Source of the DNA: Sulfurospirillum diekertiae
Lineage (GTDB): Bacteria > Campylobacterota > Campylobacteria > Campylobacterales > Sulfurospirillaceae
NCBI RefSeq assembly: GCF_002162315.1
Contig: NZ_CP021416.1
Span: forward strand, 1-64,000
Direction of reading: 5' to 3'
Length of the DNA stretch: 64,000 nt
Below the pieces are notes generated by a model. It searched no databases. It had not been told where the DNA came from and saw only the letters and a list, made by a program, of their open reading frames with translations. The translations under genes and the position numbers were made by a program. Below, in pieces: positions 1 to 64,000 of this stretch; position 1 is the stretch's first letter, and each line of letters opens with the position of its first letter.

Positions 1-157
1 TTTTGTCCTTTATTCACAGCTTTGTTCACAGGGTGAATAACTTTTTTCACATTATACCCATACCCGCTTTAACATATAACTAATAATAGTTTAGATAAAA
101 TAAATCAAACTTATTCACATGATATTCACAGGGTGAAGACTTTTTTAAGGAGCGTTT
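1..157. other. oriC: replication origin, upstream part (oriC1-like)
   Basis: Cluster of DnaA-box-like 9-mers: TTATTCACA at 10-18 and 111-119, TTGTTCACA at 22-30, TTTTTCACA at 43-51, ATATTCACA at 122-130 and a reverse-strand copy at 32-40. The groups are separated by an A+T-rich stretch (about 61-110) that could unwind. The position directly upstream of dnaA matches the first half of the bipartite origins known from Helicobacter and relatives. Box strength and the unwinding site are inferred. The sequence probably continues across the circular junction to the left. Confidence 0.75.
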
Positions 158-1483
158 TTGTTAGCAGATACTGTCATAGAACTTTTAAAAGGAGAAATCG
201 CTTCTTTAGAATATGATCGCTATATTAAACAGCTAAAATTCCATGAAAAGGCCTCTAATTCAGATCAAATGGTCTTTCTTGCTCCTAATATTTTGATTGC
301 TAATTGGGTGAGAACTAAATACGCCGATAAAATTGCCCATCTCTTTGAACTCAAAACAGGTAAAAAACCTGAAATCAAAATTGTCCTTAAAGAACATCTT
401 AAAACGACAAAAGTGAAAACAACCCCTATTGAAATCATCGATGCTATTAAAAACACTAAAAACACTATTTTAAATCCGTCTTATACCTTTGATAGTTTTG
501 TGGTAGGAAGCTCAAACCAATATGCCTACACAGCTGCTAAATCCATTGCTGAAAAACCAGGTGTTATGTACAATCCTGTTTTTATTTATGGACCTACGGG
601 GCTTGGTAAAACACACCTTATTCATGCCGTTGGTAATTATGCCCAAGCAAAAGGTAAAATTGTCATTTACGCAACCATTGAGCAATTTATGAATGACTTT
701 ACTTACAATCTTCGAAACCAATCCATGGACAGATTTCGCGAAAAATACCGTAATTGCGATGTTTTACTGATTGATGATACACAATTTTTATCCAATAAAA
801 TTCAAACGCAAGAAGAGTTTTTTCATACGTTCAATGAACTTCACTCTGCAGGTAAACAGATTGTTTTAACATCCGATAAACCACCTAAAATGATTAATGG
901 ACTTGAAGATCGTTTAAAAAGCCGTTTTGAATGGGGTTTGATTGCCGATATTGGTTTACCAGAATTAGAGACCAAAATTGCCATTATCAAAAAGAAATGT
1001 GAACTCGATGGCATTAATCTTAACAGTGATATTGTCAATTACATTGCTGCCAATATGGGCGATAACATCCGTGAAATTGAAAGCGCTATTATTAACCTCA
1101 ATGCCTATGCATCGCTTATGCGTCAAGAAATTACCCTTGATTTTGCAAAAAATGTAATGAGAGAACAAATCAAAGAGCGTCGTGAAAATATTAGCCTTGA
1201 AGATATTATTCAAATTATTGCTAAAGATCTCAATATTAAACCTAGTGAAATTAAATCAACAAAACGCAGCAAAAATATAGTAGAAGCTAGACGTATCGGA
1301 ATTTACTTGGCACGAACACTCACACCAAATTCTATGCCGTCCTTAGCAACCTATTTTGGAATGAAAGATCATACTGCGGTTTCACACAATATTAAAAAAA
1401 TTAATGAACTAATTGAAACGAATGAGTCCTTCAAACTCAAAGTTGAAGATCTTAAAAATAAAATTTTAACAAAGCAGATATAA
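158..1483 (+). CDS. dnaA: chromosomal replication initiator protein DnaA
   Basis: AAA+ ATPase that binds DnaA boxes, opens the origin and helps load the replicative helicase. The 441-residue protein has the N-terminal interaction domain, a Walker A motif GPTGLGKT at residues 145-152, Walker B LLIDDTQF, and the C-terminal DNA-binding signature DHTAVSHNIKKI. Length is normal for the family. The start is TTG at 158, five bases after AAGGAG (147-152); no ATG fits better. It is flanked on both sides by DnaA-box clusters, so autoregulation by DnaA binding at its own promoter is plausible. dnaN and gyrB follow in the same direction. Confidence 0.97.
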   Translation: MLADTVIELLKGEIASLEYDRYIKQLKFHEKASNSDQMVFLAPNILIANWVRTKYADKIAHLFELKTGKKPEIKIVLKEHLKTTKVKTTPIEIIDAIKNTKNTILNPSYTFDSFVVGSSNQYAYTAAKSIAEKPGVMYNPVFIYGPTGLGKTHLIHAVGNYAQAKGKIVIYATIEQFMNDFTYNLRNQSMDRFREKYRNCDVLLIDDTQFLSNKIQTQEEFFHTFNELHSAGKQIVLTSDKPPKMINGLEDRLKSRFEWGLIADIGLPELETKIAIIKKKCELDGINLNSDIVNYIAANMGDNIREIESAIINLNAYASLMRQEITLDFAKNVMREQIKERRENISLEDIIQIIAKDLNIKPSEIKSTKRSKNIVEARRIGIYLARTLTPNSMPSLATYFGMKDHTAVSHNIKKINELIETNESFKLKVEDLKNKILTKQI

Positions 1484-1638
1484 AAAGTTTTGATGGTAGA
1501 CGTGACGAGATGTGAAAAACTCACACCAAATCTTTCACGTGAATAATCCCTATTTTGAGGTATAATGTGGATGTTTTCACAAATTCATCCCAATCTACTA
1601 CTTCAGCTATTTTAAATTAAATAATAAAAGGAGAGTCT
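1484..1638. other. replication origin, downstream part (oriC2-like)
   Basis: The dnaA-dnaN gap holds a second set of DnaA-box-like words: TGTGAAAAA at 1511-1519 (reverse), CGTGAATAA at 1538-1546 (reverse) and GTTTTCACA at 1573-1581, plus weaker CTCACAC and TCTTTCACG words. A+T-rich DNA follows (about 1600-1630). In Helicobacter the downstream subregion carries the unwinding element; the same role here is inferred. The dnaN ribosome-binding site AAAGGAG (1627-1633) lies at its right end. Confidence 0.6.
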
Positions 1639-2706
1639 ATGAAAGTTTCGATCAAAAAAAGTATTTTAGAAAACATGTTGCTTAACATACAACCCTATTT
1701 AGAAAAAAAAGATTTAAGTCAAATCACATCACATGTTTTACTTATGACTGAAGAAACTCAATTTACACTAAAAGCAACTGATTACGAAATCGGTCTTAGT
1801 TACCATACTCCTGAAATAAAAATTAGTGTTGCCGGTAATGCAACAGCTAATGGCAAAAAACTTCTGGATATTATAAAAGGTTTAAAAGATGATGAAGTTG
1901 TTTTAGAAACAATCAATGATTACCTCTATATCAAACAGAATAGCTCCAAATTTAAACTTCCAATGCTAAGCCCTAGTGATTTTCCTCCTTTTCCTGAAAT
2001 CGATTCTAAGCCTAAATTCGACATCGATAGCAATATCCTTGTTCGATCTATTAAAAAAATAGCACCTGCCATTGACAGCAATAATCCAAAGTTTGAACTC
2101 AATGGTTCTCTCATTGATATTAAAGACAATAGCATCAGTTTAGTTGCAACCGATACAAAGCGTTTAGCCATTATGAAAATTGAACAACCAACTGAACATG
2201 ATTTTTCACTGATTATTCCTAAAAAAGCCATTAGTGAAATTCAAAAACTCTTTTTTGATAATATTGAAATTTTTTATGATGAAAATACACTGATTGCTTT
2301 ATCGTCTCATTTTACATTTTTTACAAAACTTATCAATGGAAAATTTCCTGATTATCAACGTATTATCCCAAAAAATAAAAACTATAGAATTTTACTTAAC
2401 CGTGAATCCATGGTGGAATCCATTAAACAAATTTCTATTATTTCTCCTGAAATCAAAATCACTTTTAAACCTGATAAAATAGTTTTTGAAAGTTTAAACG
2501 ATGACAATATTGAAGCAAAAACAGAAATTGAATTTAAAACGGGATTAGACAATGATATTTACCTTGCAGTGAACAGTCGTTATATTTTAGATTTTTTATC
2601 TAACATCGAAAATAATAACTTTACGTTAGGTTTTAATGACAGTGGACTTCCTTTCACTTTAGAAAATGATAATTTTATGACCATTGTTATGCCAATTATG
2701 ATTTAA
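1639..2706 (+). CDS. dnaN: DNA polymerase III sliding clamp (beta subunit)
   Basis: Ring-shaped processivity clamp that tethers DNA polymerase III to DNA. The 355-residue protein shows the three-repeat clamp pattern, with the conserved central segment LVATDTKRLAI and a C-terminal end MPIMI typical of the protein-binding pocket. ATG at 1639 is preceded by AAAGGAGAG (1627-1635). It lies between the origin region and gyrB, the usual order for a chromosome start. An A7 run near the 5' end (codons 5-7) stays in frame, useful when judging homopolymer accuracy elsewhere in this window. Confidence 0.97.
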   Translation: MKVSIKKSILENMLLNIQPYLEKKDLSQITSHVLLMTEETQFTLKATDYEIGLSYHTPEIKISVAGNATANGKKLLDIIKGLKDDEVVLETINDYLYIKQNSSKFKLPMLSPSDFPPFPEIDSKPKFDIDSNILVRSIKKIAPAIDSNNPKFELNGSLIDIKDNSISLVATDTKRLAIMKIEQPTEHDFSLIIPKKAISEIQKLFFDNIEIFYDENTLIALSSHFTFFTKLINGKFPDYQRIIPKNKNYRILLNRESMVESIKQISIISPEIKITFKPDKIVFESLNDDNIEAKTEIEFKTGLDNDIYLAVNSRYILDFLSNIENNNFTLGFNDSGLPFTLENDNFMTIVMPIMI

Positions 2707-2715
2707 AAAATTAAG

Positions 2716-2744
2716 CACATAGTACGTAGTTTTACGTCTATGTG
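2716..2744. other. intergenic hairpin between dnaN and gyrB
   Basis: CACATAG (2716-2722) pairs with CTATGTG (2738-2744), then after one bulged T, ACGTA (2724-2728) pairs with TACGT (2733-2737) around a GTTT loop: 12 paired bases with one bulge. No U-run follows directly, so it is not a classic terminator. It may be an mRNA stability element or an operator ahead of gyrB. A T-rich stretch and weak -10-like sequence follow before the gyrB start at 2810. Confidence 0.5.
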
Positions 2745-2758
2745 AGCGTAGCTTTTAG

Positions 2759-5121
<2,363 letters not shown>

Positions 5122-5122
<1 letters not shown>

Positions 5123-6540
5123 TGCTCTATTCTGAGATTAAGGAGAGAGAAAATCGATTTATTACAGCTCTTAAAATCGCTTTTCCTTTTCTTCTTCTCA
5201 TAGGTATTTTTTTTCACGCATTTCAACTTTTTCCCTATACTTCAGTCAATTTTATTCTTCTTATTTTGCTGATTCCCATTTATGTTTATTACACGGTCTA
5301 TTTGATTTATCACGGATTTCAAACAACGTTGATTGATCCTACGACTAAAACATTTACTAGAATGGAAATAATGACTAAAATCGAAAATATAAAAGATCGA
5401 GAAAACACTACCATTATCTTTTTACATGTAAATAATTTTAGTGATATCAATGAGCGTTATGGTATTCATAATGGAGATATTCTGCTCTTTCATTTTATAC
5501 AAAAATTAGAGTTTTTTTTTACGAGAGCATCATTTTTAAAAAATGTTTCAATTGGACGTTATAGCAATGATAGTTTTTTGTTTTACATTAAAAATCCAAG
5601 TAAAGAACTTCGTCATCTTTTAACTATTTTTACGAAGAGTGTTCAAAATGTAGGAATTTCAAATATTGAAATAAAAGTTGATTTTTCACTTTTAAGCGCT
5701 GCTTATGACAGTGATACAAAAAATATTATAGAACATCTTTTAATGCTCATAGAAGAACAAAAAAAGAGTGAAGAAATAATGCCAAATATCAAACTAAACC
5801 AATTTCAAATGATTATAGATGAAGCAATTAAATACCATCAACTCTTTTTTAAATATCAACCCGCGTTAAGCCTTAAAACTGAAAAAATCGAGATTGTGGA
5901 AGTTTTAACCCGTATGGAATCTCAAACCTATGGATTGCTTTCCAAACAACAGATTCAGCGTATTGTTAACCACACAGGGTATGAAAAAATATTTGATGAA
6001 AAAGTTTTTGAACTTCTCGTGGAAGAAATTTTGCCTTTAATGGAAAAAGAAATTTTCTTTAGTATTGAAATTTCCCCTGTAACTCTACGAAATCTTAGTT
6101 TTAAGCACTATCTTACAACACTTTTTGAAAAAAAGAATCTTGCTCCAAATCGTTTTATTCTTGAAATTACAGAAAAAAAAAGTTATGAAAATATGCACCG
6201 CTTTAAAGAAATTATAGAAAGTTATCAAGAGGTTGGATTCAAAATTGCCTTAGGAAATTTTGGTGGTAATAATTGTAGTTTTGAATACTTAAAATATTTA
6301 CCCATTGATTTAGTAAAGTTTGACATTGAATTCACTAAAAAAATGGATGATTCCAAATACCAACAGCTTCTTTTACATTATGTAGAACTCATCCAAACAC
6401 TTCATATACAAAGTATGGTAAAATTTGTCGATAAAGAGGCTCTTTTGGAGAAGATGAAAGAGATTAAACCTGATTATATACAAGGGTTTTGTATCTCAAA
6501 ACCTAAAAATTTAGAACAAATAATAGGAGATATTTTATGA
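5122..6540 (+). CDS. membrane-anchored protein with degenerate GGDEF and EAL domains
   Basis: Two transmembrane segments (about residues 16-36 and 40-65) are followed by a GGDEF-like domain and an EAL-like domain. The GGDEF signature is replaced by RYSNDSF, so cyclase activity is unlikely. In the EAL half the hallmark reads EVL (in EVLTR), while LEITEKK, VKFDIEFTKK and DYIQGFCISKP keep family landmarks; the metal-binding Asn position reads as Ser (SIEISPVTL). Catalysis is therefore doubtful and a c-di-GMP-sensing or protein-binding role is more likely. It overlaps gyrB by one base and queF by four (ATGA), so it sits in a tight operon. An A9 run (near 6172) stays in frame. Confidence 0.8.
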
Positions 6541-6932
6541 AATACGGCGAACAAATTATTAAAGAATTTGATGTTGAAAAAGATTTAGAAATTTGGCCCA
6601 ATCAACATAAAAAAAATTATGTGATTAAACTTACATTGCCAGAGTTTTGTTGTTTGTGCCCACGCAGTGGTTATCCTGATTTTGCAACAATTTATATTGA
6701 TTATACACCTGATGAACTTGTTGTTGAGCTCAAAGCCATCAAACTTTACATTAACAGTTTTATGAACCGCAACATCAGCCACGAAAACAGTGCGAATGAA
6801 ATTTATGATCTACTGGATCGTAAACTCAAACCAAAATGGCTTAAAGTGGTAGCGGACTTTAATCCTAGAGGCAATGTTCATACGGTCATTGAAATCGATT
6901 CAAAACAAGTACGCAACGAGAGTTTATGTTAA
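6537..6932 (+). CDS. queF: NADPH-dependent preQ0 reductase (7-cyano-7-deazaguanine reductase)
   Basis: Reduces preQ0 to preQ1 in queuosine tRNA modification. The 131-residue protein is the short, single-domain QueF type. The catalytic motif reads CCLCPRSGYPDFA: Cys41 is the nucleophile and Asp48 the proton donor, with the family's Cys-x6-Asp spacing. The substrate-binding helix ELKAIKLYINSFMNR corresponds to the ESKSLKLY block. ATG at 6537 overlaps the previous stop in an ATGA, and the next gene overlaps its 3' end by seven bases. No other queuosine genes are in the window. Confidence 0.93.
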   Translation: MKYGEQIIKEFDVEKDLEIWPNQHKKNYVIKLTLPEFCCLCPRSGYPDFATIYIDYTPDELVVELKAIKLYINSFMNRNISHENSANEIYDLLDRKLKPKWLKVVADFNPRGNVHTVIEIDSKQVRNESLC

Positions 6933-8137
6933 GTCCAAAACTCATTGAACAATTTTTTGGAGCAGCTTCCATTCAGCGTTGGAATGATTATCCGCGCATG
7001 GTTGAACTCGTTGAGCTTGATAAACAGGCTCATAAGTTCATCATAGCTTATTTGATTGCAAAAATGGAACCCAAAGAAAGTATTAATATGCGCTCTTTAA
7101 TTGAAGCAGGTATTTTCGAATTTTTACGTCGAGTGGTTGTCACCGACATTCGTCCTGATGTTTTTCGTAAAGCACTCCAAAAAAAAGAGAAAGAGATCAA
7201 TACATGGGTTTTAGAACAACTCTATGATTCACTCAGCGACATTGAAGATGGGGCTTTTTATGGACGTTTTAAAACCTACCTAAACGATAGTTCCATGTAT
7301 AAAAAAGAACGTTTTGTCCTTAAAGCAGCTTCGTACATGGCAACACGTTGGGAATTTTCGATTGTCTATCAAACCAGTCAATTTTTGAACAATATTGACC
7401 GTGTTAAAGAAGCTGTTGAAGAGGAAATCGAAGACTATTACGAGCTTATCAGTGTTCGTAAAATGGCGATGAATAAAAAAATTTCTAAAATTGTTGATTT
7501 AAGTGGACGACTTCGTTTTCAAAAGCGTTGGGCACAAACGCCTCGCATCCCTGAAACTTCTGTATTGGGTCATATGCTTATTGTCGCCATATTAGGTTAT
7601 TTTTACTCTCTTTCCGCCAAAGCGTGTGATGGACGGTTAGTCAATAACTTCTTTTGCGCTCTTTTCCATGATTTTCCTGAAGCACTTACACGTGATATCA
7701 TCTCTCCCGTCAAATATTCTGTCAGTGGATTGGATGATATTATCAGTGAGTTTGAGATTAAAATGATTGAAGAAGAGATACTGCCTTACCTTCCAGAGGG
7801 ACTCATTAAAGAGTTTAAATATCTTCTTGGACTCTACGGCGACAATCAAAAAGATGAGTTTATGAATCACATCAATGAGCATGAGATCAAAATGGTTGAG
7901 GATGTTGCAGTTTATAATGAGGAAAAATACAATGCCATTGATGGAAAAGCACTCAAAAATTGCGATAATCTAGCCGCATTTATTGAAGCGACACTTTCTA
8001 TTTCGCATGGTGTTAGGTCTAAAGAGCTTATACAAGGTAAAGAGCATATTCGCGGTAAATTGAAAGAAAAAGGGAAAATTGGCAATGTCGATTTTTATGA
8101 ATTAGCGTTGGAGATTGAAACCTATTTGGGAGTGTAA
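6926..8137 (+). CDS. HD-domain metal-dependent phosphohydrolase
   Basis: 403-residue soluble protein. The C-terminal half has an HD-domain pattern: His in TSVLGHMLIVA, the HD pair in LFHDFPEALTRDIISPVK, and a downstream Asp in the NCDNLAAFIEA region, resembling YfbR/HD_3-type nucleotidases. The N-terminal 180 residues (IQRWNDYPRMVELVELDKQAHKF) have no domain I recognise beyond a helical, HD-linked look. Substrate unknown; a phosphomonoesterase or nucleotidase role is inferred from the family. The start at 6926 lies inside the queF 3' end, so the two are likely co-translated. Confidence 0.75.
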   Translation: MLSPKLIEQFFGAASIQRWNDYPRMVELVELDKQAHKFIIAYLIAKMEPKESINMRSLIEAGIFEFLRRVVVTDIRPDVFRKALQKKEKEINTWVLEQLYDSLSDIEDGAFYGRFKTYLNDSSMYKKERFVLKAASYMATRWEFSIVYQTSQFLNNIDRVKEAVEEEIEDYYELISVRKMAMNKKISKIVDLSGRLRFQKRWAQTPRIPETSVLGHMLIVAILGYFYSLSAKACDGRLVNNFFCALFHDFPEALTRDIISPVKYSVSGLDDIISEFEIKMIEEEILPYLPEGLIKEFKYLLGLYGDNQKDEFMNHINEHEIKMVEDVAVYNEEKYNAIDGKALKNCDNLAAFIEATLSISHGVRSKELIQGKEHIRGKLKEKGKIGNVDFYELALEIETYLGV

Positions 8138-8160
8138 AAAAAGGGTATAAAAAAACCCTC
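8136..8160 (-). terminator. intrinsic terminator of the SRP RNA
   Basis: Read on the minus strand, AGGGT and ACCCT pair around a T/A-rich loop and are followed by TTTTTT. It lies immediately 3' of the SRP RNA and overlaps the last codon of the HD-domain gene on the other strand. Confidence 0.7.
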
Positions 8161-8259
8161 TCCCAGATGACTGCGGCACACACCTCAAAAAAGCGCTCTG
8201 CTGTGTTCCCACCCTGAAGCGTTACTCTTAAAAGACATTGCACAGGTCTAGAAGAAGGC
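8155..8259 (-). ncRNA. ffs: signal recognition particle RNA (small bacterial type)
   Basis: Bacterial small SRP RNA that binds Ffh and targets nascent membrane proteins. On the minus strand the apical domain reads CAGGGTGGGAACACAGCAG, matching the universal CAGG...GGAA...AGCAG internal-loop/tetraloop pattern. The ends pair: CCTTCTTCTAGA near the 5' end with TCTGGGAGAGG near the 3' end gives 12 continuous pairs including G-U. A -10-like TAAAAT (8267-8272 on the minus strand) lies seven bases upstream of the inferred 5' end and a terminator follows. Ends are good to a few bases. A 71-codon minus-strand open frame here is incidental. Confidence 0.87.
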
Positions 8260-8305
8260 GAAGCGTATTTTACCCAAAAATTCTTAAAAAAGACAGGGGA
8301 TAGTT

Positions 8306-8980
8306 ATGGTCGATCCAAAAATTGAAGAGAGTTGGAAAAAAGTTTTACATGTAGAGTTTCAAAAGCCCTATTTTGAGAGCTTAAAAAGCTTTTTGGTGGA
8401 AGAGAAAAAAAACTACACCATTTATCCCAGTGGTGCGAATATCTTTGCGGCGTTTGATAACACGCCTTTTGAGAGCGTTGAAGTGGTCATTTTAGGGCAA
8501 GATCCTTATCATGGAGCGGGACAAGCGCATGGACTCTCTTTTTCGGTTCAAGATGGCATCCAGCATCCGCCTTCTCTTCAAAATATCTTTAAAGAATTAC
8601 GTGACGACATCGGCTGTGCAATTCCCAAAAATGGCAATTTAAGCGCATGGGCCAAACAAGGGGTTTTTTTGCTTAACACGGTTTTAACGGTACGCGCCAG
8701 TGAAGCCAATTCACACCGTGGACAAGGGTGGGAAAATTTTACAGACGCTGTGATTAAGACATTGAGCGCTCAAAAAGAGCATTTGGTTTTCATTCTTTGG
8801 GGAAGTCCTGCGGGAGCGAAAGCTTCTTTGATAGACAGCAAAAAGCACCTCGTTTTGCGCGCTCCTCACCCTTCACCGCTCTCTTCATATCGAGGATTTT
8901 TTGGCTCAAAACCGTTTTCTAAAAGCAATGAATACCTTACATGTAACGGTAAAAAACCGATTGATTGGTGTTTGGCTTGA
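8306..8980 (+). CDS. ung: uracil-DNA glycosylase
   Basis: Removes uracil from DNA in base excision repair. The 224-residue family-1 enzyme has the water-activating motif GQDPYHG (about residues 65-71), the LLNTVLTVR block and the minor-groove motif HPSPLS. Length is normal. ATG at 8306 follows an AGGGGA sequence. It overlaps the next gene, mutY, another base-excision glycosylase, so the pair probably forms a repair operon. The 3' end contains a copy of the dispersed palindrome core (8937-8946) read as LTC. Confidence 0.97.
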   Translation: MVDPKIEESWKKVLHVEFQKPYFESLKSFLVEEKKNYTIYPSGANIFAAFDNTPFESVEVVILGQDPYHGAGQAHGLSFSVQDGIQHPPSLQNIFKELRDDIGCAIPKNGNLSAWAKQGVFLLNTVLTVRASEANSHRGQGWENFTDAVIKTLSAQKEHLVFILWGSPAGAKASLIDSKKHLVLRAPHPSPLSSYRGFFGSKPFSKSNEYLTCNGKKPIDWCLA

Positions 8981-9924
8981 ATGTAAAAGAGGCGATTTAC
9001 GCGTGGTATCAAAAAAACGGGCGTCATGATCTTCCGTGGCGACAAACGAATGATGCCTACAAAATCTACCTCAGTGAAATCATGCTGCAACAAACCCAAG
9101 TCAAAACGGTTCTTGAGCGGTTTTATTTTCCCTTTTTAGAGCGCTTTCCAACCCTTCAAAGTGTAGCAGAAGCACCACTGGATGATGTTTTAAAAATGTG
9201 GGAAGGGCTTGGCTACTACACCAGAGCTCGCAATCTTCATCATACGGCCATTACATGTAAAGGGGTTTTACCCAAAAGACCCGAAGAATTAGGCGGGCTT
9301 AAAGGCATTGGAAAAAGTACGGCACATGCCATTTGTGCGTTTGCATACCACCAAGCCCTTCCCATTTTAGATGCTAATGTTAAACGTGTTTTGTGTCGCT
9401 ACTTTGCATTAAGCGTCAAAGATGAAAAAGTGCTTTGGGAAAAAGCGTGGAAGTTTTTAGCCGTAAAGCATCCGTACGAGCACAATCAAGCCATGATGGA
9501 CATCGGAGCATTCGTGTGTACGTCCAAAAACCCGAACTGTTTGGAGTGTCCGTTAAGCTTTACATGTAAAGGCAAAAATACGCCCGAAAATTATCCATTA
9601 GCCATTAAAAAAGCGAAAGTTCCAACAAAAAAACGCTTTGCTTTGGTAATTAAAAAAGAGGGAAAATTGGGACTTATTCAACGAAAAGAGCGTTTGCTTC
9701 ATGGACTGTGGGGTTTTGTTCAAGTGGATGAAAAACCAAAAAATGCACACAGCCTTGGCAAAGTGACTCATACGTACAGCCATTTTAAACTTGAACTGGA
9801 AATGATTTACGATGAGTCTTTACATGTAAAAGTGGATGGCTATTTTACAGAGGAAGAAATTGAAAGTTTAGCCCTCTCAACCGTCGATAAAAAGATTATT
9901 CAAACACTTTTCAGCTCAAAATAG
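8965..9924 (+). CDS. mutY: A/G-specific adenine DNA glycosylase
   Basis: Excises adenine opposite 8-oxoguanine. The 319-residue protein has the catalytic Glu in EIMLQQTQV, LGYYTRARNL, the helix-hairpin-helix LKGIGKSTAHAI, the catalytic Asp in LDANVKRVL, and a 4Fe-4S loop with spacing C-x6-C-x2-C-x5-C (CTSKNPNCLECPLSFTC). A NUDIX-like C-terminal 8-oxoG-recognition domain follows. The start is uncertain: TTG 8965, GTG 8968 or TTG 8977, the last forming a TTGA overlap with the ung stop; no clear ribosome site favours one. Three palindrome copies lie inside (9251, 9559, 9819), read as TCK or LHVK. Confidence 0.95.
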   Translation: MVFGLNVKEAIYAWYQKNGRHDLPWRQTNDAYKIYLSEIMLQQTQVKTVLERFYFPFLERFPTLQSVAEAPLDDVLKMWEGLGYYTRARNLHHTAITCKGVLPKRPEELGGLKGIGKSTAHAICAFAYHQALPILDANVKRVLCRYFALSVKDEKVLWEKAWKFLAVKHPYEHNQAMMDIGAFVCTSKNPNCLECPLSFTCKGKNTPENYPLAIKKAKVPTKKRFALVIKKEGKLGLIQRKERLLHGLWGFVQVDEKPKNAHSLGKVTHTYSHFKLELEMIYDESLHVKVDGYFTEEEIESLALSTVDKKIIQTLFSSK

Positions 9925-10134
9925 TTCTATTTCGTTACAAATATACTCAAAAAATTCATTCTTATGCTTTTATCCTTAAACCTTTCTAAAGTACTACACC
10001 ATAGCACTACCTCTCTATTCCAAGCGTCAAAAGCTTAAAAATATTTTAAAACTTAATGTTTGTTTAATCTGTTTAGGACTATGGTGAAAGGAGAGAGTCA
10101 TCTCGATTGACTTAATTTTACCTTAGGAGTTAGA

Positions 10135-11337
10135 ATGAAAGAGGTTAAAATTGAGCTAAAAAATGTCTATAAAATTTTCGGAGATTCACCCAAAAAAGCA
10201 CTTAATCTTTTAAAAAAAGGTATGGATAAAGCGGAAATTTTTAGACGTACTGCTCAAACAATCGGCGTTAATAACGCCAGTCTTCAAATATACAAAGGTG
10301 AAATCTTTGTCATCATGGGTTTATCAGGTTCAGGCAAGTCGACATTGGTTCGGCTCTTTAACCGCCTCATTGAGCCCTCAAGCGGTTCGATTTTAATCGA
10401 TGGCGAAGATATTGCCATTATGAATCACGCAGAACTCAGAGCGGTGCGCAGAGCTAAGATGAGCATGGTGTTTCAATCCTTCGCCCTTTTGCCCCATCTT
10501 AACGTGTTGGATAACGCTTCTTTTGGATTGGAACTTTGTGGTATGCCTAAAGATGAGCGTTACATCAAAGCCAAAGAAGCGTTGGAGCGAGTCGGTCTTT
10601 TGGATTATATTCATGCGTATCCAGATTCCCTCAGTGGTGGTATGCAACAGCGCGTGGGTTTGGCAAGAGCGCTTGCTAATAATCCCGATGTGCTTTTAAT
10701 GGACGAAGCCTTTTCGGCACTTGATCCACTTATTCGGTCTGAGATGCAAGATGAACTGCTCAAACTTCAAAGTGAACAAGAGCGCACCATCGTTTTTATT
10801 TCGCATGATTTAGATGAGGCGATGAAACTAGGTGATCGCATCGCCATTATGCAAGGCGGATCGGTGATACAAATCGGTACGCCCGATGAGATTTTAAAAA
10901 ATCCCGCCAACGAATACGTACACTCCTTCTTTAAGGGCGTGAATGTGGGCGGGGTGATTACGGCAAAAGATATCGCGAGTACCAAACAAGTCACGATCAT
11001 CCAAAAAGATGGTCAAGGAACGTTGATGGCGCTTCAGACGTTGAGGGATAATGATCGTGAGTTTGCCTATATCGTTGATCGTAGAAAACACTTTTTGGGC
11101 GTGGTATCGGTCGATAGTCTGCGTTCTAAATCCAAACGTGAAAGCATTGATGTGGCGTTTTTAAAAGAGATTCCTATCATCGATGGAGCGACTTATCTTA
11201 ATGACATTGTCGGCATTGTTGCGAGTACGCCCTGCTCTGTACCCGTTGTTGATAAAAACCAAAAATATATCGGCGCCATTTCAAAAGCGACCCTTTTAAA
11301 AGCATTGGACTACCAAGGGGAGGATGACAATGAGTGA
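10135..11337 (+). CDS. proV: glycine betaine/proline-type ABC transporter ATP-binding protein
   Basis: ATPase subunit of an osmoprotectant importer. The 400-residue protein has Walker [10 protein letters not shown] (about residue 62), the signature [15 protein letters not shown], Walker [14 protein letters not shown], the H-loop [13 protein letters not shown] and two C-terminal CBS domains (about residues 275-395), the arrangement of ProV/OpuAA in which CBS domains sense ionic strength. ATG 10135 follows AGGAG. It overlaps proW by 14 bases. The 210-bp upstream gap holds a likely promoter, including an 8-bp inverted repeat CACCATAG (9997) / CTATGGTG (10079). Confidence 0.95.
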
Positions 11338-12364
11338 GAAAATAGAAAATCCGTGGGAAATAGCTCCTTCCACACAAACAGATTGGTTAAATGATTCATC
11401 TTCAGCACCGCTTGATGTTTCGTTTGACTGGTTGCATCCGTTTAAAGAGACCTTTATTCCTCTAGATCGTTATGTGGAATCGGGTTTAACATGGACCGTT
11501 GCGCATTTTCGTGATGTTTTTCAATCCATTCGTATTCCGATTGATTTGGTGTTACGTACGATTGGAGATTTTTTTAGCTCCATTCCTGCCACCGTTTTTA
11601 TTGTCGTTGTAACGCTTTTAGCGTGGCAGTTTGCTGGACGTAAAATTGCGATTGGTACGTTTATCTCTCTCATCATCATTGGATTGATTGGCGCGTGGAG
11701 TGAAGCGATGATAACGCTCTCTTTGGTCTTTACCTCCGTCTTTTTCTGTTTAGTGATTGGTATTCCCATCGGCATTTTGGTTGCGAACAATGATCGGTTT
11801 TCACTGATGATGCGACCGATTTTGGATGCGATGCAAACGACACCTGCTTTTGTCTATTTGGTTCCGGTGGTGATGCTTTTTGGCATCGGAAATGTTCCAG
11901 GTGTGGTTGTAACGATCATTTTTGCCCTTCCGCCTTTGATTCGCTTTACCAACCTTGGGATCAGGCAAGTGCCTAAAGATCTGGTCGAAGTTTCGCGCAG
12001 TTTTGGAGCGACGCCTTTACAGATGCTCTTTAAAGTGCAACTTCCCGTTGCGATGCCAACCATTATGGCAGGCATCAATCAAACGTTGATGTTAGCGCTT
12101 TCGATGGTGGTGTTTGCCTCCATGATTGCCGTAGGCGGACTAGGTCAGATGGTACTTCGTGGCATTGGTAGGCTTGATATGGGATTGGCGTCTATTGGTG
12201 GCGTGGGCATTGTGCTTTTAGCCATTGTGTTGGATCGCATCACGCAAGCATTGGGTGAGAAAGATTTGGTAAACGCGCATATTGGATGGTATCAAAAAGG
12301 ACCTTTGGGCTTTTTATACGACCTTCTTGCCAAACAGAGGAAAAAACATGAAAAAACTACTTAA
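11324..12364 (+). CDS. proW: glycine betaine/proline-type ABC transporter permease
   Basis: Inner-membrane channel subunit. The 346-residue protein has a long N-terminal cytoplasmic stretch and about seven membrane segments, with the EAA-loop-type sequence [20 protein letters not shown] that contacts the ATPase. Length and order match ProW. The start is ATG 11324 or ATG 11330 (MSEKIENPW), both overlapping proV. The 3' end overlaps the substrate-binding protein gene, so all three subunits are one operon. Confidence 0.94.
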
Positions 12365-13355
12365 AAGAAGCCTAATAGGCATAGCATGTTCTCTATTTCT
12401 AAGCGTCGCAAGTGTTGCAGCAGATTTACCGGGAAAGGGCATTAAAGTACATCCAATGCATAGCTCCATTGCTGAGGAAAAGTTTCAAACGATTATTATC
12501 AATGAAGCACTCAAAGCGTTAGGGTACGATGTTTTACCGATTGATGAAGTGGCGTATGCCGTGATTTATCAGACGATTGCTCAAAATAAGGAGTCGAATG
12601 AAATTTACTATACGACTGTCAATTGGATACCTCTGCATGATGAAATGTTTGAAAAAGTAGGTGGTGAAAAAGTCATGTTTCGTAAAGGAACGTTTATTTT
12701 AGGAAATGCACAAGGCTATTTAATCGATAAAAAGACAGCGGAAAAGTACCATATCACCTACCTCAATGACCTTAAAGATCCCAAAATTGCGAAGTTGTTT
12801 GATAGCAATAATGATGGCAAAGCAGATTTAGCAGGATGTAACCCAGGTTGGGGATGTGAAAGATCGATTGAATATCAACTGGATGCCTTTGGCCTTCGTG
12901 ATACGATTAAACACAATCAAGGCGAATATTCAGCGATTATTGCTGAAACGATCGCGCGATACAAACAAGGTAAACCGATTTTATACTATACGTGGACTCC
13001 GTATTGGGTTAGCGGTGTTTTAGTGCCTGGCAAAGATACCGTATGGCTTCAAGTCACCAAGAGTGCTGACCCTGATCAGATAGATACGGCATTACCAGAT
13101 GGTAAAAATTATGGTTTTAGCGCCAATACAACGCATATTGTAGCCAATGGCAATCTTGCAGCACAAAATCCTGCTGCTGCTAAATTATTTGAAATTGCGA
13201 AATTAGATATTCATGATATAAGTGCAGAAAATATGATGATTAGCCAAGGTGAAAAGAGTGAAAAAGAGATTGAGCATCATGCATCATTGTGGATCAAAGC
13301 ACACGACACACTCTTTCAAGGCTGGATCAGTGAAGCAAAAAAAGCGGCACAATAG
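12348..13355 (+). CDS. proX: glycine betaine/proline-type periplasmic substrate-binding protein
   Basis: Captures the osmolyte in the periplasm and delivers it to ProVW. ATG 12348 starts a clear signal peptide ([26 protein letters not shown]) preceded by AGAGGAAA; longer frames from 12282 would lack it. The mature part resembles the OpuAC/ProX family, with aromatic residues ([22 protein letters not shown]) of the kind that form a Trp/Tyr cage around quaternary amines. The cysteines in [12 protein letters not shown] could form a disulfide. Ligand specificity is inferred. A strong bidirectional terminator follows. Confidence 0.93.
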
Positions 13356-13361
13356 TGTGAC

Positions 13362-13389
13362 GTAAAGAGAAGAATTTTCTTCTCTTTAC
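13362..13389. terminator. bidirectional terminator between proX and the Bcr/CflA gene
   Basis: GTAAAGAGAAGAA (13362-13374) pairs perfectly with TTCTTCTCTTTAC (13377-13389), a 13-bp stem with a two-base gap between the arms. Two convergent genes end here and the minus-strand stop codon lies within the stem, so it probably serves both transcripts. Confidence 0.8.
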
Positions 13390-14564
13390 CCACCATGATG
13401 GGGAATGTAACCCTTGCTACCCCAAAGTAAAAGTGTTGCTCCGCACAAACTGACCACCATCATCACGCCCATAATAGGTAAGAGTGTACCATCGTGTAAA
13501 GAGCTTGCGATAAAGCCCATGAGTGCTCCCACACTGTACTGTAAAACGCCAATAATGGCATTGGCTGATGCACTAATAGTTGGGAAAAACTCTAACGTTA
13601 AGGAGACAGAATTTCCAAACACAAATCCTAGAATACCGACATAGAGTCCTACTAAAGGGAAAATAACAAATAAATCCGCATCATGCAATACGAATAATAT
13701 AATACCAACAATGGCTTGTATGATAACTCCAAAACGCAAGAGCTGCAAAGGATCTTTTCGTTTCACGACCCAAACATTAAGCCTTCCACAGATCATCATC
13801 ATCAAAACATTAATACCAAAAAAAAGTGAAAATCGGCTTGCACTGACATGAAAATGTTCCATGTAAACGAATGAAGAAGAAGTGATGAACGTATACATAC
13901 CAGAAGTGCAAAGAATTTGTGAAACAATGAAAACCATCGCAAGTTTATGACTTAAAACGGCTTTATAGTTTTGAATGGGAGTAATTTTAGTACGTATTTG
14001 TTTGATGGCAGGAAAACGAAATAGATAAAAAATTAGAGCAAAAAGTGTATAAAATCCAAGGATTAAAAAGATCGTTTCCCACTCAAAGAATTTAAGAATC
14101 AATGCGCCAAGTGTCGGTGCTAACAGTGGTGCCATGAGCATTACCATCGCAATTAATGAAAAAATACGTGCGCTCTCTTTCCCATTAAACATGTCTCGAA
14201 CGGTGGCAGAGACATTGACGGTAGCAACACCACCTCCAAAAGATTGAAGAGCTCGAAGAATCCAAAAAATTTCGATTTGATTGGTAATGGAGAGTAATAA
14301 ACTACTCATTCCAAAAACAATCAATCCTATCATAACCATAGGGCGTCTACCGTAAGCATCAGAAATAGGTCCACCTAAAAGCTGTCCCATTGCCATACCA
14401 AAAAAGTAGAGGCTAAGGCTAAATTCAACATTAGGAATGCTTGTATGAAGATCTGTCGCAATGGCTGGAAATGAAGGTAAATACATATCAATCGCCAGAG
14501 GTGTAATTGCCGATAAAGACGCAAGGACTAAGACGATTTGGCGCTCTGTAAGGGCTTTAGACAT
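13386..14564 (-). CDS. Bcr/CflA-family multidrug efflux MFS transporter
   Basis: 392-residue proton-coupled exporter with about 12 membrane segments. The N-terminal block (ALTERQIVLVLASLSAITPLAIDMYLPSFPAIA) is the Bcr/CflA signature, and the loop between helices 2 and 3 carries GGPISDAYGRRPMVMIG, the MFS motif A. The first ATG on the minus strand is 14564. Substrate cannot be read from sequence; family members export drugs, sulfonamides or cysteine. It is a single gene, convergent with proX and divergent from the dicarboxylate module. Confidence 0.88.
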   Translation of the reverse strand: MSKALTERQIVLVLASLSAITPLAIDMYLPSFPAIATDLHTSIPNVEFSLSLYFFGMAMGQLLGGPISDAYGRRPMVMIGLIVFGMSSLLLSITNQIEIFWILRALQSFGGGVATVNVSATVRDMFNGKESARIFSLIAMVMLMAPLLAPTLGALILKFFEWETIFLILGFYTLFALIFYLFRFPAIKQIRTKITPIQNYKAVLSHKLAMVFIVSQILCTSGMYTFITSSSFVYMEHFHVSASRFSLFFGINVLMMMICGRLNVWVVKRKDPLQLLRFGVIIQAIVGIILFVLHDADLFVIFPLVGLYVGILGFVFGNSVSLTLEFFPTISASANAIIGVLQYSVGALMGFIASSLHDGTLLPIMGVMMVVSLCGATLLLWGSKGYIPHHGG

Positions 14565-14894
14565 GCGTTTGTTTCTTTCTTGTAGATAGTATTGAAGTAA
14601 TTATAGGGCAAAAGTTTAAATTTTATGTTAATAGAAAGAGAATATTTTGAAACGGTTAATATTGAAATCCTTTTGATCACCATACATTAATAGTTTTTTA
14701 AGCGGACTCTATCTACAATCTTGTAATAAATGATATGTGATAAAATATCACATATGCGGAACAAACTTTTTTTGAACGTAATGGTAAGTGCTAAGTATTG
14801 AACGATTAAGGTTGCTTATAATGATTTATTTCCTAATTTTTAGATAACAAAGTCTTTGATCACTATCGAAAATTTATCATACGGAGGTTTTTCA
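14565..14894. promoter_or_regulatory. divergent regulatory region upstream of the dicarboxylate carrier
   Basis: A gap of 330 bases without a gene. Its clearest feature is a perfect 10-bp inverted repeat, ATATGTGATA (14733-14742) and TATCACATAT (14746-14755), separated by AAA. The centre reads TGTGA-N7-TCACA, close to CRP/FNR-family sites but with one extra spacer base. Weak A+T-rich -10 candidates flank it. The strong ribosome-binding sequence GGAGG (14883-14887) at the right end sets the next start at 14895. Confidence 0.6.
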
Positions 14895-16322
14895 ATGTCG
14901 AAGCGGATCATTTCGATACTCGTTCCTGTCTTGGTTTTACTGATTGTCTGGTTTTCTCCTATTCCCACAGGTCTTACTATTCAAGCATGGCATTACATGG
15001 CAATCTTTTTAGCTGTGATTGTTGGTCTTGTTATTGAGCCTGTTCCTGCTGCGTTGGTAGGACTTATAGGTGTTTCACTCATGGCTTTGATAGGACTTGC
15101 AGGTAAAACACCAGCCGACAATGTTAAATGGGCACTTTCAGGGTTTTCCAATTCCACGATTTGGTTGATATTCGCTGCATTTATGTTTGCAATGGGCTAT
15201 CAAAAGACAGGGTTGGGAAAGAGAATTTCTCTTATCATGATTCGCTATATGGGTAAAAGCTCGCTAGGTCTTGGTTATGCAGTAGCGTTTGCCGATCTTG
15301 TATTAGCACCCTTTATGCCTTCAAATACGGCACGTGGTGGCGGAACGATTTTCCCTATTGCGATTAACATTCCCATCATTTTCAATTCGACACCTGAGCA
15401 TGAACCTCGTAAAATGGGTGCGTACATCACATGGATTGCTATGACGGCTACTTGTGTGACAAGCTCCATGTTTCTCACAGCACTTGCTCCCAATCTTCTT
15501 GCCATTGATCTCATTGCAAAAGGCGCCAATATCTCTATAACATGGGGAGCATGGGCAAAAATAATGGTACCCCTCATGTTACCACTTTTTCTTGTCACAC
15601 CGCTTTTGGTTTATTGGATTTATCCACCCACTCAAAAACAGTCTCCTGAAGCACCTGCATGGGCAAAAGATGAGTTAAAAAAGATGGGCAGTATTTCGTT
15701 AAAAGAAATTTTAATGGGCTCATTCGCATTTCTTGCGCTCATTCTTTGGATCTTTGGTAAAGAACTCAATGTTGATGCAACAATCGCCGCGATTTCTATC
15801 ACCGTACTGATGGTCTTAACCAATGTCGTCTCTTGGGATGATGTCATTGGGAATAAATCTGCATGGAATATTTTAGTCTGGTTTGCGACACTTGTGGCAT
15901 TAGCCTCAGGACTTAAAAATGTAGGTATTTTAGCATGGATGGGCAAAGGGACTGAAGTTTATCTTTCAGGACTCAGCCCCACAATGTTGATGGTCTCAAT
16001 GATCGTGCTTTTCTTCCTTTTACATTACTTTTTTGCCAGCTTAACGGCGCATACGACAGCATTATTGCCTATTTTCATTGTGATTGCGGCAAAACTGATT
16101 CCACCTGATCAGTTGATGACCTTTATGATTTTACTCACTAGCACGATTGGTTTGATGGGAATTATCACTCCTTATGGTACTGGACCTTCCCCTATTTGGT
16201 ATGGGGCCGGTTATATTTCACAAGGAAAATGGTGGGCGCTAGGTGCTATTTTTGCAGCAATTTTTTATGGCGGTACTTTTAGTCGGTGTTTTGATTTTTC
16301 TCTAAATATGATTTACATGTAA
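14895..16322 (+). CDS. DASS-family (SLC13-type) dicarboxylate transporter
   Basis: 475-residue membrane protein of the divalent anion:Na+ symporter family, close in feel to TtdT/CitT/YbhI carriers. It has about 11-12 membrane segments and the two family re-entrant signatures: SNTARGGGTIFPIA and TSTIGLMGIITPYGTGPSPIWYGAGY. ATG 14895 is chosen because ACGGAGG lies at the right distance; the earlier in-frame start at 14856 has no ribosome site. Its last codons and stop (IYM-stop) fall in a TTTACATGTAAA palindrome, whose tail merges with the ribosome site of the next gene. Context suggests tartrate, malate, fumarate or succinate as substrate. Confidence 0.9.
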   Translation: MSKRIISILVPVLVLLIVWFSPIPTGLTIQAWHYMAIFLAVIVGLVIEPVPAALVGLIGVSLMALIGLAGKTPADNVKWALSGFSNSTIWLIFAAFMFAMGYQKTGLGKRISLIMIRYMGKSSLGLGYAVAFADLVLAPFMPSNTARGGGTIFPIAINIPIIFNSTPEHEPRKMGAYITWIAMTATCVTSSMFLTALAPNLLAIDLIAKGANISITWGAWAKIMVPLMLPLFLVTPLLVYWIYPPTQKQSPEAPAWAKDELKKMGSISLKEILMGSFAFLALILWIFGKELNVDATIAAISITVLMVLTNVVSWDDVIGNKSAWNILVWFATLVALASGLKNVGILAWMGKGTEVYLSGLSPTMLMVSMIVLFFLLHYFFASLTAHTTALLPIFIVIAAKLIPPDQLMTFMILLTSTIGLMGIITPYGTGPSPIWYGAGYISQGKWWALGAIFAAIFYGGTFSRCFDFSLNMIYM

Positions 16323-16330
16323 AGGATAAA

Positions 16331-17233
16331 ATGATGTTTGTACTTGATAAAAAAGAGATGATGATCCAAACGTTAGGGAAGTTTGTGGATATGGTTTCCA
16401 AAGAGCTCCCTGATGATGTAATGGCAAAACTCAAGGAGCTTAGAGTTCAAGAAGAACAGCCTTTGGCAAAAGCCATTTACGATGTGATGTTTGAAAATAT
16501 GGATAAAGCAAAGAAACTGAGCCGTCCCACCTGCCAAGATACGGGTGTCATTCAATATTTTGTCAGAACAGGCGCTAAATTTCCGTATTTGGGACAACTA
16601 AGGGAGATTTTAAAAGAGGCTACGATTCTTGCGACTAAAAGTGCACCGCTTAGGCTCAACGCTGTCGAGGTTTTTGATGAAGTTAATACAGGTACGAATG
16701 TCGGTACGGATATTCCCTATATCACATGGGAAATCGTTGATGATAGTACCACCGTGGAGATAGAAGTCTATCAAGCAGGCGGTGGATGTTCGCTTCCTGG
16801 ACGAAGCATCGTTTTACCTCCGCTTGCGGGTTATGAAGGGGCGATGCAATTTGTTTTCGATACGGTTGTTAATTGGGGTATCAATGCATGCCCTCCTTTG
16901 ATTGTTGGTATTGGCATTGGAACCTGTTCCAATTCATCGGCACTGCTCTCTAAAAAAGCGATGCTCCGCCCTGTTGGTACATCCCATCCTCATCCTAAAG
17001 CGGCAGAAATGGAAAGAACGATTGAAAAAGGGCTTAATGATATAGGACTCGGACCTCAAGGAATTTCTGGAAAAAATAGCGTCATGGCAGTTCACATTGA
17101 AGGTATGGCACATCATCCTTCCGTCCTTGGTGTCGGTGTGACCATAGGCTGTTGGGCAAATCGCCATGGCGTGATTCGTTTTGATGAACATATGAACTAT
17201 GAAATTGTTTCGCATAAAGGAGTGAGCCTATGA
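16331..17233 (+). CDS. ttdA: class I fumarase / L(+)-tartrate dehydratase, alpha subunit
   Basis: Large subunit of a heterodimeric 4Fe-4S hydro-lyase. The 300-residue size equals TtdA-type alpha subunits. Conserved blocks include SRPTCQDTGVIQYF, NTGTNVGTDIPYITWE, GGGCSLPGRS and GIGIGTCSNSSALLSKKA, with cysteines suited to cluster binding. The product is oxaloacetate if tartrate is the substrate, or malate/fumarate if it is a split fumarase; sequence alone cannot decide. ATG 16331 (or 16334) follows AAAGGA, nine bases after the carrier gene. It overlaps ttdB by four bases. Confidence 0.88.
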   Translation: MMFVLDKKEMMIQTLGKFVDMVSKELPDDVMAKLKELRVQEEQPLAKAIYDVMFENMDKAKKLSRPTCQDTGVIQYFVRTGAKFPYLGQLREILKEATILATKSAPLRLNAVEVFDEVNTGTNVGTDIPYITWEIVDDSTTVEIEVYQAGGGCSLPGRSIVLPPLAGYEGAMQFVFDTVVNWGINACPPLIVGIGIGTCSNSSALLSKKAMLRPVGTSHPHPKAAEMERTIEKGLNDIGLGPQGISGKNSVMAVHIEGMAHHPSVLGVGVTIGCWANRHGVIRFDEHMNYEIVSHKGVSL

Positions 17234-17844
17234 AAAAGATTTTAACAACCCCCATTTCAGATGAAGCCATCAAATCGCTTAAAGTCGGTGACATTGTTTA
17301 TTTAAGTGGAACGCTTGTTACCTGTAGAGATGAAGGGCATAGGCGTGTTGTTGCCGAAGGGATCATGCCAAAATTACCGATGGATCGCATTGCTATTTTT
17401 CATGCAGGACCTATTGTGAAAGATGTTGAGGGTGGCTGGGAGATGGTTTCCATTGGACCAACCACCAGTATGCGAATGGAGCGTTATGAAAAAGAGTTTT
17501 TAGCTAAGACGGGTGTGAAACTTGTCATTGGTAAAGGTGGTATGGGGGCAAAAACGGCTGTGGGTTGTAAAGAGAGCACGGCGGTTCATGCGGTTTTCCC
17601 TGGAGGGTGTGGAGTAGTCGCTGCTGAACAAGTGGAAAAAATAGAAGCAAAAGAGTGGCCAGAATTTGGAATGCCTGAGGCTTTTTGGATCCTCAAAGTC
17701 AAAGAGTTTGGGCCGCTTATTATCTCAATTGATACGGAGGGAAATAACCTTTTTGAAGCCAATAAAGTAACGTTTCATGAACGAAAAGAGGAAGCACTTG
17801 CAAAGACTTCCAAGCATATTGTTTCGATGATTGCAAAAAGCTAG
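17230..17844 (+). CDS. ttdB: class I fumarase / L(+)-tartrate dehydratase, beta subunit
   Basis: 204-residue partner of the alpha subunit (TtdB is about 201 residues). The family blocks VYLSGTLVTCRDEGHRR, FHAGPIVK, ISIGPTTSMRM-like (VSIGPTTSMRMERYE) and GKGGMGAKT are present; these form the swivelling domain that closes the active site. ATG 17230 overlaps the alpha stop (ATGA). A terminator follows at 17852, so the carrier and both subunits form one operon. Naming follows the gene order carrier-alpha-beta; tartrate versus fumarate specificity is open. Confidence 0.87.
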   Translation: MKKILTTPISDEAIKSLKVGDIVYLSGTLVTCRDEGHRRVVAEGIMPKLPMDRIAIFHAGPIVKDVEGGWEMVSIGPTTSMRMERYEKEFLAKTGVKLVIGKGGMGAKTAVGCKESTAVHAVFPGGCGVVAAEQVEKIEAKEWPEFGMPEAFWILKVKEFGPLIISIDTEGNNLFEANKVTFHERKEEALAKTSKHIVSMIAKS

Positions 17845-17851
17845 AAAAAAT

Positions 17852-17875
17852 AAGGCGCGTATTAAGCGCCTTTTT
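17852..17875. terminator. terminator between ttdB and the GntR regulator
   Basis: AAGGCGC (17852-17858) pairs with GCGCCTT (17866-17872) around a seven-base loop and is followed by a T run on the plus strand; the A run to the left gives a weaker T run for the convergent GntR gene. Confidence 0.8.
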
Positions 17876-17876
17876 G

Positions 17877-18527
17877 TTATTTAAAATTAGAAAGAGTGCT
17901 GTTCATGCTGTAGATGATGTGTTGACGCATCGTTTCACAAGCTCCAGCATAATCTTTTTGAGTGAGTTGTTCAACAATTTTGTTATGATCAGCAAGTGAA
18001 ATACCTGCGTACTCTTGCGCCGTTACAAGACGGTTCATGGAGAGGCCATTCCAAAGAAGAGAGAGAAACGATTTGAGTTTTTCACTATCAGCGGCTTCCC
18101 AAATGGTCATGTGAAATGCTTGGTTAGCAAGGTTGTACGCTTCGGTGTCGCCAGCATCTTTTGCACGTTGACCTTGTTTGTTGACACTTTGGATTGCTTT
18201 AAGTGTTTCGTCATTCATGTGTTCACATGCTCTACGAAGTGCTTCTGTTTCAAGCAAGATGCGCATCTCGTAGTGGTCTTTAATGGCTTCTTCAGAGATA
18301 CCTTTAACGATGGCGCAGCGGTTTTGGCGCAGCTCTAAGAGTCCTTCATTTGCAAGGATTTGAAACGCTTCGCGCACAGGTGTGCGAGACATGCCAACTT
18401 GTTCACCAACGCTATCAAGCGTGATAGATTGACCTTTGCTGATACCACCAGAAAGGATTGAAGAGCGTAGTATGGAGGCTACCTGTTCACGCGCGGGTAA
18501 CATTTGTATTTTTTTAAGATTGATCAT
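17877..18527 (-). CDS. GntR-family transcriptional regulator, FCD subfamily
   Basis: 216-residue regulator. N-terminal winged helix-turn-helix (residues about 10-75: QVASILRSSILSG...VGEQVGMSRTPVREAFQILANEGLLEL) carries the GntR signature. The C-terminal all-helical FCD ligand domain has metal-binding-type residues (Asp/His in AYNLANQAFHMTIWEA, LADHNKIV, MRQHIIYSM). FCD regulators usually sense organic acids. It lies between the two hydro-lyase gene pairs and on the opposite strand, so it is the probable local repressor. Its target could be the palindrome at 14733-14755, though that motif is not a typical FadR-like site. Confidence 0.9.
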   Translation of the reverse strand: MINLKKIQMLPAREQVASILRSSILSGGISKGQSITLDSVGEQVGMSRTPVREAFQILANEGLLELRQNRCAIVKGISEEAIKDHYEMRILLETEALRRACEHMNDETLKAIQSVNKQGQRAKDAGDTEAYNLANQAFHMTIWEAADSEKLKSFLSLLWNGLSMNRLVTAQEYAGISLADHNKIVEQLTQKDYAGACETMRQHIIYSMNSTLSNFK

Positions 18528-18763
18528 AGGATGCTCTTTAATAGACTGTTTTATTTAGTATAGCATGACAAGGCTATCTTTTCAAGAAAGTGGTTGGTTT
18601 TACTGGTATCAAAGTATTTAAAGATGTTACAAGTTTTCTTTACATGTAAAGGTTTGAAGAGCAATTGAAGTAAAGCGTTGATTTTGTTTTTACGGGACAG
18701 TAAAATTTGAGAAAACAGAGACGTTTTACCTTTACATGTAAAGAAAAAAAGAAAGGATAAGTG
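18528..18763. promoter_or_regulatory. divergent promoter region with two TTTACATGTAAA palindromes
   Basis: The intergenic region between the GntR gene and the LeuC-like gene holds two exact copies of the 12-base palindrome, at 18639-18650 and 18731-18742, 92 bp apart. The second is 21 bases before the LeuC-like start and just upstream of its AAAGGA ribosome site. The region is otherwise A+T-rich with several possible -10 elements (such as TATAGC/TATACT on the minus strand). Confidence 0.6.
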
Positions 18764-20014
18764 ATGCATGCGATTGAAAAGTTATTAGCTAAAAAAGCAG
18801 GTAAAGAGAGTGTTAAGACCGGTGAGATTATCAACTGTGAAATCGATATGGCAGGTATTAACGATCTCTACCTGCAAACCTTGCGCTCGTTTTTTGAAAT
18901 GGGCGGTACAAAAGTACATGATCCAAGCCGTGTTATCATGTTTTTAGACCATTATGCTCCCGCTTCCACGATCACACAAGCTGCAAATCAAAAGCAGTTT
19001 CGAGAGTTTTGTTGGGATCAAGGCATTGATCTTTTGATGGACATTGACCAAGGGGTGTGCCATCAAGTCTTAGCCGACAAAGGCTTAGCATATCCGGGCG
19101 AAATCGTCGTCATCACCGACTCGCATACCACAACACACGGCGCGTTTGGTGCGTTTGGAACGGGTGTGGGTGCGACGGATTTGGCAATCATTTTAGCGAC
19201 AGGGAAGCTGTGGTTTCGAGTCCCAGAAATCATCAAGATCAACTTTGAGGGCAAACTTCCCAAAGGCGTGTATGCTAAAGATGCTATCTTGCATGCCATT
19301 GGCGCGCTTGGAGCAGATTATGCCGTGTATAAAGCGGTTGAATTTGGCGGTTCGATGTTGGAACATCTTAGCATCTCAGAGCGTATGGCGCTGTGCAATA
19401 TGAGCACCGAAATGGGTGCCAAAGCCAGTTATATTCAGCCTGATGCGATCACGATGGCATTTTTAAACGAAAAAGTGACACGCCCTTATGAGATTTACCA
19501 CACCGATGAAGATTTTAAATACGCGGATGAAGTGAGCTTTGATGTGAGTCACCTCAAACCGCAACTTGCCGCTCCTTCAAGCGTGGATAATGTCTTTGAT
19601 CTAACTCAGTTTATCGGCCGTCACATCGACCAAGCGTATTTGGGCTCGTGTACGGGTGGCAGAGCTGATGACATCGGTATTGCTGCGCACATTCTTCACG
19701 GCAAAAAAGTGGCTTCTCGCACACGTTTTGTCATCGTTCCTGCTTCCAAAGGCGTTTTACTTGAAGCGATGGAAAAGGGGTATGTGAAAACGTTGATCGA
19801 AGCGGGAGCAACGTTTGTAACACCAGGGTGTGCGGCGTGTTTGGGAACGCATGAGGGGATGATTGCCTCAGGTGAGACCTGCATCACCACGACCAATCGT
19901 AACTTTCCGGGGCGTATGGGTGACACCAAAGCGCAGATTTTTCTAGGTTCTCCCGCAGCGGTTGCAGCAGCCGCGTTGATGGGCGAGATCGTCGATCCTA
20001 CTCTTTACATGTAA
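18764..20014 (+). CDS. aconitase-family hydro-lyase, large subunit (LeuC/homoaconitase-like)
   Basis: 416-residue 4Fe-4S dehydratase subunit. Cluster ligands are visible as Cys in GSCTGGRADDI and the pair in PGCAACLGTHEG; DSHTTTHGAFGAFGTGVGATD is the family's substrate/cluster block. ATG 18764 follows AAAGGA. The prokaryotic short LeuC type includes 3-isopropylmalate dehydratase, methanogen homoaconitase, and maleate, citraconate or dimethylmaleate hydratases. leuA and leuB are not adjacent and the neighbours handle C4 acids, so a degradative hydratase is as likely as leucine synthesis. The gene ends LYM-stop inside a TTTACATGTAAA palindrome that also supplies the downstream ribosome site. 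Confidence 0.85.
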   Translation: MHAIEKLLAKKAGKESVKTGEIINCEIDMAGINDLYLQTLRSFFEMGGTKVHDPSRVIMFLDHYAPASTITQAANQKQFREFCWDQGIDLLMDIDQGVCHQVLADKGLAYPGEIVVITDSHTTTHGAFGAFGTGVGATDLAIILATGKLWFRVPEIIKINFEGKLPKGVYAKDAILHAIGALGADYAVYKAVEFGGSMLEHLSISERMALCNMSTEMGAKASYIQPDAITMAFLNEKVTRPYEIYHTDEDFKYADEVSFDVSHLKPQLAAPSSVDNVFDLTQFIGRHIDQAYLGSCTGGRADDIGIAAHILHGKKVASRTRFVIVPASKGVLLEAMEKGYVKTLIEAGATFVTPGCAACLGTHEGMIASGETCITTTNRNFPGRMGDTKAQIFLGSPAAVAAAALMGEIVDPTLYM

Positions 20015-20024
20015 AGGATAAAAA

Positions 20025-20534
20025 ATGCAAAAATTACTCAGTGGCAACGCCTTTGTCTTTGGAAAAAATGTCGATACCGATCAGATTTATCCGGGGCGTT
20101 TTGTGGAGTTTACCGATGTGGAAGATGTCGCCAAATACGCGATGTTTGGAGCTGATCCTGACTTTACTAAAAAAGTTAAAAAAGGTGATTTTATCGTTGC
20201 AGGAACGAACTTTGGTTGCGGCAGTAGTCGTGAACATGCCGCCATTACTCTTAAAGCGGTTGGCGTGGGTGCGATCATTGCAGAGTCCTTTGCACGCATC
20301 TTTTACCGCAACGCCATTAACCTCGGTGTTCCTCTTTTGATCTGTCCGAATATCTCAAAACTCATACACATGAATGATGCTTTGAGTATCGATTTTCAAA
20401 GTGGTGCAATTAGCGGTGAACAAGGTCTGATTGCAACGGCTGAACCTCTCTCAGAGTATGTACTAAATATCTTAGAAAGTGGTGGAATTAAGTCATTGAT
20501 TAAACACCAATTAGAGGTTGTAAATAACGCTTAG
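20025..20534 (+). CDS. aconitase-family hydro-lyase, small subunit (LeuD-like)
   Basis: 169-residue swivel-domain partner of the preceding subunit. It shows the small-subunit signature FGKNVDTDQIYPGRF and the active-site loop FGCGSSREHAAITLKA, then FARIFYRNAINLGVPLL. Length matches LeuD/HacB-type small subunits. ATG 20025 lies ten bases after the large-subunit stop, with AAAGGA partly supplied by the palindrome. A further palindrome copy (20562-20573) lies just downstream of its stop. Function follows the large subunit. Confidence 0.87.
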   Translation: MQKLLSGNAFVFGKNVDTDQIYPGRFVEFTDVEDVAKYAMFGADPDFTKKVKKGDFIVAGTNFGCGSSREHAAITLKAVGVGAIIAESFARIFYRNAINLGVPLLICPNISKLIHMNDALSIDFQSGAISGEQGLIATAEPLSEYVLNILESGGIKSLIKHQLEVVNNA

Positions 20535-20561
20535 AACGGCTTAGCAGAGCTTTTCTCTCTC

Positions 20562-20573
20562 TTTACATGTAAA
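20562..20573. repeat. TTTACATGTAAA palindrome, intergenic copy
   Basis: Exact 12-base copy 27 bases after the LeuD-like stop and about 90 bases before the next gene. It is one of 13 exact copies in the window. Confidence 0.85.
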
Positions 20574-20661
20574 GACTTTATCGCTTAATTTTTTTGGCAT
20601 CTATTGCTTTAAGTTAAGCCGTTATACAATGAAGTAAAGTTGAATTTAAAGGAGTCAGGTG

Positions 20662-21336
20662 ATGCTAAGATATGTCATAACATGTTTAATTGTTTTATGC
20701 TTCCTTGGCGGATGCGGTAGCAAAGATGAAAAGAATAATAATCAAGTCATAGGCGAAAATAGTGTTGATAAAATCTATCAAGACGTGATCAAAGAAGATA
20801 TTTTAAAGAACACTAAAGATCCAAAAGCCTACCAAGCCTTTTCGTGGAAATTGTTGAAAAGCAGTGAAGTTGTGACCAAACGCCTTGGCAAACGAGCGGT
20901 TTTTGTTGATCATGCCTATCAAGAAAAAAATATTTACGGTGGTTTGATTCAGCGGGACAATATCTATTTTATCGGTGATTCTAAGCCGAGCCTGATTATT
21001 GACTTTGACATGAAAAAAGTTTTTGAAGAGTTTCTTTTCAGTCAAAGCATGCGCGATATTTTCTCTCAAACCATTTGGAATTTTGAAATCCTGCAAGCGC
21101 AGTACCCCAAACGCTTTACGGACGCTGTCGCTAAAGAGAATATCAAAGACTTTATTTACTCTATTCACCATTACAGCAAAGCCGATCAAGAATCCCTCAT
21201 TCAAGCCATTACCAATGCCAATAACCCAATGTTTATTGCAAAAAATATGGCCATTTTTTTAACAATGCGTTCTTTCCCAGAGCTGATGGAAGAGTTATTG
21301 TTTGATGAAATAACCTATCAAGGAAAATACAAATAA
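20662..21336 (+). CDS. lipoprotein of unknown function
   Basis: 224 residues with a lipoprotein signal peptide: LRYVITCLIVLCFLGGCGS, lipobox LGGC, mature N-terminal Cys around residue 18. Ala/Ser-type residues rather than Asp after Cys suggest outer-membrane sorting. No domain recognised; the mature part is mixed helix/strand with few cysteines. ATG 20662 follows GGAG with a seven-base gap; the GTG directly before it is not needed. The Sel1-repeat gene follows after nine bases, so they are probably co-transcribed. Confidence 0.75.
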   Translation: MLRYVITCLIVLCFLGGCGSKDEKNNNQVIGENSVDKIYQDVIKEDILKNTKDPKAYQAFSWKLLKSSEVVTKRLGKRAVFVDHAYQEKNIYGGLIQRDNIYFIGDSKPSLIIDFDMKKVFEEFLFSQSMRDIFSQTIWNFEILQAQYPKRFTDAVAKENIKDFIYSIHHYSKADQESLIQAITNANNPMFIAKNMAIFLTMRSFPELMEELLFDEITYQGKYK

Positions 21337-21345
21337 GGAGCTACC

Positions 21346-21975
21346 ATGAAAAAATTTTTACAACTTTTATCTTTTTTAGCGCTTTTAGCACCGCTTTCGT
21401 ATGCCGATGATCTAACGAATGGATTAAATGCATATGAGAAGAGTGACTACGGCACTGCCGCTACGTTTTTTCAAAATGCTTGCGAGGCTGATAACGCCGA
21501 AGCGTGTTATAACCTTGCCAATATGTACGACTCAGGGCTTGGCGTCTACAAGGATGATGCAAAAGCCGTTTCACTTTTTACAAAGTCATGCGATGGCGGT
21601 TTTTCAGATGGCTGTTACAATCTTGGCATCATGTATGACACAGGCGAAGGTGTTGCCAAAGATGCCGTAAAAGCATTTACTCTTTTTTATAAATCGTGTG
21701 AAAGTGCTCACACAAGAGGCTGTTACAGCACTGCTCTCATGTACTACAAAGGGGAAGGTGTTCAAAAAGACTATACGAAGGCGTTTGAATTGTTCCAAAA
21801 AACCTGCAATGAAGGGTATGAAAAGAGCTGTTATAACTTAGGTGTTATGTATCGTAATGGACAAGGAGTGGCTAAAAACCTCGATAAAGCTTTAGAACTT
21901 TACAAAAGTGCCTGCGAGCAAAATCTCTCAATTGCATGCGATAAATATGGAAAACTCAGAAATGAGATGCAGTAA
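21346..21975 (+). CDS. secreted Sel1-like repeat protein (Hcp-like, cysteine-rich)
   Basis: 209 residues with signal peptide (KKFLQLLSFLALLAPLSYADD). The mature protein is made of about five 36-residue Sel1 repeats of the pattern ACYNLANMYDSGLGVxKDDAKAVSLFxKSC, each with a Cys pair spaced to form an intra-repeat disulfide as in Helicobacter Hcp proteins. Hcp-type proteins are periplasmic or secreted; penicillin binding has been reported for some. Here a periplasmic scaffold or protein-binding role is inferred. The coding region ends only ten bases before the left att repeat of the small island. Confidence 0.88.
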   Translation: MKKFLQLLSFLALLAPLSYADDLTNGLNAYEKSDYGTAATFFQNACEADNAEACYNLANMYDSGLGVYKDDAKAVSLFTKSCDGGFSDGCYNLGIMYDTGEGVAKDAVKAFTLFYKSCESAHTRGCYSTALMYYKGEGVQKDYTKAFELFQKTCNEGYEKSCYNLGVMYRNGQGVAKNLDKALELYKSACEQNLSIACDKYGKLRNEMQ

Positions 21976-22107
21976 AAGGGAAAACTGGCAGAGAGGAAGG
22001 GATTCGAAATTTTCTTCTTTTTTTGTCATCCTTAAAGTGTCTAAAATCCCCATTACTGCGTTATTTACGAGTTTTTTAAGTTCGTTTTCATCTAATGTAA
22101 ACATCAT
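21928..22107 (-). pseudogene. 5' part of the island integrase gene, separated by integration
   Basis: Minus-strand reading frame starting ATG 22107 (or 22104) after a good ribosome site AGAGGTG. It begins MMFTLDENELKKLVNNAV and continues through the att core as ENFESLPLC, then runs into chromosomal DNA and stops at 21928. At the other end of the island the integrase body is open in the same frame through the identical core (FESLPLCHSS) but has no convincing start codon. Joining the ends, as in an excised circle, gives one continuous integrase with start and ribosome site. I read this as the native 5' end of the integrase, not an independent gene. Confidence 0.75.
21986..22008. repeat. left attachment repeat (attL) of the tRNA-Ser island
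   Basis: 23-bp exact copy of the 3' end of tRNA-Ser(GGA) (see 26916-26938): CCA end, discriminator, acceptor strand, T-stem and T-loop, with no 5' tRNA half attached. With the copy at 26916 it bounds a 4,930-bp insertion. DNA to its left is the chromosomal flank that originally followed the tRNA. Confidence 0.9.
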
Positions 22108-22257
22108 AATTTCACCTCTCTGCTTGTCATATATTATTTTGATTATATCATGTCCTAAAGAGAGAATTATTATATATCCCAAAGTCAGATTTTAAATTTT
22201 AGTTAGAAACTTAGTCTATTGTAATAGTTAATAAAATAATAATATATTTTATTTATT

Positions 22258-22299
22258 ATGTAGTCTATATATGAGTATTTACTAGTATATAGACTACAT
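22258..22299. repeat. perfect 14-bp inverted repeat in the island left region
   Basis: ATGTAGTCTATATA (22258-22271) and TATATAGACTACAT (22286-22299) pair perfectly around a 14-base loop. A partial copy of the arm (TAGTCTAT) occurs at 22212. It could be an operator, an integrase arm-binding site or a replication/transfer hairpin. It lies in the 666-base gene-free stretch (22108-22773), which is otherwise extremely A+T-rich with T-rich tracts and shows no further gene I can support. Confidence 0.6.
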
Positions 22300-22331
22300 T
22301 CGAGAGAGGTAAACTAACACTATAATTATAA

Positions 22332-22362
22332 TTTATTACATTCACTACGTTCATGTAATAAA
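22332..22362. repeat. stem-loop with TTCACTACGTT-type loop
   Basis: TTTATTACAT (22332-22341) pairs with ATGTAATAAA (22353-22362) around an 11-base loop TCACTACGTTC. The loop matches that of the larger hairpin at 25555-25610 (TTCACTTCGTT) at all but one base. Confidence 0.6.
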
Positions 22363-22773
22363 TATATTTATACTCATTAGTTGTACGAAATTTTTTGGTG
22401 ATTTAATCCGATTTTTGTATGTTTTATAGAAAATAAATTTTTTCTCTTATTTTTTCGTTTTCAAATTTATTTCCGTAAAAATTTAATCAGAAAATAAATT
22501 AATGAAAAAATAGTTAATTAATATCATCGAGTTGATTTTTAATTGTACATTACAAAACTCACATGAGAATAAAATAAAGAGATTTCTATAACAATTTTTT
22601 TAATTCTAGTCTTTTGTATTATTTAGTATTTTTCTTGGTGTTTTTTCGATGTTTTTGTGTGTTTTATGATAGTTTATAAAATTATTCATGAAAAATAAAG
22701 ATAGGAACTTTAATTAATGTATAATTTCATATTGATTAAAAAACGAAATCCAATAAAATGTGAAGGTAATGTT

Positions 22774-23832
22774 ATGGAAACAAAAATTAGACAACTTGGT
22801 GAACGTATTCAATCTATGAAAGATAAAATCTTAACAGAAGAAGCAACTAAACATTCTTTTGTTATGCCATTTCTGTCAGCTCTTGGATATGATGTTTTTG
22901 ATCCGACCGTAATTGTTCCTGAATTTACATCTGATATAGGTACCAAAAAAGGTGAGAAAGTGGATTATGCCGTTTTACGTGATGGTAAACCCATCATGAT
23001 AATCGAGGTAAAAAATCATACTGAAAAGTTAGATAATCATAATAATCAGTTAATTAGATATTTTCATGTGACAGATTGTAAATTTTCCATTTTAACAAAT
23101 GGAGTAGAATACAGATTTTTTTCAGATATTGAAGAAAAAAACAAAATGGATAAATCACCATTTTTAGTAATTAACCTTGAAAATATCAGAGATAGAGATG
23201 TTAAGGAATTGACCAAGTTTGCAAAAGATGTACTTGATACAGATACAATTTTACAAATGGCAAATGCTAAAAAATATCATAGAGAAATTCAATCAGTTTT
23301 CCAATCAGAAATTGAACAACCATCTGATGAATTTGTGAAATTTTTCGCAAGAAAAATCACCGATAAAACAATGACAGCAGCGGTTATTGATGAATTTAGA
23401 ACATATATTAAAAAATCTTTTTCAGAAATTTTAAGCGATATTGCAAACGATAAGATACAAGCAATTCAATCAAATCTTTCGACTTCTAAACATGATATAG
23501 ATTTTGAAACGACAGAACAAGAAGAAAAACAATTACCAGAAACAACCGAAGAAGAATTAGATGGTTTCTATATTGTTCGTTCAATTATTGGAGAAACTGT
23601 AGGTTTTCAAAATATATCTTTTAAAGACACAATTAATTATTTTAATATCTTGTATCAAGGTAAAGTTACAAAATGGATATGTAGACTATACTTTAATGGA
23701 AAACAAAAAATAATTGCATTTCCTGACGACAAAGGAACAGAAAACAAAATACCAATTGAATCAATAGATAGTATTTATAATTACAGACAAGAATTAATTG
23801 AGTCTGTATTAAAAAGAAGAGATTCAAAATAA
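22774..23832 (+). CDS. stand-alone type I restriction HsdR N-terminal-like nuclease-fold protein
   Basis: 352 residues. The N-terminal 150 residues match the HsdR-N/PD-(D/E)xK pattern: ATKHSFVMPFLSALGYDVFDP, then GEKVDYAVLRDGKPIMIIEVKNHTEKL, where Asp, Glu and Lys of D...ExK are intact. No helicase domain, methylase or specificity subunit accompanies it. The C-terminal 80 residues (GFYIVRSIIGETVGFQNISFKDTINYFNIL) form a separate domain seen in related orphan proteins. I prefer ATG 22774 after GAAGG over an in-frame ATG at 22717. Likely a defence or nuclease accessory gene of the island; catalytic competence is inferred. Confidence 0.8.
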   Translation: METKIRQLGERIQSMKDKILTEEATKHSFVMPFLSALGYDVFDPTVIVPEFTSDIGTKKGEKVDYAVLRDGKPIMIIEVKNHTEKLDNHNNQLIRYFHVTDCKFSILTNGVEYRFFSDIEEKNKMDKSPFLVINLENIRDRDVKELTKFAKDVLDTDTILQMANAKKYHREIQSVFQSEIEQPSDEFVKFFARKITDKTMTAAVIDEFRTYIKKSFSEILSDIANDKIQAIQSNLSTSKHDIDFETTEQEEKQLPETTEEELDGFYIVRSIIGETVGFQNISFKDTINYFNILYQGKVTKWICRLYFNGKQKIIAFPDDKGTENKIPIESIDSIYNYRQELIESVLKRRDSK

Positions 23833-23835
23833 TCA

Positions 23836-23875
23836 TTTATCCCTCCCCCCCCTTTAGGGGGTTGGGGGGATAAAT
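23836..23875. terminator. C/G-rich convergent terminator
   Basis: TTTATCCC plus a C8 run (23845-23852) pairs with the G5-TT-G6-ATAAA half after a TTTA loop. It is an unusually G+C-rich stem in very A+T-rich DNA, placed exactly between two convergent coding regions (ending at 23832 and 23877). T-rich DNA follows on both strands. The C8/G6 runs may be length-variable. Confidence 0.65.
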
Positions 23876-23876
23876 T

Positions 23877-24556
23877 TTAAATTATTTTTTCGATTTGTTC
23901 AATATCTACAATACTTTTTTTATTTTTAAAACGTGAACTTTCTAGTCTTTCTTTTTCAAGTTTTCTAAAATTTTCTTCGTCAAGTTTTCTAATTTTTTCT
24001 AATTTTTCAAAAACGTTTTTTTCTAAATTTTTATCAATTTCTTCATTGGTTATTTCTTCATGTATTATTTTTTCAAGAACATTTTTTTAAAATTTTATTT
24101 GTTTCATGTTCATTTGTTAATTTGTTTTTATCTTCAGTTGTATCATTTTTTTAGTTCTTCAAATTTTGATAATAATTCATTTTCTTTCTTATTAAAAAAG
24201 TAATAATCGTCCGTTAATTTTTGATTTAAAGAAAAAATTTTTATATCTTTTTCTTTGTTTCTTTGTTCTAAATCTTCAATAAAAAATTTTAAATTTGAAT
24301 AGTTTTTAACAGACTTTATAATGTTTTTTATATCTTCATTTGTTTCTGTTTCAATTTCAATTTTTTGGGTTGTTTTATTACTTAAAAAAGAAGAGTTTTC
24401 ATGTGTTTTTATATTTAAAATCTTAATTTGACTTTGACTTTCTTGTATTCTTTCTTTTAGTTTTTCATTTATTAATTTTGTATGTTTTTGATCTATTGTT
24501 AAATTATCTTCGTTGTGAATTTTTAAACGTTTTTTTTTTATGTCTTCAGTCGTCAA
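23877..24556 (-). pseudogene. coiled-coil protein downstream of the relaxase, broken by two frameshifts
   Basis: Read on the minus strand from a TTG at 24556 that overlaps the relaxase stop, frame one gives 137 residues of charged coiled coil (TTEDIKKKRLKIH...KFEELKK). A T7 run (plus 24146-24152) ends it; with one base fewer the frame continues (NDTTEDKNKLTNEHETNKI) to a second T7 run (24082-24088), and with one base fewer there it continues to a stop at 23877 (...SIVDIEQIEKII). About 225 residues in all. It resembles the helical tail of MOBV relaxases and may be part of that protein or a separate partner. Confidence 0.55.
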
Positions 24557-25482
24557 ATAATCGTTAAATTTTTATACGTTCTTTTTTTGTTTAATTCTTT
24601 CAGTTGTCTATTAAAAAAAGTATAAAAATCTTCTTGATATTGTTTCATGAATTTTTCATGATCTTCTTTTTTGTTAAAATCTAAATTCAAACTATATTTA
24701 TTATTAATATAGTTAAAAGTATTTTTATTAATATCAAAATCATTTTTTTCGTTGTTATATGAACTTAAAAATAAATGAACATGACTTTTATTCTCTGTTC
24801 CTTCGTCTACGTGAATACAAGAACAATAAAGATCATAATTTTTAAAGTATTCATCTTTAAAATTCTTAATTATTATGTTCCATTCTTCTTTTTTTAAATC
24901 TAATTCCTGCATTTCTGGAATTTTTAAAAGAACTTCTTTGACTAGAATTTGATTGTTATACTTACGTGTTTTTTGTTTTAATTCAATCATTTTATTTTTT
25001 AAAGAAATGAAATTTTCTAATGTTTTTAATGTTCTTTTGTCGTGTGATTTTAAATTTTTAACTTTGTGTTTATATACTAAATTATGTAAAATAGTTCCAG
25101 CATTTTTACTTTGTTCCAGCTCCAGTTCCACCATTTCCAGTGGAATTTTTTTTGAAAGTGATGATTTTGAATTTTGAAAGTCTTTTAAAATTTTTTTTCT
25201 TTCATTTTCATCATTTATATTTTCAAATTTTTTTATATTGTCTTTTATATCTTGTTCAATTTTTAATAATAATTCTTCATTTTTCAAAATCGAAATCTGA
25301 AATATAATCATTTTTCGTGTGTTTTTCGTTTGTTTATATGTATTTTTTTCTTCTTCAAAAACACGTAGTGAATGTTTTAAACTTGTTATCAATTGTGAAT
25401 AACAGTTTTTTCGTATTTTGAAAGACTTTTTTCCATTTTTTGTAAAATTTATTTCTTTGTATAAGAATGTATTGTTTCCCAT
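24553..25482 (-). CDS. MOBV-like relaxase (Mob/Pre family)
   Basis: 309 residues. The diagnostic feature is a HUH-type motif, CIHVDEGTENKSHVHLFLSSYN, matching the HxDE...HxHL metal-binding motif III of Pre/Mob relaxases, and LKHSLRV near the N terminus in place of motif I. Such enzymes nick oriT and stay bound to the 5' end to start mobilisation. The start ATG 25482 follows a strong AAAGGAG. The region upstream (25543-25637) holds large inverted repeats in the position expected for oriT. The nicking residue is not certain and the N-terminal half is diverged, so the family call is moderate. Confidence 0.65.
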   Translation of the reverse strand: MGNNTFLYKEINFTKNGKKSFKIRKNCYSQLITSLKHSLRVFEEEKNTYKQTKNTRKMIIFQISILKNEELLLKIEQDIKDNIKKFENINDENERKKILKDFQNSKSSLSKKIPLEMVELELEQSKNAGTILHNLVYKHKVKNLKSHDKRTLKTLENFISLKNKMIELKQKTRKYNNQILVKEVLLKIPEMQELDLKKEEWNIIIKNFKDEYFKNYDLYCSCIHVDEGTENKSHVHLFLSSYNNEKNDFDINKNTFNYINNKYSLNLDFNKKEDHEKFMKQYQEDFYTFFNRQLKELNKKRTYKNLTII

Positions 25483-25542
25483 TTTTTCTCCTTTTTTAAT
25501 TTATAAACTTAATTATAGATTAAAAAATTAGTTGGAAGTAAT

Positions 25543-25637
25543 AACACCTTATATCGACAAACTAACTTTTTTAACACTTCACTTCGTTACGTTAAAAAAT
25601 TAGTTTGTCGAGGTGTTTTTGTTCGATAGAACAAAAA
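25543..25637. other. large inverted repeats upstream of the relaxase (candidate oriT)
   Basis: CGACAAACTAAC...TTAAC (25555-25575) pairs with 25591-25610 over about 20 bp with one bulged C; an outer pair AACACC (25543-25548) / GGTGTT (25612-25617) extends it, and a second hairpin TTTTTGTTC-GATA-GAACAAAAA lies at 25616-25637. The loop is TTCACTTCGTT-like. It sits between the relaxase start and the integrase stop, so it could be oriT or part of a terminator for the integrase. No nic consensus could be assigned. Confidence 0.5.
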
Positions 25638-25644
25638 GAGGAAG

Positions 25645-26938
25645 TTAAATTTTGTAATCAATAGAATCAATAATTTCTTTTTTATTTTCTATGTAAAACT
25701 CTTTTGAATAGGTGTCAAGTGTTAGACTTTTAGAACCTTTATCATGTCCAATAATTTCTTGTATTATATTTACTTTTTCAGGAAATTTATTTGTTAGTTT
25801 TTGTATAAAAGTCCCCCGAAGTGTATGAAAATTCTTCCCTGATTCCTTTGGTATAATTTTTCTTAATTCTTCTAAAATTTTTTTATCATAGTAATTAACA
25901 AATGCTTCATCACTTCTTTCAATTTTTGTCCTTTTGTTGATTCCTCGGTCTTTAAAAATTGGGATTTTAATATTTTTTATTTCGTCATGAAGTGGTATTT
26001 TTCTAATCCCACATTCTGTTTTTGCTTGCGTTAAATCATAATATTTTATATTTGTTTTTACGTCGATTTTTACATCTTCTTTTTTTTAATAAAATAATTT
26101 CACTTACACGCATTCCCGTATATGAAGCAATTTTAAACATATTTATATATTGTTCTTCTAACTCTTTGTTATTAATTAATTTTAGTATTTCTTCGTCATT
26201 ATAATTTTCTTTTATCTTCTTTGTCTCTTTCAAACTCGAAATATAAGAGAAAGGATTTTTTTCAATAATTTCACGTTTTACACAAAAGTCTAAAATCATT
26301 TTTACATAGGTCATTTGATTATTTATCGTGACGTTATCAAGATCTTGTCTTTTTAAATAGTTCTGAAAATCTTGTATATCTTTACCCTTTAAATCAACAA
26401 CAGATTTTTTATCGAAGAATTTTTGTAATTTATTAAAAATTGTTCCATAAACTCTGTAACTTGAATTACTAACTTTTTCACTCTCTTTTTTATAGTTTAA
26501 AAAATGAGGTTCCAATTCAAAAAAATCGGGATAATATGATGTTCGACAGTCTTTTACTTGTCCCATAAATGGTTTTATTGCTTCAATATACTTTAATAAT
26601 TCTTCATCTTTGTCATATTCAAACTCTAATTTAATCCCGTCTTTTTCTAGCCTAAACATATCTTCTAACTCCTTGTCCGTTAATAAATCATAAAATTTTT
26701 TTCTTTTGATTGATTGTTTTAAGTCTTTCGTTTTGAGAGATATTCTATAAGATTTTTTATTAATGTTACGTCTATAATAATAAGTTCCATTTACTCGATA
26801 TAAATGTAAACTATCATAATTTTTAGTCTTTTTTTGAGGTAAGTTGTCATAGTCTCTCTGCTGAACACTCTTAAAGTGAAGAGAATGCCTATTTAATGGG
26901 AGTTTTGTTGAAGAATGGCAGAGAGGAAGGGATTCGAA
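25645..26938 (-). pseudogene. tyrosine integrase body (lacks start, one frameshift)
   Basis: Phage-type tyrosine recombinase of the tRNA-Ser island. The core-binding domain spans EKVSNSSYRVYGTIFNKL...YVKMILDFCVKREII; the catalytic Arg lies in ASYTGMRVSEI. A T8 run (plus 26080-26087) shifts the frame and would end the protein soon after. With seven bases the frame continues to 25645 and includes HTLRGTF (HxxR), IIGHD and the nucleophile region LTLDTYSKEFY, so all catalytic residues are encoded. At the 5' side the frame is open through the att core into the tRNA but lacks an ATG and ribosome site; these lie at 22107. It points away from the tRNA, on the same strand. Confidence 0.85.
26916..26938. 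repeat. right attachment repeat (attR) within tRNA-Ser
   Basis: 23-bp copy identical to 21986-22008 and forming the 3' end of the intact tRNA-Ser. Related short words (CTCTCTGC) occur in both island arms at 22116-22123 and 26854-26861, possibly extra integrase-binding sites. Confidence 0.9.
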
Positions 26939-27003
26939 CCCTCGGTGAGTTGCCCCACACACGCGTTCCAGGCGTGCTCCTTCAACCGCTCGGACACCTC
27001 TCT
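26916..27003 (-). tRNA. tRNA-Ser (anticodon GGA)
   Basis: 88-base class II tRNA with encoded CCA (plus 26916-26918). Acceptor AGAGAGG pairs with CCTCTCT, discriminator is G (serine identity), the anticodon stem CACGC/GCGTG holds loop CTGGAAC with anticodon GGA (plus 26967-26969), a long variable arm follows, and the T-loop is TTCGAAT. It reads UCC and UCU. The small island is inserted at its 3' end and regenerates it intact. Confidence 0.96.
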
Positions 27004-27107
27004 ATGATCGGAAGAGTGGAAGTATAACGATTTTGTGCTTATTTGAGGATTAATGGCATCAATTGAGTTGATGCCATTAATAATTGCTTTCAAGCACATA
27101 TTGCATT

Positions 27108-28187
27108 TTACTCTTTACGAATACTTTTAAAAGCTTCAATCAATTTTTCAAAGCCAATTTTACTCGCTTTTTCGACAGAACGAAATATCTCAATTCCTTC
27201 CCGTGAGTCTGAGTGTGTGGCAAATGCTTCAACTGCTTTTTTCAAACCATCGTGAACGTTAATGTGATGGCTATTGACCTCTTGTACGATGGCATTGTTA
27301 AGCTTAGTGCTGATACTTCCAAACCATTTTCCAAAGCGACATGATGTATGCCCTAAAATATCAATTTTTTTCTGTGAAAGGGCTGCATTGTAGCCTTGGA
27401 GTTTGAGGAGAATGTGATCAATTTTACCATTGCTGACAGAAATTTCATTCGTGACGTTGTCACATTTGTTGGTAATACTTTGTGAATTTGAAAGCATCGT
27501 TGTAATTTCGCCACTAAACGCTTCTAAGATTTTCATAGAGGCGCGTGATTCCGTTTGGAATGTTTCACTGGTATCGGCCATGGAATTCGTGTTTTGTTTG
27601 AGAATGCTAATGTTTGATTCTACTTCAAGCGTTGCTTTTTGGGTGCGTTCAGCAAGTTTACGCACCTCATCGGCGACAACAGCAAAACCACGCCCATGTT
27701 CTCCTGCCCTTGCAGCTTCAATAGCGGCATTGAGTGCTAAAAGATTGGTTTGGTCTGAAATATCTTTAATAAGATTGATGATGTCACTGATGGCAGAAAC
27801 ACTACTTGAGAGGTTTTCAACATCATGTGTAAATTTTTGCGTGAGTTCTTGCACTTTTTCAAGCGATTGGGCAATATCTTTGGTTTGTATTTCGATATTT
27901 TCTCCCCCTTTCAGTGAAGCATTATTGAGTGTGTTGATCTCATTGAGCATCGTCAAGCTTTCTTCAATGGTATTTTGAAGGAAGTTCATACCATCTTCAT
28001 AACTCCCAAGTAAGATTGTTAAAAGCTCATCTTTGGTTTGATTGATAGGTGTTGCATTCTGAGCTTCTTCTAAAGATTTTTGTTGAGATTGTTCACGTCG
28101 TATGACTTCACTTTTTAGTGTTTCAAGCTCTGTTTTAAGTATCTGATTTTCAGTTTCTAATTCTGCTATACGTCGTCCGCCAAACAT
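27108..28187 (-). CDS. soluble methyl-accepting chemotaxis protein with CZB zinc-binding domain
   Basis: 359 residues, no membrane segment. The N-terminal coiled coil (residues 5-45) leads into a short MCP signalling domain with the hairpin tip [41 protein letters not shown], which contacts CheA/CheW. The C terminus is a CZB domain: His and Cys in [12 protein letters not shown] and later His residues ([11 protein letters not shown]) can bind zinc; CZB receptors sense zinc or oxidants such as hypochlorous acid. It is probably a cytoplasmic receptor modulating motility. Monocistronic, minus strand. Confidence 0.92.
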
Positions 28188-28267
28188 TGTTTTCTCCTTT
28201 GGTTTAAGTACAAAGCATTATAACGAAGAAGCGTGACTTTTGTGTTGTATTACACTAACGTTTTAGG

Positions 28268-28744
28268 TTAATAATACCCTACGCAGATACCACTAGAAAG
28301 CGTGATTTTCTTTTCAAAAGGAGAAGGACCAAAATACTTACATTTTTCAATATAGATATGGTAATTGTAGTCTAATTTCAAATCATCGTAAAATTTTTGG
28401 AGATTGACCAGTTTAACATCGCAGACATCGATGATCTCTAAAGTTTTGTAGATGCAGGAGTTGTTGTGCTCTATGAGGTGGGAAGGTGCGAGTCCTGTGT
28501 ATTTGCAAAAGGCTTGAGACTGTACCATTCCTGTGAGATTCGTGCATTGTTTAACAATCTCTTTGTATTTTGGAATGATGCTCTCTTTTCGCAGGAAGAC
28601 AACCCTTGCATCATCAAATTTTGCGGCTTCAACATCTTTCCAGTAACGATAAGCATTCGATGAAATCCCTGCAAGGAGGCTAAATTCTTTGTTTAAAACA
28701 TAGTTATTGAGCCAATGATTGTGTGTCAGGATGTCCATCTGCAT
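28268..28744 (-). CDS. conserved-looking protein of unknown function
   Basis: 158 residues, soluble, five cysteines (including CKYTG, CIYKTLEIIDVCDVK, CKYFGPSP and SGICVGYY). The N-terminal part (NKEFSLLAGISSNAYRYWKDVEAAK) looks like a helix-turn-helix, but no family was recognised. ATG 28744 lies one base after the AspT-like stop, so it is the second gene of that operon and may act with the transporter. Confidence 0.65.
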   Translation of the reverse strand: MQMDILTHNHWLNNYVLNKEFSLLAGISSNAYRYWKDVEAAKFDDARVVFLRKESIIPKYKEIVKQCTNLTGMVQSQAFCKYTGLAPSHLIEHNNSCIYKTLEIIDVCDVKLVNLQKFYDDLKLDYNYHIYIEKCKYFGPSPFEKKITLSSGICVGYY

Positions 28745-28745
28745 G

Positions 28746-30329
28746 TTACATGATCTTCATACCCAGTTGTGCTAGAACAATAACCAGTACCAAGCCAAGG
28801 GGATAAACGGCTGCATAAGCGATGGAAGGATAATCAGTTTTTGTCATGTTGTTTGCCATCGTTAAGGAAGGAGTAGAGGTCATAGCACCGGATAGTAGAC
28901 CTAAAATATCTAAGAAATTCATCTTGAAAATTTTTCGGCATATAAAAGTTATAAGACCCAAAGAGAGGATGAGTGCCCCAAGGGCTAATATGATGGGTAA
29001 GATGCCATTATTTTCTAATGACTCAACGAGGTATTTGCCTGCATTGGTACCAAGTGTTGCGATAAAAATGAGCTGACCAAGCGTTTTTAAAAGTGTCGTT
29101 GAATGGGGTGAAAGATTCCATACAATTGGTCCAACACGGCCAAGACGTCCAAGGATTAAAGCGGTAATTAAAATACCGCCAACGAAGCTAAGTTTGATGT
29201 CGCCGACACCGGGGATATACAAAGGAATGCTTCCTAATAAAATACCAAACACAACACCCAATGAAATAGGTAAAAAGTCTGCAGCAGGGTATTTTAAAAG
29301 GTCATTACCGATGAGTTTTGTCACTTTTTCACCATACGCATTAGGTGCCACAACATAGAGTTTATCGCCAAGTCGTAAGGTGAGACTTGGATATGCAGGA
29401 ATATCAATACCTGCACGCCTTACTTTTGTAATCACTGCACGAAGAGATTTTAGCTCTTTGATCATACCGATTTTTTTACCTACGATCTCTTTTGAAGTTG
29501 TAAGTAAGCGGAGAACGATCATATTGTCTTGGAATTCATGCTCTTCGCCAATCTCTTGACCTAAAACGATGCTCAGATTTGCTAGTTGTTCTTCCGTTCC
29601 CGCAACTCTAATGACATCTCCAAAACTCAAAGAAACGTCTTCCGTGGTATGGTCGATTGCACCATCAGAGGTCATACGTTCAATGACTGTAGAGGTCATA
29701 CTCTCTATTTTAGATTTTTTGATTTCGGTATTTCTAAAGTTTTCATTGGTAATGCGAAAATTTCGAGTATAGATGTCAGGGAAACGTACTTTTTGACTTG
29801 ACTCGTACTCTTCGACCTCTTTTTGTAAATCAACACGAAAAAGCACTGGAAGTAGACGAATAAAAAGTACCGTTGCCACAATTCCAAAAGGATAAACTAG
29901 ACCGAAAATGACAGAAGTCGTTGGCGTATGTTTAATCTCAAGAGCCGCAGCGAGTGCTGGAACACTCGTAAGTGCCCCCGTAAAAATACCATCGATAATG
30001 GTTTTGGGCATCTCAAAAAAGTAACCAAAGCCAAAAATAATGACAAAGAGCAAGACTAAAAGTGCAGTAGCAATTAGATTGAGTTTGAGTCCTTCATGCT
30101 TAATGGTGTCAAAGAAACCAGGGCCTGATTGAAGCCCTACAGCATAGATAAAAATCGCCAATCCAAAATACTGAAATGCATCAGAGATTACCATACCAAA
30201 ATGCCCTGCGATGAGCGCTACGATAAGCATGGCAGTGACATCAAGAGAAAAGCCTCTGACTTTGATATTACCTAAGATATAGCCGACAGAAATGATGGCA
30301 AAGAGGTAAAAAATTTCATTGTTAATCAT
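28746..30329 (-). CDS. AspT/YidE-YbjL-type putative anion exchanger with two RCK-C domains
   Basis: 527-residue membrane protein of the aspartate:alanine exchanger family. Two duplicated membrane blocks (residues about 5-165 and 365-525), each containing a GALTSVPALAAALE / GAMTSTPSLTMANN signature, flank a cytoplasmic part with two TrkA-C-like domains (VSLSFGDVIRVAGTEEQL and LTLRLGDKLYVVAPNAYG). AspT exchanges aspartate for alanine; YidE/YbjL members have unknown substrates, and AspT-like exchangers also carry succinate. Here the substrate is undetermined. Start ATG 30329. Confidence 0.88.
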   Translation of the reverse strand: MINNEIFYLFAIISVGYILGNIKVRGFSLDVTAMLIVALIAGHFGMVISDAFQYFGLAIFIYAVGLQSGPGFFDTIKHEGLKLNLIATALLVLLFVIIFGFGYFFEMPKTIIDGIFTGALTSVPALAAALEIKHTPTTSVIFGLVYPFGIVATVLFIRLLPVLFRVDLQKEVEEYESSQKVRFPDIYTRNFRITNENFRNTEIKKSKIESMTSTVIERMTSDGAIDHTTEDVSLSFGDVIRVAGTEEQLANLSIVLGQEIGEEHEFQDNMIVLRLLTTSKEIVGKKIGMIKELKSLRAVITKVRRAGIDIPAYPSLTLRLGDKLYVVAPNAYGEKVTKLIGNDLLKYPAADFLPISLGVVFGILLGSIPLYIPGVGDIKLSFVGGILITALILGRLGRVGPIVWNLSPHSTTLLKTLGQLIFIATLGTNAGKYLVESLENNGILPIILALGALILSLGLITFICRKIFKMNFLDILGLLSGAMTSTPSLTMANNMTKTDYPSIAYAAVYPLGLVLVIVLAQLGMKIM

Positions 30330-30399
30330 AAAAAAATGTGCCTTAAAAGAATTAGACGAATTATACCTTAATTAGCCGTTACTTTTAAGGCAAAAGTGG

Positions 30400-30936
30400 C
30401 TAAAAATCTTTCTCGATTTTAAATGCATCGAAGATGATGTCGATGGCAGACATGCGAGCGCCATGGTTGGTCGCATCGAGGATTTCCCCATCAGTATAGC
30501 CAAGATCGCGTAAAGCTTGAATATCTTTGGCTTCAACATCGTGTGGTGTACGTACTGCTTTGAGAACAAAGAGAAGCATCGCTTTTTCTTTCTCCTCAAG
30601 TTTTGCACTCTTTGGATCAGCACGCATTGCTTCCACTTCTTTAGGAGTCCAGCCCAGCATATTGATGAGGATGGAAGCATTCATATCGACACAATAGCTA
30701 CAGCTGTTTTTGTCGGAAATGAGCATACGAATAGAGGCAAGTAACGGCATCGAAAGACTTTTTTGTTTAACCATGTAGTATTCGATGAAGCTCATTTGCT
30801 GTTTGATCAGTTCTGGGCTTGAGCTAAAGATTTGTGCAGAGTTACTGACACGCCCTCGCATCGCTTCTATTTTTCCATAAAGCTCTGCAAGCTTACCGGT
30901 GGCGTCTTTTGGTTTGATAGTATTAATTAATGGCAT
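30400..30936 (-). CDS. carboxymuconolactone decarboxylase/AhpD-like family protein
   Basis: 178 residues, all-helical CMD/AhpD-like fold. The redox motif CSYCVDMNA provides a CxxC pair and the downstream helix has the family's Asp/Asn-His spacing (LDATNHGARMSAIDI). Such proteins act as alkyl-hydroperoxide reductants or oxidative-stress proteins; enzymatic function here is inferred. It lies nine bases upstream of the operon flow from the dehydrogenase and hydrolase genes under a shared promoter near the TetR gene. Confidence 0.85.
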   Translation of the reverse strand: MPLINTIKPKDATGKLAELYGKIEAMRGRVSNSAQIFSSSPELIKQQMSFIEYYMVKQKSLSMPLLASIRMLISDKNSCSYCVDMNASILINMLGWTPKEVEAMRADPKSAKLEEKEKAMLLFVLKAVRTPHDVEAKDIQALRDLGYTDGEILDATNHGARMSAIDIIFDAFKIEKDF

Positions 30937-30945
30937 AATCTCTCC

Positions 30946-31878
30946 TTAGTAGTTTAGAAATGTTTGAATGTTTTGCGCAACCAACCGCATAAGAGAGGTG
31001 CGCGCCTCAATACTTGACCATGCGATATGCGGCGTAACAATCAGGCGTTCCTGATGCTTTACATTTAAAAGTGGATGCCCCTTTTGCATAGGCTCTGCTT
31101 CTAGGACGTCGAGTCCTACATAAAGCTCTTTTTCATCGATGACTTTTGCAAGCGCTATCTCATCGATGAGACCTCCACGCCCGACATTGACAAGGATGGA
31201 ACCCTCTTTCATCTCACGTAAGGCTGTCTCATCAATAAGCCCTTTGGTTTGAGCATTGAGCGGTGCGTGAATGCTGATGATAGAACATGTTTGAAGCATT
31301 TCCTCTAGGGAAACACGCTGATAAAGTGCATCGTTATTGGCGCCACTGGTGGAGTAGTAAACCACTTCAGCTCCAAATGCTGTAGCAATCTTTGCAACCT
31401 CTTTACCGATGGTTCCCAGCCCGATAATCCCCCAACGCTTGCCTTTTATCTCCCAAAAAGGACGCTCTATATGCGTAAACGTTGGTGCTTCGACCCAGCC
31501 GCCTTTTTTGACAAAGTCATCATAATAGCGACAATGACTAATGAGGCTCAGGGCTAGCATGATCGTTGTCTGGGCAACAGATGCGGTTGAGTAGCCTGCA
31601 ACATTTTTGACCACAATGCCTTTTTCACTCGCATAGACTAAGTCAACATTGTTCGTTCCTGTGGCGGTGACGCAAATGAGTTGTAGATTTGGACATGCGT
31701 CCATCACCGCTTTGTCAATCACAACTTTGTTGGTAAGAACGATGTTGGCATCTGCGATATGCAAAGCACACTCTGAGGGTGAAGTGGTTTCATATGTGTG
31801 AAACTCTCCAAAGGATTCAAAGAGGCTTAGGTCCATATCTTTTCCCATGGTTTGAGCATCTAAAAAAACGATTTTCAT
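30946..31878 (-). CDS. D-isomer-specific 2-hydroxyacid dehydrogenase (glycerate dehydrogenase-like)
   Basis: 310 residues. The NAD-binding Rossmann motif GLGTIGKEVAKIATAFGAEV lies near residue 150. Catalytic residues are recognisable as Arg in NVGRGGLIDE, Glu in LDVLEAEPM and His in TPHIAW. It reduces a 2-keto acid such as hydroxypyruvate or reverses this; the exact substrate is unknown. Length is typical. It is the middle gene of a three-gene minus-strand operon (hydrolase, dehydrogenase, CMD protein). Confidence 0.9.
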   Translation of the reverse strand: MKIVFLDAQTMGKDMDLSLFESFGEFHTYETTSPSECALHIADANIVLTNKVVIDKAVMDACPNLQLICVTATGTNNVDLVYASEKGIVVKNVAGYSTASVAQTTIMLALSLISHCRYYDDFVKKGGWVEAPTFTHIERPFWEIKGKRWGIIGLGTIGKEVAKIATAFGAEVVYYSTSGANNDALYQRVSLEEMLQTCSIISIHAPLNAQTKGLIDETALREMKEGSILVNVGRGGLIDEIALAKVIDEKELYVGLDVLEAEPMQKGHPLLNVKHQERLIVTPHIAWSSIEARTSLMRLVAQNIQTFLNY

Positions 31879-31881
31879 GTA

Positions 31882-32439
31882 TTAATCCTTTTTAAGTAAT
31901 GGTATCCACTCATTGAGGTTCAAGACGCGACTAAATCCAAAAGCCTGAGCGACCAAAAATGCTCTGTGCAACTCTTCTGCACTCACTTCGCCTGCATTGT
32001 TGGAAAAAGCAAGTGTTCCATTGGCGTCGCTTAAAAACTCGACGTTAAACCCAAGCTGTGAAGCGTCACGTGCCGTGGCATCGCAACAGTTTTGTGTCAT
32101 ATACCCCACGATAGCAACCGTATCGATGCCAAGCGCTCTTAGCCTATAGTTCAAATCCGTTCCGACAAAAGAGCTTGCATGATTTTTCTCAATATAGAGG
32201 TCAGGTTTTAGCGCCTTAATCTCATCGTGCAATTCCCACATGTAACTGCCTCGAATAAAGGCTCCTGCCTCTTTCTTAAGACTTGTATGTTGCACAAAAA
32301 CAACCATAACATCTGCTTTTTGTGCTTCGGAAATGGCTGTTATGATATTCTCAAAACTATGAGGTGGGTAGCTGATGGGCAATGAACCACCGTCAAAATA
32401 CTCATTTTGCACATCGATAACAATAAGAGCACGCTTCAT
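31882..32439 (-). CDS. isochorismatase-like cysteine hydrolase
   Basis: 185 residues. The catalytic triad of the family is visible: Asp in LIVIDVQNEYF, Lys in YIEKNHASSF and Cys in GYMTQNCCDATARDA. Family members hydrolyse nicotinamide, ureidoacrylate, isochorismate or related amides. ATG 32439 follows AAGGAG, which overlaps an 18-bp palindrome (32448-32465) that is probably the operator of the divergent TetR regulator; this gene and the two after it are therefore its likely targets. Confidence 0.88.
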   Translation of the reverse strand: MKRALIVIDVQNEYFDGGSLPISYPPHSFENIITAISEAQKADVMVVFVQHTSLKKEAGAFIRGSYMWELHDEIKALKPDLYIEKNHASSFVGTDLNYRLRALGIDTVAIVGYMTQNCCDATARDASQLGFNVEFLSDANGTLAFSNNAGEVSAEELHRAFLVAQAFGFSRVLNLNEWIPLLKKD

Positions 32440-32447
32440 AAAATCTC

Positions 32448-32465
32448 CTTGACTAATTGGTCAAG
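32448..32465. promoter_or_regulatory. candidate TetR-family operator
   Basis: CTTGACTAA / TTGGTCAAG is an 18-bp palindrome with one mismatched pair, in the 75-bp gap between a divergent hydrolase operon and a TetR gene. It overlaps the hydrolase ribosome site. A TATAAT -10 for the TetR gene lies at 32482-32487. Size and position suit a TetR dimer site. Confidence 0.65.
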
Positions 32466-32514
32466 TGCTGAGAAACTGTGCTATAATGTGCTCTAGAAAT
32501 ATAAGGACTATACG

Positions 32515-33081
32515 ATGGAAAATACACGCGATAAACTCATTTATGCAGCATTTGACGAAATTTTTTCACACGGTTATCAAGGGGCTTCTCTGGCTGACAT
32601 CTTGGCCAAGGCAGGCGTACACAAAGGCTCCATGTACCATTTTTTTGCCAATAAAAAAGAAATGGCTTTGGCTGCCATCGAAGAGACGATACTCAATAGA
32701 AACATCGAAAAATACCGCTATGTTGAAACCTATGCCAGCGGTTTTTTGGAAGAGTTTTACACACGCCTCCGCGACACGTCGGTACGCGACTTCAAACGCG
32801 GATGTCCTATCGCCAATATCGTCCAAGAGATGTCCAACATCGACGAAGATTTTAATACACTGATGAAGTCCATCTACGGAGCGTTTCGTGCGAATATCAA
32901 AGCCATTTTAGACAAAGCCATTGAAGTAAAAGAGATGAAACCCTGCGATACGACGAAATTGGCGCTCTTCATTACTTCATCGGTTGAAGGTGCTATTTTA
33001 GCGGCTAAAGCGAGTGGTAATGAGCAGGATTATAGTGATGTGATTGAGGAGTTGATTGAGCACATTGAGGGGAAGAGGTAA
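32515..33081 (+). CDS. TetR-family transcriptional regulator
   Basis: 188 residues. N-terminal TetR helix-turn-helix (residues about 5-50): DKLIYAAFDEIFSHGYQGASLADILAKAGVHKGSMYHFFANKKEM. The C-terminal ligand domain is helical with TetR_C-type sequence (RGCPIANIVQEMS) resembling regulators of redox or solvent-stress genes. ATG 32515; the upstream gap carries a palindrome shared with the divergent hydrolase-dehydrogenase-CMD operon, so it probably represses both. The DUF2971 gene follows after four bases. Confidence 0.92.
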   Translation: MENTRDKLIYAAFDEIFSHGYQGASLADILAKAGVHKGSMYHFFANKKEMALAAIEETILNRNIEKYRYVETYASGFLEEFYTRLRDTSVRDFKRGCPIANIVQEMSNIDEDFNTLMKSIYGAFRANIKAILDKAIEVKEMKPCDTTKLALFITSSVEGAILAAKASGNEQDYSDVIEELIEHIEGKR

Positions 33082-33085
33082 GTAG

Positions 33086-33856
33086 ATGGAAGGTAATTTG
33101 TTATACAAATATCGAAATTTTGGTGAGTATACCAACAATATAATCAAAAATTCATCTTTGTACTTATCTCCTATCAAACAATTTAACGATCCGTTTGATT
33201 CTAGTTTATCGTATCATCAGTACTACACACGATCGGCAATGTTGAAATATTGGAAAGACTCTGTAAAGATTCACAAAGAGGAAGCACTATCTTTAGGTTA
33301 TAGGAAAGACTACATTCATCAAGCAATGAAGCCATATAGTAAAAATGAAGCATTTGTTGAACAACATAATAGGATTAGACAAAATGCTCGAGATAAAATG
33401 GGTGTTTTATCTTTATCAAGAACCTCAACCAGTATTTTAATGTGGTCGCATTACGCCAACAATCATAAAGGTTTAGTATTTGGATTTGAACCAAAAGCAA
33501 AAGATAGTAAGTCTTGCTTAGCGAAACCAATGAAAGTTGATTATGAAATTACCTATGACTTACTGTCTTATGTAGCAAATAGTGAGATACGACAAAAACA
33601 GTATATTAAAGAATTACTTACGAAGTTCAAAGATTGGTCATATGAAAAAGAGTATAGAGTGGTTGAATTAAATTTTCAGGGAGAAAAACCATTTTATAAA
33701 GATGAATTAAAAACTATTATATTTGGATTAAAGGCTAATCAAAAAGATATAGATGCAATGATACGACTATGCCAAGAGAATGATTTTTCTCATGTCAAAT
33801 TTAAAAAAGCTGAAACCATTCATGGCAAATTTGAGTTAGCTATTCGAGATTTATAG
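33086..33856 (+). CDS. DUF2971-family protein
   Basis: 256 residues, soluble. Recognisable DUF2971 blocks: LYKYRNF near the N terminus, SLYLSPIKQFNDPFDSS, GVLSLSRTSTSILMWSHYANNHKGLVFGFE and FKDWSYEKEYRVVE. The biochemical role of the family is unsettled; members often occur in defence islands or as lone accessory genes. Start ATG 33086 after AGAGG, four bases after the TetR stop. Its codon use looks more A+T-rich than its neighbours, suggesting it was acquired. Confidence 0.82.
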   Translation: MEGNLLYKYRNFGEYTNNIIKNSSLYLSPIKQFNDPFDSSLSYHQYYTRSAMLKYWKDSVKIHKEEALSLGYRKDYIHQAMKPYSKNEAFVEQHNRIRQNARDKMGVLSLSRTSTSILMWSHYANNHKGLVFGFEPKAKDSKSCLAKPMKVDYEITYDLLSYVANSEIRQKQYIKELLTKFKDWSYEKEYRVVELNFQGEKPFYKDELKTIIFGLKANQKDIDAMIRLCQENDFSHVKFKKAETIHGKFELAIRDL

Positions 33857-33938
33857 ATTTCAAAACTTAGCAATATCGGAGTAGTTTTATCTCTCCGATT
33901 TTTCTACAATACCCCAAACGCAAAGCAAAAGAGGCAAG

Positions 33939-34784
33939 ATGAAAGAGAGTACCCGTGAAGACTACGTTCGTTTGGTGTATAAAGTTGTTTTTTACATCGA
34001 GCAAAATGCAGACAAAGAGCTGAGTCTTGAGGAGCTTTCACGCATTGCTGGGTTTTCAAAGTACCATTTTCATCGTATTTTCAAAGCTGTTACGGGAGAA
34101 AACATCGGCGATTTTATCGCTCGGGTGAGGCTTGTTTATTCGGCGTGGAAGCTCAAAACTGAGCCTAAGATCACCGATGTGGCACTCTCGTGTGGGTTTG
34201 AGACCCATGCCTCGTTTAGCAAAGCGTTTAAAAACCGTTTTGGTGTGAGTCCGCGCATGTATGCGGCGATGCTTAAAGCGAATAAAGGAGTTGTGATGCT
34301 AAAACCTACGATGGTCGAGTTTAAGCCTTTGAGTGTTTTTTACGTGCGAAAAACAGGAGCGTATGAAACCTCTTCGTGCGAGGCGTGGAGTGTCTTGATG
34401 ACGTTTGCGTATGAGCAAAAGATGAAGTTTCGTAAAAATATTATGGGTAAAGAGACGATGCACTTTGGTGTTGGGCATGATAATCCGAGCCTTGTCGAGC
34501 AAAATTTACTGCGTTACGATGCGTGCATTACGTGTGAGGATGAGAGCATTGAGCCTAAAGGTGAAGTCTTTAAAAAAGTGTTGGATGGTGGAAAGTGTGC
34601 GGTGTTTTTGCACAAAGGGGCGTATGAAAATCTGGGAGCAACCTACGCTCAGATCATGGATTGGGTGGTGAGCGAGGGGGTTGGGCTTCGTGACGCACCT
34701 TTGTTTGAAAAGTACCTCAACCGCGACCCAAGGCGCACGAAACCTGAGAACTTGCGGACTGAGATTTACGTGCCGATTGTTTAG
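33939..34784 (+). CDS. AraC-family regulator with GyrI-like effector domain
   Basis: 281 residues. The N-terminal AraC DNA-binding domain (about residues 8-115) has both helix-turn-helices: LSLEELSRIAGFSKYHFHRIFK and ITDVALSCGFETHASFSKAFKNRFGVSPRMY. The C-terminal GyrI-like domain (about 125-281: VEFKPLSVFYVRKTGAY...EIYVPIV) binds small hydrophobic or cationic ligands in Rob/BmrR-type regulators. A stress or drug-response role is inferred. Single gene; a palindrome copy lies just after its stop (34793). Confidence 0.92.
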   Translation: MKESTREDYVRLVYKVVFYIEQNADKELSLEELSRIAGFSKYHFHRIFKAVTGENIGDFIARVRLVYSAWKLKTEPKITDVALSCGFETHASFSKAFKNRFGVSPRMYAAMLKANKGVVMLKPTMVEFKPLSVFYVRKTGAYETSSCEAWSVLMTFAYEQKMKFRKNIMGKETMHFGVGHDNPSLVEQNLLRYDACITCEDESIEPKGEVFKKVLDGGKCAVFLHKGAYENLGATYAQIMDWVVSEGVGLRDAPLFEKYLNRDPRRTKPENLRTEIYVPIV

Positions 34785-34792
34785 AAAATGGT

Positions 34793-34804
34793 TTTACATG
34801 TAAA
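34793..34804. repeat. TTTACATGTAAA palindrome, intergenic copy
   Basis: Exact copy in the 40-base gap between the convergent AraC-GyrI and methyltransferase genes, where it could act as a small terminator-like hairpin or protein site. Confidence 0.85.
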
Positions 34805-34824
34805 GATTTTCGCTTCAATAATCC

Positions 34825-35439
34825 CTAGCGTTTACGCCCCGTCAATAAAAAGATGGGGTAGTCTCCGTACGGCTTTTTAGCAACACTGACGATTTCGATA
34901 GAGACATCTTCAAAGCCTGCTTTTTGCGCCCATGCGGCAAATTCCTCTTGGTCAAATCCAAAGTGAAATACGCCCATATCTTCGGTGTGAAATGTGCCAT
35001 CTTCTTTGTCTAAATCTGCGAGTGCGATGGTGCCGCCACGATTGAGCAAGCGGTAAAATGTGTGAAAAAGTGCTTGCACATCTTCGACGTGATGAATCGT
35101 CATGGACGAGATAATACCATCAAATGTTGCATCCACCTCCGTACTTACCAAGTCGATTTCAAGCATTTCAAGTTCACACGGCAGGTGTCCTTTTTTGGCA
35201 CGAAGTGCTTCGTTCATCGAAGGTGAGATGTCGATGGTTGTCATTTTACGCACAAAGGGAGCGATCTGTTCGGTCAAAAGCCCTGTGCCTGAACCAAAAT
35301 CCATCACATGCGTTGTTGTTTTATCGTACGTGAGTCTTTCTAAAATAGCTTCGCCAATGTTTTTAACATTGTTTGTGCGCGCAGCTTCGTTTTCATATAT
35401 TTTTGATTTTGCATGAAAATAATCTTTTTTGGGTTGCAT
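34825..35439 (-). CDS. class I SAM-dependent methyltransferase
   Basis: About 204 residues from ATG 35439 (QPKKDYFHAKSKIYE), chosen over a longer frame because AAAGG precedes it. Motif I VMDFGSGTGLLTEQIA binds S-adenosylmethionine, TIDISP is the acidic motif II loop, and ISSMTIHHVEDVQALF is a motif IV-type block. It resembles small-molecule (UbiE/SmtA-like) methyltransferases. Substrate unknown. Confidence 0.87.
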   Translation of the reverse strand: MQPKKDYFHAKSKIYENEAARTNNVKNIGEAILERLTYDKTTTHVMDFGSGTGLLTEQIAPFVRKMTTIDISPSMNEALRAKKGHLPCELEMLEIDLVSTEVDATFDGIISSMTIHHVEDVQALFHTFYRLLNRGGTIALADLDKEDGTFHTEDMGVFHFGFDQEEFAAWAQKAGFEDVSIEIVSVAKKPYGDYPIFLLTGRKR

Positions 35440-35565
35440 AAGTAGCCTTTTCAAAGAGATGGAAAAGTATAGCATAGGCCTGTGAGGAAATAAATTAACG
35501 ATTGTATATAACTTCCTAAAACTGCCGATATGATTTAATATCGTAAATTATTACAGGAAAAACCA

Positions 35566-36672
35566 ATGCAAGTTTCCAGTACGCTACAAAACAACATAGT
35601 GTCACCGACCAATTATGAACCTTTAAATCATAACGTTGGAACATCGCAACAAGCATTATCATCAACACTTGCTATAGCGCCCAACATAAAAGCATGGGAT
35701 TACGTTGATTTGGGTGAAGATATCAGTGCCTATACAACTATTAGTCCAAAGCAAGAACAGACCAATCAAGAGCTTATCAATTATTTATCCACTCTTATGA
35801 ATGATAAAACAGATGAAGGTAGGCAAAACTTAAAAGCCTATGATCTTAATCAACACAATAGTTTGAAGTCAAGTTTGAAAATATTCAAAGATTTTGGAGA
35901 AAAAGTGGTAGCAGGAAAAGTAGAGCAATTACAATCTTTGCCAATTCTTCCATTGACCACGTATCAGATAGAACACCCTTATTATGTGCATGGAACGAAT
36001 GGTGAAGAAATTAAAAATATGTCATTTGACGAACTCTATGACTTTTTAGGAAAAGATTATTTTGGTAAAAATACGTCAAAAAGCCAATTTAAGGTTTATG
36101 CTGAAAGGATTGGCATCTTCACAGTTGCGTTTGATGAAAGGCAAAAACAGTTTGATTATACGTTAACAGGTAGATCTATCAAATCTTTAGAACAAGGCAT
36201 TAAAGATAAAGACCCTAACCTTACGGTGCACTATTTGTACGAGTTACATGAAACAACCCCAGAAGCGATGGATGCCATGAAGATGGAACGCTTTAAAAAT
36301 CTTTACTCTTTCACAGATGAATTTGCCAAAACCGATAAATTTCAACAATTGTACGATACTTTCTTGGAGAATAGAGAAAAAAATCAAGAGATTGAAACAG
36401 CAACCAAGCAAAGAAAAAACCTTGTAGATGTTGTTGGATCAGAGCGTTTTTTTACATCGGAAGTAGCTGGAAGAGACCTCTCGCGCGCTCAAGTGATTGA
36501 ACATTACACCACCATTACCGAAGATCTAAAAGCCCTCAAAATACCACCTGAAAATACGACCTACAACGATACTGTCACCAAGAACCTTGACGACTCCATC
36601 AAATTGTATGAAAAAATCACCAGTGATTTAAAGCAGATGTGGCATTATGGTGATGTTGACATGCAAGGCTGA
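35566..36672 (+). CDS. hypothetical protein
   Basis: 368 residues, soluble, rich in charged and helical segments, no signal peptide or membrane segment, no domain I recognise. The N terminus is Ser/Thr/Asn/Gln-rich and low in structure (about residues 1-60), a pattern seen in secreted or flagellar-exported proteins of this phylum, but that is only a suggestion. ATG 35566 follows AGGAAAA. Single gene between divergent and convergent neighbours. Confidence 0.7.
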   Translation: MQVSSTLQNNIVSPTNYEPLNHNVGTSQQALSSTLAIAPNIKAWDYVDLGEDISAYTTISPKQEQTNQELINYLSTLMNDKTDEGRQNLKAYDLNQHNSLKSSLKIFKDFGEKVVAGKVEQLQSLPILPLTTYQIEHPYYVHGTNGEEIKNMSFDELYDFLGKDYFGKNTSKSQFKVYAERIGIFTVAFDERQKQFDYTLTGRSIKSLEQGIKDKDPNLTVHYLYELHETTPEAMDAMKMERFKNLYSFTDEFAKTDKFQQLYDTFLENREKNQEIETATKQRKNLVDVVGSERFFTSEVAGRDLSRAQVIEHYTTITEDLKALKIPPENTTYNDTVTKNLDDSIKLYEKITSDLKQMWHYGDVDMQG

Positions 36673-36700
36673 GAGGTTTTTAGCGTTACATGTAAACCCA

Positions 36701-37495
36701 TTACCCCAACACAAACGACGCATAGCCAACCACACGGCTTGCGTCTTTACTGCGCGCATAACTGGTGCGGTAGTCTAGAAAATGGGCTTGAAAGTTGTGT
36801 GAAAGTGCGCTTTGAACCATCGCTTTGACACCTGTGATGCCGCACGCTTCACAACCATGAGTGAGTGCATGGAGATCTAGATGCGAGATGGCTTCTATGC
36901 ATGTATGGTCAAGTTTGTTGGCTTCCTCTTCCGTGTAAAAATGGCTGAGATCGGTGCTAATGACCACCAGTGTTTTTTCATCGCTTAGCACTTCGTCAAT
37001 CAGTGAAGAGAGCTCGCTGTGAGAGATGTCACCGTAGACGATTTCAACGACTTTAGCTTGTTTGAAATACTGTCGAATAAAAGGCATTTGCACTTCTGTA
37101 GAGTGCTCTTCGTGTGCCATGGGGTGGAAGTCTAAAAAGGCAAACTTTCGTTTAAGGGTATAACTGAATGCGAGGTCGATTTCTATTTCGCCGCACGGTG
37201 TGTGGTATGCCTCCAAAAGAGCAATGGAAGCGCCAGCTACGTAGATACGATGGCTAGGACCAATGACGACTACACGCTCAATATCGGAGCGTTTGGATGC
37301 AGTGTAGTGGTAGGCAAGATTGGCCGTGTAACCACTGTAAATGTAGCCTGCATGAGGGACAATAAGCGCACGGGGTATAACATCGAGTGCTATGTTGGGC
37401 ATCGCTTTATCAAAATGGTCGAACATGTGTTTGATTTCACTGCAGACGTCAGGGTAAAACATCCCAGCAACAGCAGCTTTACGGTGTTTATTCAT
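36701..37495 (-). CDS. amrB: MEMO-family protein (AmmeMemoRadiSam system protein B)
   Basis: 264 residues from ATG 37495 (NKHRKAAVAGMFYP). MEMO-family landmarks: VPHAGYIYSGYTA, IGPSHRIYV, EEHSTEVQMPFI, STDLSHF and a conserved Cys (HGCEACGITG). The fold resembles extradiol dioxygenases, with His residues and the Cys lining a metal site; bacterial function is unknown. It overlaps the radical SAM gene by eight bases and forms a three-gene set with it and AMMECR1. Confidence 0.92.
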   Translation of the reverse strand: MNKHRKAAVAGMFYPDVCSEIKHMFDHFDKAMPNIALDVIPRALIVPHAGYIYSGYTANLAYHYTASKRSDIERVVVIGPSHRIYVAGASIALLEAYHTPCGEIEIDLAFSYTLKRKFAFLDFHPMAHEEHSTEVQMPFIRQYFKQAKVVEIVYGDISHSELSSLIDEVLSDEKTLVVISTDLSHFYTEEEANKLDHTCIEAISHLDLHALTHGCEACGITGVKAMVQSALSHNFQAHFLDYRTSYARSKDASRVVGYASFVLG

Positions 37496-38477
37496 CAAAA
37501 ACTCCTGTGAGTTTAGTATTGCATTTTGGGCAGCATCCATCTACGAGATAGTTTTCCGTCACTTCAAAGCGTTTTCGTGTGATCAAAACAGCATTACATG
37601 TAACGCATCTCGTAGGGTTTTCAAGCCCGACATTTCCAATATAGATATGTTTAAGTCCTGCATTTTTGCCAAGTGTTTCGGCACGTTTAAGCGTTTCAAT
37701 GGAAGTTGAAGGAAGCCCTTGCTCATGGTAGTCAGGATGAAAAGCACTGATATGCCATGGCGTTTGTTCACCTAACTCTTTAGCAATAAAGGAAGCAATA
37801 GAATTCAATTCCTCATCCGAGTCATTTTTGGTGGGGACGATAAGTGTGGTAACCTCGATCCAGATGCCATTACGCTTGAAATGCTTAAGGTTTTCCAAGA
37901 TGGTTTCAAGCCCTCCTCCGAGCTCTTTTTTGTAGTAGTCATGGTTAAAGGATTTGAGATCAATATTCGCCGCATCAATGATGCCTACCATATCATCAAT
38001 CACTTCGCTGGATTCAAAACCATTGGTAACGAAGATATTTTTCATTCCTTTTTCATGAGCCAAAATCGCGATATCTTTAGCATAGGGATAGAAGATGGTG
38101 GGTTCGTTATACGTGTAGGCGATGGAGGCACATTCGTATTTGAGTGCCATTTCGATAATCTGTTGAGGGGCAAAATACTCTTTTACATGTAAAGATTTTT
38201 CTTGCGAAATACTCCAGTTTTGACAAAAAGGACATTTGAAATTACAACCAATCGTTCCGATCGAAAAGGCTCTGGTGTCGGGCAAAAAGTGGTAGAGCGG
38301 TTTTTTCTCAACAGGATCAATGTGCATGGCTACGGGATGACCATAGACAAGGTTTTTGATAGTTCCATCGACATTTTGATTGACACCGCAGATGCCTATT
38401 TGTCCCTCTTTTAGATGACAGTAGTGCGCACAGAGTAAGCAAACAAGACGTGAGCCTTCAGTCTTAAAATAGTGCAT
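37488..38477 (-). CDS. amrS: AmmeMemoRadiSam system radical SAM enzyme
   Basis: 329 residues. The radical SAM cluster motif reads GCNFKCPFCQNW (CxxxCxxC). Two more Cys-rich segments, CLLCAHYCHLKEGQIGICG at the N terminus and CVTCNAVLI/CCPKCNTKL at the C terminus, may hold zinc or an extra cluster. It resembles pyruvate-formate-lyase-activating enzymes. The substrate is unknown; the constant linkage to MEMO and AMMECR1 suggests joint modification of a peptide or small molecule. It contains two palindrome copies (37594, 38182). Confidence 0.92.
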   Translation of the reverse strand: MHYFKTEGSRLVCLLCAHYCHLKEGQIGICGVNQNVDGTIKNLVYGHPVAMHIDPVEKKPLYHFLPDTRAFSIGTIGCNFKCPFCQNWSISQEKSLHVKEYFAPQQIIEMALKYECASIAYTYNEPTIFYPYAKDIAILAHEKGMKNIFVTNGFESSEVIDDMVGIIDAANIDLKSFNHDYYKKELGGGLETILENLKHFKRNGIWIEVTTLIVPTKNDSDEELNSIASFIAKELGEQTPWHISAFHPDYHEQGLPSTSIETLKRAETLGKNAGLKHIYIGNVGLENPTRCVTCNAVLITRKRFEVTENYLVDGCCPKCNTKLTGVFDE

Positions 38478-39019
38478 TATTTCACCTTTTCAACCCTGTA
38501 ATACCAGATCTCAGGGTGGCTTTCCAAGCAATCAGGTGCTAACCCCGCTTTTTGGCATAGATGTGAAAAAAAGAGTTCAAAGGTTGGAAGTTGCTCCCAT
38601 ACTTGGGGTAAAAAAGTTGCTTTTCGAGATCCTTTTTGAAGAATAATGCCATCCATTCCCACGGTAACTTTGCTTTTGAGGTCGTCGATATTTTCATATA
38701 GGATGGGTTGTGGTTCACTCAAAAGAGAGATTTCAATCTTTACATGTAAAAACTCTTCGGGACTGAGCGGATAGAAACGCGGGTCATCAAAAGCAGCTGC
38801 TTTGGCGTTATGTATAAGGTCATCTAGAAGGGGTCTATGGGCTATGAGTGAGCCGATACAGCCACGCAGTTGACCATCAAGGGTGAGTGTTACAAAAGTA
38901 GCTTTAGGAGTTGAAAATTCAGGATGTGCTTGCACTAAAGCTTTTGGATTCAAAGTGGATGTATGGTTAAAGCTGTCACTGATCGCCTGTTTGGCAATTT
39001 CTAAGAGTACGTTTTGCAC
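38477..39019 (-). CDS. amrA: AMMECR1-domain protein (AmmeMemoRadiSam system protein A)
   Basis: 180 residues. The AMMECR1 core is clear: FVTLTLDGQLRGCIGSLIAHRPL and DDPRFYPLSPEEF, with the conserved RGCIG loop bearing a Cys. Human AMMECR1 has no known enzymatic activity. It is the first gene of the trio; its stop overlaps the start of the radical SAM gene by one base. A palindrome copy at 38739 is read as LHVK. Confidence 0.92.
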   Translation of the reverse strand: MQNVLLEIAKQAISDSFNHTSTLNPKALVQAHPEFSTPKATFVTLTLDGQLRGCIGSLIAHRPLLDDLIHNAKAAAFDDPRFYPLSPEEFLHVKIEISLLSEPQPILYENIDDLKSKVTVGMDGIILQKGSRKATFLPQVWEQLPTFELFFSHLCQKAGLAPDCLESHPEIWYYRVEKVK

Positions 39020-39086
39020 GGCGCCTCCTTTATGAAAGTGTATTATATGATAAAATGGCTAATAGGTTATACAAAAAGGAATCATC

Positions 39087-39587
39087 ATGGCGCTTGCAAT
39101 TTTAACGCATACTCCCTTGTGGGTTTATCTGCTCTTTGGTGTGTTACTCATTTTAGGTTGGATGCAAAGTCGTGATCGTAAGGTTTCTTATGTGCGTGCG
39201 TTTATGCTGCCTTGTATGATGATAATCTTCTCCATATATGGTATTGCCTCAGCATTTGGCATGAGTATTGGGGTTATATCATGGAGTCTAGGAATGATGG
39301 TGATGATGGCACTAGGAATTCGTATAAGAGCTTTTTACAATGTGGTTTTCATGGAAGAATATAACTCGTTTGCGATTAAGGGGAGTTGGCTTTGGTTAGC
39401 TTTGATGATGGTCATTTTTTGGCTTAAATTTGCAATAAGTGTAGCGTTTGCTAGAGAATTAGCCATTGTTTTCGAGCCATGGTTTATTTTGAGTGTTAGT
39501 TTGTGCTATGGGCTACTCAGTGGTATTTTTTTAGTGCGCATGGTTATTTTGTGGAAGATTAAAAGCTTACATGTAAAAACGATCTAA
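39087..39587 (+). CDS. four-to-five helix membrane protein (DUF6622-like)
   Basis: 166 residues with about five membrane segments (HTPLWVYLLFGVLLILGW, AFMLPCMMIIFSIYGIASAF, WSLGMMVMMALGI, WLWLALMMVIFWLKFAISVAF, PWFILSVSLCYGLLSGIFL). It resembles a family of small uncharacterised inner-membrane proteins. Function unknown. It ends LHVKTI within a palindrome copy (39567). Divergent from the AMMECR1 operon. Confidence 0.75.
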   Translation: MALAILTHTPLWVYLLFGVLLILGWMQSRDRKVSYVRAFMLPCMMIIFSIYGIASAFGMSIGVISWSLGMMVMMALGIRIRAFYNVVFMEEYNSFAIKGSWLWLALMMVIFWLKFAISVAFARELAIVFEPWFILSVSLCYGLLSGIFLVRMVILWKIKSLHVKTI

Positions 39588-39631
39588 TCTTTTTTTATGG
39601 TAAACTTTGTCTAATTTTTAAGGAGTAAACG

Positions 39632-40033
39632 ATGAAACAATGGGTAGCGATGCTAATATGTTTAGGCTTTTTTTCAGGATGTTCTACCATCGGTTTGAAC
39701 TTCAATTTTTGGAGTCAAAAAGCACCTGAGACACCTGCTCCTGTCGCTTCAGAGATTAAAAGTACCTTACCTACACAAGTGCTTCTTTATGATCTTGACA
39801 TTACCGATCGACCTTATGCCAGCCTTGGTGAAGTGAGTGTGACGCTGACTAAACTTAATCCATGGGGTGAAGAGCCAACGAAAGAGCAAGTCGAGGCAAA
39901 ACTGAAAGAAGAAGCTGCCAAAAAAGGGGCTGACGCACTGATTTATGTACGTTACACGAAACTTGGCGCTTCATGGAATCGTGTGAGCGGCATCGAAGGC
40001 AAAGCCCAAGCGGTTAAATTTACACGCTACTAA
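39632..40033 (+). CDS. small lipoprotein, paralogue 1
   Basis: 133 residues with lipobox FSGC (mature Cys near residue 17). The mature domain (VLLYDLDITDRPYASLGEVSVTLTK...ALIYVRY) has a YbjQ-like alternation of strands and one Lys/Glu-rich helix (KEQVEAKLKEEAAKKGADA). It is clearly homologous to the next gene over its whole length, a tandem duplication. An outer-membrane or periplasmic anchor role is inferred; ligand unknown. Confidence 0.75.
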   Translation: MKQWVAMLICLGFFSGCSTIGLNFNFWSQKAPETPAPVASEIKSTLPTQVLLYDLDITDRPYASLGEVSVTLTKLNPWGEEPTKEQVEAKLKEEAAKKGADALIYVRYTKLGASWNRVSGIEGKAQAVKFTRY

Positions 40034-40068
40034 TCTTATACCATCAAACGTTACTAAAAGGAGTAAGA

Positions 40069-40455
40069 ATGTCTTTCAGGTTTGTAGTGGGCAGTATGGT
40101 TGTGAGTTTTTTAGTATCGGGATGTGCTACGTGGTCTCAAAGCCAAGTGACCAATCCCAATACGGCGATTAAAGAGATCAAACAAGTTTCTCCTGATCAG
40201 GTTCAATTAACGGAAGGGGATATGACCAATCGTCCGTATGTTTCACTGGGTGATCTCACCGTTACCGTCAATAAAACAACGATTTTTCATCCAGAACCGA
40301 CGAAAGAGATGGTTGACGCGAAGCTCAAAGAGGAAGCAGCAAAGCTCGGTGCAGATGCTGTCATTTATGTTCGTTATGGAACGGTTGGCATTTCAGCGCT
40401 TAGTTGGGGGAGTTTGGATGGCAAAGGTCGCGCAATTCAATTTACAGGTAATTAG
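40069..40455 (+). CDS. small lipoprotein, paralogue 2
   Basis: 128 residues, lipobox VSGC. It shares the pattern DMTNRPYVSLGDLTVTVNKT...VDAKLKEEAAKLGADAVIYVRYGT with the upstream paralogue. It lies 35 bases downstream of it in the same direction and overlaps the next lipoprotein gene by 38 bases. Confidence 0.75.
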   Translation: MSFRFVVGSMVVSFLVSGCATWSQSQVTNPNTAIKEIKQVSPDQVQLTEGDMTNRPYVSLGDLTVTVNKTTIFHPEPTKEMVDAKLKEEAAKLGADAVIYVRYGTVGISALSWGSLDGKGRAIQFTGN

Positions 40456-40834
40456 TTTTGTTTGTATAGGGTTGTTTTGTGTTGGGTGCGCTCATTCGGC
40501 GAGGGATTTACCGCCTGATATGAGCCATTTGCCGCCCTCTATGAGGTTGTTACCAAGCGATATGGAATCTGCTGAGTATCAACTAGATTGCAAGGATCTG
40601 ACACTCGCGTTGAAGCATACACGCGAACATCTTAAAGAGCTTGAAAAAGATGTGCTGAGCATGCAAGCCGATAATCAATCCAAAGGATTAACGGGCATTA
40701 CTGTTTTCTCACCAGCCATGTTTTTGATTAGCGATAATCCAGCTTTGAGCAAAGATTATCAAGAAAGTGATCAGGCGAGAGAGCGTTTACTACGCATCGC
40801 GCAAGCGCGCCAATGTGAGTTGCCCTCCGAATAA
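40418..40834 (+). CDS. small lipoprotein of a different type
   Basis: 138 residues from ATG 40418, chosen because GGGGGAG (40406-40412) precedes it and a signal peptide with lipobox CVGC follows (VISFVCIGLFCVGCAHSAR). The mature part has a Pro-rich start (DLPPDMSHLPPSMRLLPSDM) and a coiled-coil helix (LTLALKHTREHLKELEKDVLSM). Its first 38 bases lie inside paralogue 2 in another frame, so translation is probably coupled. Function unknown. Confidence 0.7.
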   Translation: MAKVAQFNLQVISFVCIGLFCVGCAHSARDLPPDMSHLPPSMRLLPSDMESAEYQLDCKDLTLALKHTREHLKELEKDVLSMQADNQSKGLTGITVFSPAMFLISDNPALSKDYQESDQARERLLRIAQARQCELPSE

Positions 40835-40842
40835 AAAAATAT

Positions 40843-40879
40843 ACGCAATTTTGTTCTATTATGAAGTACAAAATTGCGT
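40843..40879. promoter_or_regulatory. 12-bp perfect inverted repeat ahead of an AraC gene
   Basis: ACGCAATTTTGT (40843-40854) and ACAAAATTGCGT (40868-40879) pair perfectly with a 13-base spacer. It lies after the lipoprotein stop and directly before a TTATACT -10-like sequence and the AraC-family start at 40892. It could be the operator of that regulator or a terminator of the lipoprotein operon, though no T-run follows. Confidence 0.55.
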
Positions 40880-40891
40880 TATACTTTTGCC

Positions 40892-41692
40892 ATGGAACCT
40901 TCTTTCTTGAACGACACAGCATTTGAAAATATCGCTGATTCGACCAGTATTTTCTCCTACCATTTTCACGACACATATACGATTGGGCTCACGCACCATG
41001 GCATGTTTACGTCACATTATGAGCATAAAATTATCCGAGCCTATGAGCGTACGGCTCGCATTATCAACCCAGGTGAAATTCATGGTGGAGATTCTTGCGC
41101 GTGGCAATATACCAACTTTTATCCTAGTGCTGAGATTTTAAGTAACTTATACGAGCAGATGTACGGTGAAAAAAAGATGCCGATTTTTGAGAAACATATC
41201 GTGGAAGATGACGAACTTTTTAGACGGTTGGCTACCTTTTTTCAAGCAGTCTATTCCAATGCGGAGCCACTCTTCTTAGAGTCAAAACTGATTGATGCGC
41301 TCTCTTATCTTATTGCGCATTACACGCATAAAGCAGCGCTATATCCTTTTACATGTAAAGATCCCAAAGGGATGTCTATAGCGGTGGAGTACATTCATGA
41401 CAACATCGCTTCAGACATCAGTTTAGATGCGCTTGCGGGGACTGCGAACGTGAGTAAGTACCATTTTCTCAGGCTTTTTAAAAACCATACAGGGCTGACC
41501 CCGCACCAATACATCATCGCTGAGCGTATCTGCAAAGCTAAGAACCTTGTGCTTGAGGGTGAATCATTAAGCCTTGCCGCATTGCAAGCAGGGTTTAGCG
41601 ATCAGTCGCATTTTATCCGCTCGTTTCGCAAAATTTACGGCTATTCGCCTAAAACGTTGTTTCAAAAAAGCAATTTTATTCTATATAAATAA
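40892..41692 (+). CDS. AraC-family transcriptional regulator (cupin-type sensor)
   Basis: 266 residues from ATG 40892 (EPSFLNDTAFENIADS). The N-terminal AraC-binding cupin (YHFHDTYTIGLTHHG, INPGEIHGG) is followed by two C-terminal helix-turn-helices (ISLDALAGTANVSKYHFLRLFKNHTG and LSLAALQAGFSDQSHFIRSFRKIYGYSP). This layout is typical of LysE/DMT-exporter-linked AraC regulators, and an EamA transporter follows 36 bases downstream, its likely target. A TTATACT box ends about seven bases before the ATG, so the mRNA may be nearly leaderless. Confidence 0.9.
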   Translation: MEPSFLNDTAFENIADSTSIFSYHFHDTYTIGLTHHGMFTSHYEHKIIRAYERTARIINPGEIHGGDSCAWQYTNFYPSAEILSNLYEQMYGEKKMPIFEKHIVEDDELFRRLATFFQAVYSNAEPLFLESKLIDALSYLIAHYTHKAALYPFTCKDPKGMSIAVEYIHDNIASDISLDALAGTANVSKYHFLRLFKNHTGLTPHQYIIAERICKAKNLVLEGESLSLAALQAGFSDQSHFIRSFRKIYGYSPKTLFQKSNFILYK

Positions 41693-41728
41693 CCTGAAAT
41701 TGTGTAAACTTCGCAACAAGGAGTTTCC

Positions 41729-42625
41729 ATGACACAGAAAAATATTTTCTTTTTTTTACTTTTCTTCGCAATGGTCGCATGGGGTGGCTCGTGGGTCAAT
41801 GTGAAAATTTTAGGACACTATGTCAGCGCTTTTGAGATGATCTTTTTGCGTTTTGGCATTACGGCGATTACGATGGTTCCCATCATTGTGTGGTTGAAGC
41901 ACTCGTTCAAAATCGACCTTAAAAGCTTTGGTTTGGTTGTATTGGCAGCATTAGCGTTGATTTTTTACAACAAGTATTATTACCTTGGAACAAAATTTGG
42001 TACCGCTTCTTTGGGTGGCGCGATGGTGACAACGATGATCCCGATTTTAACGTTTATTTTTTTGGCGTTGATGGGCGTTAAAAAAGTCAGTTCCAAAGAC
42101 CTGTTTGCACTGGGGTTAGGTGCGGTGGGTGTGTTAACGATGCTTCATATTTGGACGTTTGATCTGGCCCATATTTTGGTGATTCACAATTTGTATTTTT
42201 TATTGGCGGCTATTTTGTGGGCGGTTTTGACGATTGTCAGTTCCAAATCGACTAAGATTTCACCGATTGTTTTTACCTTTTACATGTACATCGTCACCGT
42301 TGTGCTGGACTTAATTTTCTTTGTGGATGTTAGCGCGATACCGTATGCCTCGTTTGATGGTATTTTTTGGCTCAACACGCTGTTGATTTCCCTCGCAGCC
42401 TCCACCTTTGCCAATACGATCTTTTTCTTAGGCATTGAAAAATTAGGCGCTGCCGAGGTGAGTTCGTTCGTCTTTTTGGTACCGTTCTCAGCGATCATTT
42501 TAAGTGCTGTTTTCTTAGGTGAGAAGGTCGATCTCTTCATCATCATTGGAACGGTTTTAACGCTTTATGCGGTCAAGCTACTCAATAACATTACAATTTT
42601 AAAGCGACGCCGAAAAAACGTTTAA
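41729..42625 (+). CDS. EamA/DMT-family transporter
   Basis: 298 residues, ten membrane segments in two EamA repeats: AMVAWGGSWVNVKILGHYVSAFEMIFLRF opens the first and LLAAILWAVLTIVSSKSTK the second. These permeases usually export amino acids or metabolites. ATG 41729 follows AAGGAG. It probably forms a unit with the upstream AraC regulator. Its last 35 bases overlap the convergent esterase gene. In a frame where the palindrome would create a stop, this gene carries the variant TTTACATGTACA (42279). Confidence 0.9.
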   Translation: MTQKNIFFFLLFFAMVAWGGSWVNVKILGHYVSAFEMIFLRFGITAITMVPIIVWLKHSFKIDLKSFGLVVLAALALIFYNKYYYLGTKFGTASLGGAMVTTMIPILTFIFLALMGVKKVSSKDLFALGLGAVGVLTMLHIWTFDLAHILVIHNLYFLLAAILWAVLTIVSSKSTKISPIVFTFYMYIVTVVLDLIFFVDVSAIPYASFDGIFWLNTLLISLAASTFANTIFFLGIEKLGAAEVSSFVFLVPFSAIILSAVFLGEKVDLFIIIGTVLTLYAVKLLNNITILKRRRKNV

Positions 42626-43163
42626 TGCTCTCTAAGTGGCGCTCAAGTCCCTCAAAGCTGTGAGTGCCACCCTCTTCCACAACCATCTTCGCGCCCTCTA
42701 AAAAATCAAATGCCTCTTCATAGTCTAAAACCTCATCGCCTTTTTGAAGTAAGACAAGCAGGTTTTCAAGGTTAGGCTCTTCAATCTCATAGCTCTCTAA
42801 CATTTCAAGGTGCGACGCATTCCATTCATATGTTGAGTTGTCGTAATAATTCACTCCATGTCCGATGGCGCGCTCCAACGTCTCAGGCGCATTGACCGCA
42901 GGATTAATGAGCACGGCTTTAAGATTGTATTTATCGCTCAGATACAGTGCATAATACCCACCCAGTGATGAACCCATAAGGTATACAGGCTCATTGTCCT
43001 GATAAGATTCGATAAGTTCGCTGAGTGTTTTAATGGCAAGATCAGGAATCGTAGGCAAGGATGGTGCAATGAAATGAATCTTGTTTTCTTGACAATAAGC
43101 ACGAAGCAGTTTCGCTTTACTTGCCTCTCCGCTCGAGCCAAATCCGTGAATGTAGATAATCAT
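42591..43163 (-). CDS. YqiA-like alpha/beta-hydrolase esterase
   Basis: 190 residues from ATG 43163 (IIYIHGFGSSGEASKAKLL). The nucleophile elbow GSSLGG, a likely catalytic Asp in LLQKGDEVLDYEEA and His in GGTHSFEGLE complete the triad, in the order of the YqiA/UPF0227 family. Family members hydrolyse acyl-CoA or short esters. The longer start at 43169 (TTG) is less likely. Its 3' end overlaps the convergent transporter gene by 35 bases. Confidence 0.88.
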   Translation of the reverse strand: MIIYIHGFGSSGEASKAKLLRAYCQENKIHFIAPSLPTIPDLAIKTLSELIESYQDNEPVYLMGSSLGGYYALYLSDKYNLKAVLINPAVNAPETLERAIGHGVNYYDNSTYEWNASHLEMLESYEIEEPNLENLLVLLQKGDEVLDYEEAFDFLEGAKMVVEEGGTHSFEGLERHLESIKRFFGVALKL

Positions 43164-43248
43164 AGTCAACCTTTATGTAACAAATAAAGGTGAGTATAGC
43201 AAAAGTTTCGTTAGGCTATAATACGCGCAATAACTTGAAGAGGGCAAC

Positions 43249-43533
43249 ATGAAATTAAACGAATTGGAAGCTAGAAAAATCATTTTAATGGTCATGGGCG
43301 ACAAGCGTCCGCTCACCAAAAGCGATGAAGAGTTGGCACTACTTCTCAAAAAGAGATTGACTAAAAAAGAGTCTGAAGTGCTCAATGCGGAAGTTTCTGG
43401 CAAAGATAAAAACGCAACAATGAGTGAGCAAAAAATAGATGTTGCACGTTATGAAGCACTTAAAGCAAGCGCCATTAAAAAAATCAAAAATGAATCCGTT
43501 CACGGAGACTTTTTTTATACCAAAGGTGAATAA
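43249..43533 (+). CDS. small formate-dehydrogenase-linked protein
   Basis: 94 residues, highly charged, helical (LNELEARKIILMVMGDKRPLTKSDEELALLLKKRLTKKESE), no signal peptide or cysteines. It lies three bases before the formate dehydrogenase start, so it is almost surely co-translated and may be a chaperone or assembly factor for it. No family recognised by name. Confidence 0.72.
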   Translation: MKLNELEARKIILMVMGDKRPLTKSDEELALLLKKRLTKKESEVLNAEVSGKDKNATMSEQKIDVARYEALKASAIKKIKNESVHGDFFYTKGE

Positions 43534-43536
43534 ACC

Positions 43537-45600
43537 ATGGAGCAGATGGAAATCATAGACAGTGTTTGTACCTATTGTGGTGTGGGCTGTGACATTGCCG
43601 CCAATGTTAAAGACAACACGATTCAAAGCATTTTTGCTCACCCTGATGGTGTGGTGTCTGAGGGAAAATTGTGTATCAAAGGCAAATACGGTTTTGAGTT
43701 TGTCAATGCACCCGATCGTCTTAGAATCCCTCGCATTCGTAAAAGTTTTCTAGCTAAAAATCCCAAAATTCACGAAGCAATCGCTTTACATGTAAACGAG
43801 TTGGATGAAACATGGTGTGAAACCACACTGGACGCTGCAACCACAGCGGCAGCGATGAAACTGACTGAAATTCAAGCACAATATGGGCAAAAAAGTGTCT
43901 GCTCCATTGGCGGCGCACGCACCTCATGTGAAAGCTCTTACCTGCTTCAAAAGTTCACCCGTCACACCCTAAACTCGCCACATGTCGATAACTGCGCGCG
44001 CATTTGCCACTCGCCAAGCCTTAAAGGCATGCGTACAACCATCGGAGAAGGTGCGGCGACCAATCCGTACAACGATATCTATCAGACAGAATTTATGATC
44101 GTGATTGGCTCCAATACCACTGAAGCCCATCCCATTATCTCCAATCGTATCGTCGACATGGCAACGAAGCATGACAATTTAGCCGTGTTTGATGTGCGCG
44201 AAATTACCTTGCACCGTTTTGCTAAGTACAAGGGCATTATTCCCCATGAAGCGAATTTACTCATTTTAAATATGATGGCGTATGTGATTATCGCAGAAGA
44301 GCTTTATGATGAGGATTTTTTGAAAGATCGTACGCTTGGATTTGACGCTTTTAAAGAGAAAATATTGAGCGATCCTTTTGCCAATCCAAAGTATTTTGAA
44401 AATATCGTAGGTTATGAACACTTAAGTAAATTGATCCCAAAAGTGGCACGTGAATATGCCTTGAAAAAGTCGATGATTTTCTGGGGTCTTGGCATTACAG
44501 AGCACATTGATGGCTCATACGCGGTCATGGCAATCACCCATCTTTCACTGATGACCGGCAATATAGGCAAAGTTGGAGCAGGTTTGATGCCACTTCGTGG
44601 ACAAAATAATGTCCAAGGGGCGTGTGATATGGGGATGCTTCCTTACTATGCCCCCGACTATCAAGAACCTAAAGAGATCGGTTTGATGACACCGCAACTC
44701 GTGGAAGCAATGTTTGAGGGGCGCATTAAAGCCGTGATTAATATGGGTGAAGACCTGACGCATGTGCATCCCAATACGAATAAAGTCAACGCGGCACTGA
44801 ATACACTGGATTTTATTTTCGTCCAAGAGCTTTTTATGACAGAAATCGCCAAACGTGCAGACATTGTGATTGGTGTAAAATCAGCGTATGAAAAAACAGG
44901 TGTGTATGTCAATGCGATGCGCCGTCTTCACCTCTCTCAACCGCTTGTGAAGTCTGATCTACCCGATGACTGGGAAGTCATCCAGATGATTGAGAATAAA
45001 CTGAGCGGAGATTACGCTTATGAAGATTCCAAACAGATTTGGGATGAAGTGCGAGAAGTGGCACATAGACGTTTTTCAGGGGCAAGTTACAACAGGCTTG
45101 AGCGTCACCGCGTTCGTGGTCTCCAATGGCCTGTGCATACCGAGGATACCCCAGTGCTACATCAACTAGACTTTCGAACGGACGATGGCTACGGTAGATT
45201 TCATTACCACCAATACGAACTCAGAGGCATGGTTCAAGAACTGAGTGAAAAGCGACTTTCTGGTTATCATCTGACCACAGGCAGAACACTCGCGCAGTAC
45301 AATAATGCTTCCCAAACCAGTCGTTGTGAAAAACTCAATAAACGGTATGATGAGACAGTTTTATTAGTCAATGAAAATGATGCGGCTGATTTTAGCAGTG
45401 AGAAGGTTATTTTAAAAACCCAGTATGGGCAAAGCGCGCCATTGGTGGTGAAATTGACAGACAAAGTGCAACCCAAAACGCTTTTTTGTACGTTTCATCA
45501 TGCTAAATCAAAGATCAATAACCTTTTTGGCGACAGATGTGATGAGCTTATCTTAACGGCAGCATTTAAGTCGATAAAAGTGGAAGTGGTAAATGTTTAA
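43537..45600 (+). CDS. fdhA: cytoplasmic molybdopterin formate dehydrogenase, Cys type
   Basis: 687 residues. N-terminal 4Fe-4S ligands CTYCGVGC...KLCIKG, no Tat signal, and an active-site motif NCARICHSPSLKG with Cys157 where FdhF has selenocysteine, followed by the catalytic His. The molybdopterin-binding blocks (TTGRTLAQYNNASQTSRC, and QVNVQ-type GQNNVQGACDMG) and C-terminal beta-barrel are complete. It oxidises formate or reduces CO2 in the cytoplasm. No electron-transfer subunit, hydrogenase or fdhD/E lies next to it; only the 94-residue protein precedes it. A palindrome copy lies at 43795. Confidence 0.92.
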   Translation: MEQMEIIDSVCTYCGVGCDIAANVKDNTIQSIFAHPDGVVSEGKLCIKGKYGFEFVNAPDRLRIPRIRKSFLAKNPKIHEAIALHVNELDETWCETTLDAATTAAAMKLTEIQAQYGQKSVCSIGGARTSCESSYLLQKFTRHTLNSPHVDNCARICHSPSLKGMRTTIGEGAATNPYNDIYQTEFMIVIGSNTTEAHPIISNRIVDMATKHDNLAVFDVREITLHRFAKYKGIIPHEANLLILNMMAYVIIAEELYDEDFLKDRTLGFDAFKEKILSDPFANPKYFENIVGYEHLSKLIPKVAREYALKKSMIFWGLGITEHIDGSYAVMAITHLSLMTGNIGKVGAGLMPLRGQNNVQGACDMGMLPYYAPDYQEPKEIGLMTPQLVEAMFEGRIKAVINMGEDLTHVHPNTNKVNAALNTLDFIFVQELFMTEIAKRADIVIGVKSAYEKTGVYVNAMRRLHLSQPLVKSDLPDDWEVIQMIENKLSGDYAYEDSKQIWDEVREVAHRRFSGASYNRLERHRVRGLQWPVHTEDTPVLHQLDFRTDDGYGRFHYHQYELRGMVQELSEKRLSGYHLTTGRTLAQYNNASQTSRCEKLNKRYDETVLLVNENDAADFSSEKVILKTQYGQSAPLVVKLTDKVQPKTLFCTFHHAKSKINNLFGDRCDELILTAAFKSIKVEVVNV

Positions 45601-45666
45601 AGAACGAAGCTTTTGTTTAAAATAGTGTGTTAAAATAGTGTCATTTTAATATAAAGGCACCATTTG

Positions 45667-46107
45667 ATGAAAAAGATACTCTTTGGGGTACTGGGAATAT
45701 TGATCGCTATTCAGTTTATAAGACCGAATTTTAACAATCCAAAAGTGGATGAAAAGATTGCACTTCAAGCGGATGAAAATGTGATGGTAGTTCTCAAAAA
45801 TGCATGCTTTGACTGTCACTCCAATGAAGTACAGTACCCATGGTACCACAACGTCGCACCTGTTTCTTGGGTTATGGCAGCGCATATTGACAGCGGACGA
45901 AGAGCTATCAATTTTTCCACATGGGCGGATACGAATGCTGATCAAAGAATAACGAGACTCAAACGTGCAAAACAGCTGATTTCTAATGGATTAATGCCAA
46001 AGGGAAGCTATGCACTCATGCACCCCAAAGCACATTTAGATACCAAAGACAAAAAAACACTCGAACAATTTTTTGATCAGCAACTAGAACAACTCAAAAA
46101 ATCATAA
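45667..46107 (+). CDS. membrane-anchored haem-binding domain protein
   Basis: 146 residues. An N-terminal membrane anchor (KKILFGVLGILIAIQFIRP) is followed by a periplasmic domain with one c-type haem site, CFDCHSNE, and the family sequence YPWYHNVAPVSWVMAAHIDSGRRAINFSTW (Haem_bd family). A Met/His near GLMPKGSYALMHPKA may be the distal ligand. It could act in electron transfer or haem sensing. ATG 45667 directly follows an in-frame TTG. It is the last chromosomal gene before the second element. Confidence 0.88.
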   Translation: MKKILFGVLGILIAIQFIRPNFNNPKVDEKIALQADENVMVVLKNACFDCHSNEVQYPWYHNVAPVSWVMAAHIDSGRRAINFSTWADTNADQRITRLKRAKQLISNGLMPKGSYALMHPKAHLDTKDKKTLEQFFDQQLEQLKKS

Positions 46108-46199
46108 AAGGTAGCAATCTTTCTCATCGATCCAACCTGATAAAGTTGGGCACAATATGTCACAGCAAAAAAGTTAAGCTTTGAAAATCTCTTATTTTA

Positions 46200-46209
46200 G
46201 GGGGGGGGG
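46200..46209. repeat. poly-G tract (G10)
   Basis: Ten consecutive G in otherwise A+T-rich DNA. Poly-G tracts are the usual hypervariable sites in Campylobacterota. Here it lies between genes, next to the presumed attachment site. Confidence 0.8.
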
Positions 46210-46217
46210 TGAAGTAG

Positions 46218-46240
46218 TGGCCGGGAGAGAGGGATTTAAA
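46218..46240. repeat. tRNA-3'-end-like remnant, presumed att site of the large element
   Basis: Read on the minus strand the 23 bases end in a CCA preceded by G (discriminator), TCTCCCG (acceptor strand), CCCTC (T-stem) and TTTAAAT (T-loop), the same layout as the proven tRNA-Ser att core. The T-loop has lost its conserved C and there is no 5' half, so it is a duplicated att remnant, not a gene. The intact tRNA should lie at the far end of the element, beyond this window. Confidence 0.6.
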
Positions 46241-46353
46241 AGGCATCAATTTTCTATATTATACATTTTGTAAAATAATCATCAAAATAGCGTATTTTAG
46301 GCATTAAGAAAACTTTCTCAATTTCCAATAATATGTTATTATTCCAATAAAAA

Positions 46354-46390
46354 TTAAAATCTTGTGGGGAATGAGTGGGGAAGATTTTAA
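46354..46390. promoter_or_regulatory. integrase leader inverted repeat with two GTGGGGA words
   Basis: TTAAAATCTT (46354-46363) and AAGATTTTAA (46381-46390) pair perfectly; the 17-base loop contains GTGGGGAATGAGTGGGG, two direct GTGGGG copies. It ends 20 bases before the integrase start, where it could be an integrase arm-binding site or an autoregulatory operator. Confidence 0.5.
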
Positions 46391-46410
46391 TAAATACGGA
46401 TTATTGAAAA

Positions 46411-47512
46411 ATGGCAAAAAGAGAAAAAACACAGTTTAGCGGCGTATATTATATAACAACTATCACCAATGACAAAGAAGACAAAATCTATTATATCCGG
46501 TATCGAGATGGCAATAATCAAGCTCGAGAATTAAAGGTCGGAAAGCATAGTGAAGGTGTACGTGCAAATTACTGTAATCAAAAGCGCAATGAAATTCTCA
46601 CAAAACAACGCTTAGGTGAAGATCTTCCGGCAATCGCCATTAAAAAGAAAAAGCACATCATCACTTTAGATATGGCAGCAGAAAAGTTCTTCAAAGAACG
46701 TGAGATGCAAAATAAAGATAATGCGCATACCCAATCAAAGTACAATAACTGGATCGCTCCAGAGCTTGGTAAAATGGATATTGATTTGATCGGGCTTGAG
46801 GAAGTCAGAGGGTTGCAAGAGAGCCTGGTGAAAAAAGAGTATGCAGCAGCCACGATTAACTTTACGATTAATCTTTTGCATGCAATCGTCAACTACGCGA
46901 TTGAAAATAAACTATCGACGACTATTCAAAATCCCACAAAAAAGCTCAAGCAATTGAAAGTCGATAATGCTCGAGATCGATATTTGACAAAAGAAGAGTG
47001 CCAGAGGCTCTTAGAGGCCGTTGAAGATGAAGCCGTACTCAGATTATTCGTGCGCTTGAGTTTGAGTACTGGAGGGCGATTAGAGACGATCTTGAGTATA
47101 TGCAAAAAAGATATTGACTTCACCAATAAAATAATTGCGCTAAAGGATCATAAAAACGCCTCTTCGTATCGTGGATTTATCAATAATGATCTCACAAGTT
47201 ATGTAAATGAATACTGTAAGGATCTAAAACCAAACGATAAATTGATCACAATGCCGGTACGTACACTTAGAAGACAACTCTCAAATATTTTCGCAGATCT
47301 TTTTAACGCAGATTTAGATAAAAACGATAGAAAAAATCGAGTCGTCATTCATACCTTGAGACATACGTTTGCAAGCTTATTAGCGATTCAAGGAACGCCA
47401 AATTTTTACGATTCAAAAGCTAATGAATCACCAAGATATCAAGACTACTCTCCGCTACGCGAAATTAAGCCCAGAGAGTGGTAGAGGAGCTGTAGAAGGA
47501 TTGGAATTTTAG
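46411..47512 (+). pseudogene. tyrosine integrase of the large element, frameshifted near the 3' end
   Basis: An arm-binding N-terminal domain (YYIRYRDGNNQARELKVGKHSEG), a SAM-like core-binding domain and a catalytic domain with Arg in LSTGGRLETIL and HTLRHTFAS. At 47400-47407 (AAATTTTT) one extra base shifts the frame, and the product ends at 47484 with a nonsense tail. In the other frame the true end is plain: IQKLMNHQDIKTTLRYAKL, with the last His and the nucleophilic Tyr, stopping at 47512. As written the enzyme lacks its nucleophile. Either the element is trapped, or this is a sequencing or slippage site. Confidence 0.85.
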
Positions 47513-47536
47513 GATAATAAGATTTTCAATAATTTA

Positions 47537-47564
47537 TTGACTGTAAAACAAAAAGTACTATATA
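47537..47564 (+). promoter_or_regulatory. sigma-70-like promoter for the Dam-like gene
   Basis: TTGACT (47537-47542), 16-base spacer, TATATA (47559-47564). This is a rare recognisable -35 in this A+T-rich phylum. It lies 155 bases upstream of the methylase start; a second TATAAT near 47611 could also serve. Confidence 0.5.
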
Positions 47565-47718
47565 AGTATAGAAAATATTTTTTAATCTTAGAGTACGTTG
47601 AAATAGTGTTATAATTCATGATCCTTTCAAATAATGAAGATCTAATCTATAAAAAATGGATAAATATATAGTTTTTAAATAATAAAGATTTATTTTGAAT
47701 CGCTTTTGAGGAAATAAT

Positions 47719-48586
47719 ATGAGCTTTTTTTCGACATCGCCCCTTAGATATCCAGGTGGAAAAGGAAAACTTGGTCCGTGGTTAGGCGAGCTAATGAGAC
47801 ATAATAATATTAGTGGTGGTAGTTATATTGAGCCCTATGCAGGTGGTGCAGGTGCAGCACTTTATTTACTCTTTTCGGGGTATGTTAATCATATTATTAT
47901 CAATGACGCAGATAAAGCAATTTATGCAATGTGGCATTCAATTATTCATAAAACAGAATATTTTTTACAGAAAATGAATGAAACACCAGTTACTATGGAT
48001 AGTTGGTATAAACAAAAAGACATTATAAATAATCCAGAGTCTCACTCTTTATTAGATTATGGTTTTGCAGCTTTTTTTCTTAACAGAACTAATATTTCAG
48101 GAGTTGTCAAAGGGGGAGCTATTGGAGGGAAACAACAGCTTGGAAACTATAAAATAGATGCAAGATTTAATAAGGTAGATTTAGCAAAGCGCATTCAAAG
48201 AATAGCTGGATATAAAAATAGTATAGAAGTTCATAATTTGGATGCCTTAGATTTAATAGATATGATATCAGATGGAAAGATGTTAAAAAAGTCAATGTTT
48301 TACTTTGATCCACCGTATTATGTAAAAGGTAGCCAGCTTTATAGAAACCATTATAAGCATGATGATCATGTTTTAATAGCAGAAAAAATACAAGCGCTAA
48401 AGACTCCTTGGCTTGTTACATATGATAATTGTGAACCAATAAAAAAAAATATATCAGAATTCTAATAATGGTGAATTTTCTCTTAGATACTCTGCAAGCC
48501 AAAAGGTTAAAGAACTCGCTACGGAACTCATTTTTTATGGCAATATGACACTACATAAGCTGCCATCTCTAACGCAAATCATTTAA
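47719..48586 (+). pseudogene. Dam-like (D12 class) adenine-N6 DNA methyltransferase, frameshifted
   Basis: The N terminus LRYPGGKGKLGPWL and IEPYAGGAGAALYLL form the SAM-binding part, and FYFDPPYYVKG holds the DPPY catalytic motif. An A9 run (48441-48449) shifts the frame so the product stops at about residue 248. With A8 it continues as QNSNNGEFSLRYSASQ...LHKLPSLTQII to a stop at 48584-48586, about 288 residues. The lost part is the C-terminal end of the catalytic domain. The full stop codon overlaps that of the convergent ParB/Srx gene. Solitary Dam-like enzymes of elements protect or regulate DNA. Confidence 0.82.
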
Positions 48587-49968
48587 GTATTCCAACATTC
48601 TGTAACATAAAACTCAATTTCATCCCAAAATGCATTTAAAGTTTGATAGTCTGGATGAAAATTAGGTGAATGAACATATGCATGTAACGTATTAACATTC
48701 ATCATATCTCCTTCATTTGACATTCTTTTTTCCAAAACGAGCTTTTTATTTGTAGTAATTTTATTGTTTTGCAACATATGCTCAGCACACTTTCTAACTT
48801 TTGGTGCAAATCTCGTATCACTGCAGATGATGCTATTATTGCGCAGATAATACTCTGTTGCATATTCAATCAATGAGCGTAATAACATGGCTGCAGCAAT
48901 AGGTAAAGATTTTATTTCTATACTTTTTAACTCTGCAAGTATTTTTGCTGCTTTGCGCTCTTCTATTGGTATTGAAAATGGCACTCTATTTCTAATAAAA
49001 AGTTTTTTACGATCTTGCTGATTTTCAGGAATAGGTCTTTGGCTTGGCTTAGGAGGTGGCACATTGTCTTCATCTAATGAATCTTCTTTTGGTTCTTGAA
49101 CTTGATTGGTATTATCACGCATTGGTTTATTGCTTTCAAGAGTGCTAATCTCTTCTTTTATTGTGCCGTCACCATATATTTCGCATAACTTATCAATATA
49201 TTCTTTTTGTGCTTCTGCTGCGTTTAAACCACGAGAGTCTAAATTACCACTTTGTATGTCTACAATGATGTGTTTTACTTTGTTTATTGTTGAAGTTGGC
49301 TCTTTTATCAATTTAATCTGGTTGCCTTGAAGCTCAAAGCCAATTTGATATAAACGCTCCTTCGACATAAGTCTATCTGCTAATGTGCTGATAGGAAAAT
49401 TATCATCAAATGTATGGATAATTTTATTCTCTACTGCCCATCTTAGTAAATTTAAAGCTTTTATATTTTGGTTGCGTTCACCAGTTTTTTCACTATATAG
49501 GGCTTTTGATATAGCACCCCATTCAACTTGTCCTACGCCATCATTTTTACCGGTATGTTTAAGGTGTAAAAAGCGCAATAAATCACTTTCACTTTTAAAT
49601 ACTGTGATATTGACTTTAGAAGGAAAATTGTGGAGCTTTTTTGATATTTCTTCAAATTTACTAGCAATAGCAGGTGGAGCTTTTCGTGGTTCATGTAGTA
49701 GTTTAATAGCTGCTATTCTTCTATTGCCATCTCTAACAATCCATTTGTTCGGTAATGATGGATGTTGAGATGCAATAATTCTTTCTGGATATAAATCATT
49801 ATCAGCTATATCTTTAGCGAGATTTATAATATCTTGTTCTTTACCATTTAAAATAGCATGTATACATGCATTTTCATCCGGCTGTTCATTTAATCTTGGA
49901 TTTTGTGTATCTAATATTAAATCGTTAATAGATACTTTTTGTATCTCGTTGAAATCTATTTTTGCCAT
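48583..49968 (-). CDS. ParB/sulfiredoxin-fold protein with extra C-terminal domain
   Basis: 461 residues. The N-terminal ParB/Srx-like domain has KVSINDLILDTQNPRLNEQ and the active-loop motif IVRDGNRRIAAIKLL (DGNRR). A middle helical part, a Pro/acid-rich linker (EDNVPPPKPSQRPIPENQQ) and a C-terminal domain (AAMLLRSLIEYATEYYLRNN...NTLHAYVHSPNFHPDYQTLNAFWDEIEFYV) follow. Such ParB-domain proteins in islands may be nucleases or NTP-using switches rather than segregation ParBs. Tail-to-tail overlap with the Dam-like gene suggests a pair. ATG 49968 after AAGGAA. Confidence 0.8.
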   Translation of the reverse strand: MAKIDFNEIQKVSINDLILDTQNPRLNEQPDENACIHAILNGKEQDIINLAKDIADNDLYPERIIASQHPSLPNKWIVRDGNRRIAAIKLLHEPRKAPPAIASKFEEISKKLHNFPSKVNITVFKSESDLLRFLHLKHTGKNDGVGQVEWGAISKALYSEKTGERNQNIKALNLLRWAVENKIIHTFDDNFPISTLADRLMSKERLYQIGFELQGNQIKLIKEPTSTINKVKHIIVDIQSGNLDSRGLNAAEAQKEYIDKLCEIYGDGTIKEEISTLESNKPMRDNTNQVQEPKEDSLDEDNVPPPKPSQRPIPENQQDRKKLFIRNRVPFSIPIEERKAAKILAELKSIEIKSLPIAAAMLLRSLIEYATEYYLRNNSIICSDTRFAPKVRKCAEHMLQNNKITTNKKLVLEKRMSNEGDMMNVNTLHAYVHSPNFHPDYQTLNAFWDEIEFYVTECWNT

Positions 49969-50183
49969 TAATATTCCTTATATTCAATTTAGCGAGATTA
50001 TGTGCAGTATTTAATAAAAAATATTATACATAAAATTGTGAAAATTTATTTTGATACGATTAGCTATTACTTCGTTGATATATTTATTAGCTAAGTTATA
50101 TTAATCAATCTAATCAAATTATGACACAAAACAAGTTATAGTTATAAAATATATATTGTAAAGAAAATTAATGGTGGCATAAC

Positions 50184-50693
50184 ATGAATGAAGAAGAGCT
50201 AAGAATTAAAATTTATGAATATTTAGGCTTAGAAATCGGGAGCTTACCTTCAGAAAGCGGTAATGATTGGCAACGTGCAGAGAAAGAGGTGCTAGAAGAT
50301 TATAAGCAAAAAGAGCTTGAGAAAGTAAAAAATATCAAGACAACAGATTACTTAACCATCGATAAGCAATCTGATGAATTTAAAGCTGTTTTAAAATCAA
50401 CATTTGTTGGTATGCAGAATCTTAAAAGCTTAGCTACAAGTAGAAACGATTTAGAAATTCATGAGATTAATCAATTAATTCTTACTGGAGATAAAGACGT
50501 TTTGATCGGTTTGGCTAAGAATCAAAAATTAACTTCAGAACAGATTGATTTAATGATTCCAAGAAGTGTTTATCTTGTCAAAAAACACCTTATTACAAAT
50601 CAAAATTTAACCGATGATCAAAAGAGTCAATTGCTTATATTAATGAATAATAGTAGTCTAGATTATGGTGATTTGATCAAATTAGTGAGTTAA
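50184..50693 (+). CDS. hypothetical protein of the element
   Basis: 169 residues, acidic N-terminal half and a C-terminal helical repeat-like part (DVLIGLAKNQKLTSEQIDLMIPRSVYLVKKHLITNQNLTDDQKSQLLILM), where an LAxNxxLTxxQ motif occurs about twice, reminiscent of leucine-rich-variant-type repeats. Not recognised otherwise. It starts a run of small genes spaced by a few bases. Confidence 0.65.
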   Translation: MNEEELRIKIYEYLGLEIGSLPSESGNDWQRAEKEVLEDYKQKELEKVKNIKTTDYLTIDKQSDEFKAVLKSTFVGMQNLKSLATSRNDLEIHEINQLILTGDKDVLIGLAKNQKLTSEQIDLMIPRSVYLVKKHLITNQNLTDDQKSQLLILMNNSSLDYGDLIKLVS

Positions 50694-50696
50694 CTG

Positions 50697-50936
50697 ATGC
50701 TTGATTGCCCAATATGCTCATGGCCGTTAAAAGCCGGTAAAAAAATGGTTTATTGTTACGATGATAGTTGTGGATTTCATATCACTTATGCTCAAGAAGA
50801 TCTTTTAAGAGATATTTCCAAAAAAGAGGTAGAAGATCTGCTCATGGGTAAAACGATTGAGGGATTGATTCACCTAGATCTTGATGCGTCCAATTTCATT
50901 GCTTCAAAGGTCACTAAGCTTGAATCCTACATGTAA
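50697..50936 (+). CDS. small zinc-ribbon protein
   Basis: 79 residues. The N terminus has a four-cysteine zinc ribbon, CPICSWPLKAGKKMVYCYDDSCGF (CxxC...CxxxxC), like the C-terminal fingers of topoisomerase I/III, followed by a helical part (DISKKEVEDLLMGKTIEGL) that also resembles topoisomerase C-terminal repeats. It may bind DNA or RNA. It starts three bases after the previous stop. It ends SYM-stop in a near-copy of the palindrome. Confidence 0.65.
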   Translation: MLDCPICSWPLKAGKKMVYCYDDSCGFHITYAQEDLLRDISKKEVEDLLMGKTIEGLIHLDLDASNFIASKVTKLESYM

Positions 50937-51069
50937 AGATGATTGTATCAAACTCCTCAATAAATACCAGGGCAAATTAACACCAGTTCAGTATCAAAAT
51001 ATAGAATGGAATGACCCCACAATACTAGACAATCTTGATACTGTTGAGAAACTAGTGATCCCTACATAA
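50881..51069 (+). CDS. possible small protein
   Basis: Up to 62 residues, overlapping the zinc-ribbon gene by 56 bases; starts at TTG 50881, ATG 50884 or TTG 50920 are possible and none has a strong ribosome site. The stop lies just before the AAGGAG of the next gene, consistent with an operon. Sequence is not low-complexity (CKDDCIKLLNKYQGKLTPVQYQNIEW). Support is positional only. Confidence 0.4.
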   Translation: MMRPISLLQRSLSLNPTCKDDCIKLLNKYQGKLTPVQYQNIEWNDPTILDNLDTVEKLVIPT

Positions 51070-51079
51070 GGAGATAAAA

Positions 51080-51319
51080 ATGTTACTACCAGAACAAGAA
51101 CTTTCGTGGTTACAAGATCGAGCGATAGATCTCATGGAAGAATATAAAGATCTTGATGAATTCTATATAGATGACGAACGTGCATATATGGAGCGTAAAG
51201 CATATTTAGATGAGAAAAAAGAAAATCTAAAAGGCTTGTTTGATAGCTATTATAAGCGAATAGAACGTGCTAAAGCGTACAAAGAAGAATATGCCGCTCG
51301 AAACTCATCTCCAAACTAA
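51080..51319 (+). CDS. small acidic coiled-coil protein
   Basis: 79 residues, very rich in Glu/Lys/Tyr (LQDRAIDLMEEYKDLDEFYIDDERAYMERKAYLDEKKENLKGL), predicted all-helical. ATG 51080 follows a good AAGGAG. Last gene of the small-gene run; the first copy of the 110-bp repeat begins two bases after its stop. Function unknown. Confidence 0.65.
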   Translation: MLLPEQELSWLQDRAIDLMEEYKDLDEFYIDDERAYMERKAYLDEKKENLKGLFDSYYKRIERAKAYKEEYAARNSSPN

Positions 51320-51320
51320 C

Positions 51321-51430
51321 CATCACACCTCTTAAACCCACCGATGAAAAAACCGTATCGGTATTTTTCACAGTGTGTGTAACCCAGTGCTATCTCCGAA
51401 TCAGATCGATGATCATTTAAAAATCTTTTT
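51321..51430. repeat. 110-bp structured repeat, copy A (Ash-like motif on minus strand)
   Basis: Nearly identical to 53370-53485. It contains a stem TGAAAAA-ACCG / CGGT-TTTTTCA whose three-base loop differs between copies (TAT here, TGC there) while the stem is conserved. Translated on the minus strand it reads VTHTVKNTDTVFSSVGLRG, a motif I recall from small Ash/Icd-like open frames of P4-type satellite phages. Conservation extends over non-coding positions, so an RNA role is at least as likely. Confidence 0.65.
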
Positions 51431-51508
51431 ATCATTTGATTTGTAGTGAAAAGTCTACTAAATGATAATCATAGATTTGTTAAAAAACATAGCTGTTCTA
51501 ATCGAAAA

Positions 51509-52745
51509 CTATTTTATTCTTATTTTGATTATTTCAGCCAACAACTCTTCATATATTTGCTCAAGGTTTACATCTTCGTTTTTAATTCTTTCATTCAATG
51601 CTTCTTCTGTGAAGTATTCACTTAGACCATATGCTTCAATTTTAGATATATCAAATTCATTTTCAGGGATAGGAATAGTTCTTTTTTCTTGATGAAAAAT
51701 CAAAAAGTCTTTACAATAGAAATCTTCTAAAATTTCTATTAATCCCTTATCATAAGTGAAGATAAATGGAATAAAAAAATCTGTATCGGGGTTCGGTTTT
51801 GATGAAAAAAAATGTTTCAAGTTGTCTAGCAAGAGTAAAGTCCCAGGCCATATTGTCTATATAGTGTATTAAATCCTCTTTGTTTTGAGAATCTAGCTTA
51901 TTAAAAAATCTGTATTTCTTTTCTTTTTTATCGCTTTTACTATCATATTCTAAATAGTTTAAAGCAACAACTAATTCTCTTAAGAAAATAGTTTTGAGTC
52001 TTTCACTCATAAATTTAATAATATATTTAAATTGTGCTTTGAGCTTTTCTTCTTTTGTTCCTTTAATTTTAAATTTTGCAGTCATAATCATTAAAAGGAT
52101 TATTCGCATTATCAGATGTTGTTTTTGGGCTACCTCAAATACGGATTGAAATTCATTTTTAAAATAGACAATTTCTTCTTTGACTATTTTTTCAATTTCT
52201 TCATCTTGATAAATTGATTTAATTTCTTTAGTTCTATGATAATGGTTCATATCGCATGTCATTAATTTTTTTATACTGATAATATTGAGGTAGAACTCTT
52301 TTGTATCATTTCCCTTTGCAAAATTTTCAAGCATATAAAACATGGGATCTAAATTATAGTTATTCTCCAATATCGTGTGAAGAGTAGAAATAAAACTTTG
52401 TTCAGTGACTTTGTTGCCATTTATATAATCATGTAAATATCTTGCAGAATTGGATTCAAAGCTAATAGAATAATCAATTTTTAAAGGTACTCTAGTATTC
52501 TTTTGCATACCATAAACAATGGATGGATTAAAAAATGCTAGATTAGGATATTTAAATATCGATTTAACATTGGGTATATCCATAATATCTTTGAAAATAG
52601 GTACATTAAGTGACATATGTTTATCGCTAGAGATAATGTCTAAATTTTCTTTAACACATTCACTATAAAAATTTACATATGTATAAAATGTTTCTTTAGC
52701 ATTGTTTGCAATACTAAATTGATATACTAATTCATAAAATTTCAT
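51509..52745 (-). pseudogene. unknown cargo protein, one frameshift
   Basis: On the minus strand ATG 52745 (KFYELVYQFSIANNAKETF) opens 331 residues; an eight-base run (plus A8, 51805-51812) shifts the frame and the product stops at 51750. With seven bases it continues SSKPNPDTDFFIPFIFTYDKGLIEIL to a stop at 51509, about 411 residues in total. Helical and soluble, with no recognised domain. It lies between the two copies of the 110-bp repeat and upstream genes are absent, so it is a module of its own, possibly phage defence; that is a guess from location. Confidence 0.6.
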
Positions 52746-53159
52746 TTTAGTGTCTCCCCCTTTTTCTAAAAGACTATTATACGTTAAAATAATAACTTGT
52801 TATTCAAATATAATTTTGGATACGTCAATTCGTGTTAATTTGTACGAAAAAAGATTATATTGACCAATAATTCATATATGATATTAGCTTTAAAATAAGT
52901 ATAAAAAACATCAAAATAACGCTTGTAAATTATTGATAAAACGTCGATAATATAGGCATTTTGATGCACTAAATTGAAATATTTTTGCTATAATTTATTC
53001 CGTTATATATAGCTATATTTCATAGCACGGGCGTTATTTCAATTTTTACCCGTACTATGTGAGACATGATGCCTTTAGGTTGTCTTTTGTGGCTCTGCCC
53101 TTGCAACGAACATTCGGCTAAATGTTCTACCACGTTAAGACTTCCGCAACACCCTTTCT
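52746..53159. promoter_or_regulatory. gene-free region with extended -10 promoter and hairpin (possible regulatory RNA)
   Basis: About 410 bases without a coding gene I can support. TGCTATAAT (52986-52994) is a perfect extended -10 and predicts a plus-strand transcript from about 53001. Its 5' part has a hairpin, CATAGCACGGG (53021-53031) with CCCGTACTATG (53049-53059). The transcript would run antisense to the 31-residue frame at 53160-53255. A further inverted repeat CATCAAAAT/ATTTTGATG lies upstream. Confidence 0.5.
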
Positions 53160-53255
53160 CTAAGTTTTGGTTAGGCGTTCAAAGAGTAAATCGATGATCG
53201 CCTTAACCGCCTCAAACAAAACCACTTTTAAAATCTTAAATAACAGCTCAATCAT
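53160..53255 (-). CDS. candidate 31-residue amphipathic peptide
   Basis: ATG 53255 preceded by AGAGGC; sequence MIELLFKILKVVLFEAVKAI and on to a Lys-Thr end, stop at 53160. It is a hydrophobic/amphipathic helix of the size of type I toxins such as the AapA peptides of Helicobacter. A predicted RNA from the promoter at 52986 crosses it antisense, and an inverted repeat GGTTAGGCG/CGCC(T)TAACC lies within the coding strand. Not recognised by homology; support is start site, composition and context. Confidence 0.45.
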   Translation of the reverse strand: MIELLFKILKVVLFEAVKAIIDLLFERLTKT

Positions 53256-53369
53256 AATTGTGCCTCTTTATATAAAAATTGAGATATTTTATATAGGAGG
53301 AAGCACATTAAGAAAAAAAATAAGCATTTGAGTATTTTGAGGAATTATTGCGTTCTTGAAGTGGTCAAT

Positions 53370-53485
53370 CATCGCACCTCTTAAACCCACCGATGAAAAA
53401 ACCGTGCCGGTATTTTTCACAGCGTGTGTAACCCGGTGCTATCTCCGGATCAGATCGATGGATGATCATTTAAAAAATCTTTTTT
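53370..53485. repeat. 110-bp structured repeat, copy B
   Basis: Second copy of the element at 51321-51430, same orientation. On the minus strand it reads VTHAVKNTGTVFSSVGLRG and an open frame from GTG 53420 extends to a stop at 53289 (43 residues). The differences from copy A are mostly transitions and the loop change. The two copies bracket about 1.9 kb containing the unknown gene and the peptide/RNA candidate. Confidence 0.65.
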
Positions 53486-53596
53486 TTTGAGAGAAATAGA
53501 CTTATACAATTTTGTATAGTAGCAAGTTTGTATAAGTCAAATAAGCTATTTTGAGAAAATTCAATAGCGTAATACTATATCAATTTGTCTAATATT

Positions 53597-54328
53597 TTAT
53601 AGGCTATCTTGCTTTATTGCTTTTATTTCATTTTTAAATGCTTCGTAATTGAACTGGTTAAAAACGATTTGTAATGCGGAGGTAAAATTTATATTATTGT
53701 CAAAAGGCATTTGGAATTTTTGATATAAGTCTTCATAATGACAGGTGCTTTTATATTTGTAAAGATTAAATCGAATACAAAATTGTATTGCCAAATTGAT
53801 ATATTGAGGTTTATTCATAATACATGCTTTGACAAAAGGAAGAAAATCCCTATCAATGAAATATGCTATAACATCTGCATATCCATTATGTGCAGGGAAA
53901 TGTAGATCTATTTGCTTTATAGCCATTCCTAAATCATCAATTGTGAAATATCCCTTATAGCTATCATAAGCATATATAAAAATTGCCAAAAACTCTTGTC
54001 TAGTTTCTAAAGATTGTACATAACCGCTATCATAACTCAGTGCATAAGCTAAGTAATCAATATAATCATCAATATTACTATGAAAAACATGCCCTAAGTT
54101 AGCCAATGCGGATAAGATTGAGACGAATGCGGCTTCTTTATAAGTGTAATCTATAAATTCCAAAAAACCAAATTTTTCTATTGAACCGAATTCAAGAAAC
54201 TCCTCAATATCTTCTTTTGAAAAATATTGATCTAATAAAGTGATAATAGGTCTATTTTGCTTTTTCCAAGCATAATATGTTGTAGCATTAAAATCAAACA
54301 GTTTTGCCATTACTTCTTTATGCGTCAT
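53597..54328 (-). CDS. unknown protein with N-terminal repressor-like helix-turn-helix
   Basis: 243 residues from ATG 54328. The first 50 residues (THKEVMAKLFDFNATTYYAWKKQNRPIITLLDQYF) look like the N terminus of phage CI-type helix-turn-helix proteins. The remainder (EDIEEFLEFGSIEKFGFLEFIDYTYKEAAFVSILSAL...) is helical without a recognised domain. It may be the regulator of the element; it is divergent from the replication/transfer operon, the usual place for such a repressor. Confidence 0.65.
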   Translation of the reverse strand: MTHKEVMAKLFDFNATTYYAWKKQNRPIITLLDQYFSKEDIEEFLEFGSIEKFGFLEFIDYTYKEAAFVSILSALANLGHVFHSNIDDYIDYLAYALSYDSGYVQSLETRQEFLAIFIYAYDSYKGYFTIDDLGMAIKQIDLHFPAHNGYADVIAYFIDRDFLPFVKACIMNKPQYINLAIQFCIRFNLYKYKSTCHYEDLYQKFQMPFDNNINFTSALQIVFNQFNYEAFKNEIKAIKQDSL

Positions 54329-54688
54329 TTATTCCCTCCATATCTTTCAAAGTATAACAAAATATATATAAAACAACTATTTTATACAAAATATATAATA
54401 AAGTTGTTATTCACAACATATTTTAATATTTTATTAAGTTGCAATAAACTACTATTTTGATGTTATATCTTAATAAATATCATTATATACAACTAAAAGG
54501 AGTGTGGATAAAAATTTTTAGTGCAACTAGAATTTGTAAATTAACGTAATTAACTCCCTTCTCTAAGAGTTTGCTGACAGGAAGAGAAAGGAGTAACTAA
54601 AGTTTCTAATAGAGTCTTTAATCAAGCTGCATTATATCTCACCGCCCCTTGATTATTCAAAATTTGAAAAATACACAAAGGGATATCT
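54329..54688. promoter_or_regulatory. divergent control region ahead of the replication/transfer operon
   Basis: 360 bases without a gene between the repressor-like gene and the replisome organiser. Very A+T-rich left half with TATAATA-like boxes. The right half has a hairpin, ACTCC-C-TTCTCT (54553-54564) pairing with AGAGAA-A-GGAGT (54583-54594). The right arm contains AAGGAGT, an anti-Shine-Dalgarno-like arrangement, though no start codon follows at once. It is a candidate leader RNA for the operon. Confidence 0.5.
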
Positions 54689-55465
54689 ATGGCCAAAAAA
54701 TACTACTGGTTAAAGCTACCGAGTAACTTCTTCGTTGATCCTAAGATCAAAAAATTGAGGCGTATTGCCGGCGGCGATACATACGTTATTATCTTTCTAA
54801 AAATGATGTTGTTGGTGATTAATACGAATGGCATTCTTGAATTTGAAGGCATCGAAAAAACGTTGGAAGATGAGCTATCTTTAAAACTTGATGAGGATGA
54901 GAATAACGTAAAAGTTGTCTTGGCTTTTTTAAGTTCTAATGGTGAACTAGAGGAAGTTTCTGATGAAGCTTTTTTATTGCAACGTGTGCCTGATCTCGTT
55001 GGTAAAGAAGGTGATAGTGCCGAGAGAATGCGCAAATTGAGAGAACGCAAAAATATAGGTGAAATACCTTCAACGTCACATTGTGACGGCTATGTGACAA
55101 GAAGTGACACAGAGAAAGAGAAAGATATAGATAAAGAGATAAAACCCTCTCTCTTACTCTCTCCCACTTCGCACAAACCAACCTATGATTTAAAAGATAT
55201 CAAGAGCTTTAGAGAGCAACTTTCTAACATGTACCCCAATTTCTACTTTTCTCTCAGCGGAGAAATGGGCTATTCAAGAGAGCACAGAGGCTTTTGTTTA
55301 AAGAGCGGCTATATCTTTAGTTTGCACACAAATAAGTTAGTCGATCGCAGCGAGAGCTTCGAGCTCTGGCAGTATCTTTTCTATCGTAAAGATAGAGTCT
55401 TCGAACTCGCAAATACACAAATCCAAAACCAACATAAGGAAGAAAATTATGCAAACAACAATTAG
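54689..55465 (+). CDS. phage-type replisome organiser / replication protein
   Basis: 258 residues. The N-terminal domain KKYYWLKLPSNFFVDPKIKKLRRIAGGDTYVIIFLKMMLL is the phage replisome organiser N-terminal domain, found in DnaD/DnaB-like loaders that start replication of phages and some integrative elements. A charged linker (RMRKLRERKN) and a C-terminal part (SFREQLSNMYPNFYFSL) follow. It suggests the element can replicate autonomously after excision. First gene of the operon; overlaps the next by 17 bases. Confidence 0.82.
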   Translation: MAKKYYWLKLPSNFFVDPKIKKLRRIAGGDTYVIIFLKMMLLVINTNGILEFEGIEKTLEDELSLKLDEDENNVKVVLAFLSSNGELEEVSDEAFLLQRVPDLVGKEGDSAERMRKLRERKNIGEIPSTSHCDGYVTRSDTEKEKDIDKEIKPSLLLSPTSHKPTYDLKDIKSFREQLSNMYPNFYFSLSGEMGYSREHRGFCLKSGYIFSLHTNKLVDRSESFELWQYLFYRKDRVFELANTQIQNQHKEENYANNN

Positions 55466-55709
55466 TGAAAACGCGGCGAAAATCTTGGAAGAAATCAATA
55501 ATAATCCAATGTTTAAAAAGCTCATTTGTTTAAATCAGAGGCAAACGGCAGAAACGATTGGTGTGAGTTCTACGACTTTGATTTTATGGCGCAAAGATGG
55601 ATTTGGCCCGGAGTATATCAAGGTTGAGAGAGGTGGTAAGCGAGGGCGAATACTTTATCCAAAAACGTCAATCGCAGAATGGCTGAGCCGCACCATTAAA
55701 ACCATGTAA
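55449..55709 (+). CDS. AlpA/excisionase-like helix-turn-helix protein
   Basis: 86 residues. MerR-like winged helix: LNQRQTAETIGVSSTTLILWRKDGFGPEYIKVERGGKRGRILYPKTSIAEWL, the pattern of HTH_17/AlpA excisionases and regulators, with the KxxxR-type wing and final Trp-Leu. It could control excision or transfer. ATG 55449 after AAGGAAG, overlapping the previous gene. Confidence 0.82.
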   Translation: MQTTISENAAKILEEINNNPMFKKLICLNQRQTAETIGVSSTTLILWRKDGFGPEYIKVERGGKRGRILYPKTSIAEWLSRTIKTM

Positions 55710-55719
55710 GGAGCATGTG

Positions 55720-56148
55720 ATGAAGCAAGATGAAAATATCAATATTTTGAGACGGTTGAAAACACTTGAGAGAAAGATTGAGAAGCTTACCAAATCAGAG
55801 ATGTCAGCAAACCTATTTTTGGAATTTCGTTTTCTTTTAAAAGGAACATATATCATGACGGGGATTGCTGATCTAACAAAGAACGATGGGATTCTCAAAA
55901 AAAAGTTTAGCATCTTAAAGAATCAATATGCTTTATTGCCAAGAGATCGTGCTGAATTTGCCATTTGTCTTGTAAATAAGATTGATCAATCAATCGTTGG
56001 TGAATTTTATATTTCGTCTAAAAGTTTTACCGAAATAACGGGATTTGTACCCGACGAAAAAGAGTACCTTGCATTTAATAAAGCGTTTAAGGAATACGAA
56101 GTATCAGAGGTACAAAACAATGAAAGGAGTTCACAATGCGTATCTTAA
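55720..56148 (+). CDS. hypothetical protein of the transfer operon
   Basis: 142 residues from ATG 55720 (GTG 55717 is adjacent), preceded by AAGGAG. N-terminal coiled coil (NILRRLKTLERKIEKLTKSEM), then a globular part with no recognised domain (FVPDEKEYLAFNKAFKEYEV). It overlaps the VirB6-like start by 13 bases, pointing to coupled translation and a role in the transfer machinery. Confidence 0.65.
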   Translation: MKQDENINILRRLKTLERKIEKLTKSEMSANLFLEFRFLLKGTYIMTGIADLTKNDGILKKKFSILKNQYALLPRDRAEFAICLVNKIDQSIVGEFYISSKSFTEITGFVPDEKEYLAFNKAFKEYEVSEVQNNERSSQCVS

Positions 56149-58370
56149 CGTTCATTTTTCTTTTCTCTTTCTCTTTCTCTTTCTCTCTTTTTGGTGCAAA
56201 TATTTCTAGTGAAAAAGATACGTTAGCGGACTCGCTCTTTACGGCTGATGATGCTATTGTCACACCTGGTACATGTTCATTTTCATGCCGTGCCGTTGTT
56301 GATGGTTATGTAACGCAGATCATCGATATTGATGCGAAAAGTGGTACAACACATTGTGAAGTGTATAGTCGCAATGATACAAGCAAGGCTTTAGGTGTAA
56401 ATGCTAATCAACAAAACCTTACATGTAAAGTACAAGCGAATAAAAATCCTGGTGATTACTCAGGTCAACTCAAATCTAGCTCCAATACAAATTATCAATT
56501 GACTGGTGCAAAATACGAAACCGATTCAATGACGTTCTCACGTTTTCTTACGGGCATGGCAACGTTAGATCCGTCCATCATTGATTTTAGTGCGACAAAC
56601 TCAACCGGCATGCTTCAAGTCAAAAACTCAAACGTGCTTTACGGTACAAATATCTCAACCACAAGGCAAGAGACATTTCTATCGTTTTTTGGCGTGGAAG
56701 ATGCGACGACAAGCTCAGAGATTGTCTCGAGTGTTGATAGCCTCAATAAAGCGAATTTAGGTTACTTCTCGAACTTATTTTCCAATATGTCGAGTATTTA
56801 CGCTTACTTGCAAAATCTTCTTTTTGCCTTTGTATCAGCATTCTTTATTGTGATCCTTGGATCTAAAAAGCTACAAGCCTACTTAGCTAAAACAAATGAC
56901 AATACGAATTATCTCAGCAAACTGTATATCCCTCTTATTGCGGTCACGTTGTTTTATATTCCAATACCTCAAGAGAATAATATGCAAAGCTCATTAATGC
57001 AAACTGTGATTCGCAATTTTATGGGGACAAGCACGAAGATTGCTGATAAAGCGGCCGTTATTGGTGCGAATACCTATTTGCAAAAGCTATACGCGTCAGT
57101 AGGTGCAAATACAATGCAAGGTGAAGCAACAATCTACGCATTGAGAGATAGCGCAAAAGCGCAAAAAGAGCTTTACGCTAATGTGATGCAACAATGCAAG
57201 AGCCGTTTTCCGGATGCGATGACGTTTCAAGTCAAAGATGCGGAGCTAGATCAACAAAGTATTTACAACTTCAACAAAGTACAAGAAGGTATTACTGCTA
57301 AAGCATGCAGATCAACCGAAAGAAAATGGCTAATCGCTTCTAAAACCTATGATCAGCAAAGGAAATACGCGGATCAAATAGCGCAAAGCTTTGGCAATAA
57401 CGCATTGCAAAGCAAACTCAATAGCATCAATACATTCCTCAATAATCGTCAGTCAGAGCTCGGGTGGATAAACAGCGCGTTTATCCCATCTGCGGCGATT
57501 CTCATCGAAATGATGCCCCTCGTTACAGTCGCAAAAAGCACTATTACCGAAGATCAAGAGAGTAATCAATTGAAGATCCGCGATGCTTATGCTTCCGGTG
57601 ATGAAGAGAAAAGTTTACTCGAGAAGATCAAAACGACGGGTGGTAGTATCTTCGGTGCAGTAATGGCAAAAATGGTATACGCCATTTTGCCGGGTGTGAA
57701 TACTATCTTCCAAGTTTTCAATTCAATCATTGGTAGTGGTGTAGAGATGATTACGTTTATTGCGACATTTTTTTCACCGATTGGTGGTGCAAAAGCATTT
57801 AATTTTATTACCCATGGTGGAGGTAGTGCAACAATTCAGTTAGCGAGCCTTGTTCTTGCGGCCATGTTTGTTGGGTTGATCTTGAAATATATTCCATTGA
57901 TCACGTCAATGATCGCCGGAATTCTTGCGGTGGTTGGATGGTTATTCGAATTAACACAATACTTCTTTATCACTCCGTTTGTTGTTGCGTATGCTGTAAC
58001 GATGCGCAAGACGGACAAAATTAGCGAGTATCTCGTCACGGGTATCGTGATCTTTTTTAAGCCGGTACTCCTCGTTATTTTCATTTATCTTGGACTCTTT
58101 TTATACTACCTCTGCATCGATGTTTTCGTCATGTTCGCGGAAGAGCAATTCTATCTTTTGGATGCTATCAATCAGAGCTTTTTTGTGGCGATGGTGTTGC
58201 AACTTTCACTAGGGCTTATCAAAATCGTTTCATCGTTTGCGGCGGTTTATCTTATGTGGAAAGTGATTTTATCTGCACCTGGTCACACAATCAAAATGAT
58301 CGGATTGCACAATGTCGGCGACTTCCTCGAACCAATTTCCAACAAGCTCGAGAGACAATCTCTCGTATAA
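56136..58370 (+). CDS. VirB6/TrbL-like type IV secretion membrane protein
   Basis: 744 residues. Signal peptide RILTFIFLFSFSFSFSLFGANIS is encoded by a TTTCTC hexamer repeat. A periplasmic N-terminal domain with several cysteines (CSFSCRAV, HCEVYSR, LTCKVQ) comes next, then one membrane segment near residue 225-245, a long periplasmic/cytoplasmic loop, and at least five more membrane segments after about residue 530. This is the layout of VirB6/TrbL/TraG-N inner-membrane channel proteins. It is the only clear secretion-channel gene in the window; others should lie to the right. Confidence 0.75.
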   Translation: MRILTFIFLFSFSFSFSLFGANISSEKDTLADSLFTADDAIVTPGTCSFSCRAVVDGYVTQIIDIDAKSGTTHCEVYSRNDTSKALGVNANQQNLTCKVQANKNPGDYSGQLKSSSNTNYQLTGAKYETDSMTFSRFLTGMATLDPSIIDFSATNSTGMLQVKNSNVLYGTNISTTRQETFLSFFGVEDATTSSEIVSSVDSLNKANLGYFSNLFSNMSSIYAYLQNLLFAFVSAFFIVILGSKKLQAYLAKTNDNTNYLSKLYIPLIAVTLFYIPIPQENNMQSSLMQTVIRNFMGTSTKIADKAAVIGANTYLQKLYASVGANTMQGEATIYALRDSAKAQKELYANVMQQCKSRFPDAMTFQVKDAELDQQSIYNFNKVQEGITAKACRSTERKWLIASKTYDQQRKYADQIAQSFGNNALQSKLNSINTFLNNRQSELGWINSAFIPSAAILIEMMPLVTVAKSTITEDQESNQLKIRDAYASGDEEKSLLEKIKTTGGSIFGAVMAKMVYAILPGVNTIFQVFNSIIGSGVEMITFIATFFSPIGGAKAFNFITHGGGSATIQLASLVLAAMFVGLILKYIPLITSMIAGILAVVGWLFELTQYFFITPFVVAYAVTMRKTDKISEYLVTGIVIFFKPVLLVIFIYLGLFLYYLCIDVFVMFAEEQFYLLDAINQSFFVAMVLQLSLGLIKIVSSFAAVYLMWKVILSAPGHTIKMIGLHNVGDFLEPISNKLERQSLV

Positions 58371-58387
58371 AAAATAAGGAGTGAGCA

Positions 58388-58732
58388 ATGAAAAAACAAC
58401 AAGGCAATAGAGTGATTGAGACCTTTTTAAAATCGGCCACCTGGGCGATACCCGTCTTTGCTTTTCTAGCATGGTATCCCAAAAAGCTCATTGATGTACC
58501 TCATTTAATCGTACCGAATGACGTGGGCGCATTACTTTTGATGTACGGCTATTGGATCATACTTGCGTTTACTGTGATGATCCTGGCGCATATCTTTGAT
58601 GCCGGCATTAAAGATTTTGATGAGATCAAGGGATACATGGTTACTAAACATTGGTTTTGGTTATTGAGTGGTATCGGCCATATTTTAGGATTTTTCGCAT
58701 GGAAGATCTTTTGGCCTGGTGGCTTGTACTAA
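58388..58732 (+). CDS. small membrane protein of the transfer operon
   Basis: 114 residues with three probable membrane segments (ATWAIPVFAFLAWYP, VGALLLMYGYWIILAFTVMILAHIF, WFWLLSGIGHILGFFAWKIFW). Preceded by AAGGAG. Unrecognised; likely a minor component or exclusion protein of the conjugation apparatus by context. Confidence 0.65.
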   Translation: MKKQQGNRVIETFLKSATWAIPVFAFLAWYPKKLIDVPHLIVPNDVGALLLMYGYWIILAFTVMILAHIFDAGIKDFDEIKGYMVTKHWFWLLSGIGHILGFFAWKIFWPGGLY

Positions 58733-58739
58733 GGAGTAG

Positions 58740-59144
58740 ATGATGAAACCAGAAACAGCAGAGCAAACATATCAATTTTTTGAGGAAGCGCAGATCGTGT
58801 TATCTACGCTCGAGGATCATATAGCGGCATTTAACCGTGCCTCTAAAGTCTTTGAAAAAACGACGAGCGATTTTTCGAAAGTAGAAAAGAGCATCGATGA
58901 AATCGGTGCAAAAATCGCAGAAAAAATTCAAGTGAAAACCATTCAAGCCTATTTGTTAGGTTCGGTGGCAGAGCTTGAGAGTGTCACGAAAGATCTAAAA
59001 AGGCGAAAGCATGAAGAACGTTTCACCTTGAAGATCGTATTTGCTTCAACGTGTCTTTCTGTGCTTGCGACAAGCATCGTTTTTATTGCGTTTGAAGCGG
59101 CTAATAAACCGCTTCTCAATCTTATCTATCAATTCGTTCATTAA
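58740..59144 (+). CDS. coiled-coil membrane-anchored protein
   Basis: 134 residues: N-terminal coiled coil (EEAQIVLSTLEDHIAAFNRASKVFEKTTSDFSKVEKSIDEIGAKIAEKIQ), then one C-terminal membrane helix (LKIVFASTCLSVLATSIVFIAFEA). This resembles MobB/TraR-type relaxosome-anchoring proteins in layout only. ATG 58740 or 58743 after AAGGAG. ParA follows. Confidence 0.65.
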   Translation: MMKPETAEQTYQFFEEAQIVLSTLEDHIAAFNRASKVFEKTTSDFSKVEKSIDEIGAKIAEKIQVKTIQAYLLGSVAELESVTKDLKRRKHEERFTLKIVFASTCLSVLATSIVFIAFEAANKPLLNLIYQFVH

Positions 59145-59154
59145 GGAGAACAGC

Positions 59155-59934
59155 ATGAAAAATATCGCGATCATCAACACAAAAGGTGGCGTAGGTAAAA
59201 GCACCCTCGCCTTTCACATTTTACCGGCTATTCTAGCGAATAGAAACTTTTCCATTCTAGAAATTGACAACAGCAATAACACGACGACGGCGTTTTCAAA
59301 TACACAAATCTTGAAAGGAAAAATTACCTCGGTAAATATCGACGAAGGTATGCAAAGATTGGAAGAGCTTGTTATCAATAATATGTTAGATGAGGACAAG
59401 ATCAGCGTGATTGATGCCGGTGGAGGGGATGATTCACTGAAAGTGATCCATTCGTTTATCGATCAAGATTTGCTCGCAGATACCCTGTTTATCATTCCAT
59501 TTATGCCTGACTTTGTGCAGCTTAAAAACCTGGTCGATACGTATAACGTTTTACCAAGTGAAGCGAAGATCCTCGTTGTGTTAAATAATGCAGATCTAAG
59601 TGATCCAGATCATCTCATGTTTGTTAAAGGTAACGAGGACTTTGAGATACCGGATATCTCATCTACCTTTACGCACTTTGCCGTTTGCCCTAAAAGTCCA
59701 CTTTTTTCGTATGCCGCTTCACGCAATAAAGAGACGATCAAAGATCTTGCCCTACTCGCAAGCCAATACAACAAAAACGAGATACTTGAGTATGCGAAGA
59801 CAAAAACCAAAAGCGATAAAGACAAAATGACGAAGATATATCGCAATTGGAAAATTTCACGTAACGCAAAAGATTATCTCGAGAGTGAAGCGATCGCGCA
59901 GCTTAAAAGCATCGTTCTAGGAGAGCAAGCATGA
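59155..59934 (+). CDS. ParA/MinD-family ATPase
   Basis: 259 residues from ATG 59155, preceded by AAGGAG. Deviant Walker A motif NTKGGVGKST at residues about 9-18, Walker A' ILEIDNSNNTT and Walker B VIDAGGGDDS. Unlike chromosomal ParA the switch region reads Asn-Ser rather than Asp-Pro, as in plasmid StbB/VirC1-like and conjugation-associated ATPases. Roles: partition of the excised element, or recruiting the relaxosome to the secretion channel. No cognate ParB with a segregation domain is adjacent. Confidence 0.87.
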   Translation: MKNIAIINTKGGVGKSTLAFHILPAILANRNFSILEIDNSNNTTTAFSNTQILKGKITSVNIDEGMQRLEELVINNMLDEDKISVIDAGGGDDSLKVIHSFIDQDLLADTLFIIPFMPDFVQLKNLVDTYNVLPSEAKILVVLNNADLSDPDHLMFVKGNEDFEIPDISSTFTHFAVCPKSPLFSYAASRNKETIKDLALLASQYNKNEILEYAKTKTKSDKDKMTKIYRNWKISRNAKDYLESEAIAQLKSIVLGEQA

Positions 59935-60185
59935 AATACGAAGACTGGATCGCAAAGAACACGCCCTTAAAGCGTGTTTCTTCCCTAGAGCCTTATCGAG
60001 ACGAAATTCAACATCTTGTGAGTTTGAATTACACGTTAACGCAGATCACGGAGTACTTACGAGACGTAAGAGATATTGAGATCTCAAGGCAAAGCGTGAA
60101 AAAATTTTTGTTAGGCAAAACAGCTCAAAATAAACCGGTTAAAGCGGAAAAAAGTGAAAACGTCGAAAGTGAGTTTGGAAGATAA
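59931..60185 (+). CDS. small helix-turn-helix protein, possible relaxosome accessory factor
   Basis: 84 residues; the ATG overlaps the ParA stop (ATGA). The segment EIQHLVSLNYTLTQITEYLRDVRDIEISRQSVKKFLLG looks like a helix-turn-helix of the TraJ/MobC-like or resolvase-type class. It stops 26 bases before a 12-unit hexamer array, so it is the best local candidate for the protein that binds that array. Confidence 0.65.
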   Translation: MKYEDWIAKNTPLKRVSSLEPYRDEIQHLVSLNYTLTQITEYLRDVRDIEISRQSVKKFLLGKTAQNKPVKAEKSENVESEFGR

Positions 60186-60192
60186 GTTCAAG

Positions 60193-60332
60193 GGCTTTTT
60201 ATAAGCCAGATGCAACCACATGTAACCGTGAGGCAACCAATAGTAACCGAATGTAATCAAATGCAACTCAGCGTAACCGAGATGTAAGTCAAAGGTAACC
60301 TCGTGCTACCAAGAAGTAACCAAGAGGAAACC
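60193..60332. repeat. helically phased GYAACC hexamer array, candidate oriT
   Basis: A hairpin GGCTT (60193-60197) / AAGCC (60203-60207) is followed by twelve hexamers of the type GTAACC/GCAACC starting at 60212, 60222, 60233, 60243, 60253, 60263, 60273, 60284, 60295, 60305, 60316 and 60327. Spacing is always 10 or 11 bases (mean about 10.45), one helical turn. It lies directly upstream of the MOBF relaxase, the normal place for oriT and relaxosome protein sites. Confidence 0.75.
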
Positions 60333-60401
60333 GAGAAAACATTCACACCCAACGCCACGTTAATGGCGAGAGGTGAAAAAAAAGACGAAAAAGAGGCGAA
60401 A

Positions 60402-63257
60402 ATGCTTTCAATTGCGAATATGTCGTCGGCTCAAGCAGCTCATTATCATGCGAAAGATCAAAACTATTATCAGCAAGACAAAGAGACAAGCGTGTGGACT
60501 GGCAAAGGTGCTGAACGTTTAGGCTTGAGTGGTGAGATTGATATTAAACAGTTTGAGCGATTGTGTTACGGTATTCATCCAAGCGAAGAACGCACTCTTG
60601 TTGATATCAGTCAAAGAGCGGGAACGGATATGACCTTTTCCAGTCCAAAATCCGCATCGATCTTATGTGAATTAGGCGATGAACGTACCAATCAACTCAT
60701 ACGTGCAGCACATGATCAAGCGGTGCAAACGACACTATCATTTGTAGAAGATCATTATGCGCAAACGAGAGAACAAAAGGACGGACATAGAGAAGCAATT
60801 TCTACCGGTAATCTCATCATTGCTAAATTTCAGCATGATACCAGTCGTGAAAATGATCCGTCATTGCATACGCATTGCTTTATTGTCAATGCAACGCAAA
60901 AGGAGAACGGTGAATGGCGAGCATTGCACAATGATCAACTCTTTACGCACAAGATGTTTTTAGGCCAGACGTATCGCAACGAATTGGCCAAAAATCTTAG
61001 AGAGCAAGGATTCTCTATCGAGATTACGAATGCCAAAGAGGGATTCTTTGAAATTCAAGGTGTTTCAAAAGAGTTGATCAGTGAATTTTCACAACGTCGT
61101 GAGCAAGTCCTTGAGAAATACGAAGAGCTAAAAAAGCAATATCCTGGTCTCGAGGAAGAAAAGCTCAAAGAGATGGCAACAACCAGTAGCCGAAACGTGA
61201 AAGATAAAAACGCTGATCGCAGTGTCATTAAATCCAACAATATCGAAAGAGCCAAAACCATTCTCGCCGGTAAAGATTTAACCTATCTTAATCAGCTTAA
61301 TAGTTCGCAGCTACATTCAGAACAGCAAAAATTAACGGCTAAAGATGCGGTGGATCTTTCGATTCGTATTCAAAGCGAAAAGACGAGTGTATTTAATCGG
61401 GAAGATGTTATGAAAAATTCGATGAAGCTTTCATTAGGTGAGCATTCACTTAGTGCTATGCAGAATGCTTTTGATGATCATGTAAACGAGCGATCGATTG
61501 TGCAACTGGATCAAAATGCGTACTCGACACCGGAGCTCTTGCAAAAGGAGTTCGAGATAGTTGAAATGGCAAAAAACCGCACAGATCCTTTAATCTCTGC
61601 TCAACACGTGGAGCAATATCTAAGCCATACGCCTTATAACCTCACAAAAGGACAACAAGAAGCGTATGCGCAGATTCTCACAAGCAATGAGTCTATTTCA
61701 GTGATCCAGGGCGATGCAGGTACGGGTAAAACGTTTATGCTTAAGGCCGTCAGGGAAACGCTTGAGAGTCAAAAGCAAAGTAGTAATCTAAGAGGACTTG
61801 CTTTTACTGGAAAAGCCAGTGAAGAGCTTGAGCGTGAAAGCGGTATCCCATCTACGACATTACACGCTTTTTTTGTGAATCCACCGGCAGAAAAGAACAT
61901 GGTTTATGTTGTCGATGAGGCTTCAATGGTCAGTTCATTGCAGATGCACCGTTTATGTGAAATTGCTAAAGAAAACCATTCAAAAATTGTATTTATTGGT
62001 GATCAAAAGCAGTTTCAATCTTTAGGTGCTGGCAATATGTTTTCGCAGCTTCAAAAGCAAAGTGATATTCATATCGTCGAAATGACAGAAAATAAGCGTG
62101 CGCAAACCGAATTGATGCGATCGCTTTATTCGTCTATCAAGAGCAAGGATTTAGAAGAGGCGTTCGGCATTTTAGAAAAGCATCAACGACTTCATGAAAC
62201 GACAGATCTCGAGAAGATAAAAAACGAATACCTCAAAGATCGTCATGATACGTTGCTTCTTGTTGATACGAACGCAAATCGTAGAGCTTTAAACGAGTTA
62301 ATCCGATCAGATCTCGTCGCTCAAAATGAAGTAACACAGTCTCAACCGTTATCTATCAAAGAGGCAATCAATCTAAACGAGATTGAAAAACACTACTCGA
62401 GCAATTATCAAGTAGGTCAAATTGTTGTCGCACAAAACGCGTTTCAAGGATTTAGTGCCGGGCAAGAAGCAATGATCACCGCGATTGATCATCCATCCAA
62501 TACGATCACGGTTACCAAAGATGAGCAAAGGATCAAAATTGATCTAAGCAAAGCTCACGCTCAAGCGATTCAAACCTTTGCTATTAAAGAAAAAGCGTTT
62601 GGTATCGGCGACAAAATTGTTTTTACAAAAAACAATCGAAACCTCAAGTTTAGAAATGGTGAGACTGCTGTGATCCAAGCAATTCATGGGAATATCATCA
62701 AAGTACAAAAGGGGAATAAAGAGTTGGCGTTTGATGCTTCCAAATATCCTTATATCGATCATGGATACGTGATTACAGCGCATAAAAGCCAAGGGCAAAC
62801 AACCAGTAAGGTTATCGCTTTCACGAATGCCCAAATGGCCAATTTAAACCGCTTCTACGTGCAAATTACCAGGGCAAAACGTGATGCCTTAATCTATACC
62901 AACAGCATAGCAACACTCAAGGAGAATACACAAAAAACACAAATTAAAACAAGTACCCTAGATTATTTTAGGTCGGCAATGCAGCATGAGGCACATACAA
63001 ATCATAACTACGAAAGGACATTCAATGAGCAAAAAGAACGAAGAATATCAAGAGGATCAACTCTTTCAATACTGGGAGACTATTGCACAAAGTGCAAAAT
63101 TGCACTCGCAGATCTTAGCCGACATCTTGGCTTATTTAAAAGAGATCGATCAGAGGCTTCAAGCACTCGAGGCAAAGATCAAATGAAAAATATCTTACTT
63201 AAAAATGAGCGCGAAAAAGCAGCTCAATCCATAACACAATCACGAGAAAGGAGATAG
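60402..63257 (+). CDS. MOBF-family conjugative relaxase-helicase (TraI/TrwC-like)
   Basis: About 951 residues. I choose ATG 60402, which begins MLSIANMSSAQAAHYHAKDQNYYQQD, the usual MOBF N terminus with its catalytic Tyr pair; an earlier GTG at 60303 would translate the oriT-like array. Motif III reads HDTSRENDPSLHTHCF, with the metal-binding His triad. A helicase domain follows with Walker A GDAGTGKTFML (about residue 437), Walker B VVDEASMV and later UvrD-like motifs (VITAHKSQGQTTS). It nicks oriT and unwinds the strand for transfer. A small gene is nested in its 3' end. Confidence 0.9.
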   Translation: MLSIANMSSAQAAHYHAKDQNYYQQDKETSVWTGKGAERLGLSGEIDIKQFERLCYGIHPSEERTLVDISQRAGTDMTFSSPKSASILCELGDERTNQLIRAAHDQAVQTTLSFVEDHYAQTREQKDGHREAISTGNLIIAKFQHDTSRENDPSLHTHCFIVNATQKENGEWRALHNDQLFTHKMFLGQTYRNELAKNLREQGFSIEITNAKEGFFEIQGVSKELISEFSQRREQVLEKYEELKKQYPGLEEEKLKEMATTSSRNVKDKNADRSVIKSNNIERAKTILAGKDLTYLNQLNSSQLHSEQQKLTAKDAVDLSIRIQSEKTSVFNREDVMKNSMKLSLGEHSLSAMQNAFDDHVNERSIVQLDQNAYSTPELLQKEFEIVEMAKNRTDPLISAQHVEQYLSHTPYNLTKGQQEAYAQILTSNESISVIQGDAGTGKTFMLKAVRETLESQKQSSNLRGLAFTGKASEELERESGIPSTTLHAFFVNPPAEKNMVYVVDEASMVSSLQMHRLCEIAKENHSKIVFIGDQKQFQSLGAGNMFSQLQKQSDIHIVEMTENKRAQTELMRSLYSSIKSKDLEEAFGILEKHQRLHETTDLEKIKNEYLKDRHDTLLLVDTNANRRALNELIRSDLVAQNEVTQSQPLSIKEAINLNEIEKHYSSNYQVGQIVVAQNAFQGFSAGQEAMITAIDHPSNTITVTKDEQRIKIDLSKAHAQAIQTFAIKEKAFGIGDKIVFTKNNRNLKFRNGETAVIQAIHGNIIKVQKGNKELAFDASKYPYIDHGYVITAHKSQGQTTSKVIAFTNAQMANLNRFYVQITRAKRDALIYTNSIATLKENTQKTQIKTSTLDYFRSAMQHEAHTNHNYERTFNEQKERRISRGSTLSILGDYCTKCKIALADLSRHLGLFKRDRSEASSTRGKDQMKNILLKNEREKAAQSITQSRERR
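63025..63186 (+). CDS. 53-residue coiled-coil protein nested in the relaxase gene
   Basis: ATG 63025 preceded by AAAGGACATTCA. The product SKKNEEYQEDQLFQYWETIA and its C-terminal coiled coil (LKEIDQRLQALEAKIK) look protein-like, whereas the overlapping relaxase frame there is less regular. Overprinted genes are uncommon but known in transfer operons. Alternatively the relaxase normally ends sooner. Support: ribosome site, composition, position before the coupling-protein gene. Confidence 0.5.
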   Translation: MSKKNEEYQEDQLFQYWETIAQSAKLHSQILADILAYLKEIDQRLQALEAKIK

Positions 63258-63259
63258 TA

Positions 63260-64000
63260 ATGTCAACGATTTTATTATGTTTATTGTTTAATGCCGGTGC
63301 TTTATGGGTGTTCCAAAAAAATCTTCCAATACCAGGCGGCGCAGTCTTTATTCTACTTTGTATTGCGGAGTATCTAGCTTGGGCATTTATCTTTAAAATG
63401 CAAGAGTCGATCAATGGACGTATTTTTGATGATAAGGCGTGGGTAATGGGAAGTTATCCCAATTACTATGAGCAAACGGAAGGCAATCGATGGACGGCTT
63501 CCCAACGAGTTAAAGAAATTATGTCAAAAGGTGAATTGTTTCTGGATCAGTTTCGATTTGATGATAGCGTTTTATATCGTTTATCAACGGTTTATGGGTT
63601 TGAAAAACGATTTAGTAATTTTGAGTGTTATACAGATCCGACAGACTTTACTCAGTCGGGGATTATATTTGGAGGTATGGGATCAGGAAAAACAGAATTT
63701 TACCACTCGATTATCGCTCAAGATAAGTTCGATCGTGTCATTGCCTATGATACAAAAGGTGATCTTGTTCAAAAGCATTATAGCTCGTTGAAAGATATCA
63801 TCCTCAACCCGTATGATCAACGAAGCCATATTTGGAATCCTTTCGAAGAAGCTAAAACGAGTCCCTTTGTAACAGAGATATTCTTAACCAATCTTTTCAA
63901 TGCGTTAAGTGGCACGCAAAAAGACTTTTTTAGTGCAAGTTCCAAACAACGCTATATGAAGCTTTTTAACGATATTCTTTACAACAATAGTGAACTTTCA
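63260..64000 (+). CDS. VirD4/TraG-type coupling ATPase (5' part, runs off the window)
   Basis: Partial, at least 247 residues, open to the right edge. ATG 63260 lies two bases after the relaxase stop, with AAAGGAG just before. N-terminal membrane segments (ILLCLLFNAGALWVF, GGAVFILLCIAEYLAWAFIFKM) anchor it, then FGGMGSGKTEF is the Walker A motif (about residue 139) and AYDTKGDL begins the VirD4-type nucleotide domain, with ILNPYDQRSHIWNPF typical of coupling proteins. It links the relaxosome to the type IV secretion channel. Confidence 0.9.
   Translation, partial: MSTILLCLLFNAGALWVFQKNLPIPGGAVFILLCIAEYLAWAFIFKMQESINGRIFDDKAWVMGSYPNYYEQTEGNRWTASQRVKEIMSKGELFLDQFRFDDSVLYRLSTVYGFEKRFSNFECYTDPTDFTQSGIIFGGMGSGKTEFYHSIIAQDKFDRVIAYDTKGDLVQKHYSSLKDIILNPYDQRSHIWNPFEEAKTSPFVTEIFLTNLFNALSGTQKDFFSASSKQRYMKLFNDILYNNSELS

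Follow-up and report, generated by a model that had tools for sequence, protein, structure and literature searches.

A putative bacterial integrase family whose gene spans attP and is split upon integration

Self-disrupting integrases have been described as exclusive to archaea in a review of the field (PMC8371274). In SSV-type elements (SSV1, SSV2, pTN3 and pT26-2), attP is embedded in the integrase gene close to the 5' end, and integration into a tRNA gene parts Int(N), which holds the promoter and start codon, from the catalytic Int(C) (PMC8371274). The same architecture is found in a locus of Sulfurospirillum diekertiae. The window, which here denotes the whole 64,000-nucleotide stretch of DNA that was analyzed, comes from a genome of 2.88 Mb in a single contig and carries a 4.93-kb island at a tRNA-Ser(GGA) gene. 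Judging from the two island ends and those of related elements, the tyrosine integrase gene of this island almost certainly spans attP and is intact only when the ends are joined in a circle.

An integrase gene with an attachment site in its frame

The island is bounded by an exact 23-bp att core, TGGCAGAGAGGAAGGGATTCGAA, present at both ends (Table 1), and no extended similarity was found outside these 23 bp between the flanks of the two copies. Joining the flanks without the island gives a 298-nt sequence that aligns over its full length with an empty site in genome G206, at 91%; empty sites in G123 and G265 match it at 82%. In G056, the matching tRNA-Ser(GGA) site is interrupted by another element. 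This element, at ~18.2–22.7 kb of contig C1 (L100), belongs to the other sub-group; its integrase body is interrupted and then followed by an IS21-type-like two-gene pair that is shared with G235.

On the minus strand, both core copies are read as FESLPLC in one and the same frame. At the left end, a frame with a Shine-Dalgarno (SD)-like sequence and an ATG runs for 33 codons into the core, passes through it, and stops at 21928. At the right end, the integrase body contains no ATG, GTG or TTG for 85 codons past the core, and upstream of the core its frame extends only into the tRNA, where the single in-frame GTG lies at 26962. These features agree with the original prediction, which had described a core at each end, a well-started frame entering the left copy, a shared reading frame and a body without a start of its own. 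Its further claim, that joining the ends gives one continuous integrase, holds across the core, where the in silico junction reads MMFTLDENELKKLVNNAVMGILDTLRMTKKEEN-FESLPLC-HSSTKLPL..., and fails after 333 codons, where this assembly shifts frame at an A-run near 26085.

Homopolymer assembly error and recent decay are both possible causes of this break, because the neighboring relaxase-like gene is similarly broken and homology continues across it. Both genes are broken at A/T runs of 7–8, and homology spans the breaks in other frames. The integrase protein contains Pfam SAM_5, SAM_4 and integrase domains, and its catalytic domain is homologous to solved tyrosine recombinases in the PDB. The tyrosine recombinase signature R...HxxR...H...Y is represented by aligned GMR, HTLRG, GH and TY motifs. 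A candidate promoter lies upstream of Int(N) (Table 1), in DNA so AT-rich that promoter scans are uninformative. Within the island cargo, the HsdR-type domain at 22717–23832 stands alone, without the helicase part, and PADLOC gave no match for this protein. The HUH-like product of 23877–25482 shows an HVHLFL motif by eye and has no Pfam match.

Table 1. Features of the island and its tRNA target (window coordinates)
Feature	Coordinates	Strand	Basis
Left att core copy (displaced tRNA 3' end)	21986..22008	-	Exact 23-bp repeat; FESLPLC in the Int(N) frame
Int(N): start codon (ATG 22107) and first 33 integrase codons, MMFTLDENELKKLVNNAVMGILDTLRMTKKEEN	22009..22107	-	Homologous to G206 and G414 N-termini
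Putative left arm sites: ATGACAA (22130-22124) and AATTATGAT.GTTTACATT (22111-22094, contains the start codon)	22094..22130	-	Direct repeats vs right side, p 0.01
SD-like AGAGGTG ahead of ATG 22107	22113..22119	-	
Candidate promoter TTTAAA-16-TATAAT upstream of Int(N)	22169..22196	-	10/12 consensus matches; weak evidence, AT-rich region
Cargo protein, HsdR N-terminal nuclease-type domain	22717..23832	+	PF04313, PF13588
HUH-like relaxase or replication protein, spread over three or four frames	23877..25482	-	Homologous from end to end to an intact G248 protein of 540 aa
Int(C), remainder of catalytic domain, other frame after the A-run	25645..26085	-	
Int(C), first part: arm-binding-like domain, core-binding domain, start of catalytic domain	26036..26915	-	Open frame; Pfam SAM-like and integrase domains
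Putative right arm sites in the integrase frame: ATGACAA (26850-26844) and AATTATGATAGTTTACATT (26821-26803)	26803..26850	-	
Right att core copy (tRNA-Ser 3' end)	26916..26938	-	Exact 23-bp repeat; tRNA call
tRNA-Ser(GGA), integration target, complete when integrated	26916..27003	-	ARAGORN and Rfam RF00005

Relatives sharing the layout

Homologues were sought in 397 Campylobacterota genomes, then within the family and then within the order. Homologous integrases lie directly behind tRNA-Ser (GGA, GCT, TGA), tRNA-Asn, tmRNA and possibly tRNA-Met genes, with a frame that is open into the RNA gene. Far ends were located through the displaced copy of the RNA gene 3' end, which yielded 13 elements, the one in the window and 12 others (full set: G000, G235, G056, G056b, G031, G209, G348, G414, G411a, G146, G248, G206 and G029, the last at tmRNA). 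All 13 far ends comprise an SD sequence, an ATG and 8–35 codons in register with the integrase body, so the layout that was to be sought in other Campylobacterota islands does recur there. Hosts belong to the Sulfurospirillum group (the window genome and G209 are of the same genus) and to a Nautiliaceae-like family, and the targets are tRNA-Ser, tRNA-Asn and tmRNA. For the first 11 elements, an ATG with SD opens into the far core in the integrase frame every time (11/11), compared with 1 of 22 for the other two frames.

The frame in which the tRNA 3' end is read differs by group (FESLPLC in the window; PSSLP in G209, G348 and G056b), and each is in register with its own far end. Even in G206, where the element (L032, 5665–10425) points the other way relative to its tRNA-Ser(GCT) and its core is read in antisense, the two ends remain in register. 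At L066 (G398 C15), the integrase frame is open through the tRNA-Met 3' end with no early start codon, and the far end falls beyond the contig; tRNA-Met is possibly a further target of this integrase type. The integrase bodies of G031, G206, G411a and G056b are also broken which, together with the window frameshift, suggests that some copies may be dead. A scan of genome contigs returned three loci, two of them Sulfurospirillum records. Viral contigs gave no relatives with the window protein or the family alignment as queries, and plasmid and phage collections gave distant integrases only and no extrachromosomal copy.

The N-terminal segment of the window integrase is short by itself (33 codons), and none of 2000 shuffles was as good as the match between ELKKLVNNAVMGIL in the window and ELKKLVNSLVLGVL in G206. 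N-terminal homology groups comprise the window, G206 and G414; G235, G056 and G031; and G209, G348, G056b and G248. Across short N-terminal segments, dN is lower than dS in five of six pairwise comparisons, with values that are rough because the segments span only 20–27 codons. Conservation together with dN below dS weighs against chance and against a purely DNA-level constraint. Close homologues neither start downstream of the core nor carry unrelated N-termini, the two findings that the original prediction had named as signs of a shared frame by chance.

Related integrases of the ordinary kind begin at an ATG of their own, and their frames are closed towards the tRNA; they lie behind tRNA-Ser in the g6 genomes (Campylobacter, as inferred) and, in G265, behind tRNA-Ala. 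No ATG with SD occurs in any frame at the far end of an ordinary island, a control that consists of one resolved element since two of three ordinary islands have no detectable far repeat. When mapped onto a 37-integrase tree, the split label requires 2 changes, compared with 12.4 in shuffles, indicating that the trait follows descent; its history could be either one origin with loss or two origins.

All 11 elements tested have direct repeats, often paired, on both sides of the core, lying ~80–140 nt before the far core and 45–95 nt after the near core, with p values from 0/500 to 0.044 in shuffles. Examples include AAAACTATGATACA (G235), TGTCCAACTTTTTGTCCAACTT (G248) and AAATTATGAT(.)GTTTACATT (window). 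We infer that these repeats are arm-type sites of the integrase. Since the near-side repeats sit inside the integrase frame, they give rise to recurring peptides such as NYDT and CPTFCPT. A structural model of the G414 body (mean pLDDT 67.6) has 38 disordered residues followed by a beta-beta-beta-alpha region, predicted to resemble arm-binding domains, with helical core-binding and catalytic regions further on. An arm-binding domain at the N-terminus and arm sites on either side of the core characterize lambda-like heterobivalent integrases, a class with which this family may be comparable. Inverted repeats bordering the core seemed suggestive to the eye but were set aside, as they stood out clearly from shuffles in no more than three to five of the 11 elements.

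Family elements measure 4.3–22 kb with 24–34% GC and carry varying cargo, including a MobA/VirD2-like relaxase with Toprim, a Rep_3 initiator, a type IV secretion system coupling protein, HUH-like proteins without a Pfam match, and methyltransferase-like and restriction-like genes. By gene content, this is a family of plasmid-like integrative elements.

Proposed one-way latch and alternative readings

As read from the element ends, integration takes the ribosome site and start codon away from the integrase. In the circle, the tRNA-derived core almost certainly links the ribosome site, start and first 8–35 codons at one end with the arm-binding and catalytic domains at the other, allowing the integrase to be made. 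Insertion into a tRNA or tmRNA gene severs the gene near its 5' end. The promoter would be lost as well and expression would stop, so that integration likely acts as a one-way latch that turns the recombinase off, and the split arrangement probably locks the element in place. Excision would need intact integrase in trans, supplied by the incoming circular form of a related element, as has also been proposed for archaeal SSV and pTN3 elements (PMC8371274). Taken together, an attP-spanning integrase family that is split at integration and latched thereby is very likely the best explanation of the data. It is also reasonably probable that this is a bacterial latch independent of the archaeal one, with the attP core and arm sites in the integrase 5' coding region, operating in either orientation and at tRNA or tmRNA genes, with excision by related circles in trans.

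An alternative is that the gene is split but not silenced: the tRNA promoter would drive transcription of the body, translation would begin at an internal or non-standard start, and an Int(C) without the arm-binding domain would support excision, giving two forms, one per direction. An ATG with an SD-like sequence does lie ~78–96 codons past the core, behind the arm-binding-like domain, in G000, G414, G413, G031 and G348, which could allow some Int(C) synthesis in the integrated state. Int(C) is apparently expressed in pTN3 elements (PMC8371274), and tRNA promoters drive int in ICEKp1 (PMC13023037). However, this internal start is not conserved, being absent or without an SD in G056, G209, G109, G248, G146 and G410, and its product would be without the predicted arm-binding domain, which makes the alternative unlikely.

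It is far less plausible that the integrase starts within the tRNA gene, by tRNA-int read-through in the integrated state, with the far-end start secondary. In-frame GTG codons do occur inside the tRNA in the window, G209 and G056b, as do ATG or TTG codons in G146, G410, G411a and G248, but mature tRNA is not translated, and the tRNA side holds no ATG, GTG or TTG in G235, G056, G414, G413, G348, G109 and G331, where start codons are also absent for 28–88 codons past the core. Equally hard to sustain is a chance frame in AT-rich DNA with the true start elsewhere: the window N-terminal piece has only 33 codons and its integrase is frameshifted, yet all 13 elements are in register against 1 of 22 control frames, N-terminal peptides are conserved, and ordinary relatives are without the pattern.

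If the latch reading is true, it would mean that recombination control lacking a directionality factor has evolved convergently, from a different integrase group. Annotation pipelines that see integrated copies alone will call such integrases start-less, truncated or pseudogenes, and joining element ends ahead of gene calling would expose them. Self-silencing integrases could also serve as stable insertion tools.

Comparison with known systems

The original prediction had held that bacterial attP sites normally lie beside int and not inside it. This calls for one qualification: att sites inside the integrase gene are described for phage Mx8 of Myxococcus xanthus and for Streptococcus rumA ICEs (PMC6070905, PMC4701971). 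In these, the C-terminus alone is altered: the 3' end is exchanged, and the integrase is modified but retains its start. The rumA ICEs moreover use serine integrases (PMC6070905, PMC4701971). The Islander paper is among those mentioning Mx8 with att inside int and a changing C-terminus. The present family does not follow the Mx8-type layout, as its core lies 8–35 codons from the start codon.

Other bacterial systems share parts of the proposed control. In ICEclc and ICEKp1, the far end likewise drives int only in the circle, whereas the promoter alone is switched and the int coding sequence is whole in both states (PMC13023037). In the integration-dependent immunity of mycobacteriophage BPs, attP likewise sits within a regulatory gene and integration alters the protein product, although there it is the repressor that is cut, at its 3' end (PMC4557955). 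Within the open-licence literature, we found no earlier case of a bacterial integrase split at the N-terminus, and this is the first bacterial family found there in which integration deprives the integrase of its N-terminus and start.

The closest likeness is to the archaeal SSV-type elements, and it is one of architecture. Neither the window protein nor that of G235 matches the Phage_integr_3 domain (PF16795), indicating that these integrases are not members of the SSV-type family. The bacterial cores are 17–23 bp, compared with 40–50 bp in SSV-type elements, and the bacterial family differs further in its arm-site-like flanking direct repeats, its additional use of tmRNA as a target, and the opposite orientation of one element. 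The best reading of these comparisons is that the family represents a bacterial, independently evolved counterpart of the SSV-type 'suicidal' integrases.
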